A DNA stretch of 64,000 nucleotides from Hyphomicrobiales bacterium (lineage in GTDB: Bacteria > Pseudomonadota > Alphaproteobacteria > Rhizobiales > Rhizobiaceae), in contig UCMT01000043.1 of assembly GCA_900473795.1 (NCBI GenBank), positions 1-64,000 of the forward strand. Direction: 5' to 3'. A program made the position numbers and the translations under genes. The notes under the pieces are model-generated. The model was not told the DNA's origin. It saw only the letters and a list, made by a program, of their open reading frames with translations, and made no database searches. Positions within the stretch are counted from its first letter, which is position 1; the number at the start of each line of letters is the position of its first letter. Below, piece by piece: positions 1-64,000 of the stretch.

Positions 1-132
1 CTCGACCGAAATCTCGTCGAACGGGTTCATCGACATCTTCACATTGGCAAGCTCGACACCCGATCCATCCGGCTTCACCCGGATCTTCACGTTGTAGTCG
101 ACGACACGCTTGACCGGGACGAGAATTTTCAC
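1..132 (-). CDS. etfB: Electron transfer flavoprotein subunit beta, N-terminal part (cut by window edge)
   Basis: Only the first 44 codons lie in the window; the gene continues beyond position 1. The reading begins [19 protein letters not shown], the characteristic N terminus of ETF beta (FixA/EtfB), which with the alpha subunit carries electrons from flavin dehydrogenases to ETF-ubiquinone oxidoreductase. The start is taken as GTG at 132-130 because an AGGGGA ribosome-binding sequence precedes it and the homologous proteins begin at this point. The stop of the upstream cupin gene is only two bases away, so the genes are translationally close and surely cotranscribed. Placement behind a TMADH-like demethylase suggests ETF is its electron acceptor (inference). 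Confidence 0.88.
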
Positions 133-134
133 AA

Positions 135-776
135 TCAGTTCCCCTGGGTGGTTTGGTCCGAGAATGGGCGAGTTCGTGCCGGCCTTTCCGCCAAAAGCGC
201 CCAAAAGGCGAAGAGTGGCGCATCAAGCGAGTGCATCGCGTGCTTGATTTCCGGCGGATTATAGAATGAGCCGCCGATCCCTGGCGAAAACCACGCCCCC
301 TCCCCCTGACGGAACTCGCCGTCGGAGAGAACGAGGTAGACTTCCTCCGGTGCGTGATCATGGTCGGGATAGCGAACATTCGGGGCCAACAATGTAACGC
401 CGAGCCAGACATCTCGCCGTTCCTCGAGACCGCCAGGTCCGATGATCATCGCATTCGCGTGGCTGTCGACGAAGTTTGCGCTGGCGGATCCATCATAGTT
501 CGAACGTCGACGCCATTCGAGCAACGGTTCAATCTCCTTGAATCGATCTACGACGCGATGAAGGGAGTTTTGTTTCGTTTCGACGGCGAGGGCCCTGTCG
601 AGATGGTCGCACACTGGTAGGCGGGTTCCCAGGCCGGGTCGTTCCTCTCCCGCCGTCTCAAGCGCCTCGAAAATCTGAAGGATAGACCGTCGCGATTCCG
701 GGGCCTGCGCAAATTGATCGTAGGCCACAAATGCAGTGTCGACGAATAACTGAAGGGCTTCACTTCGGCGTGTCAT
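135..776 (-). CDS. Cupin with DMSP-lyase (DddQ/DddL-like) metal-binding pattern
   Basis: A 213-residue protein whose C-terminal half is a cupin barrel. The segment [12 protein letters not shown] followed by IKHAMHS gives candidate metal ligands H141, E145, Y147 and H179. The spacing (His, +4 Glu, +6 Tyr, +38 His) equals that of the DMSP lyase DddQ (H125, E129, Y131, H163), and the motif is preceded by the expected VTLLAPN strand. DddQ-like enzymes cleave dimethylsulfoniopropionate to acrylate and dimethyl sulfide. The gene sits between a TMADH-like demethylase and etfB on one transcript, so its true substrate may be another betaine-like onium compound. The family assignment is good; the substrate is unproven. 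Confidence 0.72.
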
Positions 777-823
777 TGAGCGTCTCTTGTTGTGATGGCG
801 CGGGCCAGCGGTCGGCTTGGCTG

Positions 824-2866
824 TTAGATGTCCTTGAGGAGGCGAAGCGCGTCGTAGATCGCGGCATGCGTGTTGCGCGCCGCAACCGCATCGCCGATTC
901 GGAACAGCTGGAATTTGCCCTCGGGGTTGCGCACGACGTCTTGCGGCTCGCCGGCAATCAACTGATCGTGGGACATCTCACCGAGATTGCTCGAGGCCGG
1001 CTTCAGCTCAAAATAAAGCTCATCGAGCGGAATGGTGCCATGGTTGATCACCACCTGGTCTATTGTTCGCTGCTTTGCCACACCGCCATAGTCGCTGCCG
1101 ACATGGGCGATCAACTGATTGCCTTGCCGTTCAACCGCATCCAGTCGGAAGGTAACGGTGAAGGTCACGTCGAGTTTTTGCAAGGAGCGCATATAGGGGA
1201 CGAGGTTCATCGCCATGACTTCCGGCGCGAAGGAACGGTCGGGAGTCATGATCTCAACCTTGGCGCCGGCATTGGCGAGAAACTCGGCAGCCTGAAGACC
1301 GGCGTGGTCACCGGCGTCGTCGAAGATAAGGACGTTGGTGCCGGGCTTGACGTCGCCGGAAATGATATCCCAGGCGGAGACAACCAGTTCGTTGCCCTTG
1401 GACAGGACATCCGTATGCGGAAGCCCGCCCGTCGCTATGATGACGACGTCCGGATTTTCTGCCTCTATCGTCTCGGCTTCCGCCCAGCTGTTGAAATGGA
1501 AGGTGACGCCGAGCTTCTCACACTGGCTCATGCGCCAGTCGATGATGCTGATCATTTCCTTTCGGCGGGGGCTTTGCGCCGTGAGGCGAATCTGGCCTCC
1601 TGGATCGCTCGCAGCTTCGAAGACAACCACCTCGTGGCCGCGCTCGCCGGCCACGCGGGCAGCTTCGAGACCGGCGGGGCCGGCGCCGACGATCACGACC
1701 TTCTTGCGACGGTCGGCCGTTGCGATGGTGTGCGGCATCGTGAGCTCACGTCCCGTCGCGGCATTGTGGATACAGTAGGCCGCCCCGCCCTGGTAGATGC
1801 GGTCGAGACAGTAATTCGCCCCGACACAAGGACGAATGTCGTCTTCCCGCTTTTCGATGATCTTGCGGACGATATGCGGGTCGGTCATATGGGCGCGGGT
1901 CATGCCGATCATGTCGACCTTTCCCGCAGCGATGGCGTGGCGGGCGGTAGCAACGTCGGGTATTCGCGCGGCATGGAAGGTTGGAAAATTCGTGGCGGCA
2001 CGAATCTCGCCAGCGAAATCGAGATGGGGTGCGCTCGCCATGCCCTGGATCGGAATAACGTCGGTGAGGCCCGGATCCGTGTCGATATGGCCCCGGATCA
2101 CGTTCAGGTAATCGATAAGCCCGCTCTCCTTGAGGCGCCTCGATATCTCAACCCCCTCTGTCTTGCCCGTCCCGCCGGGAAGGCACTCATCCGCGGTGTA
2201 GCGGACGCCGAGAATGAAATCGTCCCCTACCCTCTTTCGCATGGCGGCAAACACGTCGAGACAGAAGCGCAAGCGATTTTCAAGGGAACCGCCGTAAGGT
2301 CCATCCAGCTCATTTGTAAGCGGCGAGTTGAACTGGTCGATGAGGTGGCCGTAGGCTTCCAGCTCGACACCATCCATGCCGCCCGCCTTCATCCGCTCCG
2401 CGGCGTCGGCAAAGTCCTTGATGATGCGCTCGATGTCCCAGTCTTCCATCTTCTTCGGGAACGCGCGGTGGGACGCTTCACGATGATGCGACGGAGCGAC
2501 AACAGGTAGCCAGTCGCCCTTGTCCCAGCGCGTGCGCCGGCCCAGATGGGTGAGCTGGATCATGATAGCGGCACCCTCTTCGTGCACCGCATCGGTCATC
2601 TCCCGGATCCACGGTACGATCTCGTCCTTGTAGGCGAGCAGGTTGTTGAAAACCGGAGGGCTATCCTTGGATACGGCGGCCGATCCGGCCGTCATCGTCA
2701 TCGCGACGCCGCCTTTGGCGCGTTCGACGGTGTAGGCGCGATAGCGTTCCTTCGGCATCCCATCCTCCGGGTACGCCGGCTCATGAGACGTGACAATGAT
2801 ACGGTTTCGCAGCGTCAGATGCTTGAGCTGGTAGGGCTGAAGGAGGGGATCATTCGACATCGGCAT
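824..2866 (-). CDS. Old yellow enzyme/TMADH-type flavoprotein, probable N-methylproline (secondary/tertiary amine) demethylase
   Basis: A 680-residue two-part flavoprotein. Residues 1 to about 370 form an FMN TIM barrel of the old yellow enzyme family (ITLRNRI-like start, GVELEAYGHLIDQFNSP, GGSLENR). From about residue 388 a Rossmann FAD/NAD domain follows (VVIVGAGPAGLEAARVA). The architecture matches trimethylamine/dimethylglycine dehydrogenases and the StcD-type N-methylproline demethylases of rhizobial stachydrine catabolism. The iron-sulfur segment near residue 346 reads CVGANYC then C 12 residues later, so the second of the four classical cysteines is Ala. Downstream cupin and etfB genes imply ETF-linked oxidation releasing formaldehyde. 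Transcribed divergently from the TetR gene. Substrate is inferred. Confidence 0.82.
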   Translation of the reverse strand: MPMSNDPLLQPYQLKHLTLRNRIIVTSHEPAYPEDGMPKERYRAYTVERAKGGVAMTMTAGSAAVSKDSPPVFNNLLAYKDEIVPWIREMTDAVHEEGAAIMIQLTHLGRRTRWDKGDWLPVVAPSHHREASHRAFPKKMEDWDIERIIKDFADAAERMKAGGMDGVELEAYGHLIDQFNSPLTNELDGPYGGSLENRLRFCLDVFAAMRKRVGDDFILGVRYTADECLPGGTGKTEGVEISRRLKESGLIDYLNVIRGHIDTDPGLTDVIPIQGMASAPHLDFAGEIRAATNFPTFHAARIPDVATARHAIAAGKVDMIGMTRAHMTDPHIVRKIIEKREDDIRPCVGANYCLDRIYQGGAAYCIHNAATGRELTMPHTIATADRRKKVVIVGAGPAGLEAARVAGERGHEVVVFEAASDPGGQIRLTAQSPRRKEMISIIDWRMSQCEKLGVTFHFNSWAEAETIEAENPDVVIIATGGLPHTDVLSKGNELVVSAWDIISGDVKPGTNVLIFDDAGDHAGLQAAEFLANAGAKVEIMTPDRSFAPEVMAMNLVPYMRSLQKLDVTFTVTFRLDAVERQGNQLIAHVGSDYGGVAKQRTIDQVVINHGTIPLDELYFELKPASSNLGEMSHDQLIAGEPQDVVRNPEGKFQLFRIGDAVAARNTHAAIYDALRLLKDI

Positions 2867-2904
2867 GTCTCCGGAATAGGACTATCAGCCGGGACGTTAT
2901 GCGG

Positions 2905-2968
2905 AAATGTACAGCTATGTCAATAATCAAAACAGATGAGTTTTGTTTAGCGACACAAATGTACATTT
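2905..2968. promoter_or_regulatory. Divergent promoter region with two AAATGTACA operator candidates
   Basis: The 140-bp gap between the demethylase and the TetR gene holds AAATGTACA at 2905-2913 and the perfect 12-bp palindrome AAATGTACATTT at 2957-2968. The two starts are 52 bp apart, about five helical turns. Placement between a TetR-family regulator and its divergent neighbour makes this the likely autoregulatory operator pair. This is inferred from position and symmetry only. Confidence 0.5.
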
Positions 2969-3006
2969 TCCTTGCGAACCCTCGCAGGTTTTGTTAGGAG
3001 ATGAGC

Positions 3007-3648
3007 ATGGAGCAGGTTTTGAGCGATAGCGGTTGGCGGGGTTCTCCGGATGTTTGGCTGGAGGCGGCGTACGATTCCTTTTTGGAATCGGGGGTCGACG
3101 CCGTGAAGATCCTCCCACTCGCCAAGAAACTTGGCCTTTCGAGAACGAGTTTCTATTGGTTCTTCAAGGACCGCGAGGAGCTGCTGAGCGCGCTACTTGT
3201 GCGGTGGCGAGAAAAAAATACCGGAAATATTGTCAAGCGATCCGAGGCCTATGCCGAGTCGCTGGCAGAAGCGATGCTGAACGTTTTCGACTGCTGGCTG
3301 GACTACGAGTTGTTCGATTCAAAGTTCGAGTTCGCCATTCGCAGTTGGGCGATCCAGTCTGAGGAAATCCAGGAAGAGGTCCAGCAGGCTGATAGACTGC
3401 GACTCGAGGCTCTCAAGCGGATGTTCATGCGGTTTGGCTACGAAGAGGTCGCCGCCGACGTGCGCGCGCGGACAACTTACCTGGTTCAGATCGGATACAT
3501 TTCAATGCAGTCGCGCGAAGACATCGCGACGCGCATGAAGCGGATCCCTCACTATATCGCGATCTACACCGGTGAGGTGCCGCAGCCGAGGGAGCTTGCT
3601 CGCTTTTTCTCAAGGCACGGGCACGTTCCCGAGCCAGGAGATCTCTGA
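3007..3648 (+). CDS. TetR/AcrR-family transcriptional regulator
   Basis: A 213-residue regulator with an N-terminal TetR helix-turn-helix (LAKKLGLSRTSFYWFFKDREELL, around residues 36-58) and a variable C-terminal ligand domain. The start was set at ATG 3007 rather than 3001, because AGGAG at 2996-3000 is correctly spaced only for the second ATG. It diverges from the TMADH-like demethylase and is followed after 2 bp by a proC-like gene. It probably controls both directions through the palindromes in the intergenic gap. The ligand is unknown; an N-methylated proline derivative or betaine is plausible from context. Confidence 0.85.
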   Translation: MEQVLSDSGWRGSPDVWLEAAYDSFLESGVDAVKILPLAKKLGLSRTSFYWFFKDREELLSALLVRWREKNTGNIVKRSEAYAESLAEAMLNVFDCWLDYELFDSKFEFAIRSWAIQSEEIQEEVQQADRLRLEALKRMFMRFGYEEVAADVRARTTYLVQIGYISMQSREDIATRMKRIPHYIAIYTGEVPQPRELARFFSRHGHVPEPGDL

Positions 3649-3650
3649 TC

Positions 3651-4445
3651 ATGAGCGGCTCGTTCACGATTGGGGTGATTGGTGGTGGCGGTTGGCTGGG
3701 CGGGGCCCTGGCGAGCTCGCTTCTCGATTCCGGCGTGCTGCAGCCGCAAGATCTTTCGCTATCCTATCGAAGCCAAAAACCGCCGCGTGACCTGGGGGCT
3801 TTTTGGACGAAAGATAGTCAGCAACTTTGCGATCGTTCTGACGTCGTCATCGTTTGCGTCCGACCAGCCGACTGGCCAACCCTCGCCGTCGACTGTCGCG
3901 GCAAGCTGGTTATCTCTGTCATGGCGGGCATCCGTCTTGATCAGCTTGCCCGTCATCATAAAACCGATCGGGTCGTTCGCGCTCTTCCGAACGCAGCGGC
4001 TGAAGTTGGAAAATCCTACACGCCGTGGATCGCATCGAACGGTGCCAGTGAAGTCGATAGAACAGTTACGCGTCGCATTTTCGCGGCTTGTGGGCTCGAG
4101 GATGAAGTTAGTCGCGAGAGCGATATCGACTATTTGACAGGGCTTACGGGTGCGGGCCCTGCCTTCCCGGCACTGCTGGCAGCGGCGATGATAAAAGATG
4201 CTGCCCGCCACGGCATTTCACCGAGTATGGCCCGCCGAGCGGTCAACGCGGTTCTCATCGGAACTGGGCGCATGCTGGAACGGCGCGGCGACTGCCCCGA
4301 CGATATCGTCTCCTCGTTCCTCGACTATCGAGGAACGACTGCGGCGGCCATTGAAGCCATGCGAGCCTCTGGATTCGACCAAGCGGTCGCCGAGGGTCTT
4401 TCCGCAGCATTTCTGAAATCGGTGAGTATGGGAGATGCCTCCTGA
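3651..4445 (+). CDS. proC: Pyrroline-5-carboxylate reductase family protein
   Basis: A 264-residue protein of the ProC family, close to the usual ~270. The N terminus has the NAD(P) Rossmann signature GVIGGGGWLGGAL, and the C-terminal domain contains LTGLTGAGPAFPALLAAAMIKD, which matches the conserved ProC dimer/active-site signature. ProC reduces pyrroline-5-carboxylate to proline. In this setting it may act on a related cyclic imine produced from proline betaine breakdown, or balance proline pools. It starts 2 bp after the tetR stop, so the two genes form a tight operon. The family is secure; that it is the housekeeping ProC is doubtful because of the catabolic context. Confidence 0.85.
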   Translation: MSGSFTIGVIGGGGWLGGALASSLLDSGVLQPQDLSLSYRSQKPPRDLGAFWTKDSQQLCDRSDVVIVCVRPADWPTLAVDCRGKLVISVMAGIRLDQLARHHKTDRVVRALPNAAAEVGKSYTPWIASNGASEVDRTVTRRIFAACGLEDEVSRESDIDYLTGLTGAGPAFPALLAAAMIKDAARHGISPSMARRAVNAVLIGTGRMLERRGDCPDDIVSSFLDYRGTTAAAIEAMRASGFDQAVAEGLSAAFLKSVSMGDAS

Positions 4446-4512
4446 CGACCGGCGAGCGGGCTAACGCGGCGCCCCGCCTCACTATCACATGCCGCAAAAA
4501 AGAGGGAACGTA

Positions 4513-5514
4513 ATGAAGAAGCTACTTGCATCGACATGCCTGATGGTTGGTCTGCTCGGCACAGCATCGGCCTCTAGTGCTGCCGAATGTGGAAGTTTGA
4601 CTATTGCCAGCATGAACTGGCAAAGCGCAGAGGTCCTTTCAAATCTCGATAAGATTATTCTCAACGAGGGTTACGGGTGCGAGGCGGAAATCACCGTTGG
4701 CGACACCGTTCCGACAATCACCTCGATGGCAGAAAAGGGCCAGCCCGATATTGCGCCGGAAGCTTGGATCGACCTTCTCCCCGACGTCGTAAAAAAGGGA
4801 ACCGATGAAGGCCGAATTATCCAAGTTGGCTCGCCGCTGCCCGATGGAGGCGTGCAAGGATGGTGGATCCCGAAATATTTCGCCGATGCCCATCCAGACA
4901 TCAAGACCATTCCGGACCTGTTGAAGCACAAAGAGCTGTTCCCGGATCCTGAAGATTCGTCAAAGGGAGCAATCTTCAACGGTCCCCAAGGCTGGGGTGG
5001 TACTGTCGTCACGTCGCAGCTCTACAAAGCCTTCGATGCTGAAAAGGCCGGCTTCTCACTGATAGACACAGGGTCTGCAGCAGGTCTCGACGGTTCCATC
5101 GCCAAGGCATACGAAAATAAGCAAGCATGGGCAGGGTACTACTGGGCGCCCACCGCTTTGCTTGGCAAATATCCGATGGTGAAACTGGAGGCCGGCGTTC
5201 CTGCTGACGCCGCGGAATGGAAACGCTGCAACACAGTGGAGAGCTGCCCCGATCCCAAGCCAAATGCGTGGCCGGTCGACACCATCGTTACCCTCGTTGC
5301 CAAGCCCTTTTCTGAAAAGGCCGGCCCGGAAGTCATGGACTACCTCGCGAAACGCTCCTGGAGCAATGAGACTGTCAACAAGCTCATGGCTTGGATGACC
5401 GATAATCAGGCGAGCGGCGAAGAGGGTGCCAAGCACTTCCTCGAGGAAAACAAGGGAATCTGGACCAAGTGGGTCTCGCCGGAAGCCGCTGCGAAGATCC
5501 AAGCTGCCCTGTAA
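4513..5514 (+). CDS. Glycine betaine/proline-betaine ABC transporter substrate-binding protein
   Basis: A 333-residue periplasmic protein of the OpuAC/ProX-like family. It has a Sec signal peptide (MKKLLASTCLMVGLLGTASA), followed by the family pattern MNWQSAEVLSNLDKIIL, and Trp-rich stretches (GVQGWW, GYYWAPTALL) that commonly form the aromatic box for quaternary ammonium groups. ATG 4513 is chosen because it gives the signal peptide and follows a GAGGGA ribosome-binding site. It heads a transporter operon with the permease (5610) and ATPase (6490). The substrate is a betaine by family; which one cannot be read from sequence. Confidence 0.9.
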   Translation: MKKLLASTCLMVGLLGTASASSAAECGSLTIASMNWQSAEVLSNLDKIILNEGYGCEAEITVGDTVPTITSMAEKGQPDIAPEAWIDLLPDVVKKGTDEGRIIQVGSPLPDGGVQGWWIPKYFADAHPDIKTIPDLLKHKELFPDPEDSSKGAIFNGPQGWGGTVVTSQLYKAFDAEKAGFSLIDTGSAAGLDGSIAKAYENKQAWAGYYWAPTALLGKYPMVKLEAGVPADAAEWKRCNTVESCPDPKPNAWPVDTIVTLVAKPFSEKAGPEVMDYLAKRSWSNETVNKLMAWMTDNQASGEEGAKHFLEENKGIWTKWVSPEAAAKIQAAL

Positions 5515-5524
5515 TCAATGAACG

Positions 5525-5550
5525 AGCGGTACGCCCTGAGGCGTACCGCT
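5525..5550 (+). other. 11-bp perfect hairpin between binding-protein and permease genes
   Basis: AGCGGTACGCC (5525-5535) and GGCGTACCGCT (5540-5550) are exact inverted repeats around a CTGA tetraloop. There is no T tract, so it is more likely an mRNA 3'-end stabiliser or processing site that lets the binding protein be made in excess over the membrane components than a full terminator. Confidence 0.6.
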
Positions 5551-5609
5551 TCTCTCACGCCGATAAAATCAAAAAGACTTGCAGCGGCTTCTTAGAAAAG
5601 GGGAACCGA

Positions 5610-6497
5610 ATGGAATGGTTTTACAAATTCCCGCACATGGACGATGACGCGCTGCGTGGCCTGAAAAAGGCGATCGATGAAGGCTTTCGGGCCTTCACTC
5701 GCAGCTATGGCGATCTGATAGAAAATCTCTTCTCGCCACTGCAGAGTTTTCTCATTGCTGCGGATCGATTCATGACGCAAACGCCGTGGCCGGTTATCAT
5801 CCTTATCATCGTTGCGATCGCCTGGTTTGCAAGCCGCAGCGCTAAGGTCGTTCTCGGCTGTCTCGTCACGCTCCTGCTGATCGGCTATTTCGACATGTGG
5901 GACGATACGATGCGAACGGTCTCCATGATCTTCGTCTGCACCGTTCTCTCCATCGCCATCGGCATTCCCATTGGCATTCTGATGGCGCGCTCCGACCGGG
6001 TCCAAAAGATCGTAAGCCCGATCCTGGATGTGATGCAGACAATGCCAAGCTTCGTCTATCTTATTCCAGTGGTTATGCTTCTCGGTATCGGGAAGGTGCC
6101 TGGCCTGATCGCTGTCGTAATTTACGCCATTCCGCCGATGATCAGGCTGACCGATCTCGGCATTCGCCTGGTCGACAAGGACGTGCTCGAGGCGGCGGAT
6201 GCGTTCGGCACCTCCGCTTCGCAGAAACTGTTCAAGGTGCAGTTGCCGCTTGCGCTTCCCACCATCATGGCCGGAATCAACCAGACCATCATGATGGCGC
6301 TCGCCATGGTCGTTGTCGCCTCGATGATCGGCGTTCAGGGCCTCGGGCAACCCGTGCTTAAAGCGATCGCAAACCAGTACTTTACCCTGGGAATGTTCAA
6401 CGGCCTCGCAATCGTCGGCATTGCCATCATCTTCGACAGAGTTAGCCAGGCTTACGGCCAACGGCTCCAGAAGCACAGGGAGATCGTCCATGGCTGA
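5610..6497 (+). CDS. Betaine ABC transporter permease (ProW/OpuAB type)
   Basis: A 295-residue inner-membrane permease with a hydrophilic N-terminal ~45 residues and several hydrophobic segments. It carries the BPD transporter inner-membrane signature (VLEAADAFGTSASQKLFKVQLPLALPTIMAGI), the EAA loop that docks on the ATPase. ATG 5610 is preferred over longer readings because of AGGGGAACC just upstream. The 3' end overlaps the ATPase start by 8 bp, showing coupled translation. It forms a complex with the 4513 binding protein and 6490 ATPase for quaternary ammonium uptake. Confidence 0.9.
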   Translation: MEWFYKFPHMDDDALRGLKKAIDEGFRAFTRSYGDLIENLFSPLQSFLIAADRFMTQTPWPVIILIIVAIAWFASRSAKVVLGCLVTLLLIGYFDMWDDTMRTVSMIFVCTVLSIAIGIPIGILMARSDRVQKIVSPILDVMQTMPSFVYLIPVVMLLGIGKVPGLIAVVIYAIPPMIRLTDLGIRLVDKDVLEAADAFGTSASQKLFKVQLPLALPTIMAGINQTIMMALAMVVVASMIGVQGLGQPVLKAIANQYFTLGMFNGLAIVGIAIIFDRVSQAYGQRLQKHREIVHG

Positions 6498-7566
6498 TCA
6501 TCATTTCGGCGGTATCAAGATCCGGCATCTTTATAAGATCTTTGGTCCTAATCCAAAGCCCTATGTCGAAGCGGTTCAGAAGGGATTGAGCAAGACCGAG
6601 CTCAACGAAAAGCATGGTCATGTCCTGGGATTGAGCGATATCAACATTGAGATCCCGTCAGGCTGCATTCAGGTTATCATGGGCCTCTCAGGCTCCGGCA
6701 AGTCGACGCTGATCCGCCACATCAACCGCCTGATCGACCCGACGGCCGGTGAGGTGCTGGTCGACGGCGTCGATGTCGTCAAGATGGACGAGGCAGAACT
6801 GCGCGCGTTCCGCAGGCATCAGACGGCGATGGTCTTCCAGAAGTTCGCGCTTCTTCCCCATCGCAATGTGCTCGACAACACGATGTTCGGGCTGGAAGTG
6901 CAGGGACTGGACAGAGAAAAGCGAGTCGACACTGCCATGCGATGGTTGGATCGCGTCGGGCTGAAGGGTTTTGAAAAGAAGTATCCCAATCAATTGTCTG
7001 GCGGCATGCAACAGCGCGTCGGCCTCGCCCGCGCGCTTTCCAACGATGCCCCGGTCCTTCTCATGGACGAAGCATATTCGGCGCTTGATCCGCTGATACG
7101 TATGGACATGCAGAGCGTTCTTCTTGACCTTCAGAAGGAGATCAAAAAGACGATCGTCTTCATCACGCATGACCTCGATGAGGCGCTTCGTCTCGGCGAT
7201 CAGATCGCGATCCTGCGGGATGGACAGGTCATTCAGCAGGGCACGAGCCAGGAAATCGTGCTGAAGCCGGCCGACGAATATGTTGCAAACTTCGTGAGAG
7301 AGGTGAACAGGGGTCGGGTGGTTCACGTGGACGCAGTCATGAGCCCGCATCAATCGGGCGCGTACCATGGCGGAAAGTCCATTCCGGCGGGAACAACCAT
7401 CGAAGAGGCCATGCGCGTTCTGGTGTCGGGCTCAGACGAGGACGTGTTCATCGTTGGGAAGACAGGAGAGCCCGTCGGAACGGTTAATCTTCGGCAGCTC
7501 ACCCGGGCGATGGTCAACTCGCACGAGGAGTTGCAAGCAAGGCCGGCGCTGGCGGGAGTGTTGTAG
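6490..7566 (+). CDS. Betaine ABC transporter ATP-binding protein (ProV/OpuAA type)
   Basis: A 358-residue ATPase with the elongated N terminus typical of ProV. It shows Walker A (GLSGSGKST), a Q-loop, the signature [15 protein letters not shown], Walker B (LLMDEAYSALDPL) and a switch His ([10 protein letters not shown]). A C-terminal CBS-like segment (about 280-355, ending RQLTRAMV) probably senses ionic strength or nucleotide. The Walker B is followed by Ala-Tyr where most homologues have Pro-Phe or Ala-Phe, a mild variant. Overlap with the permease gene confirms a three-gene transport operon. Confidence 0.92.
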   Translation: MADHHFGGIKIRHLYKIFGPNPKPYVEAVQKGLSKTELNEKHGHVLGLSDINIEIPSGCIQVIMGLSGSGKSTLIRHINRLIDPTAGEVLVDGVDVVKMDEAELRAFRRHQTAMVFQKFALLPHRNVLDNTMFGLEVQGLDREKRVDTAMRWLDRVGLKGFEKKYPNQLSGGMQQRVGLARALSNDAPVLLMDEAYSALDPLIRMDMQSVLLDLQKEIKKTIVFITHDLDEALRLGDQIAILRDGQVIQQGTSQEIVLKPADEYVANFVREVNRGRVVHVDAVMSPHQSGAYHGGKSIPAGTTIEEAMRVLVSGSDEDVFIVGKTGEPVGTVNLRQLTRAMVNSHEELQARPALAGVL

Positions 7567-7690
7567 CCGAGAAGATTGCGCTTGCCCTATGAGCACATGT
7601 TGCGCGAGGAGCTTCATAACCGAACTCCACGCGCGGCCTCCACTGTCTTTTCAAAAGCGACGTCGGCCATCAGCCGGTTCTAGGAGCGAG

Positions 7691-9676
7691 ATGTTGAAAC
7701 CCTTTCCGCATCTGTTTTCACCAATTCGTCTGCGAAACTGCACTTTGCGAAACAGAATCGTTTTCGGTGCACATACTGCGAATATGGCCGAGGATGGTGT
7801 GCCGGGCGACCGGCATGTTGCCTATTACGCCGAGCGCGCAATAGGCGGCGCCGGTATGATTGTGGTTGAACCCATGCCGGTGCACCCCGCTGCGGTGCTC
7901 ACGCGCGGAAATTTCCGACCCTGCGACGACAGCGTTATTCCTCATTTCAAACGGGTCGCCGATGCGATCAAGGCCAACGGCGCCGTTGCGATCCAGCAGC
8001 TCTATCATGTCGGCGCGCATGGCGACTCTGACAACTCCTACCACCCGCACTGGTCCCCGTCCGGTTTGCCGAGCTATCATGACAGTGATGGCTCACATGC
8101 CATGAGCGAAGCCGAGATCTGGGAAACGATTGAAAGCTTTGTCCAGGCGGCTCGCCGCTGCAAAGAAGCGGGCTTCGATGGCGTTGAAGTCTGGGCCGCG
8201 TATCTTGGACTTGTCGATCAATTCTGGACGCCATGGTCCAACCGTCGCGAGGATGACTGGGGCGGGTCGATTGAAAATCGGACGAGAGTTTCGCGCGAGA
8301 TCATGACGCGCATCCGAGCAACATGCGGCCCGGACTTCATCATCGGTCTCGCCATCAGCGACGAGCCCGACCATGATGTCGCGCTGTCGCGGGATGAGCT
8401 CGCCAAAATTGTTGGGCTTCATGACCATCTCGGGCTGGTCGACTACGTGACTTGTGGCTCCGGTAGCTACCTCGACTTCCATAAACTGATGCCGACATTC
8501 GTCTATCCGGAAAAGCTCGGCGTTGATCTGGCTGCGGCGATCAAACAGGTCGTGAAGAAGGCCCTGGTAATCGCTGAAAGCCATATCAGAACGCCGGATA
8601 ACGCGGAAACGGTACTGGGAGAAGGCGCGGCTGATCTCGTCTCCATTGTGCGCGGACAGATCGCAGATCCCCATCTCGCTCGAAAGGCGAACGAGGGACG
8701 AGCCGAGGATATCCGGGGCTGCATCTCGTGCAACCAGATGTGTTGGGGCCGACGGTCGCGCGACTACTGGATAAGCTGTCTTATCAACCCCTCGGCCGGC
8801 CGGGAGTTCGAATGGGGTGGCGATCGGTTCACACGGGCTGAGCGCGCGAAGAAGGTGCTGGTCGTCGGCGGCGGCCCGGCGGGTCTTGAGGCAGCCCGCG
8901 TGGCTGCGGAGCGCGGCCACAAAGTTGTCCTTGCCGAGGCCGGCAGCAAGCTGGGAGGCAACTTCCTCCTCGCCGGATTACAGCCACGCCGAGCGCAGAT
9001 CCTCGACCTCCTTGCGTGGTACGAACGCCAGCTGGAAAATCTTCAGGTGGACGTCCGCCTGAACAGTTACGTGGACGCCTGCGACGTTCCGGAATTCGCA
9101 GCGGACGTTGTGATCATTGCCACAGGCTCGTATTCACCCGAAACCGGCTTCCAGAAGGCAATGCCCGGGGTGGCCGTTCTACCGGGGATCGAGAGAGGAA
9201 ACGTCTTTTCGGTAGAAGCTGTAATGGCCCGTCAGGCCCGTCCCGGAAACCGCGTTCTCCTTCTTGACGAGGGAGGCGGTTGGCGCGGCGGAGGAACGGC
9301 GTGGAAGCTCGCTGAAGAGGGCCACGAGGTTACCCTTCTCTCCCCTGATCCGTTCATTGCCAAAGAACTGCAACGCACCACCGCCGACGTCCCGCTTCGG
9401 CGGTCCCTGGCGAAACTCGGCGTCAAATGGCTGCTCGAAGTGAGCGTCGTCGAATGGCATGGGAACGGTGCCACGCTCCTCGACCATAACACCGGCGAAG
9501 AGCGGTTTGTGGAAGGCGACGGTCTCGTTCTTGCAACAACGAACATGCCGACGACGTGGCTCGCTGATGAAATGAGGGCATCAGGAATACCCTTTCTCCT
9601 CATCGGAGACTGTGCCGGCCCTCGGCAGGCACCCTACGCATTCTATGAAGGCCGGAAGGCGGCGTTGGGACTGTGA
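7691..9676 (+). CDS. Second TMADH/old-yellow-enzyme-type flavoprotein, probable methylated-amine demethylase or dehydrogenase
   Basis: A 661-residue protein with an FMN TIM barrel (residues 1 to about 360; GVEVWAAYLGLVDQFW, GGSIENR) and an FAD/NAD Rossmann domain from about residue 386 (VLVVGGGPAGLEAARVA). Unlike the paralogue at 824-2866, the iron-sulfur motif near residue 344 is complete: C-x2-C-x3-C-x11-C. The start at 7691 has TAGGAG nine bases upstream. It follows the betaine transporter operon by 124 bp and may be cotranscribed with it. The family includes dimethylglycine, trimethylamine and N-methylproline demethylases as well as dienoyl-CoA reductases; context favours an amine substrate. 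Confidence 0.8.
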   Translation: MLKPFPHLFSPIRLRNCTLRNRIVFGAHTANMAEDGVPGDRHVAYYAERAIGGAGMIVVEPMPVHPAAVLTRGNFRPCDDSVIPHFKRVADAIKANGAVAIQQLYHVGAHGDSDNSYHPHWSPSGLPSYHDSDGSHAMSEAEIWETIESFVQAARRCKEAGFDGVEVWAAYLGLVDQFWTPWSNRREDDWGGSIENRTRVSREIMTRIRATCGPDFIIGLAISDEPDHDVALSRDELAKIVGLHDHLGLVDYVTCGSGSYLDFHKLMPTFVYPEKLGVDLAAAIKQVVKKALVIAESHIRTPDNAETVLGEGAADLVSIVRGQIADPHLARKANEGRAEDIRGCISCNQMCWGRRSRDYWISCLINPSAGREFEWGGDRFTRAERAKKVLVVGGGPAGLEAARVAAERGHKVVLAEAGSKLGGNFLLAGLQPRRAQILDLLAWYERQLENLQVDVRLNSYVDACDVPEFAADVVIIATGSYSPETGFQKAMPGVAVLPGIERGNVFSVEAVMARQARPGNRVLLLDEGGGWRGGGTAWKLAEEGHEVTLLSPDPFIAKELQRTTADVPLRRSLAKLGVKWLLEVSVVEWHGNGATLLDHNTGEERFVEGDGLVLATTNMPTTWLADEMRASGIPFLLIGDCAGPRQAPYAFYEGRKAALGL

Positions 9677-9705
9677 TGTCAGAAACATCGATACTGATGA
9701 ATACA

Positions 9706-9850
9706 GCGGAAATTCACGAGGTCGCCAGGGCTTCCTGCCTCAGATGTGGTGGAAGCCCCGACCAAAGACACTTGTCAACGCGACCTTGTCAGCCGCCAAT
9801 TTGGCCGCAAGGAAATGGGGTTCCCTGAAGCTACTTGGCGCGCAGCTCGA
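9706..9850 (+). pseudogene. Decayed 5' remnant of an Ldh_2 (malate/lactate dehydrogenase-like) reductase gene
   Basis: Reading across frames gives EIHEVARASCLRCGGSPDQ, then TLVNATLSAA, then FGRKEMGFPE. These match in order the N-terminal region of the intact Ldh_2-type protein at 13238-14239 (SLVNATLSAALHGPPTLGFPH). At least two frameshifts separate the pieces, and nothing of the rest of the gene is recognisable before the hydrolase gene at 10014. It is probably the broken first part of a duplicate cyclic-imine reductase. Confidence 0.5.
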
Positions 9851-10013
9851 TCTCGGCGCGCCTTCTCTATCGGGCCTTCTCGACCGGATGACCGCGCCCC
9901 GAAGCCAAGGAAGCCAAGGCGTTCGCGCAACGCCGCGCGCCTGAATTACTCAGTTCGCCTGAGCCAGTTCTCCCGCACAAGGAGCACACAAATTGAATAG
10001 GAGAGAGTTTGGG

Positions 10014-10847
10014 ATGCCTCCAAAGACAACCTTGTTCGGTGCAGGAGCGCCGGCGACGCCAGTCGTCATCATCCAACCGGCAACGGCAGTACCCGAGAGC
10101 TTCTATACCCCCTTTGCGGAGTTCCTGGCCGAGCAGGGCTTTCGCGCGGTCACGTACAACTATCGCGGAGTTGGCCGTGAAGCGGGTGATTCATCCTCAC
10201 GGCTCTTACGAATGCGAGATTGGGCGGACGTTGACGTCAATGCCGTCATTGATGAGGTCCGGGACCGTTTCCCAGGTGCTCCGCTCGCCGCGATCGGCCA
10301 TAGTTTCGGCGGCCATGCAGTAGGACTTAGCGACCAAAGCCGACATCTAAAGGCGGCTGTCCTGATCGCGTCCCATGCCGGAAGCATGCGTTTTATTCAG
10401 CCTTGGACCGAACGGATGAAGGCGACCTTACTTCTCCATGTCCTCGGACCCGCGGTAGCGACAGCACTTGGCTACCTCCCGGGGAAGCGGCTCGGAATAG
10501 GTGAAGACCTGTCCGCAGGCGTCATGCACGAGTGGCGTCGATGGACCAAACTACGACACTACTTCTTCGATGATCCAAGCCTCGGTGCAGCAGAGCGATT
10601 TGCAAGGATCGAGTGCCCGATACTCTGCTACAGTTTTGCAGATGATCCTTGGGCGACGGAGCCCGCGATCACTGAGCTTGTTCGTCACTTCAAAAATGCT
10701 CAAGTGACGAGGCGGCGGATTGATTCCAAACAGCACGGCAGCGGCTCCATCGGTCATCTCGGATTTTTTCATAGGCGACATTGCGATCAGCTTTGGCCGC
10801 CTATTACCGATTGGCTCCGCAGCGTCCTCAATCCGCTTACGCCTTAA
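10014..10847 (+). CDS. Alpha/beta-fold hydrolase
   Basis: A 277-residue serviceable alpha/beta hydrolase. The nucleophile elbow is GHSFGG (about residue 99), preceded by the oxyanion/strand region TYNYRGVGRE, and a late His is found in the GSIGHLGFFH segment. ATG 10014 is chosen with AGGAG at 9999-10003; an upstream TTG at 9993 with AAGGAG is an alternative that adds seven residues. No signal peptide is evident, so it is probably cytosolic. The substrate is unknown. It may be expressed from its own promoter, since a decayed gene separates it from the flavoprotein. Confidence 0.75.
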   Translation: MPPKTTLFGAGAPATPVVIIQPATAVPESFYTPFAEFLAEQGFRAVTYNYRGVGREAGDSSSRLLRMRDWADVDVNAVIDEVRDRFPGAPLAAIGHSFGGHAVGLSDQSRHLKAAVLIASHAGSMRFIQPWTERMKATLLLHVLGPAVATALGYLPGKRLGIGEDLSAGVMHEWRRWTKLRHYFFDDPSLGAAERFARIECPILCYSFADDPWATEPAITELVRHFKNAQVTRRRIDSKQHGSGSIGHLGFFHRRHCDQLWPPITDWLRSVLNPLTP

Positions 10848-10989
10848 GCGTCATACCGCTGGTTCCTACGCGCAGATGGCACTTCTATGCGTTTCCAAGG
10901 ATGAGGTCGAAGACCGGCTCAGGCCGTCCCTGTACGGTGATATGTGCCGGCATCGCATCCGCTGTCGCTTCGGCGAGATCCGCAAGCGC

Positions 10990-11280
10990 TGCCGGAGACA
11001 TACCAAGTGCCTGCAGCTGTGCGACGGATCTCAAGCATCGGAGGATGCGCGTCAACTCGCTCAGCCCTGGGGTTGATTGAAACTCCGATCTTCGACAAGC
11101 TGGGCGTCCCGGCGGAGGCCATCACGGATGGCTCTGCCTGCAATGCTCGCCCTTATGCCCATGGGCCGGGTCGGCAGGCCGGAAGAGGCGGCCTCCGTTG
11201 CGCTGTTCCTGGCAAGCGATGACAGTTCGTTCGTAACCGGCGTCGACCTTCCAGTCGATGGCGGCATGGGACAAGTATAA
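10990..11280 (+). pseudogene. Frameshifted C-terminal remnant of a short-chain dehydrogenase
   Basis: Three frames read successively [30 protein letters not shown] and [20 protein letters not shown], ending in [17 protein letters not shown]. This is the conserved C-terminal third of FabG-like SDR proteins. Frame changes occur near 11070 and 11130, and the N-terminal cofactor and YxxxK regions are missing. It is therefore a dead gene and not a small protein. Confidence 0.75.
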
Positions 11281-11731
11281 TCTCTAGCCGGCGGAAAAGG
11301 TGAGAACAGGGTGCGTTGCAGGCGATTCTGCCGTCAGCCACCCTTCCAGCCAATCGCGACGGGAGGATGGAATCCTCACTGTCGCGCAGCATCTCCCCCC
11401 TTCGGGGACCAACAGACGCGTCCTGGTCTGCTGCCGGTTTTGGCGGGTATAAGTGATTATGCGTCGCAGGACGGACCTGAGAATGTCGCGTTTTCGGTGT
11501 TCTCCGACCGGGGGCCATGGTCTTCTCGACATGTTCAAGACGTCATCTCGACGATGTCGTGATGGATCGTTGGGAAACCGGTCTCGGGCCGGTATGGACG
11601 GTGACGAAAAGCGAATGTCGCCTCCCGTACAGGCGCTCCTTTTCATTCGTTTTCATCCATGTGCCCGACAGAGGCGTTGGCGAGAGGTCGCGACGTGAGG
11701 AATAGACGCTCAAACCAAGGAGGAGATGGAT
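11281..11731. other. Intergenic stretch without recognisable gene
   Basis: About 450 bp between the SDR remnant and fdhA. Short open frames exist on both strands but none resembles a known protein or has a convincing start. The 3' end carries the AAGGAGG ribosome-binding site of fdhA and presumably its promoter. Confidence 0.5.
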
Positions 11732-12922
11732 ATGAGCAAGAACAGAGGCGTGGTCTATTTGAAGCCGGGCAAGGTCGAGGTCCGGGACATCGACGATCCG
11801 AAACTCGAATCGCCTGACGGTCGTCGCATCGAGCATGGCGTCATCCTAAAGGTGATTTCGACCAATATCTGCGGATCGGACCAACATATGGTGCGCGGCC
11901 GCACCACGGCCCTGCCCGGTCTGGTGCTCGGACACGAAATTACTGGAGAGGTCATCGAGAAGGGTATCGACGTGGAGATGTTGGAGATCGGCGATATCGT
12001 CTCCGTCCCCTTCAACGTCGCTTGCGGCCGGTGCCGTTGCTGCAAGTCGCAGGACACCGGGGTCTGCCTCACCGTCAATCCGGCGCGCGCCGGCGGCGCC
12101 TATGGCTATGTCGACATGGGCGGATGGATCGGCGGACAGGCGAAATACGTCACCGTCCCGTATGCCGACTTCAACCTCCTGAAATTCCCCGACCGAGACA
12201 AGGCCATGGCGAAGATCCGCGATCTGACCATGCTGTCCGACATTCTGCCGACCGGTTTTCACGGCGCGGTCAAGGCGGGCGTGGGCGTCGGCTCTGTCGT
12301 CTATGTCGCGGGCGCGGGTCCCGTCGGTCTTGCCGCAGCCGCCTCAGCGCGCATTCTCGGTGCTGCCATCGTCATGATCGGCGACTTCAACAAGGAGCGC
12401 CTGGCACACGCCAAGAAAGTCGGTTTCGAGCCGATTGATCTGTCCGCCAGCGACCGGCTCGGAGATATGATTGCGCAGGTGACCGGCAGCGACGAAGTGG
12501 ACAGTGCCATCGACGCGGTCGGCTTTGAGGCTCGTGGCCATTCGGGCGGCGAACAGCCCGCGGTGGTTCTCAACCAGATGATGGAAATCACCCGCGCTGC
12601 GGGCTCCGTTGGTATTCCAGGCCTTTACGTCACGGAAGACCCCGGTGCTGTGGACAGCGCCGCGAAGAAGGGCAGCCTCTCCATGCGCTTCGGCTTAGGC
12701 TGGGCCAAGGCCCTCTCCTTCCACACGGGTCAGACGCCGGTTTTGAAATACAATCGCCAGCTCATGCAGGCGATCCTCCATGACCGCCTGCCGATTGCCG
12801 ACATCGTCAACGCGAAGATCATCTCGCTGGAGGATGCGGCGCAAGGCTACGAGAGTTTCGATCAGGGTGTGGCGCAGAAATTCGTGCTCGACCCGCACGG
12901 AGATCTCGCCAAGGTGGCGTAA
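11732..12922 (+). CDS. fdhA: Glutathione-independent formaldehyde dehydrogenase (zinc MDR family)
   Basis: A 396-residue zinc-dependent dehydrogenase with the catalytic zinc region ICGSDQHMVRG, GHEITGEV, a structural zinc cysteine cluster (CGRCRCCKSQDTGVC) and a nucleotide-binding VAGAGPVGLAAA. The length and the signature insert GGWIGGQAKYVTVPYADFNLLK match FdhA, which oxidises formaldehyde to formate with tightly bound NAD. ATG 11732 is chosen because AAGGAGG sits seven bases upstream; ATG 11726 is too close to it. In a locus with several N-demethylases it most likely removes the formaldehyde they release. Confidence 0.93.
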   Translation: MSKNRGVVYLKPGKVEVRDIDDPKLESPDGRRIEHGVILKVISTNICGSDQHMVRGRTTALPGLVLGHEITGEVIEKGIDVEMLEIGDIVSVPFNVACGRCRCCKSQDTGVCLTVNPARAGGAYGYVDMGGWIGGQAKYVTVPYADFNLLKFPDRDKAMAKIRDLTMLSDILPTGFHGAVKAGVGVGSVVYVAGAGPVGLAAAASARILGAAIVMIGDFNKERLAHAKKVGFEPIDLSASDRLGDMIAQVTGSDEVDSAIDAVGFEARGHSGGEQPAVVLNQMMEITRAAGSVGIPGLYVTEDPGAVDSAAKKGSLSMRFGLGWAKALSFHTGQTPVLKYNRQLMQAILHDRLPIADIVNAKIISLEDAAQGYESFDQGVAQKFVLDPHGDLAKVA

Positions 12923-12933
12923 ACCGCTTGTTG

Positions 12934-12968
12934 TGGCACTGGTCGGAGACGGGCTGCGACCAGTGCCA
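12934..12968 (+). terminator. 12-bp stem hairpin after fdhA
   Basis: TGGCACTGGTCG (12934-12945) and CGACCAGTGCCA (12957-12968) are perfect inverted repeats around an 11-nt loop, starting 12 bases after the fdhA stop. No T run follows, so it may act as a weak terminator or an mRNA end. I see nothing else in the remaining bases up to the convergent gene ending at 13238. Confidence 0.5.
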
Positions 12969-13237
12969 GAACAGTTTCGTTTCAGCCGCTGCCAACTTGA
13001 AATTCAAATTCCTCGCCGCCGCCTCGAAGACAAACAGTGACTGGGTGGAGGGCCTACTGAAGAAGGAAAGGATGTGTGATTTCAATCGAATTTAAGCGGT
13101 GTAAACCGGCTTACGGGCCGACTACGGGCAGTTTTACGCTATAGACGTTGATACCGATAAGTTTCATGACCGCTTTCTCTCCTTGGCTTAACTCGATTAC
13201 TGTAATCTGTCCGCTCCGGCCTTGGCCGTCGCGGCCC

Positions 13238-14239
13238 TCAAACGCCCGCAAACCTTAAAATCTGCTCGTAGACGCGGCGCGGCAACGAAACGGCCGTTTT
13301 GGTCGCCGGGCTACAATCCCGGCCACTCACTCCGGGGATATGCACGCCATGAGCCTCAAGGCGCCTAGTCTGCACTAGCGCGCGGTTGCGGTTGGCCTGC
13401 TGATCGAAACCTGGCATCATGGCAATGACCGTCAAGCCAACCTGCGGCGAAGCTTCGCCAGCCCTGAAATCCGGCACGTCCAGCGACCAACGGCCTCCCG
13501 AAAGGCCGGCCGAGAGCATCTCCACCATAAGCGCGACATTCGCTCCCTTCCGGCCACCGAAGGGCAACAACGCTCCTTCCATGGCCAATGCAGCGTCCGT
13601 GGTGTGGTTACCGTCCTTGTCCACAGCCCATCCCGGTGTGATCGGCCGTCCTTCGGATGCAGCCGCGACAACGTTAACGAACGCGGTTTCGCTCGAGGCC
13701 TGATCGATCAGCAGCGCTGGCGCTCCAGAACCCAGAGGAAATGCGAAGGCCAACGGGTTCGTGCTGTACACGGCCGGTGACCCGGGTTTCGAGACAACCA
13801 TGGCATTTGCATTGGTCGCGGCGATGCTGACGACGCCTTCGGCGGCGAGCCTTCGAGCGTAATACCCAAGTTCGCCGGTCGTGTAGCTGTTCGCCTGAGT
13901 AAAGATCGCGATGCCGTTTGTTCTCACCGCCCCGACGAGGCTCTCGAAGGCCAGATCAAAACCAAGTTGCGCTATCCCGGCGTCGGCATCGCACTCGATG
14001 AAGGCTGGGAACGGCCGTTCAAAGGTCGGTGATGCATGCAAGTTGATACGGCCCTCATGGAAGCTATTCAGGTAGTCAACGAAGTGCGGAAAGCCCAGCG
14101 TCGGTGGACCGTGCAGTGCTGCCGAAAGCGTCGCGTTCACCAACGAGCGGGTCGTGGCTTTGGTGGCCCCAACTGCGGTGCAAGCGCGCACCGCCAACTC
14201 TTCAGCTAGCGCCAAATCAAGTTCAATTTCGTCTGACAC
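13238..14239 (-). CDS. Ldh_2-family NAD(P)H-dependent reductase, possible pyrroline-2-carboxylate reductase
   Basis: A 333-residue member of the malate/L-lactate dehydrogenase (Ldh_2) family, recognised by HGPPTLGFPHFVDYL near the N terminus and STNPLAFAFPLG in the middle. The GG(R)KG-type turn FGGRKGANVALMVEMLSAGLSGG is also family-typical. Members reduce cyclic imino acids such as delta1-pyrroline-2-carboxylate and delta1-piperideine-2-carboxylate (DpkA/LhpD). That reaction would fit a locus degrading (hydroxy)prolines. A decayed relative lies at 9706-9850. It points the same way as the enolase-family gene upstream, with 292 bp between them that hold a dead epimerase fragment. Confidence 0.78.
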   Translation of the reverse strand: MSDEIELDLALAEELAVRACTAVGATKATTRSLVNATLSAALHGPPTLGFPHFVDYLNSFHEGRINLHASPTFERPFPAFIECDADAGIAQLGFDLAFESLVGAVRTNGIAIFTQANSYTTGELGYYARRLAAEGVVSIAATNANAMVVSKPGSPAVYSTNPLAFAFPLGSGAPALLIDQASSETAFVNVVAAASEGRPITPGWAVDKDGNHTTDAALAMEGALLPFGGRKGANVALMVEMLSAGLSGGRWSLDVPDFRAGEASPQVGLTVIAMMPGFDQQANRNRALVQTRRLEAHGVHIPGVSGRDCSPATKTAVSLPRRVYEQILRFAGV

Positions 14240-14364
14240 CCTAAATCTCCAGTCCCGTTTTTCTGCCTTCTAGAATGCGTAGGACGCTTGTCTGGCGCGG
14301 CGCAGTTCCCAATCTTGAATGTCTTGAGACGGAGTTCCGCGAGACTTGGCATGAGCCCGTCAGC

Positions 14365-14520
14365 CGGAGAGTGCATGATGCGGCTGATAGCTCGGTCCCA
14401 GGGGGCAGGTTTCGCCCCAGCCGACCAGGCCGTTGTCCGTCACAGCCTTAATGGATCGTCGTATCGTGCTGCGCCCATCGTGTAGGGGCCATTCCTGACC
14501 GGCAGCAATCATCGCCTGCC
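14365..14520 (-). pseudogene. N-terminal remnant of a third HpbD-like epimerase
   Basis: On the minus strand, one frame gives PVRNGPYTMGA and, after a frameshift, [24 protein letters not shown]. These are nearly the same as residues 14-61 of the intact HpbD-type protein at 16237-17343. The frame then ends, and the rest of the gene is missing. The fragment lies between the Ldh_2 gene and the intact enolase-family gene at 14532. Confidence 0.8.
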
Positions 14521-14531
14521 GCTGTTGGCTG

Positions 14532-15686
14532 TCAGGCTTTCCAGCCTGCGACGATGTCCCAGTCGACATTGATGCCGAGACCCGGAGCATCCGGGAGGGA
14601 GGCCAGCCCGTTCTTGATCGCCACGCCGCCGGTAAAGGGGTTTTTGTCGCTGATGGCGACGAAAGAAAGATGGCCCTCGTCTACGGGGAAGACAGTCTTG
14701 CATGTCGCGGCCGCGTGAAAGACGGCCGTGTCCCCGAGCAGGGTATAGGGCGCCGTATCAACGGCAACGCCCACGCCGGCCGCCTCGCAGATCGAGATCA
14801 CCTTGCGGGCTTCAAAGAACCCACCGAGGCGGTTCAATTTGCAGACGATACGATCGCAGGCCTCAGCCTGCACGATCTGAATCATGGCTTCAGCCGACCA
14901 AACTGATTCATCAAGGATGACTGGCACGCCGGAAACCTTCCTGACATGAGCGGCTCCCGAAATATCGTCGTACCCAAGCGGTTGCTCCATCGAGAGATTG
15001 CGAAATTTGCTGAGACCTCTCAAGATCGAGATCGTCATGCCCGCATTCCACCATCCCTGGTTCGCATCAGCATCGATCAGGATATGATCAGGAACGGCCT
15101 CAAGGACCGCAGCGAGTTTGTCTGCTTCGGCCAGCAGGTTTTTGATGGTCCAGCCTGCACTGTACAGTCGGTCGCCGACCTTGACCTTGATCGCCTGAAA
15201 CCCCTCGTCAACCGCCTTAAGGCAGTCACGTACCGCAAGTTCGGGCGTGTCCTGATAGGTACAGAACATCAACGGTATATCGGACGGATTCCCGCCCCCG
15301 AGCAACTTATAGACAGGCAGGCTGACCTCTTTGCCAAGCGCGTCCCACAACGCAATGTCGACGCCCGACCGCGCACTCCGCGCGCCGGGAGACCCGCCCC
15401 CATAACATTTGAGCATTCTGTCGTGGCAAAAAGCGATGTTCGCGCCATCGATACCACGCAGCGCGTCGTTGTACAGAGCGATGACGCTGGCGATCTGCTC
15501 CGGCGTCTCGTTCAGGTACCACAGCTGAGTGTTGACTTCACCGACGCCGTAAACCCCGGACTCGAGTGTGACCTTGACAAGAAAATTGATCGGTGTGGTC
15601 GGCCACGGCGACGTGGCCGAGGACCAGGTTTCCTTGATGGCGACAGTCGGCATCCGCCAGGTTTCAACAGATTTTATGGCAGTCAT
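14532..15686 (-). CDS. Enolase-superfamily (mandelate racemase/muconate lactonizing enzyme) protein
   Basis: A 384-residue enzyme with capping domain and modified TIM barrel. Catalytic features are visible: K167-V-K169, metal ligands D207 (in DADAN), E234 (MEQP) and D259/E260 (ILDES), and a second-strand Lys K283 in KLNRLGG. Two opposed lysines suggest a racemase/epimerase rather than a dehydratase. It differs clearly from the two HpbD copies, so it probably acts on another substrate; an amino-acid or betaine epimerase is a guess from context. The start at 15686 lacks a strong ribosome-binding site. Confidence 0.8.
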   Translation of the reverse strand: MTAIKSVETWRMPTVAIKETWSSATSPWPTTPINFLVKVTLESGVYGVGEVNTQLWYLNETPEQIASVIALYNDALRGIDGANIAFCHDRMLKCYGGGSPGARSARSGVDIALWDALGKEVSLPVYKLLGGGNPSDIPLMFCTYQDTPELAVRDCLKAVDEGFQAIKVKVGDRLYSAGWTIKNLLAEADKLAAVLEAVPDHILIDADANQGWWNAGMTISILRGLSKFRNLSMEQPLGYDDISGAAHVRKVSGVPVILDESVWSAEAMIQIVQAEACDRIVCKLNRLGGFFEARKVISICEAAGVGVAVDTAPYTLLGDTAVFHAAATCKTVFPVDEGHLSFVAISDKNPFTGGVAIKNGLASLPDAPGLGINVDWDIVAGWKA

Positions 15687-16236
15687 ACACTGGACCTTTT
15701 CGTTAGATGGGAAGCGTTAAGGGTGTAACAATGGTTTGAGGCAGCTCCCTCACGGGCGCCGGCTGTCCCAATCTCGATAGTGCCAAATGCGATCTGTATG
15801 GGCATTGGCCTCTTAGGCTACAACCGCGACGCATCAACGTTTAAGGCATCATTTGGGGAAGAGCTTTGCCAGCCACTCGTGACCAGCAACTCACCCTTTC
15901 AGCTTTTGCCCTCATAGATTGGCCCTCGCGGGACCTCGCCGAAGCGTTCCTACGCAATCCGGGCCTGGTTTCCCAGTGATCTCAACGTCGAAGTCATCAT
16001 ACGGTCACTTGCTCTAGCCTAAGGTAAAACCTGATGGTTTCAGTAGTTCGACACCCGAACGCAGGCGACCGGACTTCCGGATGGCGCGTCTTAGCGGCCC
16101 GGCGCGTAGCGTCACATCGGTTGCGGGGAGTTGCTCTTGCGGTTGAAAGGGCGCCCCCAAAAAAAACGAGAACAGCTTATGAGGCCGCCATCCATATGCT
16201 GACCGCGCTCGCAATTTTTGGCCTGTCGGCAGTTGA
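15687..16236. other. 550-bp gap with no recognisable gene
   Basis: No frame on either strand gives a protein I recognise, and no strong hairpin or repeat stands out. It may contain the promoter for the 14532-15686 gene and decayed sequence, like the neighbouring gaps. Confidence 0.5.
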
Positions 16237-17343
16237 TCAATTATAAGACCTAACGGGAAAGCCGAAGGACGCTTCGTTGGGAACAACCCCCAGTCCCGGC
16301 CCCCTAGGAAGACTTATGTGCCCGTGTTCAACGGACACACCATTTTCTTCGTCATAGTGCCGCTCGATATAAGGTGCAGCGATCCAAACGCCCTCGTTCA
16401 GACGCGGGCTCACGGTCGCGCCGATGTGAACACATGCAGCGGCGAGGATGTCCCCGCCCCATGCGTCATCGCAGGTATGGGGCATTGAGCGCGCCTCGCA
16501 AAGATCACGTACGGTCGCCATCGCCTGAAGACCGCCAATACGGGTAACCTTCATGCCGAAGCCATCACAGACGCCCTCGCCGATGGCACGGATCACCGTG
16601 GAAAGGTCCTCTGTGTTTTCGTCGAGATACACAGCGTGATGCAGTTGATTGCGGATGGCCTTGACCTCTTCGAACGTATTGCAAGGCTGTTCCAAAATGA
16701 ATGGGACATCGAGGCATTCGCGACTGAGACGCAGCGCGTCGCGGGTGGTCAAGGACCGGTTGGCATCGGCTGCGAGCCGAGCCCGATCTCCGACGCGCTC
16801 CCAGACCTTGCGCACCACGGCAATGTCAATCTCGACTGGCCGGCCACCGATCTTGAGCTGGAGGCGCGGATAACCTTCCGCAACACGTTCCGCCGCTATG
16901 CGCGCAGTCTCATCGGGCTCACCGATGCCCAACGCGTAGTATGATGGAACGCGTTCGGTCACAGCGCCCCCCAGAAGATCGGCGACACGCATGCTAAACT
17001 GCTTGCCCATGATGTCGTAAGCCGCCATGTCCACAGCTGCTTTTGCATACCGGTGCCCATTGAGCAGGCCATCCATTCGGCGACGAAGCGCGACCGGCTG
17101 AAGCGGGTCTGCTCCAATCAGTCCCTGTGCCATCTCATCCAGTGCGGCACGGGCACCTTTTGCATGATGCGGCTGATAGGTCGGACCTACGGGGCAGGTT
17201 TCGCCCCAACCGATGAGACCATTGTCCGTGACGATCTTAACGATCGTCGTATCGAGCGCATATACCTTGCTGCCCCCCATTGTGTAAGGGCCATTCTTGA
17301 CCGGCAGGTCATGTGCGAAGACGTGAATTTCCTTGATTTTCAT
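16237..17343 (-). CDS. hpbD: 4-hydroxyproline-betaine 2-epimerase-like enzyme (HpbD type), copy 1
   Basis: A 368-residue enolase-superfamily protein. ATG 17343 aligns exactly with the second copy at 43982. Visible catalytic residues are K164 and K265 as the acid/base pair, and metal ligands D193 (ADAN), E219 (LEQPC) and D241/E242. HpbD of marine alphaproteobacteria epimerises the alpha carbon of trans-4-hydroxy-L-proline betaine and proline betaine using two lysines, which is the pattern here. The usual KxK motif reads QLK, as in that group. It is followed after 42 bp upstream by the MDR gene in the same direction, so the two are probably cotranscribed from the promoter near 18586. Confidence 0.85.
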
Positions 17344-17385
17344 ATTCGCTCCAATCCGACGGCAATGATATTTGCGAGGCAAAGC

Positions 17386-18528
17386 TCAAGGACGTCCGGC
17401 TACAGGACCGGGAGGTGTCAAAACGAGCTTGCCGCTTATTGTCTTCGACAGAAAATCTTGCTGGGCCTGCACGATCTCACTCATTGGATAGACCTTGCCG
17501 ATGTGCGGACGTATCTCCCCACGTTCGACATAGGAAACAAGATTTTCGAACACCTCGTCTTCCTGGAAGGTGCAGCCAAAAAAGGACAAATCTTTCAGAT
17601 AAAGCGTGCGAACGTCGAGTTCGACGATCGGCCCGGCAATGGCGCCAGCAACCGCGTAGCGGCCACCACGCTTGAGGACGTCGAGCAGTTCCGGAAATGC
17701 TGGCCCGGCGGCGACGTCAAGGACGACATCAACCGAGTCTATGCCGACATGCTGAAAAAGGCGCGCATCTCGCGCCACGACTTCGTCGGCGCCAAGTTCG
17801 CGCACCTGCTGCGCCTTGTCTTTTCCCGATATGGCAATGACCTTGGCGCCGCGGCGTTTTGCGAGTTGGACAGCAGCAGATCCGACACCACCAGAGGCCC
17901 CGGTGATCAGAACAGTTTCACCGGTTTTTACTTTCGCGCGATGCAGCATGCCTTCGGCGGTTGAATACGCGCAAGGGACCGTCGCCAACTCAACGTCGCT
18001 CCAGTCGCAATCGACCTTGAACGTCTCACGGGACGGCGCTTTCGAGAACTGTGCGAAGGCGCCGTCGCATTCCGAGCCGAATGTCCAGCATTCGTAAGGG
18101 CGGTAATCCACATAGGTGCGCAACAGGTTGCGCACGATCACCCGTTCACCGATCCGGCTCGGATCCACTCCGTCTCCGACGGCGACGATGTAGCCGCAAC
18201 AATCAGCCCCTTGGATACGAGGAAATGACAACGCTTCACCGGTCCAACTCGCGTCGTCGTCCTGGGTTGTTTCGAAACCCGATGTGCCTCCGTCAGAGGT
18301 TCCGCTTCGCACGCCCTTCGAGTACCAGCCAATGCGGGTATTGATGTCCGTGTTGTTGATGGCTGCGGCAGCAACCTTGATGAGAACTTCTCCCTTCGCC
18401 GGCTTGGGAACCGGGAGGTCGTCCCTGAACTCCAGTTTTTCAAAACCTCCGTGCCCGACCAACACGACACCGGACATTGTCTTGGGGATGCTCATGGAAG
18501 CTGCAAGGTTAGAAACGGGGTTTGTCAT
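17386..18528 (-). CDS. MDR-family zinc-type alcohol dehydrogenase/quinone oxidoreductase-like protein
   Basis: A 380-residue medium-chain dehydrogenase. It has an N-terminal GroES-like domain (PAKGEVLIKVAAAAINNTDIN, GADCCGYIVAVGDGV) and a Rossmann domain with ITGASGGVGSAAVQLAKRRGA. It lacks the obvious zinc cysteine cluster of FdhA and resembles the quinone reductase branch. The substrate is unknown. It leads the transcription unit that includes hpbD copy 1, and its promoter carries a TGTAGAC direct repeat. A decayed close relative lies at 30340-30674 beside a GntR gene, suggesting the gene once existed in both arms of the locus. Confidence 0.8.
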   Translation of the reverse strand: MTNPVSNLAASMSIPKTMSGVVLVGHGGFEKLEFRDDLPVPKPAKGEVLIKVAAAAINNTDINTRIGWYSKGVRSGTSDGGTSGFETTQDDDASWTGEALSFPRIQGADCCGYIVAVGDGVDPSRIGERVIVRNLLRTYVDYRPYECWTFGSECDGAFAQFSKAPSRETFKVDCDWSDVELATVPCAYSTAEGMLHRAKVKTGETVLITGASGGVGSAAVQLAKRRGAKVIAISGKDKAQQVRELGADEVVARDARLFQHVGIDSVDVVLDVAAGPAFPELLDVLKRGGRYAVAGAIAGPIVELDVRTLYLKDLSFFGCTFQEDEVFENLVSYVERGEIRPHIGKVYPMSEIVQAQQDFLSKTISGKLVLTPPGPVAGRP

Positions 18529-18585
18529 GGTTCAAGCTCCATCGATATCGCATTTGTTACCGCACCTAAATCGTCGGCCGAAATA

Positions 18586-18604
18586 GTCTACACAATGTCT
18601 ACAA
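18586..18604 (-). promoter_or_regulatory. TGTAGAC direct-repeat operator candidate (site A)
   Basis: The minus strand reads TTGTAGACATTGTGTAGAC, two TGTAGAC copies with an 11-bp period, 58 bp upstream of the MDR start. The same arrangement occurs upstream of the ProV-type operon (36336) and mttB (42133). TTGTAGACA resembles FadR/GntR half-palindromes (TTGT-N2-ACAA). Confidence 0.6.
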
Positions 18605-18661
18605 CATATCTATTCATTGTCGCAAGCGGCCCACCGCCCCAGTTTCGGTATGGAAGACGCC

Positions 18662-18890
18662 TAGGCCCGAAATGTTGCTGCAGGTTTCCCGAGGAGGCTG
18701 CGATCGACTTCGATGCCAAGACCCGGCCCACTCGGGGCAGCGCCTCGGCCCTTGGTTTGGCGTGGCTGGTATCCGGCGATATGTTCGTTGGTCCAGTCGT
18801 TGAAAAGGACGTATGCATGATCACGGAAATCTTCATGTGGTGCTCGCTATTGAGGGTGGTCTGTCCGTAACCGAGGTGAGCTTTGCAACC
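18662..18890 (-). pseudogene. C-terminal remnant of an enolase-superfamily enzyme
   Basis: The minus strand contains the in-frame tail LGYGQTTLNSEHHEDF... followed by DHAYVLFNDWTNEHIAGY and SGPGLGIEVDRSLLGKPAA, ending in TFRA and a stop near 18663. The GPGLGIEVD motif is the typical C terminus of mandelate racemase-like proteins. Nothing of the catalytic barrel is left upstream, and the LysR gene starts at 18987. It is distinct in sequence from the three intact or HpbD-type relatives in the window, so it represents another lost enzyme. Confidence 0.75.
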
Positions 18891-18986
18891 TCGGCAGGGC
18901 AACTACGCGGCTTATTTCCCACGATGCAACTGTTGACACAAACGAGTTTTTAGGAGTTCTAGGCCCAGAAAAACTGAGGCTCAGCC

Positions 18987-19865
18987 ATGGCTATTAACCC
19001 GCCCTATGAACGCTTTCCGTCGCTCAATGCTCTTCGAGCGTTCGAGGCCTCCGCACGTTTGGGCGGGTTTGCCCAAGCGGCACAGGAGTTATCCGTCACC
19101 CCCGGGGCGGTGGCAGCTCAGGTCAAGCTTCTGGAAGCGGAGTATGGTAGCGCCCTGTTCGAACGACACGCGAGAGGCGTGAGACTTACGCCACTCGGTC
19201 ACTCTGTACGGAAAGACTTCATCCGGGCTTTCGACGTTCTGGGGGAAGCGGTCCGGAACCTTCGCAGAATGTCGAAACCGTCAAACGTACACATCGTTAC
19301 GTCTCCGGCACTGGCGCAACTGTGGCTCGCGCCAAGGGTGATAAAGCTGCGCGAGGTGTTTCAAGACATCGATCTTTCCGTAACGGCGTTGGAGGAGCCA
19401 CCTCACCTGAAGCGCGGTCCGTTCGACATCTGCCTTTTCTACTCGGAGGGCTCTCAATCTCATCACATCCGCCTGGCGGACGAATACATAACGCCAGTCT
19501 GCGCTCCCGCTCTGGCAAACCGCATCCGCCATCCGAGGGACCTAGCCGAGGTCACATGCATAGGCGATGTGGTATGGGAGGACTGGAAGGTCTGGGGTCG
19601 TGTTACCGGATGGGGCGACAAGTTCACTTTAGGTGCGGGACCGCGCTTTTCCCTGTACGCGGTTGCGGCGCAGGAGGCCTTGCTGGGACTGGGCGTTATA
19701 ATGGGCCGTCGATCACTCGTGCAGCCATATCTGGAAAGCGGTGCTCTTGTGGCCCCCTTCGAGTGGGTACCGCTCGGCCTCACGATCGACGCGTGGACGC
19801 TTCCAGAAAGCCGAACGAGTGTCGAGGTGAACAAAGTGTTGGAAGCAATATTGGGGTTCGTCTGA
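18987..19865 (+). CDS. LysR-family transcriptional regulator (GcvA-like)
   Basis: A 292-residue LysR protein. The helix-turn-helix covers about residues 10-65 (PSLNALRAFEASARLGGFAQAAQELSVTPGAVAAQVKLLE), followed by a periplasmic-binding-like effector domain. The pattern with WExWxxV segments in the effector domain is that of the GcvA group. It is divergent from the MDR-hpbD unit, with a decayed gene between, so it may regulate either that unit or a lost neighbour. The 3' end is 54 bp from the IS3 element end. Confidence 0.88.
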   Translation: MAINPPYERFPSLNALRAFEASARLGGFAQAAQELSVTPGAVAAQVKLLEAEYGSALFERHARGVRLTPLGHSVRKDFIRAFDVLGEAVRNLRRMSKPSNVHIVTSPALAQLWLAPRVIKLREVFQDIDLSVTALEEPPHLKRGPFDICLFYSEGSQSHHIRLADEYITPVCAPALANRIRHPRDLAEVTCIGDVVWEDWKVWGRVTGWGDKFTLGAGPRFSLYAVAAQEALLGLGVIMGRRSLVQPYLESGALVAPFEWVPLGLTIDAWTLPESRTSVEVNKVLEAILGFV

Positions 19866-19974
19866 GTGTGACCTTGCCCCGTTGAGATAATCAATTTTGA
19901 AGTAAGCTCTGGCCATTGTTGAAGTGCCCCCCGAATTTGGGCCAGCGGGAGCTGGAATTTTCCGGGGTTAAGGC

Positions 19975-20151
19975 TCAGTTCGGCGGGGGTGCCGATAAGC
20001 CGTTCATCAGCGAAATCGGCACCTTGTTGCCGATCGCGCTGTGTGGCCGGAACTCGTTATAGTCTCTACGCCAATCCTCCATCTTCGCCCGCGCGTCGTC
20101 AAGGCTCATGAACCAATGAGCGTTCAGGCACTCGGCGCGGAACTTGCCGTT
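19975..20151 (-). pseudogene. 3' fragment of IS3-family transposase orfB
   Basis: The minus strand reads NGKFRAECLNAHWF, SLDDARAKMEDWRRDYNEF and RPHSAIGNKVPISLMNGLSA, then a stop at 19977. This is the C-terminal part of an IS3 integrase-type transposase. It continues the orfB fragment ending at 21511 (PTDNSYIESF) once the intervening element is removed. Confidence 0.88.
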
Positions 20152-20224
20152 GATGGGGAAGACGGCCCCGCGCCGAACCGATTGGCCGTATGATAGCGCG
20201 CCCAGTTAAACAGGAGCCACGAAG

Positions 20225-21253
20225 ATGATCGCCAGCACGATAGGCCTTGATCTGGCCAAGCATAACTTTCACGTCCATGCTGTGGATGCGGATGGTCTAG
20301 TGATTAAGACCGCGACGCTCCGACGAAGCGAGATGATCAAATTCTTCACGACTGCAAGACCATGCCTTGTTGGTGTGGAAGCTTGCGCCACGGCGCATTA
20401 TTGGGCCCGTGAACTGATGAAGCTCGGCCACGAGGTTCGATTGATACCGCCTTCGTACGTAAAGCCGTTTGTGCGGCGTGGTGCGAAGAATGACGCTGCA
20501 GACGCTGCAGCTATCTGTGAAGCTGTCCAGCGACCCGACATGCGCTTCGTTCCGATAAAGTCCGAGGCCAACCAGAGCTTTCTGATGCTACATCGGGCTC
20601 GAGGTTTGCTGGTACGGCAACGGACCATGACAGTATGTGCGATCCGCGCTCATCTCGCCGAATTCGGAATCATATTCGGTCAAGGTCGACAACGCATCGA
20701 GACCATAATGCCGATGATAGATGGTATTGCGGCCTCGTTGCCAGAATATGCTCGGTTTGCTTTGACCGGTCTGATCAACTCTGTTGGTGAGCTCAACAAG
20801 CAGATTGACGGAATTGAGACGAAGCTGGCGGAGATCGGTCGTTCAGATCCAGTCTCAAGTGTGCTGTCATCGATTCCAGGGGTCGGCCCCATAACATCCA
20901 CAGCCATTGCCGCGACTATTCCGGACGCGAGAATGTTCCGTTCCGGCCGAGAGTTTGCAGCCTGACTGGGTCTGACCCCGCGACAAAGCTCCAGTGGCGG
21001 CACCACTCGATTGGGAGGGATCACGAAACAGGGAGACGCGTATCTGCGTCATCTTCTGGTGATCGGCGCCAGGAATATAGTTCGATACCCGAAAGCTCGA
21101 GCAAAGCTCGGAGGAGCTTGGATCGACGCCCTATTACAGCGACGACGTCCCATGATCGTGGCGGTCGCCGTGGCTAACAAGCTTGCCAGGATCATTTGGG
21201 CGATGATGACGAGTGGAGAGATGTTCAGGGAAGCGGACATCAAGACAGCGTAG
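20225..21253 (+). pseudogene. IS110/IS1111 transposase with in-frame TGA
   Basis: The first part (20225-20965) begins TIGLDLAKHNFHVHAVDADG, the DEDD RuvC-like N terminus of IS110 transposases, with KNDAADAAAI and SIPGVGPITS also present. After REFAA the frame hits TGA at 20963-20965 and then continues in the same frame as LGLTPRQSSSGGTTRLGGI to 21253. Homologues read W-L-G-L-T-P-R-Q here, so TGG has become TGA. The C-terminal part contains the conserved catalytic-serine region of the family. Total would be 342 residues, the normal length. It is probably dead unless the stop is read through. Confidence 0.9.
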
Positions 21254-21510
21254 CAAGGGAAACGAGTTATCCACGGTGTAAGGTGCAGAAGCAGTAGATG
21301 GTCATCCAGCGGAGCTGGGGATCGAGCAAGCCCGGAGAGTTTTAGGCGCAGCAGTGAAGCGCGACCCGTTGATGAGGCCTCGATCCGCGAACTCCATCAG
21401 GGCCAGCGACCATGATCTCGGTCGCACACGAAGGCCGAATACATGAACGCACCCGACTGATGACCAAAATTTGCAGAAAGCCTCTTGCGCCCGCGGGGCC
21501 GTCTATACAT
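21254..21510 (+). ncRNA. Candidate bridge/seek guide RNA of the IS1111-type element
   Basis: IS1111-group elements encode a guide RNA in the noncoding region after the transposase gene. Here that region carries CCGTTGATG (21366-21374), identical to the left insertion junction at 20147-20155. It also carries ATACATGAA (21439-21447), identical to the right junction at 21505-21513. Such matches are what guide loops complementary to target and donor ends would produce. RNA ends and structure were not computed. Confidence 0.4.
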
Positions 21511-22170
21511 GAAGCTTTCGATGTAGCTGTTGTCGGTGGGTTTTCCGGGCCGGGAGAAGTCAAGCACGACACCCTTGTGGTAGGCCCACAGGTCGAGGTC
21601 ACGGGAGATGAATTCGCTGCCATTGTCGACGCGGATTGCTGCCGGATAACCGATCTGCCGGCACACCCGCTCAAGCGTCTGAACCACGTCCTCGCCCCGG
21701 TAGCTGAAGCGGGCATCAACTGCCGGCGAGAAGCGCGAGAAGGTATCGACGACTGTCAGCACCCTGATCTTGCGGCCCGTGGCCAACTGGTCGTGGACAA
21801 AGTCCATTGCCCAGACATGGTTGGAATGGGTTGCTTCCGTGCGGTCGGCCCGCAGCTTCGCCTTGACCCGACGCTTCGGGACCTTATTGCGGAGCTGGAG
21901 GTCCATCTCCTTGTAAAGGCGATAGATTCGCTTCGGATTAACCGGCCATCCGTCACGCTTGAGCAGGACGTGCACACGTCGATAGCCATAGCGCACCCGT
22001 GTCTGGCAAATGTCCTTGATCCTCAGCTTCAATTCGGCCTGCTCGCCGCGCCTGGACTTGTACACGTAAAGCGACCGATCGATCTTCAACACCGAACACG
22101 CGCGCCGGATCGAGACCTTCCAGTCTGCCTTGATCGTGTCGACAAGCTTGCGATTGCGGGCAGGCCTCAT
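21511..22170 (-). pseudogene. 5' fragment of IS3-family transposase orfB
   Basis: From ATG 22170 (overlapping the orfA stop) the minus strand encodes RNRKLVDTIKADWKVSIRRA, then the DDE integrase core with MDFVHDQ, IRVDNGSEFIS and the catalytic Glu in SYIESF. The frame leaves the homology exactly where the IS1111-type element begins at 21510. The missing tail lies at 19975-20151. Confidence 0.9.
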
Positions 22171-22433
22171 AGCTTTTTTGACAGAACATCCTGGAGCAGG
22201 GCCTTGTCCAACGAGAGGTCCGCGACAATCCGCTTCAGCTTGGTATTCTCCTCCTCGAGTTGCCGCAGCCGCTTCATCTCCGAGGGCATCAGGCCGGCGT
22301 ATTTTTTGCGCCAGTTGTAAAAAGTCGCGTCCGAAATCCCGGCCTTGCGGCACACCTCGCCGACCGGTGTGGCGTCCGCTGCCTGCTTCAGCACGAACGC
22401 GATCTGCGCCTCCGAAAACTTCGATGCCTTCAT
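22167..22433 (-). CDS. IS3-family transposase orfA (helix-turn-helix)
   Basis: An 88-residue protein starting MKASKFSEAQIAFVLKQAAD with the HTH_Tnp_1 motif (VCRKAGISDATFYNWRKKYAG). A C-terminal leucine zipper (RLRQLEEENTKLKRIVADLSLD) is the part that normally mediates OrfAB assembly. ATG 22433 is the start conserved in the family. It overlaps orfB by the ATGA at 22167-22170, where programmed frameshifting or reinitiation would make the fusion transposase. Confidence 0.92.
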   Translation of the reverse strand: MKASKFSEAQIAFVLKQAADATPVGEVCRKAGISDATFYNWRKKYAGLMPSEMKRLRQLEEENTKLKRIVADLSLDKALLQDVLSKKL

Positions 22434-22571
22434 GGAATTCTCCTCAGTGTCCCCACAGGGATCATAAGTGGAAAATTCCAGTTCCAAATGGCCTAATTTG
22501 ACGGGGGCACGTCAGGCAGCATACCGGAGAGCCAAACATCTCTTGCCCTTGAGCGCGCCAGGCCAGTTGAT

Positions 22572-22600
22572 AAAAAAGCCCGGCACCAAAGGTGCCGGGC
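22572..22600 (-). terminator. Rho-independent terminator of the Rieske-demethylase operon
   Basis: GCCCGGCACC (22578-22587) and GGTGCCGGGC (22591-22600) form a perfect 10-bp stem with a three-base loop. On the minus strand it is followed directly by six T. It lies downstream of the minus-strand operon that ends at 22858. The 257 bp between stem and stop hold no recognisable gene. Confidence 0.85.
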
Positions 22601-22857
22601 AGTAAGCAGGGGGTTGGCAATCCCTGCGGGGAAACGAAGTCTTGCGCGTGCCAATCTCATCGGAAGGAACGTCGCCATTGGCGCGGAAGGTGCTGCCGCG
22701 GATCGAATAGGCAACTGTGCCCGCGATCTCCATGCGAAAATCGTAGACACTGACGAGGTAACGCGGCAGGCAACGGGCGCGCGCCAAGAAACCGCCGAAA
22801 GCGAAGGTCAAAAAATCAGACGACGAACTAGCTCGCTGACTTGCGGGGATGGACCTC

Positions 22858-24204
22858 TTACTCATCACCTGCCTTCCACTCGCGGAATGCCAGGCTAGCG
22901 GTTGCGCCGATTGCGGTTAATGGCTGAGGTGGCAACGCCTTCGGAGCTTCAAAACTCTTATATATCCTCGTGAGTTCGGAGCTGTGTCCCAACATCAATT
23001 CAGCGGCCGCAATGCCTGAAGCCGTTGCTTTCGTAGCACCAACCCCGTTGCATCCACATGCGGCAAACACGCCGCGTTCGATTTCCCCGAATGCCGGGAC
23101 TGAGTTCCAGGTGACGGCCATTGCACCGGCCCACCGGTACTCCATACCGACCTCGTGAAGACCCGGAAACCGCGCTTTGAACTTGCGATCGTGTTGAACG
23201 CCGGCCCTCCTGAGCGATCCTTCACTGGCAACTGGGCTCGCGTTGTAGGTGTAGCGGGACCGGATAAGGATACGATCGCCTCGCTGTCCAGGGACGCGGC
23301 GAACCGTGGTGCCCATCGGAAGGGCTGGCGTTGCTGCCCATTTTCTATCGCCGGACAGGCGGCTGGGGTCGAACTCCTGTGTCATCGAGGCGTAGGTGAA
23401 TATATGCAGGAGACGGCCTTTGAAGAAGCCGAAACTCTCTGCATGTCCGTTGTTGGCAAGAATGATCCTGTCGGTGCTGATCGAGCCCCGAGAGGTCTTC
23501 ACGAGCCATCCTTGTCCGGTGCTCTGGAACGAGATGGCCGGCGTTCTTTCAAACACCGTGACAGGCTGACGAAGGCAGTCCGCGAGGCCTCGAATGTAGG
23601 CTGCTGGCTGCACGATGATGGTACCGGGGGTGAACAGAGCAGATGTATAGCAACGGGTGCCTGTTACCGCGGCGATCTCTTGTGCATTCAGAAGCTGATG
23701 CTTTTCGCCGAGCTTGCCCAGTTGTTCGGCATAGGTGACGAGGTGGTGGTCCCCCTCGTCGCTAATGGCGACGCTGTATCGGCCACATGGATCGAAAATC
23801 TCGCGGCCCCATCCTTCTTCCGCGGCAATTGAGCTGGCCAAGGCGATGGCGCTGCGACTGACAACGATGGCCTGCTTGCTTTTGCTCGCGGAGTCGCCGC
23901 CGTAGTCGTCGGAAGAGACCTCATGAGGCAAGTCGATGATGAAACCGGAGTTGCGTCCGGCGGGCCCTTCGCCGATGACACCGGCTTCCAGAACTGCGAC
24001 GCGCAACGCGGGATCGAGCTGAGAGATCCGCCGCGCTGCGGACAACCCGGCAAAGCCTCCTCCAATCACGACGACATCGGCCGTGAGAGACCCCTCAAGT
24101 TGGGGTCTCTCGGTGCGCGGAGGAAGCATTGCGACCCAGCCCGAAATGCCCGTATTCTTGGGGAGTTTCGATGCCGCGAATACCTTCTTTGAATTCGTGC
24201 TCAC
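22858..24204 (-). CDS. FAD-dependent D-amino acid dehydrogenase/oxidase-like protein, copy 1
   Basis: A 448-residue DAO-family flavoprotein. The FAD dinucleotide fold is VVVIGGGFAGLSAARRI near residue 45, and EGPAGRNSGFIIDLPHE is the next conserved block. The C-terminal block WNSVPAFGEIERGVFAACGCNGVG completes the fold. It is paralogous over its full length with the 448-residue protein at 39533-40879. In hydroxyproline catabolism an enzyme of this family oxidises cis-4-hydroxy-D-proline to the pyrroline carboxylate; that role is inferred from the adjacent DapA-like gene, which it overlaps by 4 bp. It is the last gene before the terminator. Confidence 0.85.
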   Translation of the reverse strand: MSTNSKKVFAASKLPKNTGISGWVAMLPPRTERPQLEGSLTADVVVIGGGFAGLSAARRISQLDPALRVAVLEAGVIGEGPAGRNSGFIIDLPHEVSSDDYGGDSASKSKQAIVVSRSAIALASSIAAEEGWGREIFDPCGRYSVAISDEGDHHLVTYAEQLGKLGEKHQLLNAQEIAAVTGTRCYTSALFTPGTIIVQPAAYIRGLADCLRQPVTVFERTPAISFQSTGQGWLVKTSRGSISTDRIILANNGHAESFGFFKGRLLHIFTYASMTQEFDPSRLSGDRKWAATPALPMGTTVRRVPGQRGDRILIRSRYTYNASPVASEGSLRRAGVQHDRKFKARFPGLHEVGMEYRWAGAMAVTWNSVPAFGEIERGVFAACGCNGVGATKATASGIAAAELMLGHSSELTRIYKSFEAPKALPPQPLTAIGATASLAFREWKAGDE

Positions 24205-25094
24205 GACGCCTGTGATTCCCGCTCGGCAAGCTCTCCGAGCGCGGCCTTCAAAGCTTCAATTCGATCACTAGACAAGCCTCTCAGAGGCTTGCGGGGGCTG
24301 CCGGCCCCGTAACCGGTCAGTTCGGCTCCCGCATAGACGGACTGCACATAGTCTCCTTCCCACAGAAGCGACATGACAGGCTCGAGTGCAGACCAGATTT
24401 CACGTGCCTCCTCCCATTTCTGGGCCGACGCTGCCGCCACCAAGGCAAGGCAGGTGCGCGGAGCAAAGTTCGCGCCACCCCAGATGAGACCGCTGCATCC
24501 GGCATAGAGTGCATAGGGTACGAGCGGGTCAGCGCCGTTCATGACCGGAAGGCCCGTGCGGATAAGTGACGCCTGCTTTCCAAGATCGCCGCTGCTGTCC
24601 TTTACGGCGCAGAAACCAGGAATGTTGCAAAGCTCTCTTAGAAGCGACGGAGTGACAGCGACGCCAACAGCCTGCGGCACGTTATAGCCGATCACGGGCA
24701 GGCCCGCTTTGGCGACTTCCGCATAAAAATCGACGATGCCCTGATCGTCCGTCGGCCCCTCGAAAAAGGGCGGCAACACCATTACACCATCAGCGCCGCA
24801 ATCGGCGGCGTGACGTGTGCGCTCGACGACGTCGTCCGAGAGAAGGGCAGAAGTCTGCACTATGACCTTCGCGCGCCCATTGATGATCTTCGCACCGCGC
24901 TGCACGAGTTGCTTGGACTCGTCCTTTGAGAGATAGACATGCATTCCAGTGCCGGAGCTCAGGACAAAGCCGGGGACGCCAAGTGCCAAATAACGTTCGA
25001 TGTTCTCTTCCAACCGGTCGAAGTTCATGCGCCCTTGCGCGTCGAACGGCGTGGTGATTGCGAGGTTGAGGCCAGGAAAAGGGAAGTTCGTCAT
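24201..25094 (-). CDS. DapA/dihydrodipicolinate synthase-family lyase, probable pyrroline-4-hydroxy-2-carboxylate deaminase, copy 1
   Basis: A 297-residue class I aldolase-type protein with the Schiff-base lysine K165 in FCAVKDSSGD and the conserved Tyr137 in YNVP. The substrate pocket motif reads SSGTGMH where DapA has GTTGE, indicating a non-DapA substrate. In 4-hydroxyproline degradation a family member (LhpC/HypD type) deaminates delta1-pyrroline-4-hydroxy-2-carboxylate to 2-oxoglutarate semialdehyde. Overlap with the FAD enzyme supports this pairing. Function is inferred; family certain. Confidence 0.82.
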   Translation of the reverse strand: MTNFPFPGLNLAITTPFDAQGRMNFDRLEENIERYLALGVPGFVLSSGTGMHVYLSKDESKQLVQRGAKIINGRAKVIVQTSALLSDDVVERTRHAADCGADGVMVLPPFFEGPTDDQGIVDFYAEVAKAGLPVIGYNVPQAVGVAVTPSLLRELCNIPGFCAVKDSSGDLGKQASLIRTGLPVMNGADPLVPYALYAGCSGLIWGGANFAPRTCLALVAAASAQKWEEAREIWSALEPVMSLLWEGDYVQSVYAGAELTGYGAGSPRKPLRGLSSDRIEALKAALGELAERESQAS

Positions 25095-25230
25095 CTTAAT
25101 GGTCCGCCGGTCCGGCGTCGGAAAGATCCGGCCAGATTGTCTTGTGTGAGTTTATTGACTTGCCTGGCGACGCCAGCTTCGCAGCAATCTGCTTTATTCG
25201 ACTTCATCAAAGGCCGGCAGCGACGCCGCG

Positions 25231-26292
25231 CTATACCTCGACGCTTATTCGGCCCATCGGGTTGGAGCAGCAAGCGAGGATATAGCCGTCGGCGATGTCC
25301 TCGTCGGTTATTCCGCCATTGTGCACCATATGCACCTGTCCTTCGTTTTTGCGGATCTTGCAGGTTCCGCAGATCCCCATAGAACAACCCGATGGGATCA
25401 TCAGCCCCGCGGCCTTCGCAGCGGCCAGGATCGTGACCGTCTGGGAACACTTAGCGGAGATGCCGGAGAGGACAAATTCGATCTCAGCCTCGCTTTGTTC
25501 ATTCGGCAGCACGTCCTCGGGAATGTTCTCGGCGTCCTGAGGCTCCGCCTGGAAGCTTTCCTGATGATAGCGGCTCATGTCGTAGCCGAGAGCGGCAAGC
25601 GCCTCGCGTACGGCCCGCATGAAGGGTTCAGGCCCGCAGCAGAAGACCTCGCGCTCTAGGTAGTCCTGGGCCATCAGACCGAGCATGATCTGGTTGAACA
25701 TCCCCCGGTAGCCGGTCCACGGCCGGAAGGGATCGGCCTCTTCAACCACCCATTTCAGATCGATGCCGACGATGCGCGAGGCCATGAGCTCCATCCTGTC
25801 ACGCAGGATGATCTCGGAGGGACGGCGGGCGCAGTTAATGAAGACGATATCCGGTTCACGCCCGGAATCGTAAAGCCAGGTGGTCATCGCCACCATCGGT
25901 GTGATGCCGGAACCGGCCGAGATGAATAGATACTTCTCGGCCGGGTGATGGACGATCGAGAATTTCCCAGCCGGCCCAATAGCCCTGATCCGCATGCCCT
26001 TGCGTAGGTTGTCGAGCATCCACCTGGTTCCGATCGAGCCCTCCTGCGCCTTGACCGTAATCGTCAAAGCCGTCGGCCGCGAGGGCGAGGACGAGATCGT
26101 ATAGGTGCGATAAAGTGGGCCGCCAGGAACAGGCAGTTCCAACGTGACGAACTGCCCCGGCTCATGATCGAACAACGCGCCGGACGGGCTCTGAAAGCTG
26201 AAGGTTACGACGTTCGGCGCTTCCGGCGTACGGGTGACGCATTCGAGCTCTTCAGCGTCCGTCCAGAAGGAGAGATTCTTGAATGCGCTCAT
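25231..26292 (-). CDS. Ferredoxin-NAD(P) reductase component of the Rieske demethylase (GbcB type)
   Basis: A 353-residue electron-transfer protein. It has an FAD-binding barrel with RTYTISSSPS, an NAD-binding domain (ISAGSGITPMVA, FCCGPEPFM) and a C-terminal plant-type [2Fe-2S] domain with C-x4-C-x2-C in SGCSMGICGTC and a last Cys in ILACCS. ATG 26292 gives MSAFKNLSFW and lies 5 bp after the Rieske gene stop. It passes electrons from NAD(P)H to the neighbouring oxygenase, as GbcB does for GbcA. Confidence 0.92.
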   Translation of the reverse strand: MSAFKNLSFWTDAEELECVTRTPEAPNVVTFSFQSPSGALFDHEPGQFVTLELPVPGGPLYRTYTISSSPSRPTALTITVKAQEGSIGTRWMLDNLRKGMRIRAIGPAGKFSIVHHPAEKYLFISAGSGITPMVAMTTWLYDSGREPDIVFINCARRPSEIILRDRMELMASRIVGIDLKWVVEEADPFRPWTGYRGMFNQIMLGLMAQDYLEREVFCCGPEPFMRAVREALAALGYDMSRYHQESFQAEPQDAENIPEDVLPNEQSEAEIEFVLSGISAKCSQTVTILAAAKAAGLMIPSGCSMGICGTCKIRKNEGQVHMVHNGGITDEDIADGYILACCSNPMGRISVEV

Positions 26293-26296
26293 CCCC

Positions 26297-27694
<1,398 letters not shown>

Positions 27695-28573
27695 ATGCCA
27701 CGAGCCTATGATCTCTCCTCAATGACGGCTCTCATTTGCTTCGAGGCAGCTGCCCGAAACACGAGCTTCAAGAAGGCCGCTCAAGAAATGAATGTGACGC
27801 CTGCGGCCGTCAGCCACCAGATCAAGGCCCTGGAAACTGATCTGGGGTGCAGCTTGTTTCTGCGTCGCAGCCGCGGTGTCGAACTTACGGAAAAGGGCGC
27901 CCTTCTGTTCGTTTCCATACAGCGCGGATTCGAGACGATTTCAGAGGCCGTTACTCAGATACGCGATCGTCAGGAAACGGTTGACGTGACCATCCGGACG
28001 ACGACGGCGGTCAGTTCGCTATGGCTCACCCCAAAAATTTCGGCTTTCTGGAAATTTCATCCCGCTATTACCGTCTCGCAGATCATCAGCGACGTTCCGG
28101 GTATGACCGGACGCTGCGATCTGAGCATCCATTATGGCAATCCGCAGGAGAATGGCGTCGAATACCGTAAGCTCTTTCAGGATCGCATCGTCGCCTTGGG
28201 CACACCAGCTTTCGCCGCCGAGCATGGCCTCACCCGCATCGATGATCTGCTTAAGGCGCCCTTGATTCATATGAGCAACGAGGAAAACGACTGGACGACG
28301 TGGGGCGACTGGTTTCTATCGCTTGGACGCCCTCTCCCTAAGGGCCGCAGTTTCTACGTGAACAACTATATGATTGCGCTTCAGGCCGCCCAAGACGATG
28401 TCGGGGCGGTGCTTGGTTGGGACGGATTGGTTGACAGCCTCATACAGGAGGGGCGACTTGTCCAACTAGTGGCCGACAGCGTTCCTTCACCTGTCCCCTT
28501 TCATCTGAAGATTCATCCTCGGGCGACTTCGAAAGCCCGCCTGTTTGCGGACTGGCTGATCAAAAGCGCTTAA
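27695..28573 (+). CDS. LysR-family regulator, likely activator of the Rieske operon
   Basis: A 292-residue GcvA-type LysR protein with helix-turn-helix ALICFEAAARNTSFKKAAQE through VTPAAVSHQIKALE and a full effector domain. It is transcribed divergently from the Rieske demethylase gene, the usual layout for a LysR activator and its target. It ends 32 bp from a convergent second LysR gene. Confidence 0.88.
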   Translation: MPRAYDLSSMTALICFEAAARNTSFKKAAQEMNVTPAAVSHQIKALETDLGCSLFLRRSRGVELTEKGALLFVSIQRGFETISEAVTQIRDRQETVDVTIRTTTAVSSLWLTPKISAFWKFHPAITVSQIISDVPGMTGRCDLSIHYGNPQENGVEYRKLFQDRIVALGTPAFAAEHGLTRIDDLLKAPLIHMSNEENDWTTWGDWFLSLGRPLPKGRSFYVNNYMIALQAAQDDVGAVLGWDGLVDSLIQEGRLVQLVADSVPSPVPFHLKIHPRATSKARLFADWLIKSA

Positions 28574-28604
28574 GGCTCTGCGAAGACAACACGGGTTTTT
28601 CGAG

Positions 28605-29528
28605 TCACCCAGCAGATTCCGTCGGAGACCGAGCCGCACGAGTTCTGAGCCAAGTCAGGAAGAAATTGGTCGCGTCGCTACGTGTCCGTCCTTTTGGTAC
28701 TACCACGAAGTAGGCATTTCGCGTCTTGACCGCCGCTTCGGTAACCCTGACTAATCGATTTTCGTGCAGCATGTCTTCAACCAGCAGCTTCCAACCCAAA
28801 GCAATCCCTTGGCCACGAAGAGCCGCATAAATAGCCTCCGTATAGAAGCTGCAGCGCAGGCCAAATGTCTTCTTATGTGTCTGCACAGAGAAAGCCGCGA
28901 GCCATTCGCCCCAGCCGGTCCAGGTGGGATCGTTAGTGTCGTTCCAAATGAGGGGGTGATTTATCAAGTCTTGCGGAACCGAAATCTGGGCCTCTGACCG
29001 GGCGTAGTCCGGGCTGCATACCGGAAAAATCTCGTCCTCGAAGAGCAGTTCCGCCTTACCGTCCGGCCACATGCCGCTTCCGAACCTGATCGCGATATCG
29101 ATTTCGCCTGATCCAATGTTTGATATATTCTCCTGGGACAAGATCCGAAGGTCTATCTCAGGATATTGACGCGAAAACTCGGAAATCCTCGGCAAAAGCC
29201 AAAATTGGGAGAAAGCGACGCTGGCGCAGATTGTCAATCCGCCGGTGTGATCGCCTCGAGATATATCGGCAACGCAGCTCGAAACCAGATCAAAAGCATC
29301 GCGCGCGGCCGCCGATAGCGTTTTGCCTTTCTGTGTCAACTCGACTTTTCTGTGCACGCGATTAAAGAGCGGAAATCCGAAATGTTCTTCAAGAAGAAGG
29401 ATTTGATGACTTACTGCAGCTTGCGTAACGCCTAGTTCATTGGCAGCCTTTGTAAAACTTGCCAGACGCGCAGCAGCTTCAAACGAAGTGAGTGCATTAA
29501 GGGGAGGCAGCTTTCGTCGAATCGCCAT
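28605..29528 (-). CDS. LysR-family regulator
   Basis: A 307-residue GcvA-type LysR protein with PPLNALTSFEAAARLASFTK, then LGVTQAAVSHQILLLEEHFG, and an effector domain. It lies 20 bp behind a GntR gene in the same direction, so the two regulators are probably cotranscribed. Targets are unknown; it is convergent with the other LysR gene. Confidence 0.87.
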   Translation of the reverse strand: MAIRRKLPPLNALTSFEAAARLASFTKAANELGVTQAAVSHQILLLEEHFGFPLFNRVHRKVELTQKGKTLSAAARDAFDLVSSCVADISRGDHTGGLTICASVAFSQFWLLPRISEFSRQYPEIDLRILSQENISNIGSGEIDIAIRFGSGMWPDGKAELLFEDEIFPVCSPDYARSEAQISVPQDLINHPLIWNDTNDPTWTGWGEWLAAFSVQTHKKTFGLRCSFYTEAIYAALRGQGIALGWKLLVEDMLHENRLVRVTEAAVKTRNAYFVVVPKGRTRSDATNFFLTWLRTRAARSPTESAG

Positions 29529-29548
29529 CGAATTGATATTCCCACAGC

Positions 29549-30268
29549 TCAGTTCAGCCCTCGTGCGCTTGCGACGACGGTCGCAGGTGTTTCCACGAGC
29601 GCGTCGGCCTTCATCCCTTGCGGCGCGATGAACATCTCCATGCTCTCGCGCGACAGCTCCCAGTGTTCGAATACAAGGCGGACGACGGTGTCTTCGTCGT
29701 GCGAACTAATAGCGGCAATGAAGCCATCGTGGTGGTCTACCGAGAGCCGTAGACGTTTGCGCATGTCGTCGTTGCGCGGGTGGAAAAAGGTGTGACCGAT
29801 GCGCGCGTGGTCGATCAGGAGACGACCGAGGCTCGACTGCAGGTAGGCGTTGCCTGACATTTCACCAATGATCTCGTGGAAGCGATTGTTCTCAAGGACC
29901 ATGGAGAGTGCCTCGCCGGTGACGCTCGCCGTGCGAAAGCGCTCCTGAGTGTCCTTGAGGTCTGAAAGTTGCTTCGGCTTGAAATTTTGAACTGCGAGGC
30001 GGCCGATCGCTGCGTAAATCATCGGAGCGACCAGGAAAAAATGCCTGAGCATCTGATGGTTCATGGGGCTGACGCGCGCGCCGCGATTGGCCCGGATATC
30101 GATATAGCCTTCACCCTCGAGCCGGCGAAATATCTCCCGAACAGGGGTGCGGGAGAGACCATAGCGTTCGCCCAGGCTGACCTCATCGAGATCCTGGTCC
30201 GGATCGAGTTCCATCGTCAGTATCTGACGCTTCAAATCGTCGTACAGACCGCTCTTTCCGTTCTTCAC
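29549..30268 (-). CDS. GntR-family (FadR/FCD subfamily) regulator, copy 1
   Basis: A 239-residue protein with an N-terminal winged helix (GERYGLSRTPVREIFRRLEGEGY) and a helical FCD effector domain. GTG 30268 is chosen because AAAGGAG lies seven bases before it, whereas the longer ATG reading has none. It is a clear paralogue of the GntR at 36416-37132: both share NRGA-V-PM and FF-APMIYAA segments. It may recognise the same TGTAGAC-type operator. Upstream lies a decayed MDR gene. Confidence 0.85.
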   Translation of the reverse strand: MKNGKSGLYDDLKRQILTMELDPDQDLDEVSLGERYGLSRTPVREIFRRLEGEGYIDIRANRGARVSPMNHQMLRHFFLVAPMIYAAIGRLAVQNFKPKQLSDLKDTQERFRTASVTGEALSMVLENNRFHEIIGEMSGNAYLQSSLGRLLIDHARIGHTFFHPRNDDMRKRLRLSVDHHDGFIAAISSHDEDTVVRLVFEHWELSRESMEMFIAPQGMKADALVETPATVVASARGLN

Positions 30269-30339
30269 CGAAGTCTCCTTTCTGCCTTCCCGCGACGCTT
30301 GCAGGACCCTTGCTGACGTGCGCACTCACTATCTCAAAG

Positions 30340-30674
30340 ACCCGAGTCTCGAGTTCTGCGGCGGCGTGGCTCGCTCGACATTTAGACATCGCTCACACTC
30401 AGACCCAACAATCCCAAGAGCGATGATCCATGGAGGTACGGAGCAGATTCGGTGCGATGACCCGATCTCTTCTTACGGGGGCAACACCTGCGCAGCTTCG
30501 CATCGTCCTCGGAAGAGGCGAAACCTGCCGCGTCGCCGTCGGAAGTAACGCTCGTCTCTCCCTTCGAATACCAGCCAATCCGGGCGTTGATGTCGATGTT
30601 GTTTATCGCCGCGGCCAGGTCTTTGCCAAGCAACCGGACATGTGTTGGGATAATGCCTGATGAGGGTTGTCCAT
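30340..30674 (-). pseudogene. Remnant of an MDR oxidoreductase related to 17386-18528
   Basis: The minus strand gives MDNPHQALSQHMSG, then AAINNIDINARIGWYSKG, then VIAPNLLRTSMDHRSWDCW and GSEC. In order these match MTNP...MSG, AAINNTDINTRIGWYSKG, VIVRNLLRTYVDYRPYECW and GSECDG of the intact protein. Internal deletions and frame changes separate the blocks, and the Rossmann domain is absent. Confidence 0.8.
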
Positions 30675-30738
30675 GCTCGTTGTCCTTGAAGTGGAAGATT
30701 AGAAGATCGCATGGGGCGGTTTACGCCCGCGCGACCTG

Positions 30739-31476
30739 TCATTGCGGCAGGCTGAGTTTGGCCATGCGACCGCCGTCGATCGCCCAAACCTGTCCCGTTA
30801 CGAAAGAAGACTCGGAGGAGGCCAGCCAGGCAACCAAGCTTGCGACCTCTTCCGGCTTGCCCGTCCGTCCGACCGGATGGATTTTTCCAATGTTGCGGCG
30901 GAAGCCCTCCGGGTCCGGCATGCTCTCCACAAAGTCTACGTTCAGGTCGGTATCGATCCAACCCGGAGCGACGGCATTGCAGCGGACGCCCTCGGCGCTG
31001 TGGTCGATCGCAACGGCGCGGGTCAGGCCATGGACACCAGCCTTCGACGCGCAATAGGCGGCGTGCTTGGGGTTTGAGCCCAGGCCTTCAATCGAACCGA
31101 TGTTGACAATTGTTCCGCCGACCGCGCGCAAATGGGGGAGCGCCGCCTTGATCAGAACGAACGGCGTTGTCAAGTTCACCGTCACCGTACGCTCCCAATC
31201 CTCAAGGCTCATGTCCTCGACCAATGATTCCTGCATCATTCCGGCATTGTTGACGAGGACGTCGAGCCGGCCCGCCCGGTTGGCCACTGCCTCGACGGCG
31301 CGCGCGGCCGTTGCCGGATCGGTGAAATCGACAGGAATTCCTTCGAACTCCCTGTCTTCACCTCGCTGTGCGGTAAACACCCGCGCACCTTCCTCACGAA
31401 GCCTCCGCGCGATGGCCTGGCCGATGCCGCTGCGACCACCCGTTACCAGGGCAGTTTTCCCTTTAAACCTTGTCAT
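30739..31476 (-). CDS. Short-chain dehydrogenase/reductase
   Basis: A 245-residue classical SDR with cofactor motif TGGRSGIG, NNAG, a catalytic Ser in NIGSIEG and YCASK. ATG 31476 is preferred because it matches the start of the family and overlaps the upstream SDR gene stop by 4 bp. It is the last gene of the apparent transporter-regulator-SDR unit. The substrate is unknown. Confidence 0.86.
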   Translation of the reverse strand: MTRFKGKTALVTGGRSGIGQAIARRLREEGARVFTAQRGEDREFEGIPVDFTDPATAARAVEAVANRAGRLDVLVNNAGMMQESLVEDMSLEDWERTVTVNLTTPFVLIKAALPHLRAVGGTIVNIGSIEGLGSNPKHAAYCASKAGVHGLTRAVAIDHSAEGVRCNAVAPGWIDTDLNVDFVESMPDPEGFRRNIGKIHPVGRTGKPEEVASLVAWLASSESSFVTGQVWAIDGGRMAKLSLPQ

Positions 31477-32207
31477 TTTACCGGCTTTCCTCCGTTCACC
31501 TCGACGAGCGAGCCGCACATGTAGCGTGCGGCGTCCGAAGCAAGGAAAACAACCACCTCGGCGATGTCCTCGGGCTCCGCGATACGGCCCAGCGGAACCG
31601 TCTTACCCAGTTCGGCCACAGCCGAGTCCGGGTCAAAGCCCCGCTTGGCGAAGCCCGTGCGTAACATCGGAGTGTTGACCTCGTTGGGGCATACCGCGTT
31701 GACGCGAATGTTCTGGTGAGCGTGGTCCATGCCCATGCATTGCGTTAGCGACGCGATCGCAGCTTTGGTCATGCAGTATACGGCGTGGTTCGGCCCGGGC
31801 CGAACGCCCCAGCATGACGCGACGTTGACGATCGCGCCCCCGCCTCTTTCGGCCATGATCGGTATGGCGGCACGGCACACCCGGAATGGTGCCTCCACGT
31901 TAACCCCGACCGATAAGGCCCAGTCCGCATCACTCGTGTTCGTGACGTCGCCGCGCGTTATGACCCCCGCATTGTTGATTACGATATCGAGCCCGCCGAG
32001 CGCTTGATAGGCCGCCAAAGGCAACCCGTCGGCATAGGAAGGATCAAGCAGATCCCCCGGCAAATGAGCCTCTGCCCTGATGCCGGCGACCTCCCGGTCG
32101 GCAACCGCGACCTTGACACCCTCGGATCGAAGTTGCTCGACAATGGCTGCGCCAATGCCTCCTGCGGCACCCGTCACGAGTGCGACCTTCCCTTGAAAAT
32201 AGCTCAT
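31473..32207 (-). CDS. Short-chain dehydrogenase/reductase
   Basis: A 244-residue classical SDR with TGAAGGIG, NNAG, NVASCWG and YCMTK catalytic elements. The gene follows the GbdR-like regulator by 34 bp in the same direction and overlaps the next SDR gene by 4 bp. The pair may act on the same hydroxy or keto intermediate, but no product can be assigned. Confidence 0.86.
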   Translation of the reverse strand: MSYFQGKVALVTGAAGGIGAAIVEQLRSEGVKVAVADREVAGIRAEAHLPGDLLDPSYADGLPLAAYQALGGLDIVINNAGVITRGDVTNTSDADWALSVGVNVEAPFRVCRAAIPIMAERGGGAIVNVASCWGVRPGPNHAVYCMTKAAIASLTQCMGMDHAHQNIRVNAVCPNEVNTPMLRTGFAKRGFDPDSAVAELGKTVPLGRIAEPEDIAEVVVFLASDAARYMCGSLVEVNGGKPVK

Positions 32208-32241
32208 GAACCTTCTTCCCTATCGTACTGAACACTGTGAG

Positions 32242-33222
32242 TTAACTGAGTATGGATCGCTGACTGCCTGGCGTTTTCCCGAAGTAATCACGGTACGCCT
32301 TCGAAAAGTGGGACGTCGAAGTGAAACCGCATGCGATTGCGATCTCGGTGATTGCCTGATCGGACTGAACGATCAGGTTCCTTGCCCGGTGTAGCCGCAG
32401 CTCGAGAATGTAGCGTTTGGGCGATGTGTTAAGGTACCGACCGAAGATTCGCTCGAGCTGCCTGGTCGAAATGCCAAGCCTCTTGGCGACTTCGGCGCTA
32501 CTAAGCGGGGTTTCGATATTATCCTCAATGAGTCGGATTGCTTGACCGATACGACTGTTGCGCACTCCATAGCGCGAGCGGATCGACACGCGTTGCGTGG
32601 CGCTGCCGTCGCGCACGGCGTTATAAACCATTTGATCCGCTACGGCGGTCGCCAGGTCACGGCCATGGTCACGTGCGATTAGATGGAGCATCAGATCCGC
32701 AACGGCCGCACCGCCTGAGGCTGTCACAAACTTCTCGTCGACGACGAACACGGACTTCGTCAATTTGACAGTTGGAAATCGTTCGGCGAAGACGTCGTGG
32801 TACTCCCAGTGGACCGCCGCCTTTCTGGTGTCGAGAAAGCCCGCCTCCGCCAGGATATAGGCGCCGGAGCAAATCGCGCCAATGGACGTGCCACGAGCAC
32901 GTTCCGCTCGGAGAAAGGCCAGCAGCGCCGGCGTGATGTGTCGCTGCACGTTGAGGCCGGAAACCAGCATAAGCTTTTCATCCCGAAGCGAAGGCACCAG
33001 CCCGCGACCGACCAGTGTGGTCGCGCCATTTGAGGACGTGGCAGTGCGTCCGTTGACAGAAGAAAGCTGCCATCGATAAAGCTCTGCATCAGCGACCAGA
33101 TTGGCTATTCGCAATGGCTCGAGGGCGCAGGCGAACGCTAAGTGCGTGAATTCTTCAATCAGAAGAAAGACGAAATCGGTCGCTGAGGTCATGGCGTCAA
33201 AGTCGGTTGCGGGGCACTGCAT
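32242..33222 (-). CDS. GlxA/GbdR-type AraC regulator (DJ-1/PfpI-like sensor plus HTH), copy 1
   Basis: A 326-residue regulator. Residues ~10-190 form a glutamine-amidotransferase-like domain with the elbow GAICSGAYILAEAG. A double AraC helix-turn-helix occupies the C terminus (AKRLGISTRQLERIFGRYL, ITEIAIACGFTSTSHFSKAYRDYFG). GbdR, the glycine betaine-responsive activator of Pseudomonas, has this architecture. ATG 33222 lies 22 bp after the binding-protein stop, so it is part of the transporter operon. It probably senses the transported betaine or a demethylated product. Confidence 0.87.
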   Translation of the reverse strand: MQCPATDFDAMTSATDFVFLLIEEFTHLAFACALEPLRIANLVADAELYRWQLSSVNGRTATSSNGATTLVGRGLVPSLRDEKLMLVSGLNVQRHITPALLAFLRAERARGTSIGAICSGAYILAEAGFLDTRKAAVHWEYHDVFAERFPTVKLTKSVFVVDEKFVTASGGAAVADLMLHLIARDHGRDLATAVADQMVYNAVRDGSATQRVSIRSRYGVRNSRIGQAIRLIEDNIETPLSSAEVAKRLGISTRQLERIFGRYLNTSPKRYILELRLHRARNLIVQSDQAITEIAIACGFTSTSHFSKAYRDYFGKTPGSQRSILS

Positions 33223-33244
33223 GGGAGCGCCCCGCCGTTGACAA

Positions 33245-34231
33245 TCACATCGCTGCGTCGCGAGCGGCCTTGAGCCAACCGTCATACTCAGAGCGGTGAG
33301 CCTCAATCCAAGTCTCAACGTGCTTGTCGATGTCGGCGGAAGACTTCTCGCCATCGGCAATCAACTTGTTCTCAGCCGAGACGTCGTTGATGTTGATCTT
33401 TGCGACCTCGAACAGCTTGGCCGCCGCCGGATTGGCCTTGAGGAAATCGTTGCGAGCAACAATTCGCAGACTGTCTACCGCAAAGCCCAGATTCTTGCCT
33501 TCGAACTCGGTATTCGCCTTGGCACCATCCGGTAGAGAGCTGTAGGGCACGCTCAGCCATTCCACGTCCTTGCCAGGAACGAGCGCCCCCGAAACCCAGT
33601 AGGGTGTCCAAGTGTAGTAGAGCACCGGCTGACCGTTTTTGACACGCGCAATCGTATCGGCGATGATCGCGTTATATTCACCCTGGTTGTGGTTGACCGT
33701 GTCACGCAAGCCGTACTCGGTCAGCTGATGCTCGATCACGCGTTCGCATCCCCAACCGGGCACGCAGCCCGCGAGATCGGCCTTGCCGTCGCCGTCGGCG
33801 TCGAACTTCGCAGCAATGGCCGGATCTTTCAGATCGCCTAGGTTCTTGACCCCGGCGTCATAGCTGGCCTTGTCGACCAGATAGCCTTGAAGTGCACCTT
33901 CCACCAAGGTGCCGACTTTACTGATCTTATCCGGCCCGCCCGCTTCCTTGAAAAAGGCCTCGTGCAGTTCATTCCAACTATCGGTGAAGAAATCGGCATC
34001 ACCGGTGCCAACAGCGAGGTGCGCGGTCTGCGCGATAACCTCTTGCGGCTCAGCCACGGTATAGCCGAGGTCCTGCAGCGCGCGGAAAACGACCCGCGCC
34101 TGGAACATTTCCTCGATCGCTGGCTGTATGACTGGCCGTACGGTAACGCCTTCGCCAGGCTTGTCCTGGGCAAAGACCGGACTTGCGGCAAGCGACAGGA
34201 CGATCGCCGTAGTCAGGGAAAAGAGTTTCAT
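33245..34231 (-). CDS. Betaine ABC transporter substrate-binding protein (ProX type)
   Basis: A 328-residue periplasmic protein with signal peptide MKLFSLTTAIVLSLAASPVFA. The family motif GTGDADFFTDSWNELHEAFF carries an aromatic binding residue, and YYTWTPYWVSGALVPG provides further aromatics. AAGGAG seven bases before ATG 34231 sets the start. It differs strongly from the 4513 binding protein, so the two transporters probably take different ligands. It is third in the proV-proW-proX-like order. Confidence 0.9.
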   Translation of the reverse strand: MKLFSLTTAIVLSLAASPVFAQDKPGEGVTVRPVIQPAIEEMFQARVVFRALQDLGYTVAEPQEVIAQTAHLAVGTGDADFFTDSWNELHEAFFKEAGGPDKISKVGTLVEGALQGYLVDKASYDAGVKNLGDLKDPAIAAKFDADGDGKADLAGCVPGWGCERVIEHQLTEYGLRDTVNHNQGEYNAIIADTIARVKNGQPVLYYTWTPYWVSGALVPGKDVEWLSVPYSSLPDGAKANTEFEGKNLGFAVDSLRIVARNDFLKANPAAAKLFEVAKININDVSAENKLIADGEKSSADIDKHVETWIEAHRSEYDGWLKAARDAAM

Positions 34232-34257
34232 GCGCTTTCTCCTTGTTGTGTAGTGTT

Positions 34258-35199
34258 TCAGGCGTGCTTGTGGAAAAGATTGGCGATTAGTCCGAGGGGG
34301 CCGGTCTGCCACCAGTGTCGGTGCCCCCTTTCGCGCCCCGACCGGTTCAGACCCTGAGTAATGCGGTCGAGGACAACGGCGAGGATGACAATGCCGAGGC
34401 CACCTACGAGGGCCTTTCCGGCGTCAAGGCGTCCCATGGCGCGCAGCACCTCGTTACCCAGGCCGCGAACCGAGATCATCGAGGCGATGACCACCATCGA
34501 CAGCGACAGCATGATGGTCTGGTTGAGCCCGGCGAAAATCGTCGGTGTCGCCATCGGGAGCTCGACCTTGAACATGATCTGTGACGGGGTGGCTCCGAAA
34601 GCCCGGGCTGCCTCAACGACGCTTGGGTTCACCGTCCGAATACCGAGCGAGGTAAGTCGTATCAGGGGGGCGAGCGCGAATATGACCGTGACCAGTACGC
34701 CTGAGACGTTGCCGATCCCGATGAGCATGACGACCGGAACCAGATAGACGAACGCCGGAATGGTCTGCATCGTGTCCAAGATGGGCCGGAGTACGGCCTC
34801 GAATCGATCGCTCTTGCCCGCCAGGATTCCGAGAGGAAGCCCGATAATAACCGAGAGGATTACCGCCCCCATTACGATAGCCAGTGTCGTCATCGCCAGA
34901 GACCACGCTTCTGGAGAAAGGAAGCCGAGCACGGTCAGGGCGATCGCGACGTAGATGGCAGTCCGGCGCCCCGCGGCTTGCCAGGCGATCAACACGATGA
35001 GTGCGAGCATGACGAGCGGAGGAGTCGCAAGGAAGGCTCGCTCGATGGACTGAATCAGGCCATCGAGGAAGATTTTGAAAGGCTGGATCGCTTCACGGTT
35101 TTCGATCGCCCACTGTTTGATGCCGTCGGAACGGTTCGCGAGGTCAAGATCAACACTCACGAACGGATTCAGCCAGTCGAAGCTATTTTCATCGGCCAT
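34258..35199 (-). CDS. Betaine ABC transporter permease (ProW type)
   Basis: A 313-residue permease with a soluble N-terminal ~55 residues, several hydrophobic helices and the EAA docking loop ([31 protein letters not shown]). Its ATG overlaps the ATPase stop codon by one base, showing translational coupling. It forms the membrane channel for the ProX-type binding protein. Confidence 0.91.
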
Positions 35200-36287
35200 C
35201 AGTTGATCCCCCCGTTTGCTAAGCCGTGGTCCTCACGACCTTGAATGCCCCGCAGCAAAGAGTCCTTGGTCACGACGCCGGCTACGACGTCACCGTCTTT
35301 CACCAGGATGGGATGATCGGTGCCGATAGACAGGTCCACCAAAGTGTTGAGCTTGTCGTCGGGCCGCGCGACTGGCCAATTTGCGGTATCAGCCGAGCCG
35401 TTCGTCCGTCGGTACCGCTCGAGCGGCTGCATCACCTTGACGGCGGTGACGAGATCGAGCTTGGAGATACCGCCGACGAACTGCGCGACATAGTCGTCCG
35501 CAGGATTTGTGACGATTTCTTCGGGCGTCCCAACCTGCACCAGGACGCCGTCCTTCATGATCGCGATGCGGTCGCCGATGCGGATTGCTTCGTCGAGATC
35601 GTGAGTGATGAAGACCGTTGTCTTGTGAAGCTCCGCCGACAGCTGCATGAAAGTCCCTTGCAGTTGACGTCGAATGAGCGGATCGAGCGCGGAGAACGGC
35701 TCGTCCATAAGCAGTATCGAGGGGTTGGCCGCAATCGCGCGTGCCAAGCCGACGCGTTGCTGCATGCCACCCGACAGTTCGTCCGGATATTTCAAATCCC
35801 AGCCCGTCAATTCCACCGCTTCGATGGCCTGTCGGGCGACTTCGCGTCGCTTTCCTTCAGCGACGCCTCTGACCTCCAGTGCAAACGCCACGTTGTCGCG
35901 GACATTGCGGTGGGGCATCAAGGCCATGCTTTGGAAGACCATACCGATTTTCTCGGCCCGGAGCTGACGCAGTTCCTTTGCGCCCATGGTATTGACGTTT
36001 CGGCCTTCGATATAGACCGCGCCATCGGTAGGCTCGATCAATCGATTGATGTGTCGGATGAGGGTTGATTTCCCAGAACCCGACAACCCCATGATACAAA
36101 ATATCTCGCCGCGGCCGACATCGAAAGTCGCGTCACGGACGCCGACGATGCAATCCAGGTCGTCACGAATTTGAGTCTTTGTCAGCTGTCCAGACTTTAC
36201 AGCGCTGATTGCCTCTTTGGCTTTCGCGCCGAATACCTTCCAGATTCCCTCGCATCGAATGACGGCCTCTTGAGGCTGTGTAACCAT
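35199..36287 (-). CDS. Betaine ABC transporter ATP-binding protein (ProV type)
   Basis: A 362-residue ATPase with Walker A (GLSGSGKST), signature [15 protein letters not shown], Walker B ([13 protein letters not shown]) and H-loop ([10 protein letters not shown]). A C-terminal CBS pair (about 280-350) includes [21 protein letters not shown] 36287 is preferred with GGGA upstream; a GTG at 36299 would add four residues. It begins the minus-strand operon controlled from the 36300-36415 gap, where the TGTAGAC motif lies 49 bp upstream. Confidence 0.91.
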
Positions 36288-36335
36288 TATCGTTCCCACT
36301 TTTTGCCATTTTTCTTGTTACACCACAAATTTTCA

Positions 36336-36354
36336 TTGTAGACAAGATGTATTA
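36336..36354 (+). promoter_or_regulatory. TGTAGAC-type operator candidate (site B) in the ProV/GntR divergent promoter
   Basis: The plus strand reads TTGTAGACAAGATGTATTA. TTGTAGACAA (36336-36345) is a perfect inverted repeat and matches FadR-type GntR sites. A degenerate second copy (TGTATTA) begins 11 bp after the first TGTAGAC, the same period as sites A and C. It is next to the gene for an FCD-type GntR regulator. Confidence 0.65.
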
Positions 36355-36415
36355 TGCTGCGCTACATAGATAATGTGATTAAGTCGCCACGCAAACAGCC
36401 GTGCGAGGACATCCA

Positions 36416-37132
36416 ATGAATGATGCGAAGCGAAACAAAACACACTGCCTGGAAGACCTGCGTCGTCGGGTACTGACGGAGGCGCTTGAACCAGGGAGCT
36501 ATCTGGATGAGACCGAGATTGCCGAGGCTTACGGCATTTCGCGACCGCCTCTTCGCGAATTGCTTCGGCAGTTAGCCGGCGAAGGCTATGTCGTTCTTCA
36601 TGAGAACCGGGGCGCCCAGGTCGCCCCGATGACCCATAAGACGCTCAGAAACTTTTTCATTGCTGCGCCGATGATCTACGCGGCTGTCAGCAGGCTTGCG
36701 GCAGAGCATGCCACGCCGAACCAGATTATGAGGCTGAAAGACGCCCAGCTTTTATTCCGCGCCGCCATTCGCGACGGTGACGCCGAGCAAAGGGCCCTGA
36801 CGAATGAACGCTTTCACTCGATCATGGGCGAGATGGCCGACAATGAATATCTTCTACCGAGCCTGAGACGGCTGCTGATCGACCACACGCGGATTGGCAT
36901 GAAATTCTACAGCCCGCGCAACGCCGATTTGGCCGACCAGAGACTCATTGCCGTGGATCAGCATGACCAGTTCATCGCGCTGATCGAAGCCGGCGACGCG
37001 GATGCGTGCGCGGACCTTGCTGTCGCACATTGGGAGCTTTCCCGATCACAGATCGAAAGCTTCGTTACTCCAGGAAGCCTTTTCGTCCCACTCGGACGAA
37101 TGCCAGACAATATATTAGGGAGAACCCCATGA
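36416..37132 (+). CDS. GntR-family (FadR/FCD subfamily) regulator, copy 2
   Basis: A 238-residue regulator with winged helix AEAYGISRPPLRELLRQLAGEGY and an FCD domain with the metal/ligand-type histidines (NERFHSIMGEM, DHTRIG, DQHDQF). ATG 36416 follows GAGGACATCC. It overlaps the DapA-like gene start by 4 bp, so it belongs to the plus-strand operon 36416-40879 and is divergent from the ProV operon. It is the best candidate for the protein binding the TGTAGAC motifs. Ligand probably a pathway intermediate. Confidence 0.87.
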   Translation: MNDAKRNKTHCLEDLRRRVLTEALEPGSYLDETEIAEAYGISRPPLRELLRQLAGEGYVVLHENRGAQVAPMTHKTLRNFFIAAPMIYAAVSRLAAEHATPNQIMRLKDAQLLFRAAIRDGDAEQRALTNERFHSIMGEMADNEYLLPSLRRLLIDHTRIGMKFYSPRNADLADQRLIAVDQHDQFIALIEAGDADACADLAVAHWELSRSQIESFVTPGSLFVPLGRMPDNILGRTP

Positions 37133-38034
37133 AATTCGAGGGAATTTACACCCCCGTCATCACACCGCATCACGACGATGGAACAATCGATCGCGACAGC
37201 TTTGCCCGCATGATTGAGTATCTGATCGGGTCGGGCGTACACGGCATCATCAATGGCGGATCCACCGGTGAATACTACGCGCAGTCGATGGATGAACGCG
37301 TGGAATTGGCAACGCTCGCCAAAGAGATCATCGGGGACCGCGCCTCCCTCATCATCGGAACCGGCGCAATCCAGCTGCAGGACTCCATTCGGATAGCCGA
37401 AACCGCAGCCAAGATTGGCGCTTCGGCCATTCTTGTCGGGTCGCCGCCCTACTCGGTGCCGACGGAGCGCGAAAACGCTTTGAACGCCTTGGCGATCGAC
37501 CGAGCGGCGGACCTCCCGATCATGCTCTATAACTACCCGGGTCGAATGGGCATCAACATGGGGGAGGAGTTTCTCGACCGAGTCGGCCGCAGCCGCAATT
37601 TCTGCGCCATCAAAGAGAGCTCCGGTGACATCAACCGGGTGCACCTGCTCGCCCGCGACTATCCCCACATCCAGATGTCGTGTGGCATGGACGACCAAGC
37701 CTTGGAGTTTTTCGCATGGGGAGCGCGCAGCTGGGTATGCGGCGGCTCCAACTTCCTGCCGACCGAACACATCGCCCTCTATAGGGCATGCGCGGTGGAA
37801 GGGAATTTCGGCAAGGGGCGCCGGATCATGTCAGCGATGATGCCGTTGATGCGCGTGCTGGAGCAGGGCGGAAAATTCATCCAGTGCATCAAATACGGTT
37901 GCGAGATGACAGGCTTTCGCGCTGGCCCTCCGCGCGCGCCACTAAAGGGATTGAACAAGGACGACATCCGTCAACTGGAACAGGTCGTGCGGGTGCTTAA
38001 GTGCACGATTGCAGAAATTGAAGCGGAGGCATGA
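37129..38034 (+). CDS. DapA/dihydrodipicolinate synthase-family lyase, copy 2
   Basis: A 301-residue protein with Schiff-base lysine K162 in FCAIKESSGD, Tyr134 in YNYP, and pocket motif NGGSTGEYY. It is only moderately similar to the copy at 24201. By analogy with hydroxyproline catabolism it may convert pyrroline-4-hydroxy-2-carboxylate to 2-oxoglutarate semialdehyde, the substrate expected for the next gene's aldehyde dehydrogenase. It overlaps both neighbours by 4 bp, giving strong operon evidence. Function inferred. Confidence 0.83.
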   Translation: MKFEGIYTPVITPHHDDGTIDRDSFARMIEYLIGSGVHGIINGGSTGEYYAQSMDERVELATLAKEIIGDRASLIIGTGAIQLQDSIRIAETAAKIGASAILVGSPPYSVPTERENALNALAIDRAADLPIMLYNYPGRMGINMGEEFLDRVGRSRNFCAIKESSGDINRVHLLARDYPHIQMSCGMDDQALEFFAWGARSWVCGGSNFLPTEHIALYRACAVEGNFGKGRRIMSAMMPLMRVLEQGGKFIQCIKYGCEMTGFRAGPPRAPLKGLNKDDIRQLEQVVRVLKCTIAEIEAEA

Positions 38035-39536
38035 ATATGGGCGATCTTCTGACACACCAGGAATATGTGGCGCTTGCCGCCAAGCTGCAGTTTCCAACAC
38101 AGGCGTTCATCGACGGCAGCTTCAGGCCCGCAATCTCGGGGAAGACATTCGAAACGACCAACCCCGCTACGGGAAAAACGCTGGCGAAGGTCGCCTCTTG
38201 CGGTCCCGAGGACGTCAATTTCGCCGTTCAGAAGGCGCGTGACGCCTTTGAGGACGGCCGCTGGTCCCGCCTTCATCCGTCGGCGCGCAAGGAAGTGCTG
38301 ATCCGCCTGACCAAGCTCATGAAGCGCAACGCCCATGAGCTTGCCATCCTGGAAAGCCTCGACAGCGGCAAGACGATCTATGACTGCGAAAACGTCGATG
38401 TCCCCGAGACTATCCATTGCCTTGCCTGGCATGCCGAGCTGATCGACAAGATCTACGACCAGGTGTCGCCAGCCTCTGATAATCACATTGCGATGATCGT
38501 ACGCGAACCCGTTGGCGTGGTTGGCCTTGTCCTTCCCTGGAACTTCCCGCTGCTGATGCTTGCCTGGAAAATTGGTCCCGCCCTTGCCGCAGGCAACTCG
38601 GTCATCGTCAAACCGGCCAAGGAAACGACCTTGAGCGCTCTGCGCGTCGCCGAGCTCGCGATGGAGGCCGGAGTTCCCCCAGGCGTCTTCAACGTGCTGC
38701 CGGGCGCTGGCTCCGAAGTGGGCGAGCCACTCGGCCGGCACATGGACGTGGACATGGTCTCCTTTACGGGCTCAACGGAGACCGGCAGACGCTTCCCGGG
38801 CTATTCGGCTGAGTCGAACCTCAAGGAGGTGACGCTGGAAATGGGCGGCAAGAATCCGGCGGTGGTGCTGGACGACGCCGAGAATATCGACCGCGTCGCC
38901 GCCCACATCGTGAATGGCGCGTTCTGGAATATGGGACAGAATTGCTCTGCTTCGTCGAGGCTCATCGTTCAACGCGGCATCAAGGAAGAACTCCTCAAGC
39001 GAGTCATCGCGCATGCCCGCGAGTGGCCGATGGGGGACCCCCTGAACCCCGAGAACCGTGTGGGCGCGCTGGTTTCGAAGTCACACTTCGAGAAGGTCTG
39101 CTCTTATCTTGAGAAGGGCCAGAAGGTGCTTCTTGGCGGAAAGGCCAAGGACGGGTTCGTGGAGCCCACGATTGTGGACGTCAGCGACCGTGACGCGAAG
39201 GTCGTGCGGGAGGAGATCTTTGGACCAATCCTCACGGTGCTGACCGTGGAAAGCTTCGATGAAGCCATTACGCTCGCGAATGACACCGAGTACGGACTGT
39301 GCGCATCAATCTACACGGGGAATGCCAAGCGGGCTATACGCGGCGCTCGTGCGATCCGTGCAGGCACCGTCACCGTCAACAGCTTCGGTGAGGGGGATAT
39401 TACCACTCCCTTCGGGGGCTTCAAATCTTCCGGCTTCGGAGGTCGCGACAACGGCATTCACGCCCACGACCAGTACACTCGGATCAAGACGATCTGGCTC
39501 GACCTCACGGATGATGCGGATGAGGCTGTCGCGTGA
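38031..39536 (+). CDS. NAD(P)-dependent aldehyde dehydrogenase, probable 2-oxoglutarate-semialdehyde dehydrogenase
   Basis: A 501-residue ALDH with cofactor region PWNFPLLMLAWKIGPALAAG, catalytic Glu in LEMGGKNP (about residue 270) and catalytic Cys in GQNCSASSR (about residue 304). It is similar to the aminobutyraldehyde/betaine-aldehyde branch. It follows the DapA-like gene with a 4-bp overlap and precedes the FAD oxidase with a GTGA overlap. This is the only ALDH in the window, so it may serve both copies of the pathway. The semialdehyde substrate is inferred from neighbours. Confidence 0.87.
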   Translation: MNMGDLLTHQEYVALAAKLQFPTQAFIDGSFRPAISGKTFETTNPATGKTLAKVASCGPEDVNFAVQKARDAFEDGRWSRLHPSARKEVLIRLTKLMKRNAHELAILESLDSGKTIYDCENVDVPETIHCLAWHAELIDKIYDQVSPASDNHIAMIVREPVGVVGLVLPWNFPLLMLAWKIGPALAAGNSVIVKPAKETTLSALRVAELAMEAGVPPGVFNVLPGAGSEVGEPLGRHMDVDMVSFTGSTETGRRFPGYSAESNLKEVTLEMGGKNPAVVLDDAENIDRVAAHIVNGAFWNMGQNCSASSRLIVQRGIKEELLKRVIAHAREWPMGDPLNPENRVGALVSKSHFEKVCSYLEKGQKVLLGGKAKDGFVEPTIVDVSDRDAKVVREEIFGPILTVLTVESFDEAITLANDTEYGLCASIYTGNAKRAIRGARAIRAGTVTVNSFGEGDITTPFGGFKSSGFGGRDNGIHAHDQYTRIKTIWLDLTDDADEAVA

Positions 39537-40879
39537 ACGATCACAAAGCCGAGAGGCTGCCGGTCCATCGAGGGCCGGCAGCTTGGAACTCGATCCTGTC
39601 GGTCCAATTGGCGTCGCCGCCGCTTGAGACCGATCTGACCGTCGACGTCGCAATTGTCGGCGGCGGCTTTGCAGGCCTTTCAGCTGCAAGGTCTCTACGT
39701 CGTAACGATCCGAAGCTGCGGATCGCGGTTTTGGAGGCCAGCGGCCTAGCCGAGGGGGCATCGGGCCGGAACTCCGGCTTCATGATCGACCTGCCGCACG
39801 ACCTGCAATCCGAAGACTACGCCGGCAAGGGAGTCGCTGCGGACAAGGCGATGATTTCCCTCAACCGCGCCGCCATTGGCTTCGCACGTGAAGCTGTGGA
39901 GGAGTACGGCATCGATCCGGCGTTCTTCGACCCGGCCGGCAAGATCAACGGGGCGGCAAGTACGACTGGCCATGATCTTAATGTCAGCTACGCCGATCAT
40001 CTAAAGGATCTTGGCGAGACCAGCGAGATGCTCGACGCCAAGGCTATGCTCGAAGTCACGGGCAGCCGCCACTACTTCTCGGGATTGTATACGCCAGGGA
40101 CGGTGATGTTGCAGCCGGCCGGCTACGTTCGCTCTCTCGGCTCTGGATTGAGGCGTGACGGTGTCGATGTCTTCGAGAACACGCCGGTCACGCGGGTCAA
40201 ACGTTCAGGCGCAGGTTGGGACCTCGCGACTCCGCGCGGGCGGGTGAGCGCGCCGAAGGTCATCCTGGCCAACAACGGTCATCTGGAGAGTTTTGGCTTC
40301 GCGCGCCGCCGGCTCATGCATGTCTTTCTCTACGCCTCCATGACCGCCGAACTCGACAAGGACACGCTTTCCAGACTTGGCGGCCAACCGCGCTGGGGCA
40401 TTACGCCCTCCGACCCCATGGGCACCACCATGCGCCGGATAGACACGGCGCAGGGCGGCAACCGCATCGTGACGCGCACCTGTGCCAGTTACCTGCCCGG
40501 GATGGTTCCGTCGGAGGCGGCAGTCGCACGCAGTGCCAAGGTTCATCGTCGAAAATTCGCCGACCGTTTCCCGAACATCGCCGACGTGCCGATGGAATTC
40601 AGTTGGGCGGGCCACCTCTGCCTGAGCTGGAACGGCGTAGCCGTCATGCGCGAGCTTGAGCCGGGATTGTTCTCGGCATGCTGCGACAATGGGTTGGGGA
40701 CCGTACGCAGCACGCTGACGGGCATCGGTGCCGCCGACCTCGTGCTCGGCAGACGGTCGGAGATCTCGGCCCACTTCCTGGCCGAAGACCAGCCCAGCAG
40801 GCTGGCGCCCTCGCCTTTTGCCGAAATCGGGGCGAACCTGTATTTTCGCTGGAAAGAATGGCGGGCGCGGAAGGAGTAG
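39533..40879 (+). CDS. FAD-dependent D-amino acid dehydrogenase/oxidase-like protein, copy 2
   Basis: A 448-residue DAO-family flavoprotein. It shows VAIVGGGFAGLSAARSL, then SGRNSGFMIDLPHD and the C-terminal block WNGVAVMRELEPGLFSACCDNGLG. It is the same length as, and collinear with, copy 1 at 22858. The GTG start at 39533 overlaps the ALDH stop. In copy 1 the C-terminal block reads CGCNGVG and here CCDNGLG, so the active-site lid may differ. It probably oxidises a D-configured (hydroxy)proline or N-methylproline. It is the last gene of the 36416-40879 operon. Confidence 0.85.
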   Translation: MNDHKAERLPVHRGPAAWNSILSVQLASPPLETDLTVDVAIVGGGFAGLSAARSLRRNDPKLRIAVLEASGLAEGASGRNSGFMIDLPHDLQSEDYAGKGVAADKAMISLNRAAIGFAREAVEEYGIDPAFFDPAGKINGAASTTGHDLNVSYADHLKDLGETSEMLDAKAMLEVTGSRHYFSGLYTPGTVMLQPAGYVRSLGSGLRRDGVDVFENTPVTRVKRSGAGWDLATPRGRVSAPKVILANNGHLESFGFARRRLMHVFLYASMTAELDKDTLSRLGGQPRWGITPSDPMGTTMRRIDTAQGGNRIVTRTCASYLPGMVPSEAAVARSAKVHRRKFADRFPNIADVPMEFSWAGHLCLSWNGVAVMRELEPGLFSACCDNGLGTVRSTLTGIGAADLVLGRRSEISAHFLAEDQPSRLAPSPFAEIGANLYFRWKEWRARKE

Positions 40880-40902
40880 CGTCCTGCCTCCCCTCCGAAT
40901 GG

Positions 40903-40928
40903 TCGGCCTTTAGCGCCAAAGCCGAGTG
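40903..40928 (+). terminator. Imperfect hairpin in the convergent gap
   Basis: TCGGCCTTT and AAAGCCGA pair with one bulged C around a short loop, followed by GTGTTTT. It lies in the 51-bp gap between the convergent FAD oxidase and GbdR-like genes and could stop transcription from the plus strand. The T tract is short, so this is tentative. Confidence 0.4.
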
Positions 40929-40930
40929 TT

Positions 40931-41917
40931 TTATACAGCCGCCGCGATGCGGCACTTCGTTGGTGAAATTCCGAAACTCTGCTTGAACGCCCTGGCGAAA
41001 TGCGCGCTATTTTCGAAACCTGTTTCGATCGCTATTTCGATCAGTGGCGCCTTTGTCCGGATCAGAAGGTGTTTCGCTCGCTCGAGACGAACCCGTTTGT
41101 ACACGACCGAGGGCGAAGAGTTTACCTTCTCCAGAAACAGCCTTTCAAGTTGTCGACGGGAAATGCCGACGGATGCCGCAAGCTTGGAGATCGACATTGT
41201 GTGCTCGACGTGTCGTTCCATGATAATCAGGACGGCCTTGAGCCGAGGGTCTTCGCAATTGATGGAGAGAGGCCTACGAGGCTGGATGGCCAGCGGAGAC
41301 CGTGCCTTTTCGATCTGAAGGACCTCCAGCGCGTTTCTTTCAGCATCCCTACTGATATGACGGCGTACGATTGCCGCCGCCATGTCCGCCGCGCTGCTTC
41401 CGCCCGCACATGAGCCGCGCGTCCGGTCAAGGTTGAATATCCGGTCGGAGCGAACATCCAGATCAGGGAAGCGCTCGCAAAACGCGTCGTAGTGCAGCCA
41501 GCTGACGCACGTCTGATGTCGCCTAAGAAGGCCTGCTTCGGCGAGGATGAACGTGCCTGTGCAGACCCCGATTAGGGGCACCTTCTTGCTGTCCGCTTTC
41601 TTAAGGAATTCGATCGTCCTGTCGTCAACGGGTGAGGTGGAATTGAGCAGCCCCCCCACGACCACAATGTAGTTGAATGACGCAGGGTCGACGAAATCCG
41701 AAGTGGGCGATACTTGTACGCCGCAACTCGAGGCTATGAGATGCCGCGTGCTGCCGAGAACCTGCCAGTCGGCGAAAATCCTGCCCGACCGATCAAGCTC
41801 GTCGCTGGCCAGCCTGAGCGTGTCCACGAATAGGGCAAAAGCCGATAGTGTGAAGGAGCGGGCGAGCACGAAACCGATCTTCAGCTGCCCCGATGGTGAT
41901 GGAAAGTCTGATGTCAT
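40931..41917 (-). CDS. GlxA/GbdR-type AraC regulator, copy 2
   Basis: A 328-residue regulator with a DJ-1/PfpI-like domain (GVCTGTFILAEAG, where the elbow holds Cys) and an AraC DNA-binding domain (ASVGISRRQLERLFLEKV, IEIAIETGFENSAHFARAFKQSFG). ATG 41917 is preferred over the GTG at 41926, though neither has a strong ribosome-binding site. It is divergent from the mttB gene over a 454-bp gap and is its likely activator, responding to a betaine. Confidence 0.86.
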   Translation of the reverse strand: MTSDFPSPSGQLKIGFVLARSFTLSAFALFVDTLRLASDELDRSGRIFADWQVLGSTRHLIASSCGVQVSPTSDFVDPASFNYIVVVGGLLNSTSPVDDRTIEFLKKADSKKVPLIGVCTGTFILAEAGLLRRHQTCVSWLHYDAFCERFPDLDVRSDRIFNLDRTRGSCAGGSSAADMAAAIVRRHISRDAERNALEVLQIEKARSPLAIQPRRPLSINCEDPRLKAVLIIMERHVEHTMSISKLAASVGISRRQLERLFLEKVNSSPSVVYKRVRLERAKHLLIRTKAPLIEIAIETGFENSAHFARAFKQSFGISPTKCRIAAAV

Positions 41918-42132
41918 TTCTAGCACCGTTTCGATCGTGAATGGGCCGCCAAACGCTTATTTTCATAGGACACGTTATTCAAGGCGAAGTTCGTCATCGC
42001 CATTTCTCCAGCAAATCGACTCGATCCGCCGTCCTTCATTGGAGGAGAGGCTGGCGCCCGTGAGACGAAGTTGATCGTCAATGTCCGACTTGGCGCTTCC
42101 AGGACTCTTGCTTGCCTCTTCGCAATACAATA

Positions 42133-42150
42133 TGTAGACAATGAGTAGAC
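42133..42150 (+). promoter_or_regulatory. TGTAGAC direct-repeat operator candidate (site C) upstream of mttB
   Basis: The plus strand reads TGTAGACAATGAGTAGAC: two copies with an 11-bp period, as in sites A and B. It is 222 bp upstream of the mttB start and 216 bp from the GbdR-like start, in a 454-bp gap (41918-42371) that otherwise holds no recognisable gene. Confidence 0.6.
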
Positions 42151-42371
42151 GTCAAGATCCGAAGGGTGTATATGTTGCTCGTGCGGGTGCATTTGAGGCG
42201 ACGACACGTGATTTCAGGTGAAGCGTCAGGGGAGATTGAAGCGGCCGCCTCGCACGCCTGTTTGTGGTGTGACTTTGTCGGGAAGTCGTTTTCCAGCCCA
42301 ATCAGTTCGGAAAATCGACTGCCGCAAATTCGTCCGTGGACCAATTTCCCTTGCAAGATGGAGAAAACTTT

Positions 42372-43922
42372 ATGAGCGCAGGATCGGCCAGAGTTCGCAG
42401 TGGTGGGCGTGATGCTCGGCGAACGCTTCGCAACGCGCCGGACTTAGCGATGTTGCCTTCGCTTCACCGCAAGCTCCCGGTCACTGAATTGATGGACGAA
42501 GAGCATGTTGCCCGCATCGATGACGCGTCGATGTCGATCCTTGAAGAGATCGGGGTGGTCTTCCGGGATCCCATCGCCTTGGAAGAATGGAAGCAGGCCG
42601 GAGCCGACGTCCGGGGCGAACGAGTGCATCTCGATCGCGGTCTCGTTCGACAACTCATCTCGACGATCCCCTCCGGCTGGACATACGCTGCCCGCAACCC
42701 GGAACGAAGCTTGCCCTTCGGAGGCAAGCATTCGATCTTCGTGCCAATGACGGGAGCGCCATTCATCCGCGATCTTGATGACGTGCGGCGTTGGCCGACG
42801 ATTGCGGATTTGAACATGTTTCACAAGCTGGCGCATATGTCCCCTGCGCTCCACTCGACCGCACATCATATCGTCGAGCCCATGGACATGGTGGTGAGCC
42901 ATCGTCACCTGGCCATCACCTATTCCTCCATGAAATATTCAGACAAGACCTTCATGGGAATGACGACGTCCGGCAAGAACGCTGAAGACGTCATGGACAT
43001 GTGCGAAATCCTGTTTGGCAAGGAGATGATGGAGCAAACACCGGTCGTTACCGGAAACTGCAACGGCAACTCGCCGCTCGTCTGGGACGAGACGATGCTA
43101 TCGTCGATGCGCGCCTTCTGCCGTCGCAACCAGCCTGTCTTATGCTCACCCTTCGTTCTCGGCGGCGCGAACACGCCCGCGTCCGTAGCGCCTGCCGTAG
43201 CCCAGCTCAATGCTGAAGCTCTGTCCGCGCTGGCGTATACCCAAGTCATCCGCAAGGGATGCCCGGCGATCTACGGCCACTATCTATCCACCGTCTCGAT
43301 GAAGTCTGGCGCCCCAATGGCCGGAACGCCCGAGATCAGCCTGATGAACTTCATGATCGGCCAGATGGCGAGATTTTACGGTGTACCGTGGAGAACGTCC
43401 AACCTCCTCGGCGGCGCCAAGACTTTCGACGCCCAGGCAGGCTATGAAAGCGCGATGACGATGAACGCCGTTCTCCACGCCGGCGCCAATTATATCTGGC
43501 ACTCGGCCGGCTGGAACGAGGCGGGAATGCACTGCTCGGTGGCGAAATTCGTGGTGGATGCCGAAATGTGCGCGATGGGCTACAGGATGGCCGAAGGCGT
43601 CCGCTGGGACGACTTCGACGAAGCGCTCATGGCTGTGCGGGATGTCGGGCCAGGCGGTCATTATCTTGGCCATCCACATACCCAGGCGAACTTCCAGCGC
43701 GCCTTCTTCATGCCGAAGCTCTTCAACAACGACTCCATCGAACAGTGGCAGGTCGACGGTTCGGTCGAGATCACCGGGCGTGCCCTGCAGTACGCCAAGA
43801 AGCTCCTTGGCGAATACGAGGAGCCGAAACTCGATGAAGGTATCGATGAGGCATTGCGCGACTACATAGAGCGCCGCAAGCGCGAAATCCCCGCGGTCGA
43901 TGCCCTGAACACCGAACACTAA
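42372..43922 (+). CDS. mttB: MttB-family (non-pyrrolysine) methylamine/betaine corrinoid methyltransferase-like protein
   Basis: A 516-residue protein of the trimethylamine methyltransferase superfamily, recognised by ILEEIGVVFRDPIALEEW near the N terminus and the barrel segments PVVTGNCNGNSPLVWDETML and SLMNFMIGQMARFYGVPWRT. Family members in bacteria lack pyrrolysine and demethylate quaternary amines such as glycine betaine, proline betaine or carnitine by passing the methyl group to a corrinoid protein. No MttC-like corrinoid protein or activase is in this window. ATG 42372 has GGAGAAAC upstream. A terminator follows, then hpbD copy 2. Confidence 0.87.
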   Translation: MSAGSARVRSGGRDARRTLRNAPDLAMLPSLHRKLPVTELMDEEHVARIDDASMSILEEIGVVFRDPIALEEWKQAGADVRGERVHLDRGLVRQLISTIPSGWTYAARNPERSLPFGGKHSIFVPMTGAPFIRDLDDVRRWPTIADLNMFHKLAHMSPALHSTAHHIVEPMDMVVSHRHLAITYSSMKYSDKTFMGMTTSGKNAEDVMDMCEILFGKEMMEQTPVVTGNCNGNSPLVWDETMLSSMRAFCRRNQPVLCSPFVLGGANTPASVAPAVAQLNAEALSALAYTQVIRKGCPAIYGHYLSTVSMKSGAPMAGTPEISLMNFMIGQMARFYGVPWRTSNLLGGAKTFDAQAGYESAMTMNAVLHAGANYIWHSAGWNEAGMHCSVAKFVVDAEMCAMGYRMAEGVRWDDFDEALMAVRDVGPGGHYLGHPHTQANFQRAFFMPKLFNNDSIEQWQVDGSVEITGRALQYAKKLLGEYEEPKLDEGIDEALRDYIERRKREIPAVDALNTEH

Positions 43923-43942
43923 TCTCAACCTTCTCCCCAACT

Positions 43943-43972
43943 GGCCGTCTTTGAAAGACGGCCACTTTTTTT
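43943..43972 (+). terminator. Rho-independent terminator after mttB
   Basis: GGCCGTCT (43943-43950) pairs with AGACGGCC (43956-43963) around TTGAA, followed by AC and seven T. It stands between mttB and the second hpbD, ten bases before the latter's start. Confidence 0.85.
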
Positions 43973-43981
43973 GAGTTGTCC

Positions 43982-45088
43982 ATGAGAATCGCCGAAATAC
44001 ACATTTTTTCTCACATTTTGCCGGTCAAGAACGGCCCATACACGATCGCGAGCAGCACGGTTCATTCGCTTGACACGACGTTGGTCAAGATCGTGTCCGA
44101 AAATGGCCTGGTCGGTTGGGGCGAGACATGCCCGGTCGGTCCGACCTATCAGCCACAGCATGCGGCGGGGGCACGCGCAGCCCTTGCGGAGATGGCTCAA
44201 GGCCTGATCGGCGCAGATCCGCTCCAACCGCTCGTGCTGCGCCGCAGAATGGACCGTCTTCTGAACGGCCACCGCTACGCCAAGGCCGCTGTGGACATCG
44301 CAGCCTACGATATCATGGGAAAACAATTCAAAACGCGTGTGGCCGACCTTTTGGGGGGCGCGATGACCGAACGCGTTCCATCCTACTACGCCTCCGGGAT
44401 CGGCGAGCCCGACGAAATCGCGCGGATCGCTGAAGAGAGGGCGGCGGAAGGATTTCCCCGCATGCAGATCAAGATCGGTGGGAGGCCCGTGGAGATCGAC
44501 ATCGCCGTCGTGCGGAAGGTCTGGGAGCGCGTCGGGGGCCGGATGCGACTGGCGGTCGACGCAAACCGTTCACTCACCACGCGCGATACTCTGAGACTCA
44601 GTCGCGAGTGTCTCGATATCCCGTTCGTCTTGGAACAGCCCTGCAATACGATCGAAGAGATACGATCGATCCGCAATCAGCTCCATCATGGAGTTTACCT
44701 CGACGAAAACGGTGAGGATCTGGCGACCGTCCTGCGCGCGGTCGGAGAGGGAGTCTGCGACGGCTTCGGCATCAAGGTCACCCGGATCGGCGGCCTGCAT
44801 GCTATGGCGACGTTTCGGGACATCTGCGAAGCGCGCTCGATGCCACACACATGCGATGATGCGTGGGGCGGAGACATCATAGCTGCAGCGTGCACCCATA
44901 TAGGAGCAACCGTGCAGCCACGCCTTTGCGAGGGTGTCTGGATAGCGCAGCCTTATATTGAGGGGCACTATGATCCTGAGCACGGCGTTGCTATCGAAGG
45001 TGGTCACATCAAGTTGCCAAATGGTCCCGGGCTCGGCGTCATCCCCGATGAATCGCTGTTCGGCTCGCCAATTGCCTCATTCGGATGA
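43982..45088 (+). CDS. hpbD: 4-hydroxyproline-betaine 2-epimerase-like enzyme (HpbD type), copy 2
   Basis: A 368-residue enolase-superfamily protein, colinear without gaps with copy 1 at 16237-17343. The active-site residues K164, D193, E219, D241/E242 and K265 are all preserved. ATG 43982 (MRIAEIHIF) is used; a TTG six bases earlier is possible. The position right behind a terminator leaves little room for a promoter, so expression by readthrough from mttB is likely. The pairing with mttB suggests that the epimerised betaine is the methyltransferase substrate or product (inference). Confidence 0.86.
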
Positions 45089-45607
45089 GACACGCATCTG
45101 GGGTGTTGGTTGCTCCAAGGCGCGACAATCAAGCTCTGAGCCGCTCCCCGATGTGTGCGATACTGATCTGGCGCGGAGGTGCCGCTTGACAAGCGGGCTG
45201 ACTCCCGCAACGCTCCAACACTCAGCCCTGGCTCGAGCCAAATTGGCGGTGCAGCTAAAATTCTCTACCGCTCACGGCTTTTTCCGGGGGAACAGGGCGA
45301 AACTCGCCTTCATTCGCAAGATCGATCTGCCGGGGGATGTTGTTTTGGCGACGGCAAGGCATGGCTGGAGCAGATTGTACACCCGTGTCGTCGTCGAAAG
45401 GCTTCAGAGATGCGTCGGCACAGGTAACACCGACTATTCCGGTCTCAACCTGACGCCGGACGCCACGGTCCCGTCGGCAAGGCGCATCCCGCGCGCGAGA
45501 TCCGTATGACCATCCGCGAATCTCGCGGATGGTTTAGTCATGATGCAAAATTCCTTACCTTGGAGGCGGAAGACGATGATCTCCATCTGATCGTTGTCGA
45601 GACCGCG
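45089..45607. other. 519-bp convergent gap without recognisable gene
   Basis: Between hpbD copy 2 (plus) and the first chemoreceptor (minus). One perfect hairpin is present: CCATCCGCGA (45510-45519), loop ATC, TCGCGGATGG (45523-45532), without a T tract. Short open frames here do not look like proteins I know. Confidence 0.5.
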
Positions 45608-47806
45608 TCAAAACTCCTCCCAACTGTCGCCGCCCTTGAGGGCCGCGTTGCCGTTGAAGGCCTGCGCTACCTTGGCCGTCATCATGCGGGCCGGAGATGC
45701 GACCGGTCGTGATGCCTGGTTGGCGGCTGAGGGCGCAGCGCGATGTCCACTGGTCCCTGCTCCGATGTTGAACTGTCCCAGGAGCTCGAACAGCTTGCCC
45801 GCTTCCTTGGCGAGGCTTTGGGCGGCCGCGGTCATTTCTTCGACCATGGCCGCGTTCTGCTGCGTGCCCTGGTCCATGGTATTGACGGCGGTGTTGATCT
45901 CCTTGAGCCCGGTTGCTTGCTCCCTGGAGGCTTCAACGATCGCGCCGACATTGCCGTCCACTTGAACGACCTGGGTGACGATTTCCTGTAGTGCCTTACC
46001 CGTGTTGCCGACTAGCGAAACCCCTCTCTTCACGTGCTCGTTCGACGTGTTGATCAATTCCTTGATCTCTTTGGCAGCCTTGGCCGAACGCTGGGCCAAC
46101 TCGCGGACCTCCTGGGCGACGACGGCAAAACCTTTGCCTGCGTCACCGGCCCGCGCGGCTTCGACACCGGCATTGAGCGCCAGAAGGTTCGTCTGGAAGG
46201 CAATTTCGTCGATGACCCCGATGATACTGGCAATTTCTCCTGCCGATTTCTCGATCTTGCCCATGGCATCGACAGCTTGGCCAACGACGTTGCCAGAGTG
46301 TTCGGCGTTCTCCTTCGTCTCACGCACGAGCTGGCCGGCTTCGTGGGCTCGGTGACTGGAATCGCTGACGGTTGTGGTGATTTCCTCAAGAGCGGCTGCC
46401 GTCTCCTCGACGGAGGCTGCCTGCTGCTCGGTCCGCTTCGAAAGATCATTGGAGGCCGACTGGATCTCCCGGGATGCGGCCGCGATGGTGCTGGCGTTCT
46501 GCGAGATCGTCTGCAGCGTGCCGCGGAGTTTCGAGGACGTTTCGTTGAAGTCCGAGCGGAGCTTTTCGAGCGTCGGCAGGAACGGTGTAGCAATGGTCTG
46601 CGTCAGGTCGCCTGCCGACAGCGCCTGGAGGGCACTTGCCAGTTGATCGACATTGTGCACACGGGCGGTGACGTCGGTGGCAAACTTGACCACCTTGAAC
46701 ACCTTGCCGTTCACGTCGATGATCGGATTGTAGGATGCCTGGATGTAGACTTTCCTCCCGCCTTTGCCGATCCGCATGAACTCATCCGAAACGAGCTCTC
46801 CGCCGGCCAGCTTGGCCCAGAACTGGCGGTAGTCTTCGCTGTTGCTGAAGCTCGGCTCGCAGAACATGGAATGGTGTTTACCTTGTATCTCCGACAATTG
46901 ATAACCGAGCGTCTTGAGGAAATTCTCGTTGGCCGTAAGAATGTCGCCCTTAAGGGTGAATTCGATGACCGCCTGGGCTCGGGAAATTGCTTCGAGCTTG
47001 CAGCCGTTCTCGATGGCTTGCTCCTCGAGTTCCCGGCGCTTTCTGGCGTTGTCACGGAAGGTGACGACGGTCGAAGCCATGTCGCCAATTTCGTCATGGC
47101 GGCCTCCGCCATAAATGGTAACGTCCAGATCACCCTGGGCAAGCGCGCCCATGGTGCCCGTGATCAAGTTTAACGGCCGGATCACCCCAGCGATGACGGT
47201 CCAGATCGAGAATACGGCGGCGGCGGCTCCCGCCGCTGAGAGTATCGTCATGACGATCGCCAGTTGGGCTTGCAGCGCCTTGCCTTCCTCAAGACTGTGT
47301 TGAGCAAGGTCAATGTGTAGGTCGATAAGCTTGGAGATCTCTGTGCCAAGCGGGTCAATGACCGGGTACAGCTTTGTGTCCGCAAACGCAGCGAGGTCCT
47401 GCAAATTGCCGCTTGCGAGGAGGTCGCGCAATTCTGCGATCCCCTCGCTGGCGCTTTGGCGAATGCTCTCGAATTCGCCGGCAATCGCCTTTGCCTCCGC
47501 CGTCAGTGTCCCTGAGATGTAATGCTTCCATCTGGTGTCAATTGTTGACAGGGCCCGGTCGACGCTCTTTGCACCGTCAGCCGCGGAAATCGATCCGGAA
47601 CGGACCTTCTGCGCCGTATCGACGATATCGACGGCATAGCTGTCAGCAATGATTTTCAATTCCTCCATGGGAAGAACATCGTCCGAAACTATGGACTCGG
47701 CGATCTCCTTTTCTTTTTCCGACACATAAATCGAGAATATCGAAGTGGCAGCGATTACAAGAATAAGAGTCGATATAGATATCAGTAGTTTTGTTTTGAT
47801 CGTCAA
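45608..47806 (-). CDS. Methyl-accepting chemotaxis protein with 4HB-like sensor, HAMP and PAS
   Basis: A 732-residue chemoreceptor. It has an N-terminal membrane helix, a helical periplasmic sensor to about residue 185, a second membrane helix, and a HAMP domain (PLNLITGTMGALAQGDLDV). A PAS domain follows (LGYQLSEIQGKHHSMFCEPS), then a second HAMP-like linker and the signalling hairpin [20 protein letters not shown]. It ends in DSWEEF, a CheR/CheB-tethering WxxF tail. TTG 47806 is chosen because GGAGGT sits just before it. The ligand is unknown; betaines are plausible from position. Confidence 0.88.
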   Translation of the reverse strand: MTIKTKLLISISTLILVIAATSIFSIYVSEKEKEIAESIVSDDVLPMEELKIIADSYAVDIVDTAQKVRSGSISAADGAKSVDRALSTIDTRWKHYISGTLTAEAKAIAGEFESIRQSASEGIAELRDLLASGNLQDLAAFADTKLYPVIDPLGTEISKLIDLHIDLAQHSLEEGKALQAQLAIVMTILSAAGAAAAVFSIWTVIAGVIRPLNLITGTMGALAQGDLDVTIYGGGRHDEIGDMASTVVTFRDNARKRRELEEQAIENGCKLEAISRAQAVIEFTLKGDILTANENFLKTLGYQLSEIQGKHHSMFCEPSFSNSEDYRQFWAKLAGGELVSDEFMRIGKGGRKVYIQASYNPIIDVNGKVFKVVKFATDVTARVHNVDQLASALQALSAGDLTQTIATPFLPTLEKLRSDFNETSSKLRGTLQTISQNASTIAAASREIQSASNDLSKRTEQQAASVEETAAALEEITTTVSDSSHRAHEAGQLVRETKENAEHSGNVVGQAVDAMGKIEKSAGEIASIIGVIDEIAFQTNLLALNAGVEAARAGDAGKGFAVVAQEVRELAQRSAKAAKEIKELINTSNEHVKRGVSLVGNTGKALQEIVTQVVQVDGNVGAIVEASREQATGLKEINTAVNTMDQGTQQNAAMVEEMTAAAQSLAKEAGKLFELLGQFNIGAGTSGHRAAPSAANQASRPVASPARMMTAKVAQAFNGNAALKGGDSWEEF

Positions 47807-47967
47807 AGGGACCTCCAATCGACGACGGGAGTCGTCGCTGACAATGAGCTGAAAAAACTAGATTGGCTGGGCGGGCGTCACCAACGGACGGCTAAGCTTT
47901 TGCATCGCAGCGCCCAGCTCGGGTGACGCCAGGTGGGCCGCGTCACTGATGCGACGTCATTCACCGA

Positions 47968-50493
47968 TCATGCAGCACGATCCGCCGGAAACTCGTCGGG
48001 GTCTCCGCATTCCAGCCGGAACTGTTCCACAAGCGTGACGAGCGTATCCGCTTCGGCAGCCAGCTTGCGGCTCGCAGAAGTCGTCAGTTCAACCATGGAG
48101 GCGTTCTGTTGGGTCATTTGGTCCATCTGGTTGACAGAACCATTTACCTCATGCAGGGCCGTCGCCTGGTCGCGGCTTGCTGTCGCTATCGTCTGGACGT
48201 GACTGCTGACGGTAACAATCTGCCCGCTGATCGAGGACAGTACGGTTCCCGTCTCCTGCACGAGGCGGGAACCGGCGCTGACCTCGCTGGTCGATTTGTC
48301 GATCAATACCTTGATCTCGTGGGCGGAGCTTGCCGAGCGCTGGGCGAGCTCGCGAACCTCCTGAGCCACGACCGCGAAGCCCTTTCCGGCTTCGCCCGCG
48401 CGCGCGGCTTCGATACCGGCGTTGAGCGCGAGCAGGTTCGTCTGAAACGCGATGTCGTCTATCACCTCGACGATCTGCTCGATCTGGCGCGAGGCGTCTT
48501 CTATTCGAGCCATGGCGTCGGTCGCCTTGCTCACGACCGAAGCGGAACTGTCGGCGCTCCGCTTCGTCTCTGCGACCACCAGGTTGGCTTCCTGAGCACG
48601 CTCTGCCGATGAGCGAACGGTAGAGGTGATCTGCTCGACCGCGGCGGCCGTTTGTTCCAGCGACGCCGCCTGCGACTCGGTGCGCTTCGCCAGTGCGTCG
48701 GCCGACTGCAACATTTCCGCGCCGCTGCGCTGGATCGAAATCGCGTTCGACCTTATCTGGGTGAGCGTGTTGTGGAGCCGAGTCAGGGATACATTGAAGT
48801 CTTGGCGTAGCTGTTCGAGACGGCCTGCGAACGGTGTTTCAATTTGACGGGAAAGATCGCCACGTGCGAGCCGACCGAGTCCCGCAGCCAACGCATTCAC
48901 TGCAAAGTCGATTTGCGCGTCAATAGTCTGTTTCTCCAAATCATTGCGCGCGCGCTCGGCCTCTGCGGCGACGCGCTGCTGCTCGCTTTCTGCTTCGATC
49001 CGGATTTTCGACAAGGCGTTTTCCTTAAAGACGCCCAGGGCGCGCGCCATGTCGCCGATCTCGTCTGCTCGTCCCTCGCCGGAAATACGTGTGTCGAGGT
49101 ATCCATCGGCCAAGCGGCGCATCGCGCGGGTGATCTGCCCAATGGGGCCTTTAAGGGTTAGTACAAGCGCAACGCCCGCGGCGATGGCGATGACGATGCC
49201 AGCAACCGTTGTGGACACGGACACTGTGTTGGCCTTTTCGCGCTCCACGCCAGCGCTGCTCTTCTGCTCCTCAGCGAACTCGCTGAGAAGATTCCAAACG
49301 CTATCTATTGACGCGCCTGCAGCTTTGAACTCCTCTACACGCGTCGCATTTATTTTCACCAACGCAGCGCTGTTCTGCTGCATCGTTTGAAGTGGCGGCC
49401 TCAAGGTTGCGTCGACTTCTTCGACGAACGCCATCCCCTTCCCGCTTCCGCGCAACGTGCTTATGTCGCCCTTCACGAGCCGCAGCTCGTCAAGCATCAC
49501 TTCACGGTTTTCCGCTGAAGTCTGCCCGAGGAAGGCCGCCGACGCGATCCGAAGGGAGTAGATCGAGTTCACAAGCTTGCGAGTGGCCACCAGGATCGCC
49601 TCGGATTTCGCCAGCGGTTTGTCAATCTCGGTGAAAAGGCGGGTCGCCTCGATCATTCTCTCCGACGCGGCCGTTTGCAGCAGCATACCAATCGATGCAA
49701 GATCGGCGACCTGCAAATCGATTCTCGCAGTCTTTACATCGGCTGGATCGGTGGATTTGACCGATTTGTCCAACTCGGCGACGATGCTTCCTATTTTTTC
49801 CGCCACGCTCTTGTGGGATATGACTGCGAAAATGGACTGTTGCGTCTTCGTAATAAGGGGAGAACGCTCCCGCATCAATTTAAGCTTGGCATCCAGCGTG
49901 CGCGCTTGGGCGTACTGGGCAGCAAGATTGGCGAAGAATTTGCTCCCATTGGCCAAACGGTCGGCGTCGCGCAGCACGCGCTTCGCTGCGTTTTCACTTT
50001 GACGCCCGGAGCGCTGCAAATCCGTCGCTTCAGTGAGAATCCTGGTCTGCTCACTGGACAGCACATTAAGGACTTGCGACATATCCTTGCGCAGGTCCAC
50101 CTCGCTGACGTACAAGCTCCAAAGGCCATCCATCCGTTTTTCGATGTCCGAAGTACGGCTTTGCGCATCCTCGAGCTTGGATCGGTCGGCGTCCGGTGTG
50201 AGCCCGTTCATCGTCTCAGTCAGCACGGCTTTCTGTTTGGCGATTCTCGCATGGACAGAATCGCGGCTCTGTTCGCTCGTATCTTCCAGGAACTGGTTCA
50301 TGACGGCGTAGACGTCCTTGAACCCGCTCAGAGACTGCAGGACGCTGTTCGAGATCTCCATACGCCCCTGTAGCAGGCTGGATGCGTAGAGACCCGTAAG
50401 ACCGACGGCGCATATGCTTGCCATGAAGGGCAGGACGAAAATCACCACCTTCGTCTGGATCTTGAGGCGGGCGAGAATCTTGTCGATGAACAT
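47968..50493 (-). CDS. Methyl-accepting chemotaxis protein with large helical sensor
   Basis: An 841-residue chemoreceptor. A first membrane helix ([20 protein letters not shown]) is followed by about 400 residues of helical periplasmic domain, longer than a simple four-helix bundle and consistent with a bimodular (HBM) sensor. A second membrane helix, HAMP ([19 protein letters not shown]) and the signalling hairpin [20 protein letters not shown] follow. ATG 50493 has GGGGGTT upstream; a longer start adds seven residues. It ends without a WxxF tail, unlike its neighbour. Cotranscription with the 45608 gene is possible (161-bp gap). Confidence 0.87.
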
Positions 50494-51171
50494 GGAACCC
50501 CCTGACGCGTTCACAATACGCAGCCGACCGTTGTCCCAGGAACCTCCGATCGATCAAATAAACAGTGATATGAGAATTTCATGCGGTGTTGCCGCCGCTC
50601 GCCGTGCAGTCATTGCGGCATCGCGATCGCGATGCTGGCGAACCCGTCGGCCCGATTCCCCATCGAGCGGATCAATGCGCGAAGCAGCAGGCTCCGCACG
50701 CGGAGGGCACGACGACCTTGCCGTATGCCGGACTCCTGATTGAAGTGTGGGTCGATTTGTGGATCCCCGCCAATCAAACTACGACCGTTTTTTATCCAAA
50801 ATGCGTCATCGGCAGAGGCGCCACGCGCTGGGAGTTGAATTGGACACCATCCATCGGAGCGGCCGCATCGCCGCAAACGTCAGAATCCCGAATATCGGCT
50901 AGGTGCTCGGATCGTGCTGTTGATGGCGCCTCATCGAGTCCGCCTTGAGGGGACTCGAATAGATTATGGCTCGACTTTTGACGGAAGGAATCCTGACGCA
51001 ATTGGACAGCCAATTCAATTGCGCAGCGTTGGAAAGGGAGTATTCTGCCCACCCGCGGACCGTTCGATGCAGCGTCTGGTGTCAGACGCCATGTCGGAGT
51101 TCACATCCTCAGCGGCACCCAGTCTTCGATTATCGCATCCCACAATTAGTCATCAAAAAGGGAGGAAAAAG
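50494..51171. other. 678-bp gap with an 18-bp palindrome
   Basis: No gene is recognised. The gap has a perfect palindrome GCATCGCGATCGCGATGC at 50618-50635 and must hold the promoters of the chemoreceptor (minus) and the DUF982 gene (plus). Confidence 0.5.
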
Positions 51172-51477
51172 ATGCCGGCTCGCGATGTTCTGTGGACCCT
51201 TCCCCTGAAGGTGACCCTGCCCTCAGGATTGGAACACACCTTCAGCAATGTTTACGACGCTGCCATTTTTTTGGAAAACGAATGGCCGCTCAAGCGCGGA
51301 GAGCGCTACGACCGCGCGGTCTCGGCTTGCAGGCGTGCGTTAAACCAGATGACACCGCTCGCGGTAGCCCGCGAAATATTTATTGCCGCATGCCTTGAGG
51401 CTGATGTGCCGGTAAAAGTGGCAGCACCGGCCCGTGGTCGGTCAAGTCAACGCGGCCTCACGGTTTCAACCACCTAA
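51172..51477 (+). CDS. DUF982 protein
   Basis: A 101-residue protein with the DUF982 pattern: a short N-terminal strand (PLKVTLPSGLEHTFSNVYDAA), FLENEWPLKRGERYDRAVSAC and a final helix with AREIFIAACLEADV. DUF982 proteins are small, of unknown function, and very numerous in Rhizobiales replicons. The start has GGGAGGAAAAAG directly upstream, a strong ribosome-binding site. Confidence 0.85.
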   Translation: MPARDVLWTLPLKVTLPSGLEHTFSNVYDAAIFLENEWPLKRGERYDRAVSACRRALNQMTPLAVAREIFIAACLEADVPVKVAAPARGRSSQRGLTVSTT

Positions 51478-51680
51478 TAACCGCTTCATCGAATGCTTCT
51501 TGCGAAGCTGGAGCGATACACGGGGCAACTGTGTACACCTTGAGTTACGGCCAGATCCTTTCATCTGGTGAGAGGCGTTGCGAAAGTCATCATCACCTGG
51601 CGCGCCGGTCCGTGGTGACGGCGGTCGAAAGAAGGTCAAACGCACTTGTTCGCGTCGCTTCCGGCCGGCAAGGAAGGCCG

Positions 51681-51968
51681 CTAAGCGGCCTGCCCCTCTT
51701 CCTTGCTCTGCAAACCACGCAGGTAATCGGCAGCAGCTTGGGCTTTGGCGGCCGCGGTGATGATTGCGCGCTTGTCGGCCTTCAGCACCTTGATCCAACT
51801 TGCCAGGTAGGCAGAAGTGTTGTCGCGCGGATTGTGATGAACCCCCAGATCTGCGCTCAGGAAGGCTGCGGTCAATTCCGCAACGAGCTCTTCGACTGCG
51901 TAAGCCTCGGTTCCGAACCTGCCGCTCATGTCGCGATCAAGTCGCTGTTTTGCGCCCGACCAGTGGCC
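51681..51968 (-). pseudogene. ardC: 3' part of split antirestriction gene ardC
   Basis: The minus strand reads WSGAKQRLDRDMSGRFGTEA, then EELVAELTAAFLSADLGV and AAADYLRGLQSKEE to the stop at 51681. This is the C-terminal ~95 residues of ArdC, starting right after the HELGH zinc motif. The matching N-terminal part lies at 55395-55994 in the same orientation, so the 51969-55393 element sits inside the gene. Confidence 0.88.
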
Positions 51969-51993
51969 GTTATGCCGATATCGGCATAACGGC

Positions 51994-52088
51994 CATAATG
52001 CCGGCATCCGGATTATGCCGAGATCTGTCCAGATGAGCCGGAAGTGGTCGCCTCCGGCTCACAGGTCTCGGCATAATCAGAGGGATTC
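51994..52088 (+). repeat. Left 95-bp inverted-repeat arm of the ardC insertion
   Basis: It matches the reverse complement of 55300-55394 at 88 of 95 positions without gaps. The arm is itself nearly self-complementary: GATTATGCCGA (52011-52021) with TCGGCATAATC (52068-52078), and TGAGCCGG (52034-52041) with CCGGCTCA (52054-52061). It can thus form a long cruciform. Confidence 0.85.
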
Positions 52089-52221
52089 GAGTAAAGCTAC
52101 GGATGGACCTTTTGCACCGTCGACGGCAGGCCAGCGACACAATGCGGGCAAACAACGCGTCGCAAGATGAATACGGCTAGTTGTAGCGTCGAAAAATCAG
52201 TGTTTCCGAGAAATATGCTGC

Positions 52222-53283
52222 CTATCGGTCCGTTTTCAGCTCTCGATCAAAAGCCTCGGTGACCATTTTGAGCAACTGGTTATGAACTTCGAGGCGGGAC
52301 TGTCCGCCTCCGTCGGAGCAGATGGGATCGCCGACCTGTTCGGAATCAGCGATCTCGGCCGCGCCGGGCTTGCACTCGCCAAACATGCTGTAATGGCTCG
52401 CATCCTCGATCGTGGAATACTTACCCTCCTGAATGGCCTTTGCTATCCCGGAAGCGAGCGCGGTCCGCGGAATTTTTCCTGGTCGTCCAAGGTTCACGAT
52501 CTCGACAGGAATAGAAACATCCGAAAATGTGTTGGCCTGAAACACGTCCACCGGCGCAGGATCAATCGCCATGGCAAACTGAATTCTTTTGTCTTCGTTG
52601 TTCCGACTAGCCAGCTTCATATCCATGGCGTGAAGATCGACGCCGCTTTGCCTCACCCATCCGCAAAGCGAGGGATTGAGGGTGTCGGTGTCACAGTAGC
52701 TCGCCAGACGGACTGGGTCGATACGAGCGCCGACAAGTGCCAAAACAGTGTTTCCACCTGCCGAAAGCCCGAGTGCTCCGACCCTGTCGGCTTCGATGCT
52801 ATCCTTGAAAAGTGCATCTTTCTCGATCGCATCCAAGGTCGCGGTGATATCGGCAGGCCTCAGCCAAAGCTTCATCGTTTCTGCTGCTGATCTGTTTGCC
52901 CCGGCGTTCCCGGGATGAGTGGGAGCCGCCACGATGAACCCCTGCTTCGCCAATGGCGTTGCAATCCAGCTCATAGCTTGCGGAGTTCCTCCCAAGCCAG
53001 CGCCATGGGATAGCAAGATCAGGGGATATTTTCCGCGCGAGCTCGGGGCTTCGAGCATGGCGTTCGTGCCCACAAAAAATACGCTCTCGCCAAGTGTGAC
53101 TGGTTTGCCGCCAGGGTCCGCCGGATACCAAACGGTCACAGTAAGATCGCTGCCTCGCTCTTTGGAGGGTGCCACAATCTGGCGCACGCCGACAAATTCG
53201 CTGGCAGCGGCAGAGTGGTGCACCATCAGTATCGGAGAGATGGTGCTGCAAAACATCGTCGCGATTTTTATCAACAGTTTCAT
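52222..53283 (-). CDS. Secreted alpha/beta hydrolase (dienelactone/PAF-acetylhydrolase-like)
   Basis: A 353-residue protein with an N-terminal signal sequence (hydrophobic core to about residue 27, HHSAAAS). A catalytic Ser sits in GLSAGGNT, an oxyanion-side motif in LLSHGAGLGGTPQA, and a likely catalytic His in DASHYSMFG. This is the arrangement of exported dienelactone-hydrolase/PAF-AH-like enzymes. The substrate is unknown. It is carried inside the element that splits ardC, downstream of an AraC-type regulator in the same direction, and is presumably its target gene. Confidence 0.8.
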   Translation of the reverse strand: MKLLIKIATMFCSTISPILMVHHSAAASEFVGVRQIVAPSKERGSDLTVTVWYPADPGGKPVTLGESVFFVGTNAMLEAPSSRGKYPLILLSHGAGLGGTPQAMSWIATPLAKQGFIVAAPTHPGNAGANRSAAETMKLWLRPADITATLDAIEKDALFKDSIEADRVGALGLSAGGNTVLALVGARIDPVRLASYCDTDTLNPSLCGWVRQSGVDLHAMDMKLASRNNEDKRIQFAMAIDPAPVDVFQANTFSDVSIPVEIVNLGRPGKIPRTALASGIAKAIQEGKYSTIEDASHYSMFGECKPGAAEIADSEQVGDPICSDGGGQSRLEVHNQLLKMVTEAFDRELKTDR

Positions 53284-53352
53284 CGAAGTTCCTTATGGCC
53301 GTGGGGTCAGGTCGGAACGTGTCGGAAGATAAAGAGCGGCGAGCCCTTGAAC

Positions 53353-53376
53353 GCGATCTCGGACGTTCGAGATCGC
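53353..53376 (-). other. 9-bp hairpin between AraC and hydrolase genes
   Basis: GCGATCTCG (53353-53361) and CGAGATCGC (53368-53376) are perfect inverted repeats separated by six bases in the 136-bp gap upstream of the hydrolase gene. It could be an operator or a partial terminator. Confidence 0.4.
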
Positions 53377-53419
53377 GATCCAGGTCGTTTGTGCGATGAC
53401 TTTGGACCGAGGGCGAAGG

Positions 53420-54496
53420 TTATGAGGCGGGTGCTTTCGCCCCCGTATCGGGGGCGGGAGATGTCTCGCGGCCAGCGCGCCGATAGCTGCTCGGGGTCAT
53501 GCCCGTGACGCGTAGGAATTCCCGATTGAAGTTCGACTTTGTACCGAAACCCGAATCCAGCATGATGGTTGTCACCGGATCGCGTGTCGCAACGAGCCGT
53601 CGTTTGGCATCGTTGACCCTGTAGTCATTCACGACCTGGGAGATATTGCGGCCGTAAATTCGGTTCAGAGCGCCGGATATCTGCCGTCCCGGGATGCCGA
53701 CGCGCCGCGCAAGGCGCTCCAATGTCAGGTCTGGATCGCGATATAGATGCTGCTCCAGCATCAGAGCATCGATCCGGCTTGCTATCGCTTCATCATCCCG
53801 GATGCTTGTAGACGCCGGCAGTGCGGAGGAGGACGAGGCGAGATCTTCTGCAGTGGTATTTGTCTCATTGTCGGGGCGAGTATTGTCAGCGACCGTGGCG
53901 GCGTAACCGGCAACCGCTAGCCATAAAACGCTCGCAATGGCGAGAACCGTTCGGGCCTGCTCGCCATCCCCAAGGAGGAAATCGAGCGACACTATTGCAT
54001 CGATAAAGGCCGTCGCAACAAGCATGACTGCCATTGCGATGAGCGCCTTCTGGGCGGTCCATTCGTCGGTGATACGTACGGCGGAAAGCGCATCCGGCCC
54101 CTGCCGGGCAACCCGTAGAAGGGCGAGACCGTATCCGAGGTAGATGGCAAATAGAGCGATATCGATTGGCGCGCGCCAGAAGGCGACGAGAGTTGCAACG
54201 AGGCCTGCCGGCATCAGGTGCGGCAGCATGTCTGTGGGTCTTGCAAGCCTATTGCGGCGTAGCTGATCGAAGGCTGCAAAGGAGAGGGCCGGAAGGACCG
54301 CCGCGACGATCGGCTGAATAAAACGGGCAGGATGCCAGCCGACGTTCCAGTTCAATCCCGACAAGATCGCCTGAGCGGCAAAAGTGGCGACGAGCAGAGG
54401 AAACAGCCCGAGTTTCCGCTCTCCCTGCCGGATCATCCGCACAAGGATAAGGAAGAGAAGAAGGGAGATGACGAAGGGCAACGGTACTGAAGGCAT
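53420..54496 (-). CDS. Membrane-anchored AraC-family regulator
   Basis: A 358-residue protein. The first ~210 residues are a polytopic membrane domain with about six or seven hydrophobic helices (VISLLLFLILVRM, ATLVAFWRAPIDIALFAIYL). The C-terminal ~110 residues form an AraC DNA-binding domain (ERLARRVGIPGRQISGALNR, TTIMLDSGFGTKSNFNREFL). Start at ATG 54496. Such regulators sense membrane or extracellular signals. It is cargo of the ardC insertion and lies just upstream of the secreted hydrolase gene. Confidence 0.83.
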   Translation of the reverse strand: MPSVPLPFVISLLLFLILVRMIRQGERKLGLFPLLVATFAAQAILSGLNWNVGWHPARFIQPIVAAVLPALSFAAFDQLRRNRLARPTDMLPHLMPAGLVATLVAFWRAPIDIALFAIYLGYGLALLRVARQGPDALSAVRITDEWTAQKALIAMAVMLVATAFIDAIVSLDFLLGDGEQARTVLAIASVLWLAVAGYAATVADNTRPDNETNTTAEDLASSSSALPASTSIRDDEAIASRIDALMLEQHLYRDPDLTLERLARRVGIPGRQISGALNRIYGRNISQVVNDYRVNDAKRRLVATRDPVTTIMLDSGFGTKSNFNREFLRVTGMTPSSYRRAGRETSPAPDTGAKAPAS

Positions 54497-54738
54497 GAAT
54501 AACAATTATCACGGAGCGGTTTCTTAGTCATACGCATCACTGTCCCGGATTCGCGAAAATCCTGAGTTTTGTTCGGGCTTTGCGCCTGAATGTGACCATC
54601 GCAGAATACGAACCTCTGCAACAACCGCAACGTTCCGTGTTGGTGCGAGGACGAAGGTCGTGTCCTCCGAGACCGACATACGCCTTGCACGACATTCATA
54701 TTAATCGCCGTCTCTCCTTGTTCAAACACGATCGCTCG

Positions 54739-55311
54739 ACCAGGACTGGCCGCCGTGACCATGCAATCCTGCTGGTCGCGTTGCAAGGAGGCTTGCGAGC
54801 CTCCGAGATCACGGCCCTTCGATGCTGCGATGTCGTGCTCGGTACTGGGACCCACATTCGCTGCGAGGGCAAGGGTCGCAAGCACCGCGCAACACCGCTG
54901 CGGCGAGAAACCGTTAAGGTGCTGGAATCCTGGCTGCAGGAGCGGAAGGGTGCCAGCGACGATCCGCTCTTCCCGAGCAATCGGGGAACACGGCTCAGTC
55001 GCGACGCGCTGGAAGACATCGTGGACCGGCACGTGCTCACAGCATCGAGATCATGCCCGTCGCTGGTTGGTAAAAGGGTCAGTCCTCATGTCCTGCGCCA
55101 CAGCACAGCGATGGAGCTACTTCATCATGGGGTCGACCAGACCGTCATCGCACTCTGGCTTGGACACGAGAATGTGGAGACCACGCAGGTCTATGTTCAT
55201 GCGGATCTGCGGCTCAAGGAAAAGGCGCTGGCCCGATTAACGGCCCCCGCTGAAAATCCGGGAAGATATCGGCCGGACGACAAGCTGCTCGCCTTCCTCG
55301 AATCCCTCTGA
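54739..55311 (+). pseudogene. 3' fragment of a tyrosine recombinase/integrase (RIT third-recombinase type)
   Basis: The catalytic C-terminal domain is nearly complete: Arg in GGLRASEI, His-x-x-Arg in HVLRHSTAM, then LGHENVETTQVYVH with the nucleophile Tyr. The sequence before TRTGRRDHAIL does not resemble a recombinase and overlaps the AraC promoter region. The N-terminal DNA-binding half is therefore missing. The stop at 55311 lies within the right repeat arm. The protein is probably inactive or only trans-complemented. Confidence 0.82.
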
Positions 55312-55394
55312 TTATGCCGAGAGCTGTGAGCCGGGGGCGACCACTTCCGGCTCATCTGGGTAGACGTCGGCATAATCCGGATGTCGGCATTATG
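55300..55394 (-). repeat. Right 95-bp inverted-repeat arm of the ardC insertion
   Basis: Reverse complement of the left arm, with seven mismatches in 95 bases. The outer end abuts ardC codons for HELGH. It overlaps the last codons of the recombinase fragment. Confidence 0.85.
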
Positions 55395-55994
55395 CCCGAG
55401 TTCGTGAAGAAGGGTTGAATAGAGATGAACTTCGTCGAGAAAACGATCTCGAGCCGGCATCAAGATGTCATCCATGGCGGGACGATAGCAGGCATTGGGA
55501 CCGCCGTAAGTGACGCATGCGGCAGTGCCCTTGATGAAGGTTTCAACGCTGTCAAGAAACGGAACCGGCGTCAAAGGCGTCGTCTCGACCGCACTATGGA
55601 TGCTCTCGGGCAGGTGGTCTATCTGCTCGATGTTGAAGACCGTATAGCCCTTGAGATAGGGGATTGCCCGGTCGACGTCGTCTTCCTGCTCTTTCGGTGT
55701 GAAGGTGCCGTACTTCACGACGAGGGTGCCTTTTTCGCCCTTTTTGACCTGGCCGCCATGATCTCGCGCTTGGCGATAGGTCATCCAGGTGTTTTCCTCG
55801 TAGCCGCACATCTGGCTGGAGACCCACAGCATCAGGACGTTGATGCCACGATAGGCTTCGCCGGTTGCGCGGCGGGGAATGATGGAGCCGCGGACGTTTC
55901 CGCGCCAGGGCCGGATCCAGGGCTTGGTGCCCGCTTCAAGCTGTTCAACGATCGTGTCGGTGATGCGCTGGTAGGTGTCCTTGATGTTCTGCAT
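55395..55994 (-). pseudogene. ardC: 5' part of split antirestriction gene ardC
   Basis: From ATG 55994 (AAGGAG upstream) the minus strand encodes MQNIKDTYQRITDTIVEQLE and the N-terminal ssDNA-binding domain (WIRPWRG, YRGINVLMLW, WMTYRQARDHGGQVKKGEKG). It then runs to the zincin motif HELGH, where the reading enters the inserted element. ArdC protects incoming plasmid DNA from restriction. The two fragments together would encode about 296 residues, a full-length ArdC. Confidence 0.9.
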
Positions 55995-56661
55995 TGCCGT
56001 CTCCTTCCGTTGGTTGACGGCAGAAAACGGAGATAGCCAACACGAGCTTATGCACCTGAAGGGCTGCAACGAAGTGGAGGACCGCGTAAGCGGTTGCATG
56101 AGGGAGAGGCTATCGCAGCCTGTCCGTCAAATCAGCCAACGCAAAGGGGAGGTGCAGAGCATTGGCGCCGTCCGCGCAAGAGACGCGACGGGCAGTTTGA
56201 AGCGGTTGCAGCGACAATTAACATCGAGCTCGTGCGCCGCGATTTCGCCCGTCCCACTATTTACTTCGACAGCGCTATCGGCCACCTATCCGCTTCCGCG
56301 GGCGGGCAGGATGCGCGCATTCTCGTCGTCTGTACCGATACGGGCCTTGACGAGGTGGCCAATCCTCTGGTGAGAAAGGGGATTCTGACCCGGTCGACGC
56401 AATTGCGGGCGCCAGGGCTAAACAAAACCTCGAAATCGGATATTTTGTCGCGGTGCGCGAGCATATTGGTTCCCTACCCTGCAAACGGAAGGGATGAGAA
56501 GGTTTCCATAAGGGACCATCGCCGTGGTTTTCGACGATAACGCTGTCGCAACCGCCTTAGATAAGCGTGAACATCGGTTGAAGACGTTCACTGACGAGCC
56601 CGTCTTAAGAGACCGTGTCCGGCGAGGTCGAAGGGTGGAAATGTGATCGCTCTTTTCCCGA
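55995..56661. other. 667-bp gap upstream of ardC without recognisable gene
   Basis: It holds the ardC promoter side and the 3' flank of the aldolase operon. Open frames on both strands (for example around 56094-56540) have no resemblance I can support, and no repeat stands out. Confidence 0.5.
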
Positions 56662-57363
56662 TCAGCGCCCAAGCGTGACCTTGATGCCAGCGAGGCCGTG
56701 ACGAAGGAACGGATCCGAGTGGATGTAGAAGAACTGCACGCCCTTTCCCAGCCAGTGCGGCAGCTCGTCGGCGGTCGCGAGCGTCCCGGCCACCTTCCCG
56801 GCTGCGCGAATCTTTTCGACGGCAAAGGCAACCTTCTCCACGACTTCCGCCGGGCGCGATTCGCCGAACGGCGGCGCCGGAGGAAAGCCCATGTTCTGGG
56901 AGAGGTCGCCGGGTCCGATGAAGAAGACGTCGATGCCCTCGACAGTGAGCATCTCGTCGAGATTGTCGATGGCCTCGAGTGTTTCGATCATGCTGATGAC
57001 GAGGCGGTTCTCGTAGTCCCGCGGCAGCGCGTAACGAACGGCCTCAACGATTGCGCGCGCCTGCTCGGCGGTGTCTACCATAGGCACCATCAGTCCGTCG
57101 GCTCCGGCGTTGAGATAGCGGATCAGTACCGGCCGTTCATGCGAATGAGGCCGGACGATCGCAGCGCCACCGGCGGAGCGGACGATCTGGGACGTCGTCC
57201 GCACATCCTCGAAGCTCCAGGTTCCATGCTCGCAATCGACGAAGATGGAGTCCGCTCCGAGTTCCACCAACCGTGCCGACAGTCCCGACGAGGCGTGGTG
57301 CGGTGTGAACATGGTTATGGGTTCGCCGGCCTGCAGCCGGGCGCGCAACTTGGCACCGTTCAT
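56662..57363 (-). CDS. HpcH/HpaI-family aldolase/lyase
   Basis: A 233-residue class II pyruvate aldolase-like protein. Metal and base residues show in DSIFVDCEHGTWSFEDV, VRPHSHERPVLIRYLNAGADGLMVPMVDTAEQA, with the metal-binding Glu in ISMIETLEAI and FIGPGDLSQNMG. It is slightly shorter than the usual ~250 residues. ATG 57363 aligns with family starts. It is the last gene of the HyuA-HyuB-SDR-aldolase run and probably cleaves a hydroxy-oxoacid formed upstream. Substrate unknown. Confidence 0.86.
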   Translation of the reverse strand: MNGAKLRARLQAGEPITMFTPHHASSGLSARLVELGADSIFVDCEHGTWSFEDVRTTSQIVRSAGGAAIVRPHSHERPVLIRYLNAGADGLMVPMVDTAEQARAIVEAVRYALPRDYENRLVISMIETLEAIDNLDEMLTVEGIDVFFIGPGDLSQNMGFPPAPPFGESRPAEVVEKVAFAVEKIRAAGKVAGTLATADELPHWLGKGVQFFYIHSDPFLRHGLAGIKVTLGR

Positions 57364-57373
57364 GATGCTCCTC

Positions 57374-58183
57374 CTACTGTTCTTTCTTTGGCAGGTCGGG
57401 CGTATTCGCCGGCGCTCCAACCCAGCGCGCGGTCTCGATGTCAGCCGAGGTGTCGCGCATGAATGTCGGGCAGATGTGGAGCTCGGGTATGACGGCTCCC
57501 TTCTGAAGACTGGCGCAGAGCGCGATCGCCCTTGCCACGTCATGCGGATCGAGCATCGCGGCGCGCTCGTTGTCCAAAGGAGGCCGTGCCCGGTTGTCCA
57601 TGATCGGCGTGTTCGTCTCTCCCGGCAGGATCGTGGTCGCGCGGATGCCCTGGTTGCGATAGGTGTTGTGAAGGAAGGTCATGAAGTTCTTCACGCCGGC
57701 CTTAGCTGCACCATAGGCTGCGCCGCCCAGGAGGTTCGGATTGAGCGCCGCAAGAGACGAGACGGTAATGATCGTCCCTTCCCCTTTAGCAATCATGTCA
57801 GGAAGGACCGCCTGGGTGAGATTGAAGCCCGCGGTCAGGTTGACGTTGACCGTCGAATTCCACTCGTCCTCGCTGAGGAACCGGGCATTCAGGACCTTGC
57901 TGGCACTCCCGGCGTTGTTGACCAATATGTCCACCGGCCCGACGCCATCGCGGATCCATTTCACGGTTGCGAAGATCTCGTCACGGGATTCTATGTTGAG
58001 TGCACGGACGAACGCGCTGCCGCCTCTCTTTTCGATCTTGGAGGCAACTTCACGCAGGGGTGTCAGTCGGCGGCCTGTGAGCACCACGCGTGCTCCCTCT
58101 TTGGCGAGGAGAAGTGCGGCCTCACGGCCGATACCCGTCCCCGCTCCGGTCACCAGCGCGACTTTTCCGTCCAGCAGTCCCAT
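57374..58183 (-). CDS. Short-chain dehydrogenase/reductase
   Basis: A 269-residue SDR with TGAGTGIG, NNAGSAS, TVSSLAALN and YGAAK. ATG 58183 is taken, preceded by GGAGGACGTG; a GTG just before it is possible. It lies 10 bp from both neighbours in a compact operon, so it likely oxidises or reduces an intermediate between the HyuAB hydrolase/carboxylase-like step and the aldolase. Confidence 0.87.
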   Translation of the reverse strand: MGLLDGKVALVTGAGTGIGREAALLLAKEGARVVLTGRRLTPLREVASKIEKRGGSAFVRALNIESRDEIFATVKWIRDGVGPVDILVNNAGSASKVLNARFLSEDEWNSTVNVNLTAGFNLTQAVLPDMIAKGEGTIITVSSLAALNPNLLGGAAYGAAKAGVKNFMTFLHNTYRNQGIRATTILPGETNTPIMDNRARPPLDNERAAMLDPHDVARAIALCASLQKGAVIPELHICPTFMRDTSADIETARWVGAPANTPDLPKKEQ

Positions 58184-58192
58184 CACGTCCTC

Positions 58193-59869
58193 CTATTCCG
58201 CCGCAACGGCCGGCATACCCTTGTAGCCATAGACAGTCTTCGCCGCCTTCGGCGTAATCAAGCCCTCGGCAAGATCCTGCTCGATGATCTCCACGGACCG
58301 TTCGCTTGCAGCGCCCCAACCGCCGCCGCCTGGCGTCTCCACCTCAAGGCGCTCGCCTGTCTTGAGGGTAACCTTTCCTTTCGGGAACTGGGGCTTGCCT
58401 TCCTTCATGACCTTGCCTGCGGTGCCATTCTGGCCCTCGACGACGCCGAAGCACGGGTGACGGACACGCTCTGAGGCAAGATAGATACTCATTGGAGCCT
58501 TGCCGAGATTACGAAGGACGACGCGCTGGCCAAGACCGCCGCGATGCTTTCCGGCACCGCCGGAGTCCGCGATCAGTTCCTTGCGTTCCGTCAGCACGGG
58601 AACGGCGATTTCGAACATCTCGATGGCCGTCACCTTGCAGTTGGACGGGAAGCTCAAGGTGTCGAGACCATCGAATTCGGCGCGTGCGCCCTGCCCGCCA
58701 TGAAAGTTCTGGACGGAGCCATACTGCGTGCCGTCGTCGCGCTGGCCGACGCAGTTGGCGGCCCAGATCGGCGCGCCGCCGCTGTCGCCCATGACTTTGT
58801 TCGGAACGACCCCTTCCAGCGCCCTGAAGATCAGCGACGGGATGACGTGCCCGATCAGGTTTCGGGAATTCCCCGCCGTCCACGGCTGTGGATTGAGGAT
58901 GCTTCCAAGCGGGGCTTCGTCCGTGATCGGCACGATGCAGCCTTCATTGTTCGGTGTTTCCGGGTCGAGCAGGCACTTCAAAGCGTAGACCGAATGGGCG
59001 TAGCGGTAGTTCGTGCGGCAATTGATCGAGTGCAGCACCTGGTCGGAGGTACCAGTGTAGTCGACATGGATGGAGTCGTCCTTGACGATGACGCTCGCCT
59101 TCAGCTTCACGTCGACGTCGTAGCCGTCGAGAAGAACCTCGGCGCTGTAGGTGCCGTTCGGCCATTCCCGGATTGCCTTGCGGGTCTGCGCTTCCGAGCG
59201 CGAGTGGATGGCGTCGGCAAGTCCGTCGACGTCGTCCAGGCCATACTCATCGAGGAACTTCAGCAGTTCGCGGCCCATCACGTTATTGGCGGCGATCATC
59301 GATTCCAGATCCCCCTGGACTTCGGTTGGCAAACGCACGGAGGCGGCGATGATGTCGAATACGTCCTGGTTGGGAACGCCAGCCTTCAGCAGCTTCACGA
59401 TCGGAAACCGGATGCCTTCCTCGAAGATGTCGCTTGCCTCGGAGTGCAGCGGAGCACCGCCGATGTCCGGAAGATGGGCGATGGAACCCGCATAGGCGAC
59501 GACCTTGCCGTTCTTGAAGATCGGCGTGATCATCGTGACGTCAGGCAGGTGCCCCGTGCCGATCTCGGGATCGTTGGTGGCGAGGACGTCACCGTCCTGA
59601 AGAGTTTCAACCGGGAACTTCGGCAGGAAATACTTCTGAGCGGCGGCCGGGAGCGACGTGATAAAGACGGGGATTGACCAGGTGCACTGGGCAAGCGCAC
59701 GACCGCGACTATCCAGAAGAACGGTGACGTAGTCGTGGTTCTCGCGGACGATCGGCGAGAATGCCGTCTTGCCGAGAACGTTGTCTGCCTGATCTGCGAT
59801 GAAGATCAGGCGGTTCCACATCACTTGCAGATTGATCGGGTCGTTGAAATCGGTGGCGGGCTTCGACAT
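58193..59869 (-). CDS. hyuB: Hydantoinase/oxoprolinase B-type subunit
   Basis: A 558-residue HyuB-family protein with the N-terminal block DPINLQVMWNRLIFIADQAD and QCTWSIPVFITSLP. The nucleotide/metal region ATNDPEIGTGHLPDVTMITP and the glycine-rich tail TPGGGGWG complete the family signature. HyuB works with HyuA in ATP-dependent cleavage of hydantoins or 5-oxoproline-type lactams; some family pairs are acetone-carboxylase-like. It is 10 bp behind hyuA. Substrate not assignable, though a cyclic imide or lactam would fit. Confidence 0.9.
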   Translation of the reverse strand: MSKPATDFNDPINLQVMWNRLIFIADQADNVLGKTAFSPIVRENHDYVTVLLDSRGRALAQCTWSIPVFITSLPAAAQKYFLPKFPVETLQDGDVLATNDPEIGTGHLPDVTMITPIFKNGKVVAYAGSIAHLPDIGGAPLHSEASDIFEEGIRFPIVKLLKAGVPNQDVFDIIAASVRLPTEVQGDLESMIAANNVMGRELLKFLDEYGLDDVDGLADAIHSRSEAQTRKAIREWPNGTYSAEVLLDGYDVDVKLKASVIVKDDSIHVDYTGTSDQVLHSINCRTNYRYAHSVYALKCLLDPETPNNEGCIVPITDEAPLGSILNPQPWTAGNSRNLIGHVIPSLIFRALEGVVPNKVMGDSGGAPIWAANCVGQRDDGTQYGSVQNFHGGQGARAEFDGLDTLSFPSNCKVTAIEMFEIAVPVLTERKELIADSGGAGKHRGGLGQRVVLRNLGKAPMSIYLASERVRHPCFGVVEGQNGTAGKVMKEGKPQFPKGKVTLKTGERLEVETPGGGGWGAASERSVEIIEQDLAEGLITPKAAKTVYGYKGMPAVAAE

Positions 59870-59879
59870 CGTATTCCCC

Positions 59880-61943
59880 TTACAGAATGTTGATCACGAG
59901 ATTGCCGTTGGCATCGACATGGAAGACGCCGCTGGGGCCGACCACTGCCGTCGACTCGCGCTGTTCGACGATCGCGGGGCCTTTGATCTCTTGGTTGACG
60001 GGGAGCTTGTAATGATCATAGACCGCCGTCTCCGTGTAGGTTCCAAGCTCCTGGAAGTAGACCTGGCGGCTTCCCTTCCTGGCATCGGAGACCTCAGTCT
60101 CGTGTGGTCGCGTGACCTGATCCTTCTCGCCGCTTGCGCGCAACCGCCAGGTGATGACCTCGACGGAAGCCGCGACCGTGCGGCCGAACAGCTCGCGGTA
60201 GAGCTTGTAGAAGTTCTCGAGAAGCTGCTTCAGGAACGCCTCCTTCGGCAGGTTGCGATCTGGAAGTGCTACCGTGATTTCATGGCCTTGGCCGACGTGG
60301 CGCATGTCGACGGTGTAGCGATTGGTGATGGTTTCCTTGGCAATGCCGGCGGCGGACACCACTTCAGCTCCCTGTACGGCTAGGTCGTCGAGGAGAAGGT
60401 TCATGCCGTCGACATCCCAGGCGTCGACCGCCATCGGGTGGCTTGCAGACAGATCGACCGCGACCGGAGCGATCAAAAGGCCGATCGCCGACGTCACGCC
60501 CGCGCCGGTCGGGCAGATGACCCGCTTGATGCCGAGCTTGCGGGCAATGCCGTAGGCGTGCACGGGGCCTGCTCCGCCGAAAGCGACCATCGGCAGGGAT
60601 CGTGGATCCACGCCTAGGTCCGTGGCATGCATCGCCGCGGCCTTGCTCATGGATTCGTTGACAAGGTCGTGGATGCCCCAGGCGCAGCGATCGATACTGA
60701 CGTCCAGCGAGCCGGCAAGTTTGGTCATCGCTTCGCGGGCCGCATCCTTCGATACCTTGAAGGACCCACCGACGAACGACTCGGTTCCCATGTAGCCGAG
60801 CAGAATGTCGGCGTCCGTGACGGTCGGCTCGGTGCCGCCGCGTTGGTAGGCGGCGGGTCCCGGAAGCGCACCGGCGGACCGAGGACCGACGTCGAGCAGG
60901 CCGAGCGGGTTCCTGGCGGCGATGGAGCCGCCGCCGGCACCGATCTCGATCATCTGGATGGACTGTATCTTCAAGGGGAAGCCGGATCCCTTGCGGAAGC
61001 GCTGATAGTGAGCGACTTCGAGGTCGGTTCCGACCGTCGGCTCGCCATTCGGGATCAGGCAGAGTTTCGCCGTCGTGCCGCCCATATCGAACGAGAGCAC
61101 ACTCCCCTCGCCTGCAATGCGGCCGAACTCGGCGGCAGCGACCGCGCCCGCAGCCGGACCGGACTCGATGAGGCGAACCGGTAACTCGGCAGCGCGGCGG
61201 CTCGGAACGAGACCGCCGGAGGACGTCATCCAGAGAACCTGGCGGTCGATGCCCTTCTTGGCGAACTCGCGCTGGAGGTGAGCGACGTGTCCGGCCATCT
61301 GCGGCCGGGTATAGGCATTCACGACGGTCGTCGAGGCGCGGTCGAACTCGCGCATTTCGGGGCAGACATCCGACGAAAGCGACACGAAGATGTCCGGATA
61401 TTCGTCACGCAGCAGAGCGGCGACGCGCTGCTCGTGCTGCGGATATTTGTAGGCGTGGAGCAGGCAGACCGCGACCGAACGGATGCCTTTCTCCTTGAGA
61501 CGTCCGGCGATCTCGCGAACGGTCTCTTCCTTGAGCTCCGTCATCACCGAGCCATCGGCAGCGATGCGTTCGGGCGCACCGTAACTGTTGGCGCGCGTCA
61601 CAAGTGGATCGGGATATTTGATATTGAGATCGTAGAGGTCGTAGCGGCCTTCGTTGCGGATCCGCAGCATGTCCTGGAAGCCGTCGGTCGTCACAAAGCC
61701 TGTCTCAACGCCCTTGCGTTCGAGGACGGCATTGGTGACCACGGTGGTCGCCCCGAGGACCTGCAGGTTCTCAATAGTGATCGCGCCGGAAAACTGCTCC
61801 AGAAGCTCGGAAACGCCCTGCACGACCGCCTCGGCCGGATTCTTCGGTGTGCTCAGCACCTTGTGGAGATGAAGCGCGCCGTTGTCATCCAGAAGAGCGA
61901 AGTCGGTAAAGGTACCGCCGGTGTCGAAAGCCAGTTTTGCCAT
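59880..61943 (-). CDS. hyuA: Hydantoinase/oxoprolinase A-type subunit
   Basis: A 687-residue HyuA-family ATPase with the phosphate-binding N terminus FDTGGTFTDFALLDD. The central block FDMGGTTAKLCLI and VAFGGAGPVHAYGIARKLG belong to the actin-like ATPase core. Length is typical. It is the first gene of the operon hyuA-hyuB-SDR-HpcH, with a LysR gene upstream in the same direction across a 152-bp gap. Confidence 0.91.
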   Translation of the reverse strand: MAKLAFDTGGTFTDFALLDDNGALHLHKVLSTPKNPAEAVVQGVSELLEQFSGAITIENLQVLGATTVVTNAVLERKGVETGFVTTDGFQDMLRIRNEGRYDLYDLNIKYPDPLVTRANSYGAPERIAADGSVMTELKEETVREIAGRLKEKGIRSVAVCLLHAYKYPQHEQRVAALLRDEYPDIFVSLSSDVCPEMREFDRASTTVVNAYTRPQMAGHVAHLQREFAKKGIDRQVLWMTSSGGLVPSRRAAELPVRLIESGPAAGAVAAAEFGRIAGEGSVLSFDMGGTTAKLCLIPNGEPTVGTDLEVAHYQRFRKGSGFPLKIQSIQMIEIGAGGGSIAARNPLGLLDVGPRSAGALPGPAAYQRGGTEPTVTDADILLGYMGTESFVGGSFKVSKDAAREAMTKLAGSLDVSIDRCAWGIHDLVNESMSKAAAMHATDLGVDPRSLPMVAFGGAGPVHAYGIARKLGIKRVICPTGAGVTSAIGLLIAPVAVDLSASHPMAVDAWDVDGMNLLLDDLAVQGAEVVSAAGIAKETITNRYTVDMRHVGQGHEITVALPDRNLPKEAFLKQLLENFYKLYRELFGRTVAASVEVITWRLRASGEKDQVTRPHETEVSDARKGSRQVYFQELGTYTETAVYDHYKLPVNQEIKGPAIVEQRESTAVVGPSGVFHVDANGNLVINIL

Positions 61944-62095
61944 GTTTCCCTCGAAACGACTGCACGGCGCGAAAACGCCGCTGTGGTCGGATCCGCTCTG
62001 CCGAACCCGTTGTCTGAGAGGAGGTTAGGTGAACCAGCCACGCGTTGGCCAACACAACTACAGTCTGCCGCCATAGGCTTTGCTTATGGCAGACA

Positions 62096-63034
62096 TCAGG
62101 CTGGACGGATGCCCTGGTGATGGCTGGTCATCAGCTTGCCGACAATGTCGAGAAGCACGGAACGCGCGGCGAGTGCGGGCTCCGAAAGAGGGAGATGGTC
62201 CGACACGCAGAGCGAGACGGTCGCGTCGATGACGGGCTTCGTCAGCGCCCTCACCTGCGCGCCCGCAAAACCCGACGTCTCCGTCACCACGGAAGCCGGG
62301 AGTATGGTCGAGCCAAGCCCATCCAGGACCGCCGCTCCGAGCGCCGGAACGGACTCGATCTCCGAGACAACGTCCGGAACGGCCCTCGCCCTGGCGAGGG
62401 CTTCGTCGATCAGGCGGCGTAAAAGGTGGCCTTTGCTGGGAAGCAGCAATGGTAGCTCGTTCAGCTCCGAGATCGGAAGCGGCACCGTAGAGTCGCCCGG
62501 CAACTCCATGCCGGGCGGCGAGACGAGGAACATCTCCTCCCGAAACAGCGGCTGCAGCGTTACGCCCTTGATGGGATCGGCCGCGTAGATCAGCGCCATG
62601 TCCATTTTCCCCGTCATGATCAGTTCGCTGAGGATGTGACCAAAGCTGTCGTTGATATGGACGACGATATTGGGATGCTTCGCCTTCATCTCCTTGAGCA
62701 GCGGCAGCGAGAGCGCACTGGACGTCGAATAGGTCGCCAGCCCGATGGAAACACGACCAGCGACCGACCTTGCCGACTGGTTGATGTCAATCTGCGCCTG
62801 ATCGATCTGCTTGAGCATCAACTGAGCGTGGCGATAAAGGATGAGCCCGGCCTCGGTCGGCGTGATGCCGACGTTGCTGCGGATCAGGAGCTTGTGCTTG
62901 AAGTGCGCCTCAAGGGCGGCGATCTGCTGCGACAGCGCTGGCTGGGCGGTCCGCAAGATCGCTGCGGCGCGCGACACGCTGCCCGTATCGACGATCTTGA
63001 CGAAGCTTCTCAGTTTTCTGAAATCGACGCTCAT
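62096..63034 (-). CDS. LysR-family regulator (Nac/Cbl-like)
   Basis: A 312-residue LysR protein beginning FRKLRSFVKIVDTGSVSRAA, then TAQPALSQQIAALEAHF, which is close to the nitrogen assimilation control (Nac) group. A full effector domain follows. It is upstream of hyuA in the same direction and downstream of the aminotransferase gene by 75 bp. It is probably the regulator of the hyuA operon. Confidence 0.87.
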   Translation of the reverse strand: MSVDFRKLRSFVKIVDTGSVSRAAAILRTAQPALSQQIAALEAHFKHKLLIRSNVGITPTEAGLILYRHAQLMLKQIDQAQIDINQSARSVAGRVSIGLATYSTSSALSLPLLKEMKAKHPNIVVHINDSFGHILSELIMTGKMDMALIYAADPIKGVTLQPLFREEMFLVSPPGMELPGDSTVPLPISELNELPLLLPSKGHLLRRLIDEALARARAVPDVVSEIESVPALGAAVLDGLGSTILPASVVTETSGFAGAQVRALTKPVIDATVSLCVSDHLPLSEPALAARSVLLDIVGKLMTSHHQGIRPA

Positions 63035-63109
63035 GGTTCCCGACTTTGTTTCGTGAACCTAAGGCCTGGAGCAGGAGCGGCGCAAGCCCCTCCTGCGGGA
63101 CACCTGACT

Positions 63110-64000
63110 TCAGCGAAGGGCAGCCACGGCGCTTTCAATGCGATCGCAGGCAGCCTTGATGGCTTCCATCGACGTGGCGATGGACAGGCGGAAATATGGC
63201 GAGAGGCCGTAGGCTGCACCCTGGAGCGCGGCGACACCGACACCGTCAAGCAGGTAGAGAACAAAATCGAGATCCGTCTCGATCGCCTTGCCCTCCGTGG
63301 TCTTCTTGCCAATGACTCCGGCGCAGTTCGGAAACAGGTAGAAGGCTCCGTCCGGAACCAGACACGACAGGCCGGGAACGGCGTTCAGCCGGGCGCAGGC
63401 GTAGTCGCGACGCTCCTTGTAAACCTCTACGCTTTCGGTCACGAACGACTGGTCCGATGTCAGCGCATGAGCGGCGGCGGCCTGGCTGATCGACGACGGG
63501 CAGGACGACATCTGCGATTGTAGCTTGTTGATCGCAGCGACCAGCGATGCAGGGCCGACGGCATAGCCGATGCGCCATCCGGTCATCGCATAGGACTTGG
63601 AGACGCCATTCGTCAGCAGCACACGATCCTTCAGTTCCGGCACCGCAGCAACAAGAGTCGTCATTGGTTCGTCCCGGAACCAGACCTGGTCGTAGATATC
63701 GTCGGAAAGAACGAAGACGTGCGGGTGGCGCAAAAGGACCTTTCCGAGAGCCTCGAGCTCACTGCGGCTGTACGCCGCGCCGGTCGGATTCGAGGGGGCG
63801 TTCAGGATCAGCCAGAGGGTTTTCGGCGTAATCGCAGCCTCAAGCGCCTCCGGGGTGAGCTTGAAACCCTGTTCCTGCGGGCATTGGACGATCACAGGCT
63901 TGCCTTCGTTGGCAAGGACCATGTCCGGATACGAGACCCAGTAGGGAGCCGGAATGATGACCTCGGCATCGTTCTCGACGCTCGCCATCAGCGCAAGAAA
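63110..64000 (-). CDS. Class I aminotransferase, C-terminal part (cut by window edge)
   Basis: About 297 codons are present; the frame stays open to the window end, so the N terminus lies outside. Visible are IIPAPYWVSYPDMV, NAPSNPTGAAYS, LSDDIYDQVWF and the PLP-lysine region GVSKSYAMTGWRIGYAVG, all typical of aspartate aminotransferases. It may transaminate a product of the hyuA operon, but family members are too general to assign. It reads into the LysR gene direction and is probably upstream of it on one transcript. Confidence 0.87.
   Translation of the reverse strand, partial: FLALMASVENDAEVIIPAPYWVSYPDMVLANEGKPVIVQCPQEQGFKLTPEALEAAITPKTLWLILNAPSNPTGAAYSRSELEALGKVLLRHPHVFVLSDDIYDQVWFRDEPMTTLVAAVPELKDRVLLTNGVSKSYAMTGWRIGYAVGPASLVAAINKLQSQMSSCPSSISQAAAAHALTSDQSFVTESVEVYKERRDYACARLNAVPGLSCLVPDGAFYLFPNCAGVIGKKTTEGKAIETDLDFVLYLLDGVGVAALQGAAYGLSPYFRLSIATSMEAIKAACDRIESAVAALR

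What the first reader, a model, noticed from the sequence alone, without database searches (positions are those of the whole stretch)
21254..21510. IS1111-type right end carries 9-nt matches to both of its insertion junctions
CCGTTGATG (21366-21374) equals the left junction (20147-20155), and ATACATGAA (21439-21447) equals the right junction (21505-21513). Each spans the target/element boundary around a shared TGA. By simple counting, a given 9-mer match in 257 nt is expected only about once in a thousand, so two at the junctions is striking. They fit guide loops of a bridge/seek RNA encoded here.
Basis: partly seen in the sequence, partly recalled or inferred. Interest (0 to 1): 0.74.

Follow-up and report, generated by a model that had tools for sequence, protein, structure and literature searches.

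The report
Four-guide RNA of an IS1111 transposon
The right end of this mobile element appears to encode a small guide RNA with four short guides, two matching the gene it has jumped into and two matching its own ends; the kind of system is known, but the natural matching seen across relatives is good evidence for how it works.

Summary
The two 9-mers are real and not chance: none of 4000 shuffles of the region held both. The element (20151-21509) is an IS1111-type IS110-family element inserted in an IS3-family transposase gene. Its 3' non-coding end encodes a bridge/seek RNA (21297-21462): a covariance model built without the window or its target group finds it at E=1.9e-27. The missed guides are the right target guide GAGAGTTTTA (21335-21344) and the right donor guide CCATCA (21394-21399). 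Across relatives with other targets the target guides follow the targets (LTG 137 of 165 letters against 49 shuffled; loci kept out of the model 120 of 155 against 47.5). The left donor guide follows the element's right end (259 of 265 against 215). RNA-guided IS1111 elements are known, so this is a new member; added are statistical support for a donor guide in the IS1111 group and a target at the catalytic-Glu codon of IS3 transposases. This copy has a premature stop in its transposase and is probably immobile alone.

The parts
20151..21509 (+). IS1111-type element by the 7-bp (TGATGGG) / 3-bp (ACA) end convention; TGA core at 20151-20153 repeated at 21510-21512
   Evidence: empty site in L013
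20160..20172 (+). left subterminal inverted repeat AGACGGCCCCGCG
21492..21504 (-). right subterminal inverted repeat (CGCGGGGCCGTCT on the + strand)
20225..21253 (+). DEDD transposase gene of the IS110 family, broken by one in-frame stop at 20963-20965
   Evidence: intact copies exist in relatives (annotated)
21297..21462 (+). bridge/seek RNA (extent of the covariance-model match; true ends unknown)
   Evidence: E=1.9e-27, 105.5 bits; structure counts
21320..21385 (+). target-binding loop: stem P1 21320-21326 with 21379-21385, inner CC/GG pairs 21331-21332 with 21376-21377, hairpin P2 21346-21349 with 21359-21362
21335..21344 (+). right target guide GAGAGTTTTA; can pair with all 10 letters of TGAAGCTTTC (21510-21519), three by G.U
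   Evidence: pairing read from the sequence
21366..21372 (+). left target guide CCGT + core TGA, identical to 20147-20153
21387..21450 (+). donor-binding loop: weak outer stem 21387-21389 with 21448-21450, GGCC stem 21401-21404 with 21433-21436, hairpin 21406-21410 with 21421-21425
21394..21399 (+). right donor guide CCATCA, complement of TGATGG at the left end (20151-20156)
21439..21446 (+). left donor guide ATACA + core TGA, identical to 21505-21512
20147..20150 (+). left half of the target (CCGT)
21510..21519 (+). core and right half of the target (TGAAGCTTTC); on the minus strand the codons Glu-Ser-Phe of the IS3 transposase
21510..22487 (-). interrupted IS3-family transposase genes (rve and HTH parts); the remaining piece lies upstream of 20150

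Best explanation
The 3' non-coding end of this IS1111-type element encodes a bridge RNA (long seekRNA) with two loops. The 5' loop pairs with the target: a right target guide (GAGAGUUUUA) with the top strand of TGAAGCTTTC, and a left target guide (CCGUUGA) with the bottom strand of CCGTTGA. The 3' loop pairs with the element's own joined ends: a right donor guide (CCAUCA) with TGATGG of the left end, and a left donor guide (AUACAUGA) with the bottom strand of ATACATGA of the right end. The transposase would use the RNA to bring the circular element and the target together and recombine at the shared TGA. Shown here: sequence, conserved structure, covariation of guides with targets and of the left donor guide with the right end, target identity. 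Inferred: transcription, binding by the transposase, pairing in the cell, mechanism. This copy's transposase has a premature stop and a DNA search found no other copy in the genome, so it probably cannot move unaided.
For: Model R1, from 33 relatives with other targets, hits the window at E=1.9e-27 and has a match in 45 of 47 further loci, none of them model rows. Structure: 95.6% of 1317 cells paired; 102 cells with two-sided changes against 24.9 shuffled (0 of 500 as high); 14 of 25 pairs with two-sided changes against 9.6 (1 of 500 as high); slid structures reach at most 8 pairs and 38% paired. An open scan of all alignment columns against all target positions puts the left target guide first. 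Own against shuffled: LTG 137 of 165 against 48.9; RTG 208 of 248 against 124.1; LDG 259 of 265 against 214.9; 0 of 10000 each. Sister pairs: LTG 14 better, 2 tied, 0 worse of 16; RTG 12, 3, 0 of 15; LDG 22, 2, 0 of 24. Parsimony: the right-end word changes at least 12 times, LDG 10 times, the pair together 12 times. Loci kept out of the model: LTG 120 of 155 against 47.5, RTG 289 of 360 against 158.3, LDG 207 of 215 against 169.7; with loci 80% or more like a model row removed, LTG 90 of 115 against 37.2, RTG 209 of 264 against 115.6. Guide order (top-strand match 5' of bottom-strand match) is the published IS1111 order (PMC11187229).
Against: No expression or binding data. A lone fold of 21316-21455 is not unusually stable (z -1.44; 17 of 200 shuffles as stable). 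The donor loop's outer and GGCC stems have no two-sided changes. The right donor guide hardly varies: its third element letter pairs in 39 of 53 rows (25.4 shuffled, max 35), its fourth in only 8 of 53. The left target guide is short (LT -6 matches in 5 of 33), and in the window itself only 4 target letters plus the core match. The third core letter often differs between ends and guides. Published work found the short RNA with target matches enough for ISEc11 transposition (PMC11187229). In 45 kept-out loci six RTG scores are 4 or less of 8; three of these (L060, L131, L107) show right ends that my pattern seems to have misplaced, the other three (L134, L096, L111) are unexplained. Many LDG sister pairs share one deep split.
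Confidence: 0.92

Rival explanations
1. Target-only seekRNA: the 5' loop guides target choice, and the 3' half is scaffold or a processing signal, not a donor guide.
For: In ISEc11 an 82-nt RNA with the target matches supported transposition, and the role of the long RNA was left open (PMC11187229). Here the donor loop's outer stems show no two-sided changes.
Against: The left donor guide equals the element's right-end word in 50 of 53 rows and changes at least 10 times on the tree, each change fitting an end change; in kept-out loci it matches 207 of 215 letters against 169.7, and in the AGA-core loci its core letters read AGA.
Confidence: 0.06
2. DNA-level repeats: copies of end sequences inside the element are transposase-binding sites, with no guide RNA.
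For: LDG is a direct copy of the right end; a protein could bind both. This is inference.
Against: Does not explain guides that follow foreign target DNA on opposite strands, nor the compensatory changes in the RNA structure.
Confidence: 0.015
3. Chance matches in a G+C-rich region.
For: CCGTTGATG occurs twice more in the 64 kb.
Against: 0 of 4000 shuffles hold both; guides at the same positions match the own targets of relatives with other targets.
Confidence: 0.005

Closest known systems
IS1111-family seekRNA elements (ISEc11, ISPa11, ISKpn4; PMC11187229)
   Same: DEDD transposase with GL-P----SG motif, subterminal inverted repeats, 7/3-bp ends, downstream non-coding region, top-strand match 5' of bottom-strand match, no target duplication
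   Different: Different target and sequence; a donor loop is supported here by covariation, whereas the sections of that paper I read describe target matches and leave the long RNA's role open
Bridge RNA of IS621 (IS110 group; PMC11208160, PMC11208158) and ISCro4 (solved chain 9t56)
   Same: Two loops, four guides, core shared by target and donor (IS621)
   Different: RNA at the right end instead of the left; guide order reversed in each loop; core TG(A)
IS1111 bridge RNAs predicted in PMC11208160 (three members of each group inspected by hand)
   Same: Bridge RNA in the right end with target and donor matches
   Different: Here a quantified covariation over a clade instead of manual inspection
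ISEc21 (IS110 group), which targets the second Asp codon of IS3-family DDE transposases (PMC11187229)
   Same: An RNA-guided element aimed at catalytic codons of IS3 transposases
   Different: This one is IS1111-type and aims at the Glu of D-35-E instead

Membership tests
IS1111 family | DEDD transposase of the IS110 superfamily | tested here: met
   PF01548 1e-19 and PF02371 on the window's first piece, PF02371 on the second; NF033542 5.4e-106 for intact relative L008
IS1111 family | GL-P----S(T)G motif in the C-terminal domain | tested here: met
   GLTPRQSSSG read from the sequence after the stop; GLTPRQNSSG and GLTPKQNSTG in relatives. Motif as given in PMC11187229
IS1111 family | Subterminal inverted repeats of about 11-13 bp | tested here: met
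   13 bp perfect
IS1111 family | 7-bp left and 3-bp right extensions outside the repeats | tested here: met
   TGATGGG and ACA by alignment with the GTGGACGG-type relatives; in the window the outermost two repeat positions do not pair
IS1111 family | Long non-coding region downstream of the transposase gene | tested here: met
   256 nt from stop codon to core
IS1111 family | No target-site duplication | tested here: met
   Uninterrupted IS3 copy L013; joined flanks align over 641 columns with one gap; the TGA is shared by end and target
[quoted passage not shown]
bridge RNA | Donor guides matching the element's ends, covarying with them | tested here: met
   Left donor guide clearly; right donor guide only at one informative letter
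bridge RNA | Conserved two-loop secondary structure | tested here: met
   donor-loop outer stems conserved but without two-sided changes; lone fold not unusually stable
seekRNA / bridge RNA | RNA transcribed and bound by the transposase | not testable with these tools
   needs expression and co-purification
seekRNA / bridge RNA | Circular intermediate and guided insertion | not testable with these tools
   needs transposition assays

The most novel reading that the evidence does not exclude
IS1111-group RNAs are true four-guide bridge RNAs: the 3' half of the long seekRNA is a donor loop kept in step with the element's ends by selection, so the IS1111 and IS110 groups share one bispecific mechanism with the guide order reversed. 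In addition, this lineage is a specialised parasite of IS3 transposons: its guides read the catalytic Glu-Ser-Phe/Asn-Gly codons, and at two synonymous positions they carry G, which can pair with either codon spelling.
Probability: 0.6. Interest if true: 0.6.

Novelty: new member of a known kind. Interest (0 to 1): 0.45.

Why it matters
One founding report found target guides only and left the role of the long RNA and the recognition of the ends open (PMC11187229); the other inferred donor matches in IS1111 by inspecting a few elements (PMC11208160). Natural covariation in this clade says that the RNA does read an end, and gives matched guide, target and end sets for tests. The clade also offers many naturally retargeted examples (33 non-redundant elements with other targets, and 55 further hits, partly related), some with changed cores, and a case of one mobile element aiming at the catalytic codons of another.

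Tried and rejected
Rfam: nothing matched within the element at E up to 1 in the scan of 20000-22600; the three weak hits lie at 22563-22600. A single-sequence fold was not decisive. The idea that the 9-mers are extended guides across the boundary was rejected, because loop letters beyond TGA do not follow the junctions in relatives. The first end-parsing misplaced ends in a few loci: one search changed six, of which L032 was set back; L031 and L070 were set by hand. In some searches, 15 of 90 loci could not be parsed and were left out; the model later matched in 13 of these 15 (not in L036, L037), and five of them (L050, L051, L060, L072, L082) went into. The one search set was a selection: of the loci I gave only some (59 sources in all, repeats of one place partly left out). 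L038 and L045 have damaged transposases that distort the tree. The wobble idea (guide G at two synonymous positions, 32 of 32 and 33 of 33 read loci) rests on one clade and also fits plain matching to the commoner codon; at a third synonymous position the guide is C in 30 of 33, which is not the permissive letter. So it stays a suggestion. L069 carries the same target guides on a diverged element; I did not resolve whether by descent or convergence. Literature searches listed no paper whose title or abstract start reports this IS3 Glu-codon target or donor-guide covariation in IS1111; the library holds no preprints. Papers: PMC11187229 abstract, section 5 in four parts, section 14 and passages; PMC11208160 section 12 and passages; PMC11208158 listing and one passage from its reference list.

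Full report
OBSERVATION. CCGTTGATG stands at 20147-20155 and 21366-21374, and ATACATGAA at 21439-21447 and 21505-21513. In 4000 dinucleotide-preserving shuffles of 21254-21490 the first appeared in 6, the second in none, both in none.

THE ELEMENT. A DEDD transposase gene (20225-21253; Pfam PF01548 and PF02371) is broken by one in-frame stop at 20963-20965. It is flanked by a perfect 13-bp subterminal inverted repeat (20160-20172 and 21492-21504). By alignment with relatives the ends are the standard IS1111 ones, TGATGGG on the left and ACA on the right, giving an element of 20151-21509. It sits in an IS3-family transposase gene. An uninterrupted IS3 copy (L013) gives the empty site; the window's joined flanks align to it over 641 columns at 88%. 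A DNA search of the own genome found no second copy of this element.

THE TARGET. Eight plasmid records hold full-length relatives at 81-90% identity. The seven that I fetched sit at the same motif, CCRT|TGAARCTYTC, on IS3-like flanks; in one of them (L009) the right core reads TAA. Of 75 loci with parsed ends, 33 were assigned to this motif by their right flank. In 23 of the 33 the flank translates to an exact D-35-E spacing whose Glu lies in the Glu-Ser-Phe just before the split, the catalytic pair of IS3 transposases (that D35E is the catalytic pair is recalled; the pattern passes over stop codons). In 10 of 33 it does not, several with short, broken or unlike flanks. So the element cuts in at the codons for the catalytic Glu-Ser-Phe/Asn-Gly.

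RELATIVES AND GUIDES. Ninety loci were examined (window, 9 plasmid loci, 80 genome loci kept out of 438 found); ends were parsed in 75 and not in 15. At 96% identity these gave 53 non-redundant 3' ends, aligned as A2. Twenty of the 53 have the IS3 target and 33 have other targets. An open scan of every alignment column against every target position, on the 33, gave one outstanding identity diagonal: target letters -5 to -1 against columns 86-90, matched in 25, 27, 28, 21 and 27 of 33 rows against 8-12 after shuffling. It also gave a complementary diagonal for core and right target at columns 63-59. Against the element's ends, on all 53 rows, the right-end letters matched columns 173-177, with the variable letters at -4 and -2 matching in 50 and 52 rows against 24 and 35.

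TESTS. With refined ends, own against shuffled pairs: left target guide 137 of 165 letters against 48.9; right target guide 208 of 248 against 124.1 (best of three registers, for the shuffles too); left donor guide 259 of 265 against 214.9; no shuffle of 10000 reached the observed value. To allow for relatedness, nearest pairs with differing targets were compared own against swapped: LTG 14 better, 2 tied, 0 worse of 16; RTG 12, 3, 0 of 15; LDG 22, 2, 0 of 24, where many of the LDG pairs share one deep split. On a transposase tree the right-end word changes at least 12 times, the donor guide 10 times, and the two together 12 times, so every guide change can coincide with an end change; three rows mismatch, and two rows with damaged transposases distort the tree. 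The right donor guide is weakly tested: its third element letter pairs in 39 of 53 rows against 25.4 shuffled (max 35), its fourth in 8 of 53.

LOCI KEPT OUT OF THE MODEL. A covariance model R1 was built from the 33 other-target rows only. It hits the window at 21297-21462, E=1.9e-27, and has a match in 45 of 47 further loci, none of them model rows (none in L036 and L037). It hits 105 of 297 genomes of the window's family, the own genome included, at E up to 1e-8. From 61 model matches in 59 chosen sources, after removing the two IS3-type copies in L005 and L007 and four repeats, 55 remained, 31 with a parsed left and 45 with a parsed right flank. LTG matched 120 of 155 letters against 47.5, RTG 289 of 360 against 158.3, no shuffle of 10000 as high; LDG 207 of 215 against 169.7 in 43. 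Some of these are close to model rows: 3 of 55 at 90% or more, 17 at 80% or more. With the 17 removed LTG still matches 90 of 115 against 37.2 and RTG 209 of 264 against 115.6. Several have another core (AGA, GGA, TGT), and in the AGA group the core letters of LTG and LDG have changed with it. A second such RNA in the window's own genome (contig C49) has the right guide AGTGGGATG and the flank CGTCCCACT. Six RTG scores are 4 or less of 8; three of them (L060, L131, L107) have right ends that my pattern seems to have misplaced.

STRUCTURE. The structure counted has 25 pairs: 95.6% of 1317 cells paired, 14 pairs with two-sided changes against 9.6 shuffled (1 of 500 as high) and 102 such cells against 24.9 (0 of 500); slid versions fall to 38% paired and at most 8 pairs. 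The structure came from the same alignment, which favours it against the slid versions. The target loop is enclosed by P1 (all 7 pairs with two-sided changes) and contains hairpin P2. The donor loop contains the GGCC stem and a hairpin; its outer and GGCC stems are conserved without two-sided changes. The window's RNA folded alone is not unusually stable (z -1.44).

READING. In the window the guides are RTG GAGAGTTTTA (21335-21344), LTG CCGTTGA (21366-21372), RDG CCATCA (21394-21399) and LDG ATACATGA (21439-21446). RTG can pair with all ten letters of TGAAGCTTTC, three by G.U. Within the IS3-target group the left guide has G at its synonymous position in 32 of 32 loci read (target G in 22, A in 10), and the right guide has G at another in 33 of 33 (target C in 23, T in 10); at a third it has C in 30 and T in 3 of 33. 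G pairs with both spellings, which may let one guide hit many IS3 genes; this rests on one clade and is a suggestion.

KNOWN AND NEW. IS1111 seekRNAs with two target guides in this order, and IS110/IS1111 bridge RNAs with donor guides, are published (PMC11187229, PMC11208160). ISEc21 of the IS110 group aims at another catalytic codon of IS3 transposases. The element is therefore a new member of a known kind. Not met in my searches is a quantified covariation of an IS1111 donor guide with the element's end, which bears on the role of the long seekRNA that PMC11187229 leaves open. That paper's finding that the short RNA suffices for ISEc11 stands against a strict need for the donor loop.

Noticed in passing
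L069 (Nitrobacter sp. Nb-311A): Element with a 56%-identical transposase and the other inverted-repeat type (GTGGACGG) carries the same IS3 target guides as the window's clade: deep descent or convergence of guides.
   Followed up: partly
L125, G000 contig C49 56687-56848: A second, different IS1111 bridge RNA in the window's own genome, with right core CG(T) and a right guide that can pair with its own flank; its left end was not found.
   Followed up: partly
L099, L109, L144, L156, L160: Relatives whose left core is AGA, GGA or TGT instead of TGA; in L099, L109 and L144 both the LTG and LDG core letters read AGA.
   Followed up: partly
L085, L088, L090, L093, L063, L075: A group whose right core reads TGG while the left reads TGA, with LDG ending TGG; suggests that only two core letters must be shared.
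   Followed up: no
L005 3879-4037 (-), L007 1007-1165 (+): Another IS1111 RNA beside the window-type element in two rhizobial plasmids, with right flank TGCCACTGA in both.
   Followed up: partly
window 14532-26331: Neighbouring genes tested are metabolic or regulatory (enolase-superfamily, zinc dehydrogenase, LysR regulator, FAD oxidoreductase, DHDPS family); the IS3 plus IS1111 nest lies between the LysR gene and the FAD oxidoreductase gene.
   Followed up: no
window 37843-37851 and 15267-15275: Other copies of CCGTTGATG; both lie inside metabolic genes (DHDPS family; enolase superfamily) and look like chance.
   Followed up: partly
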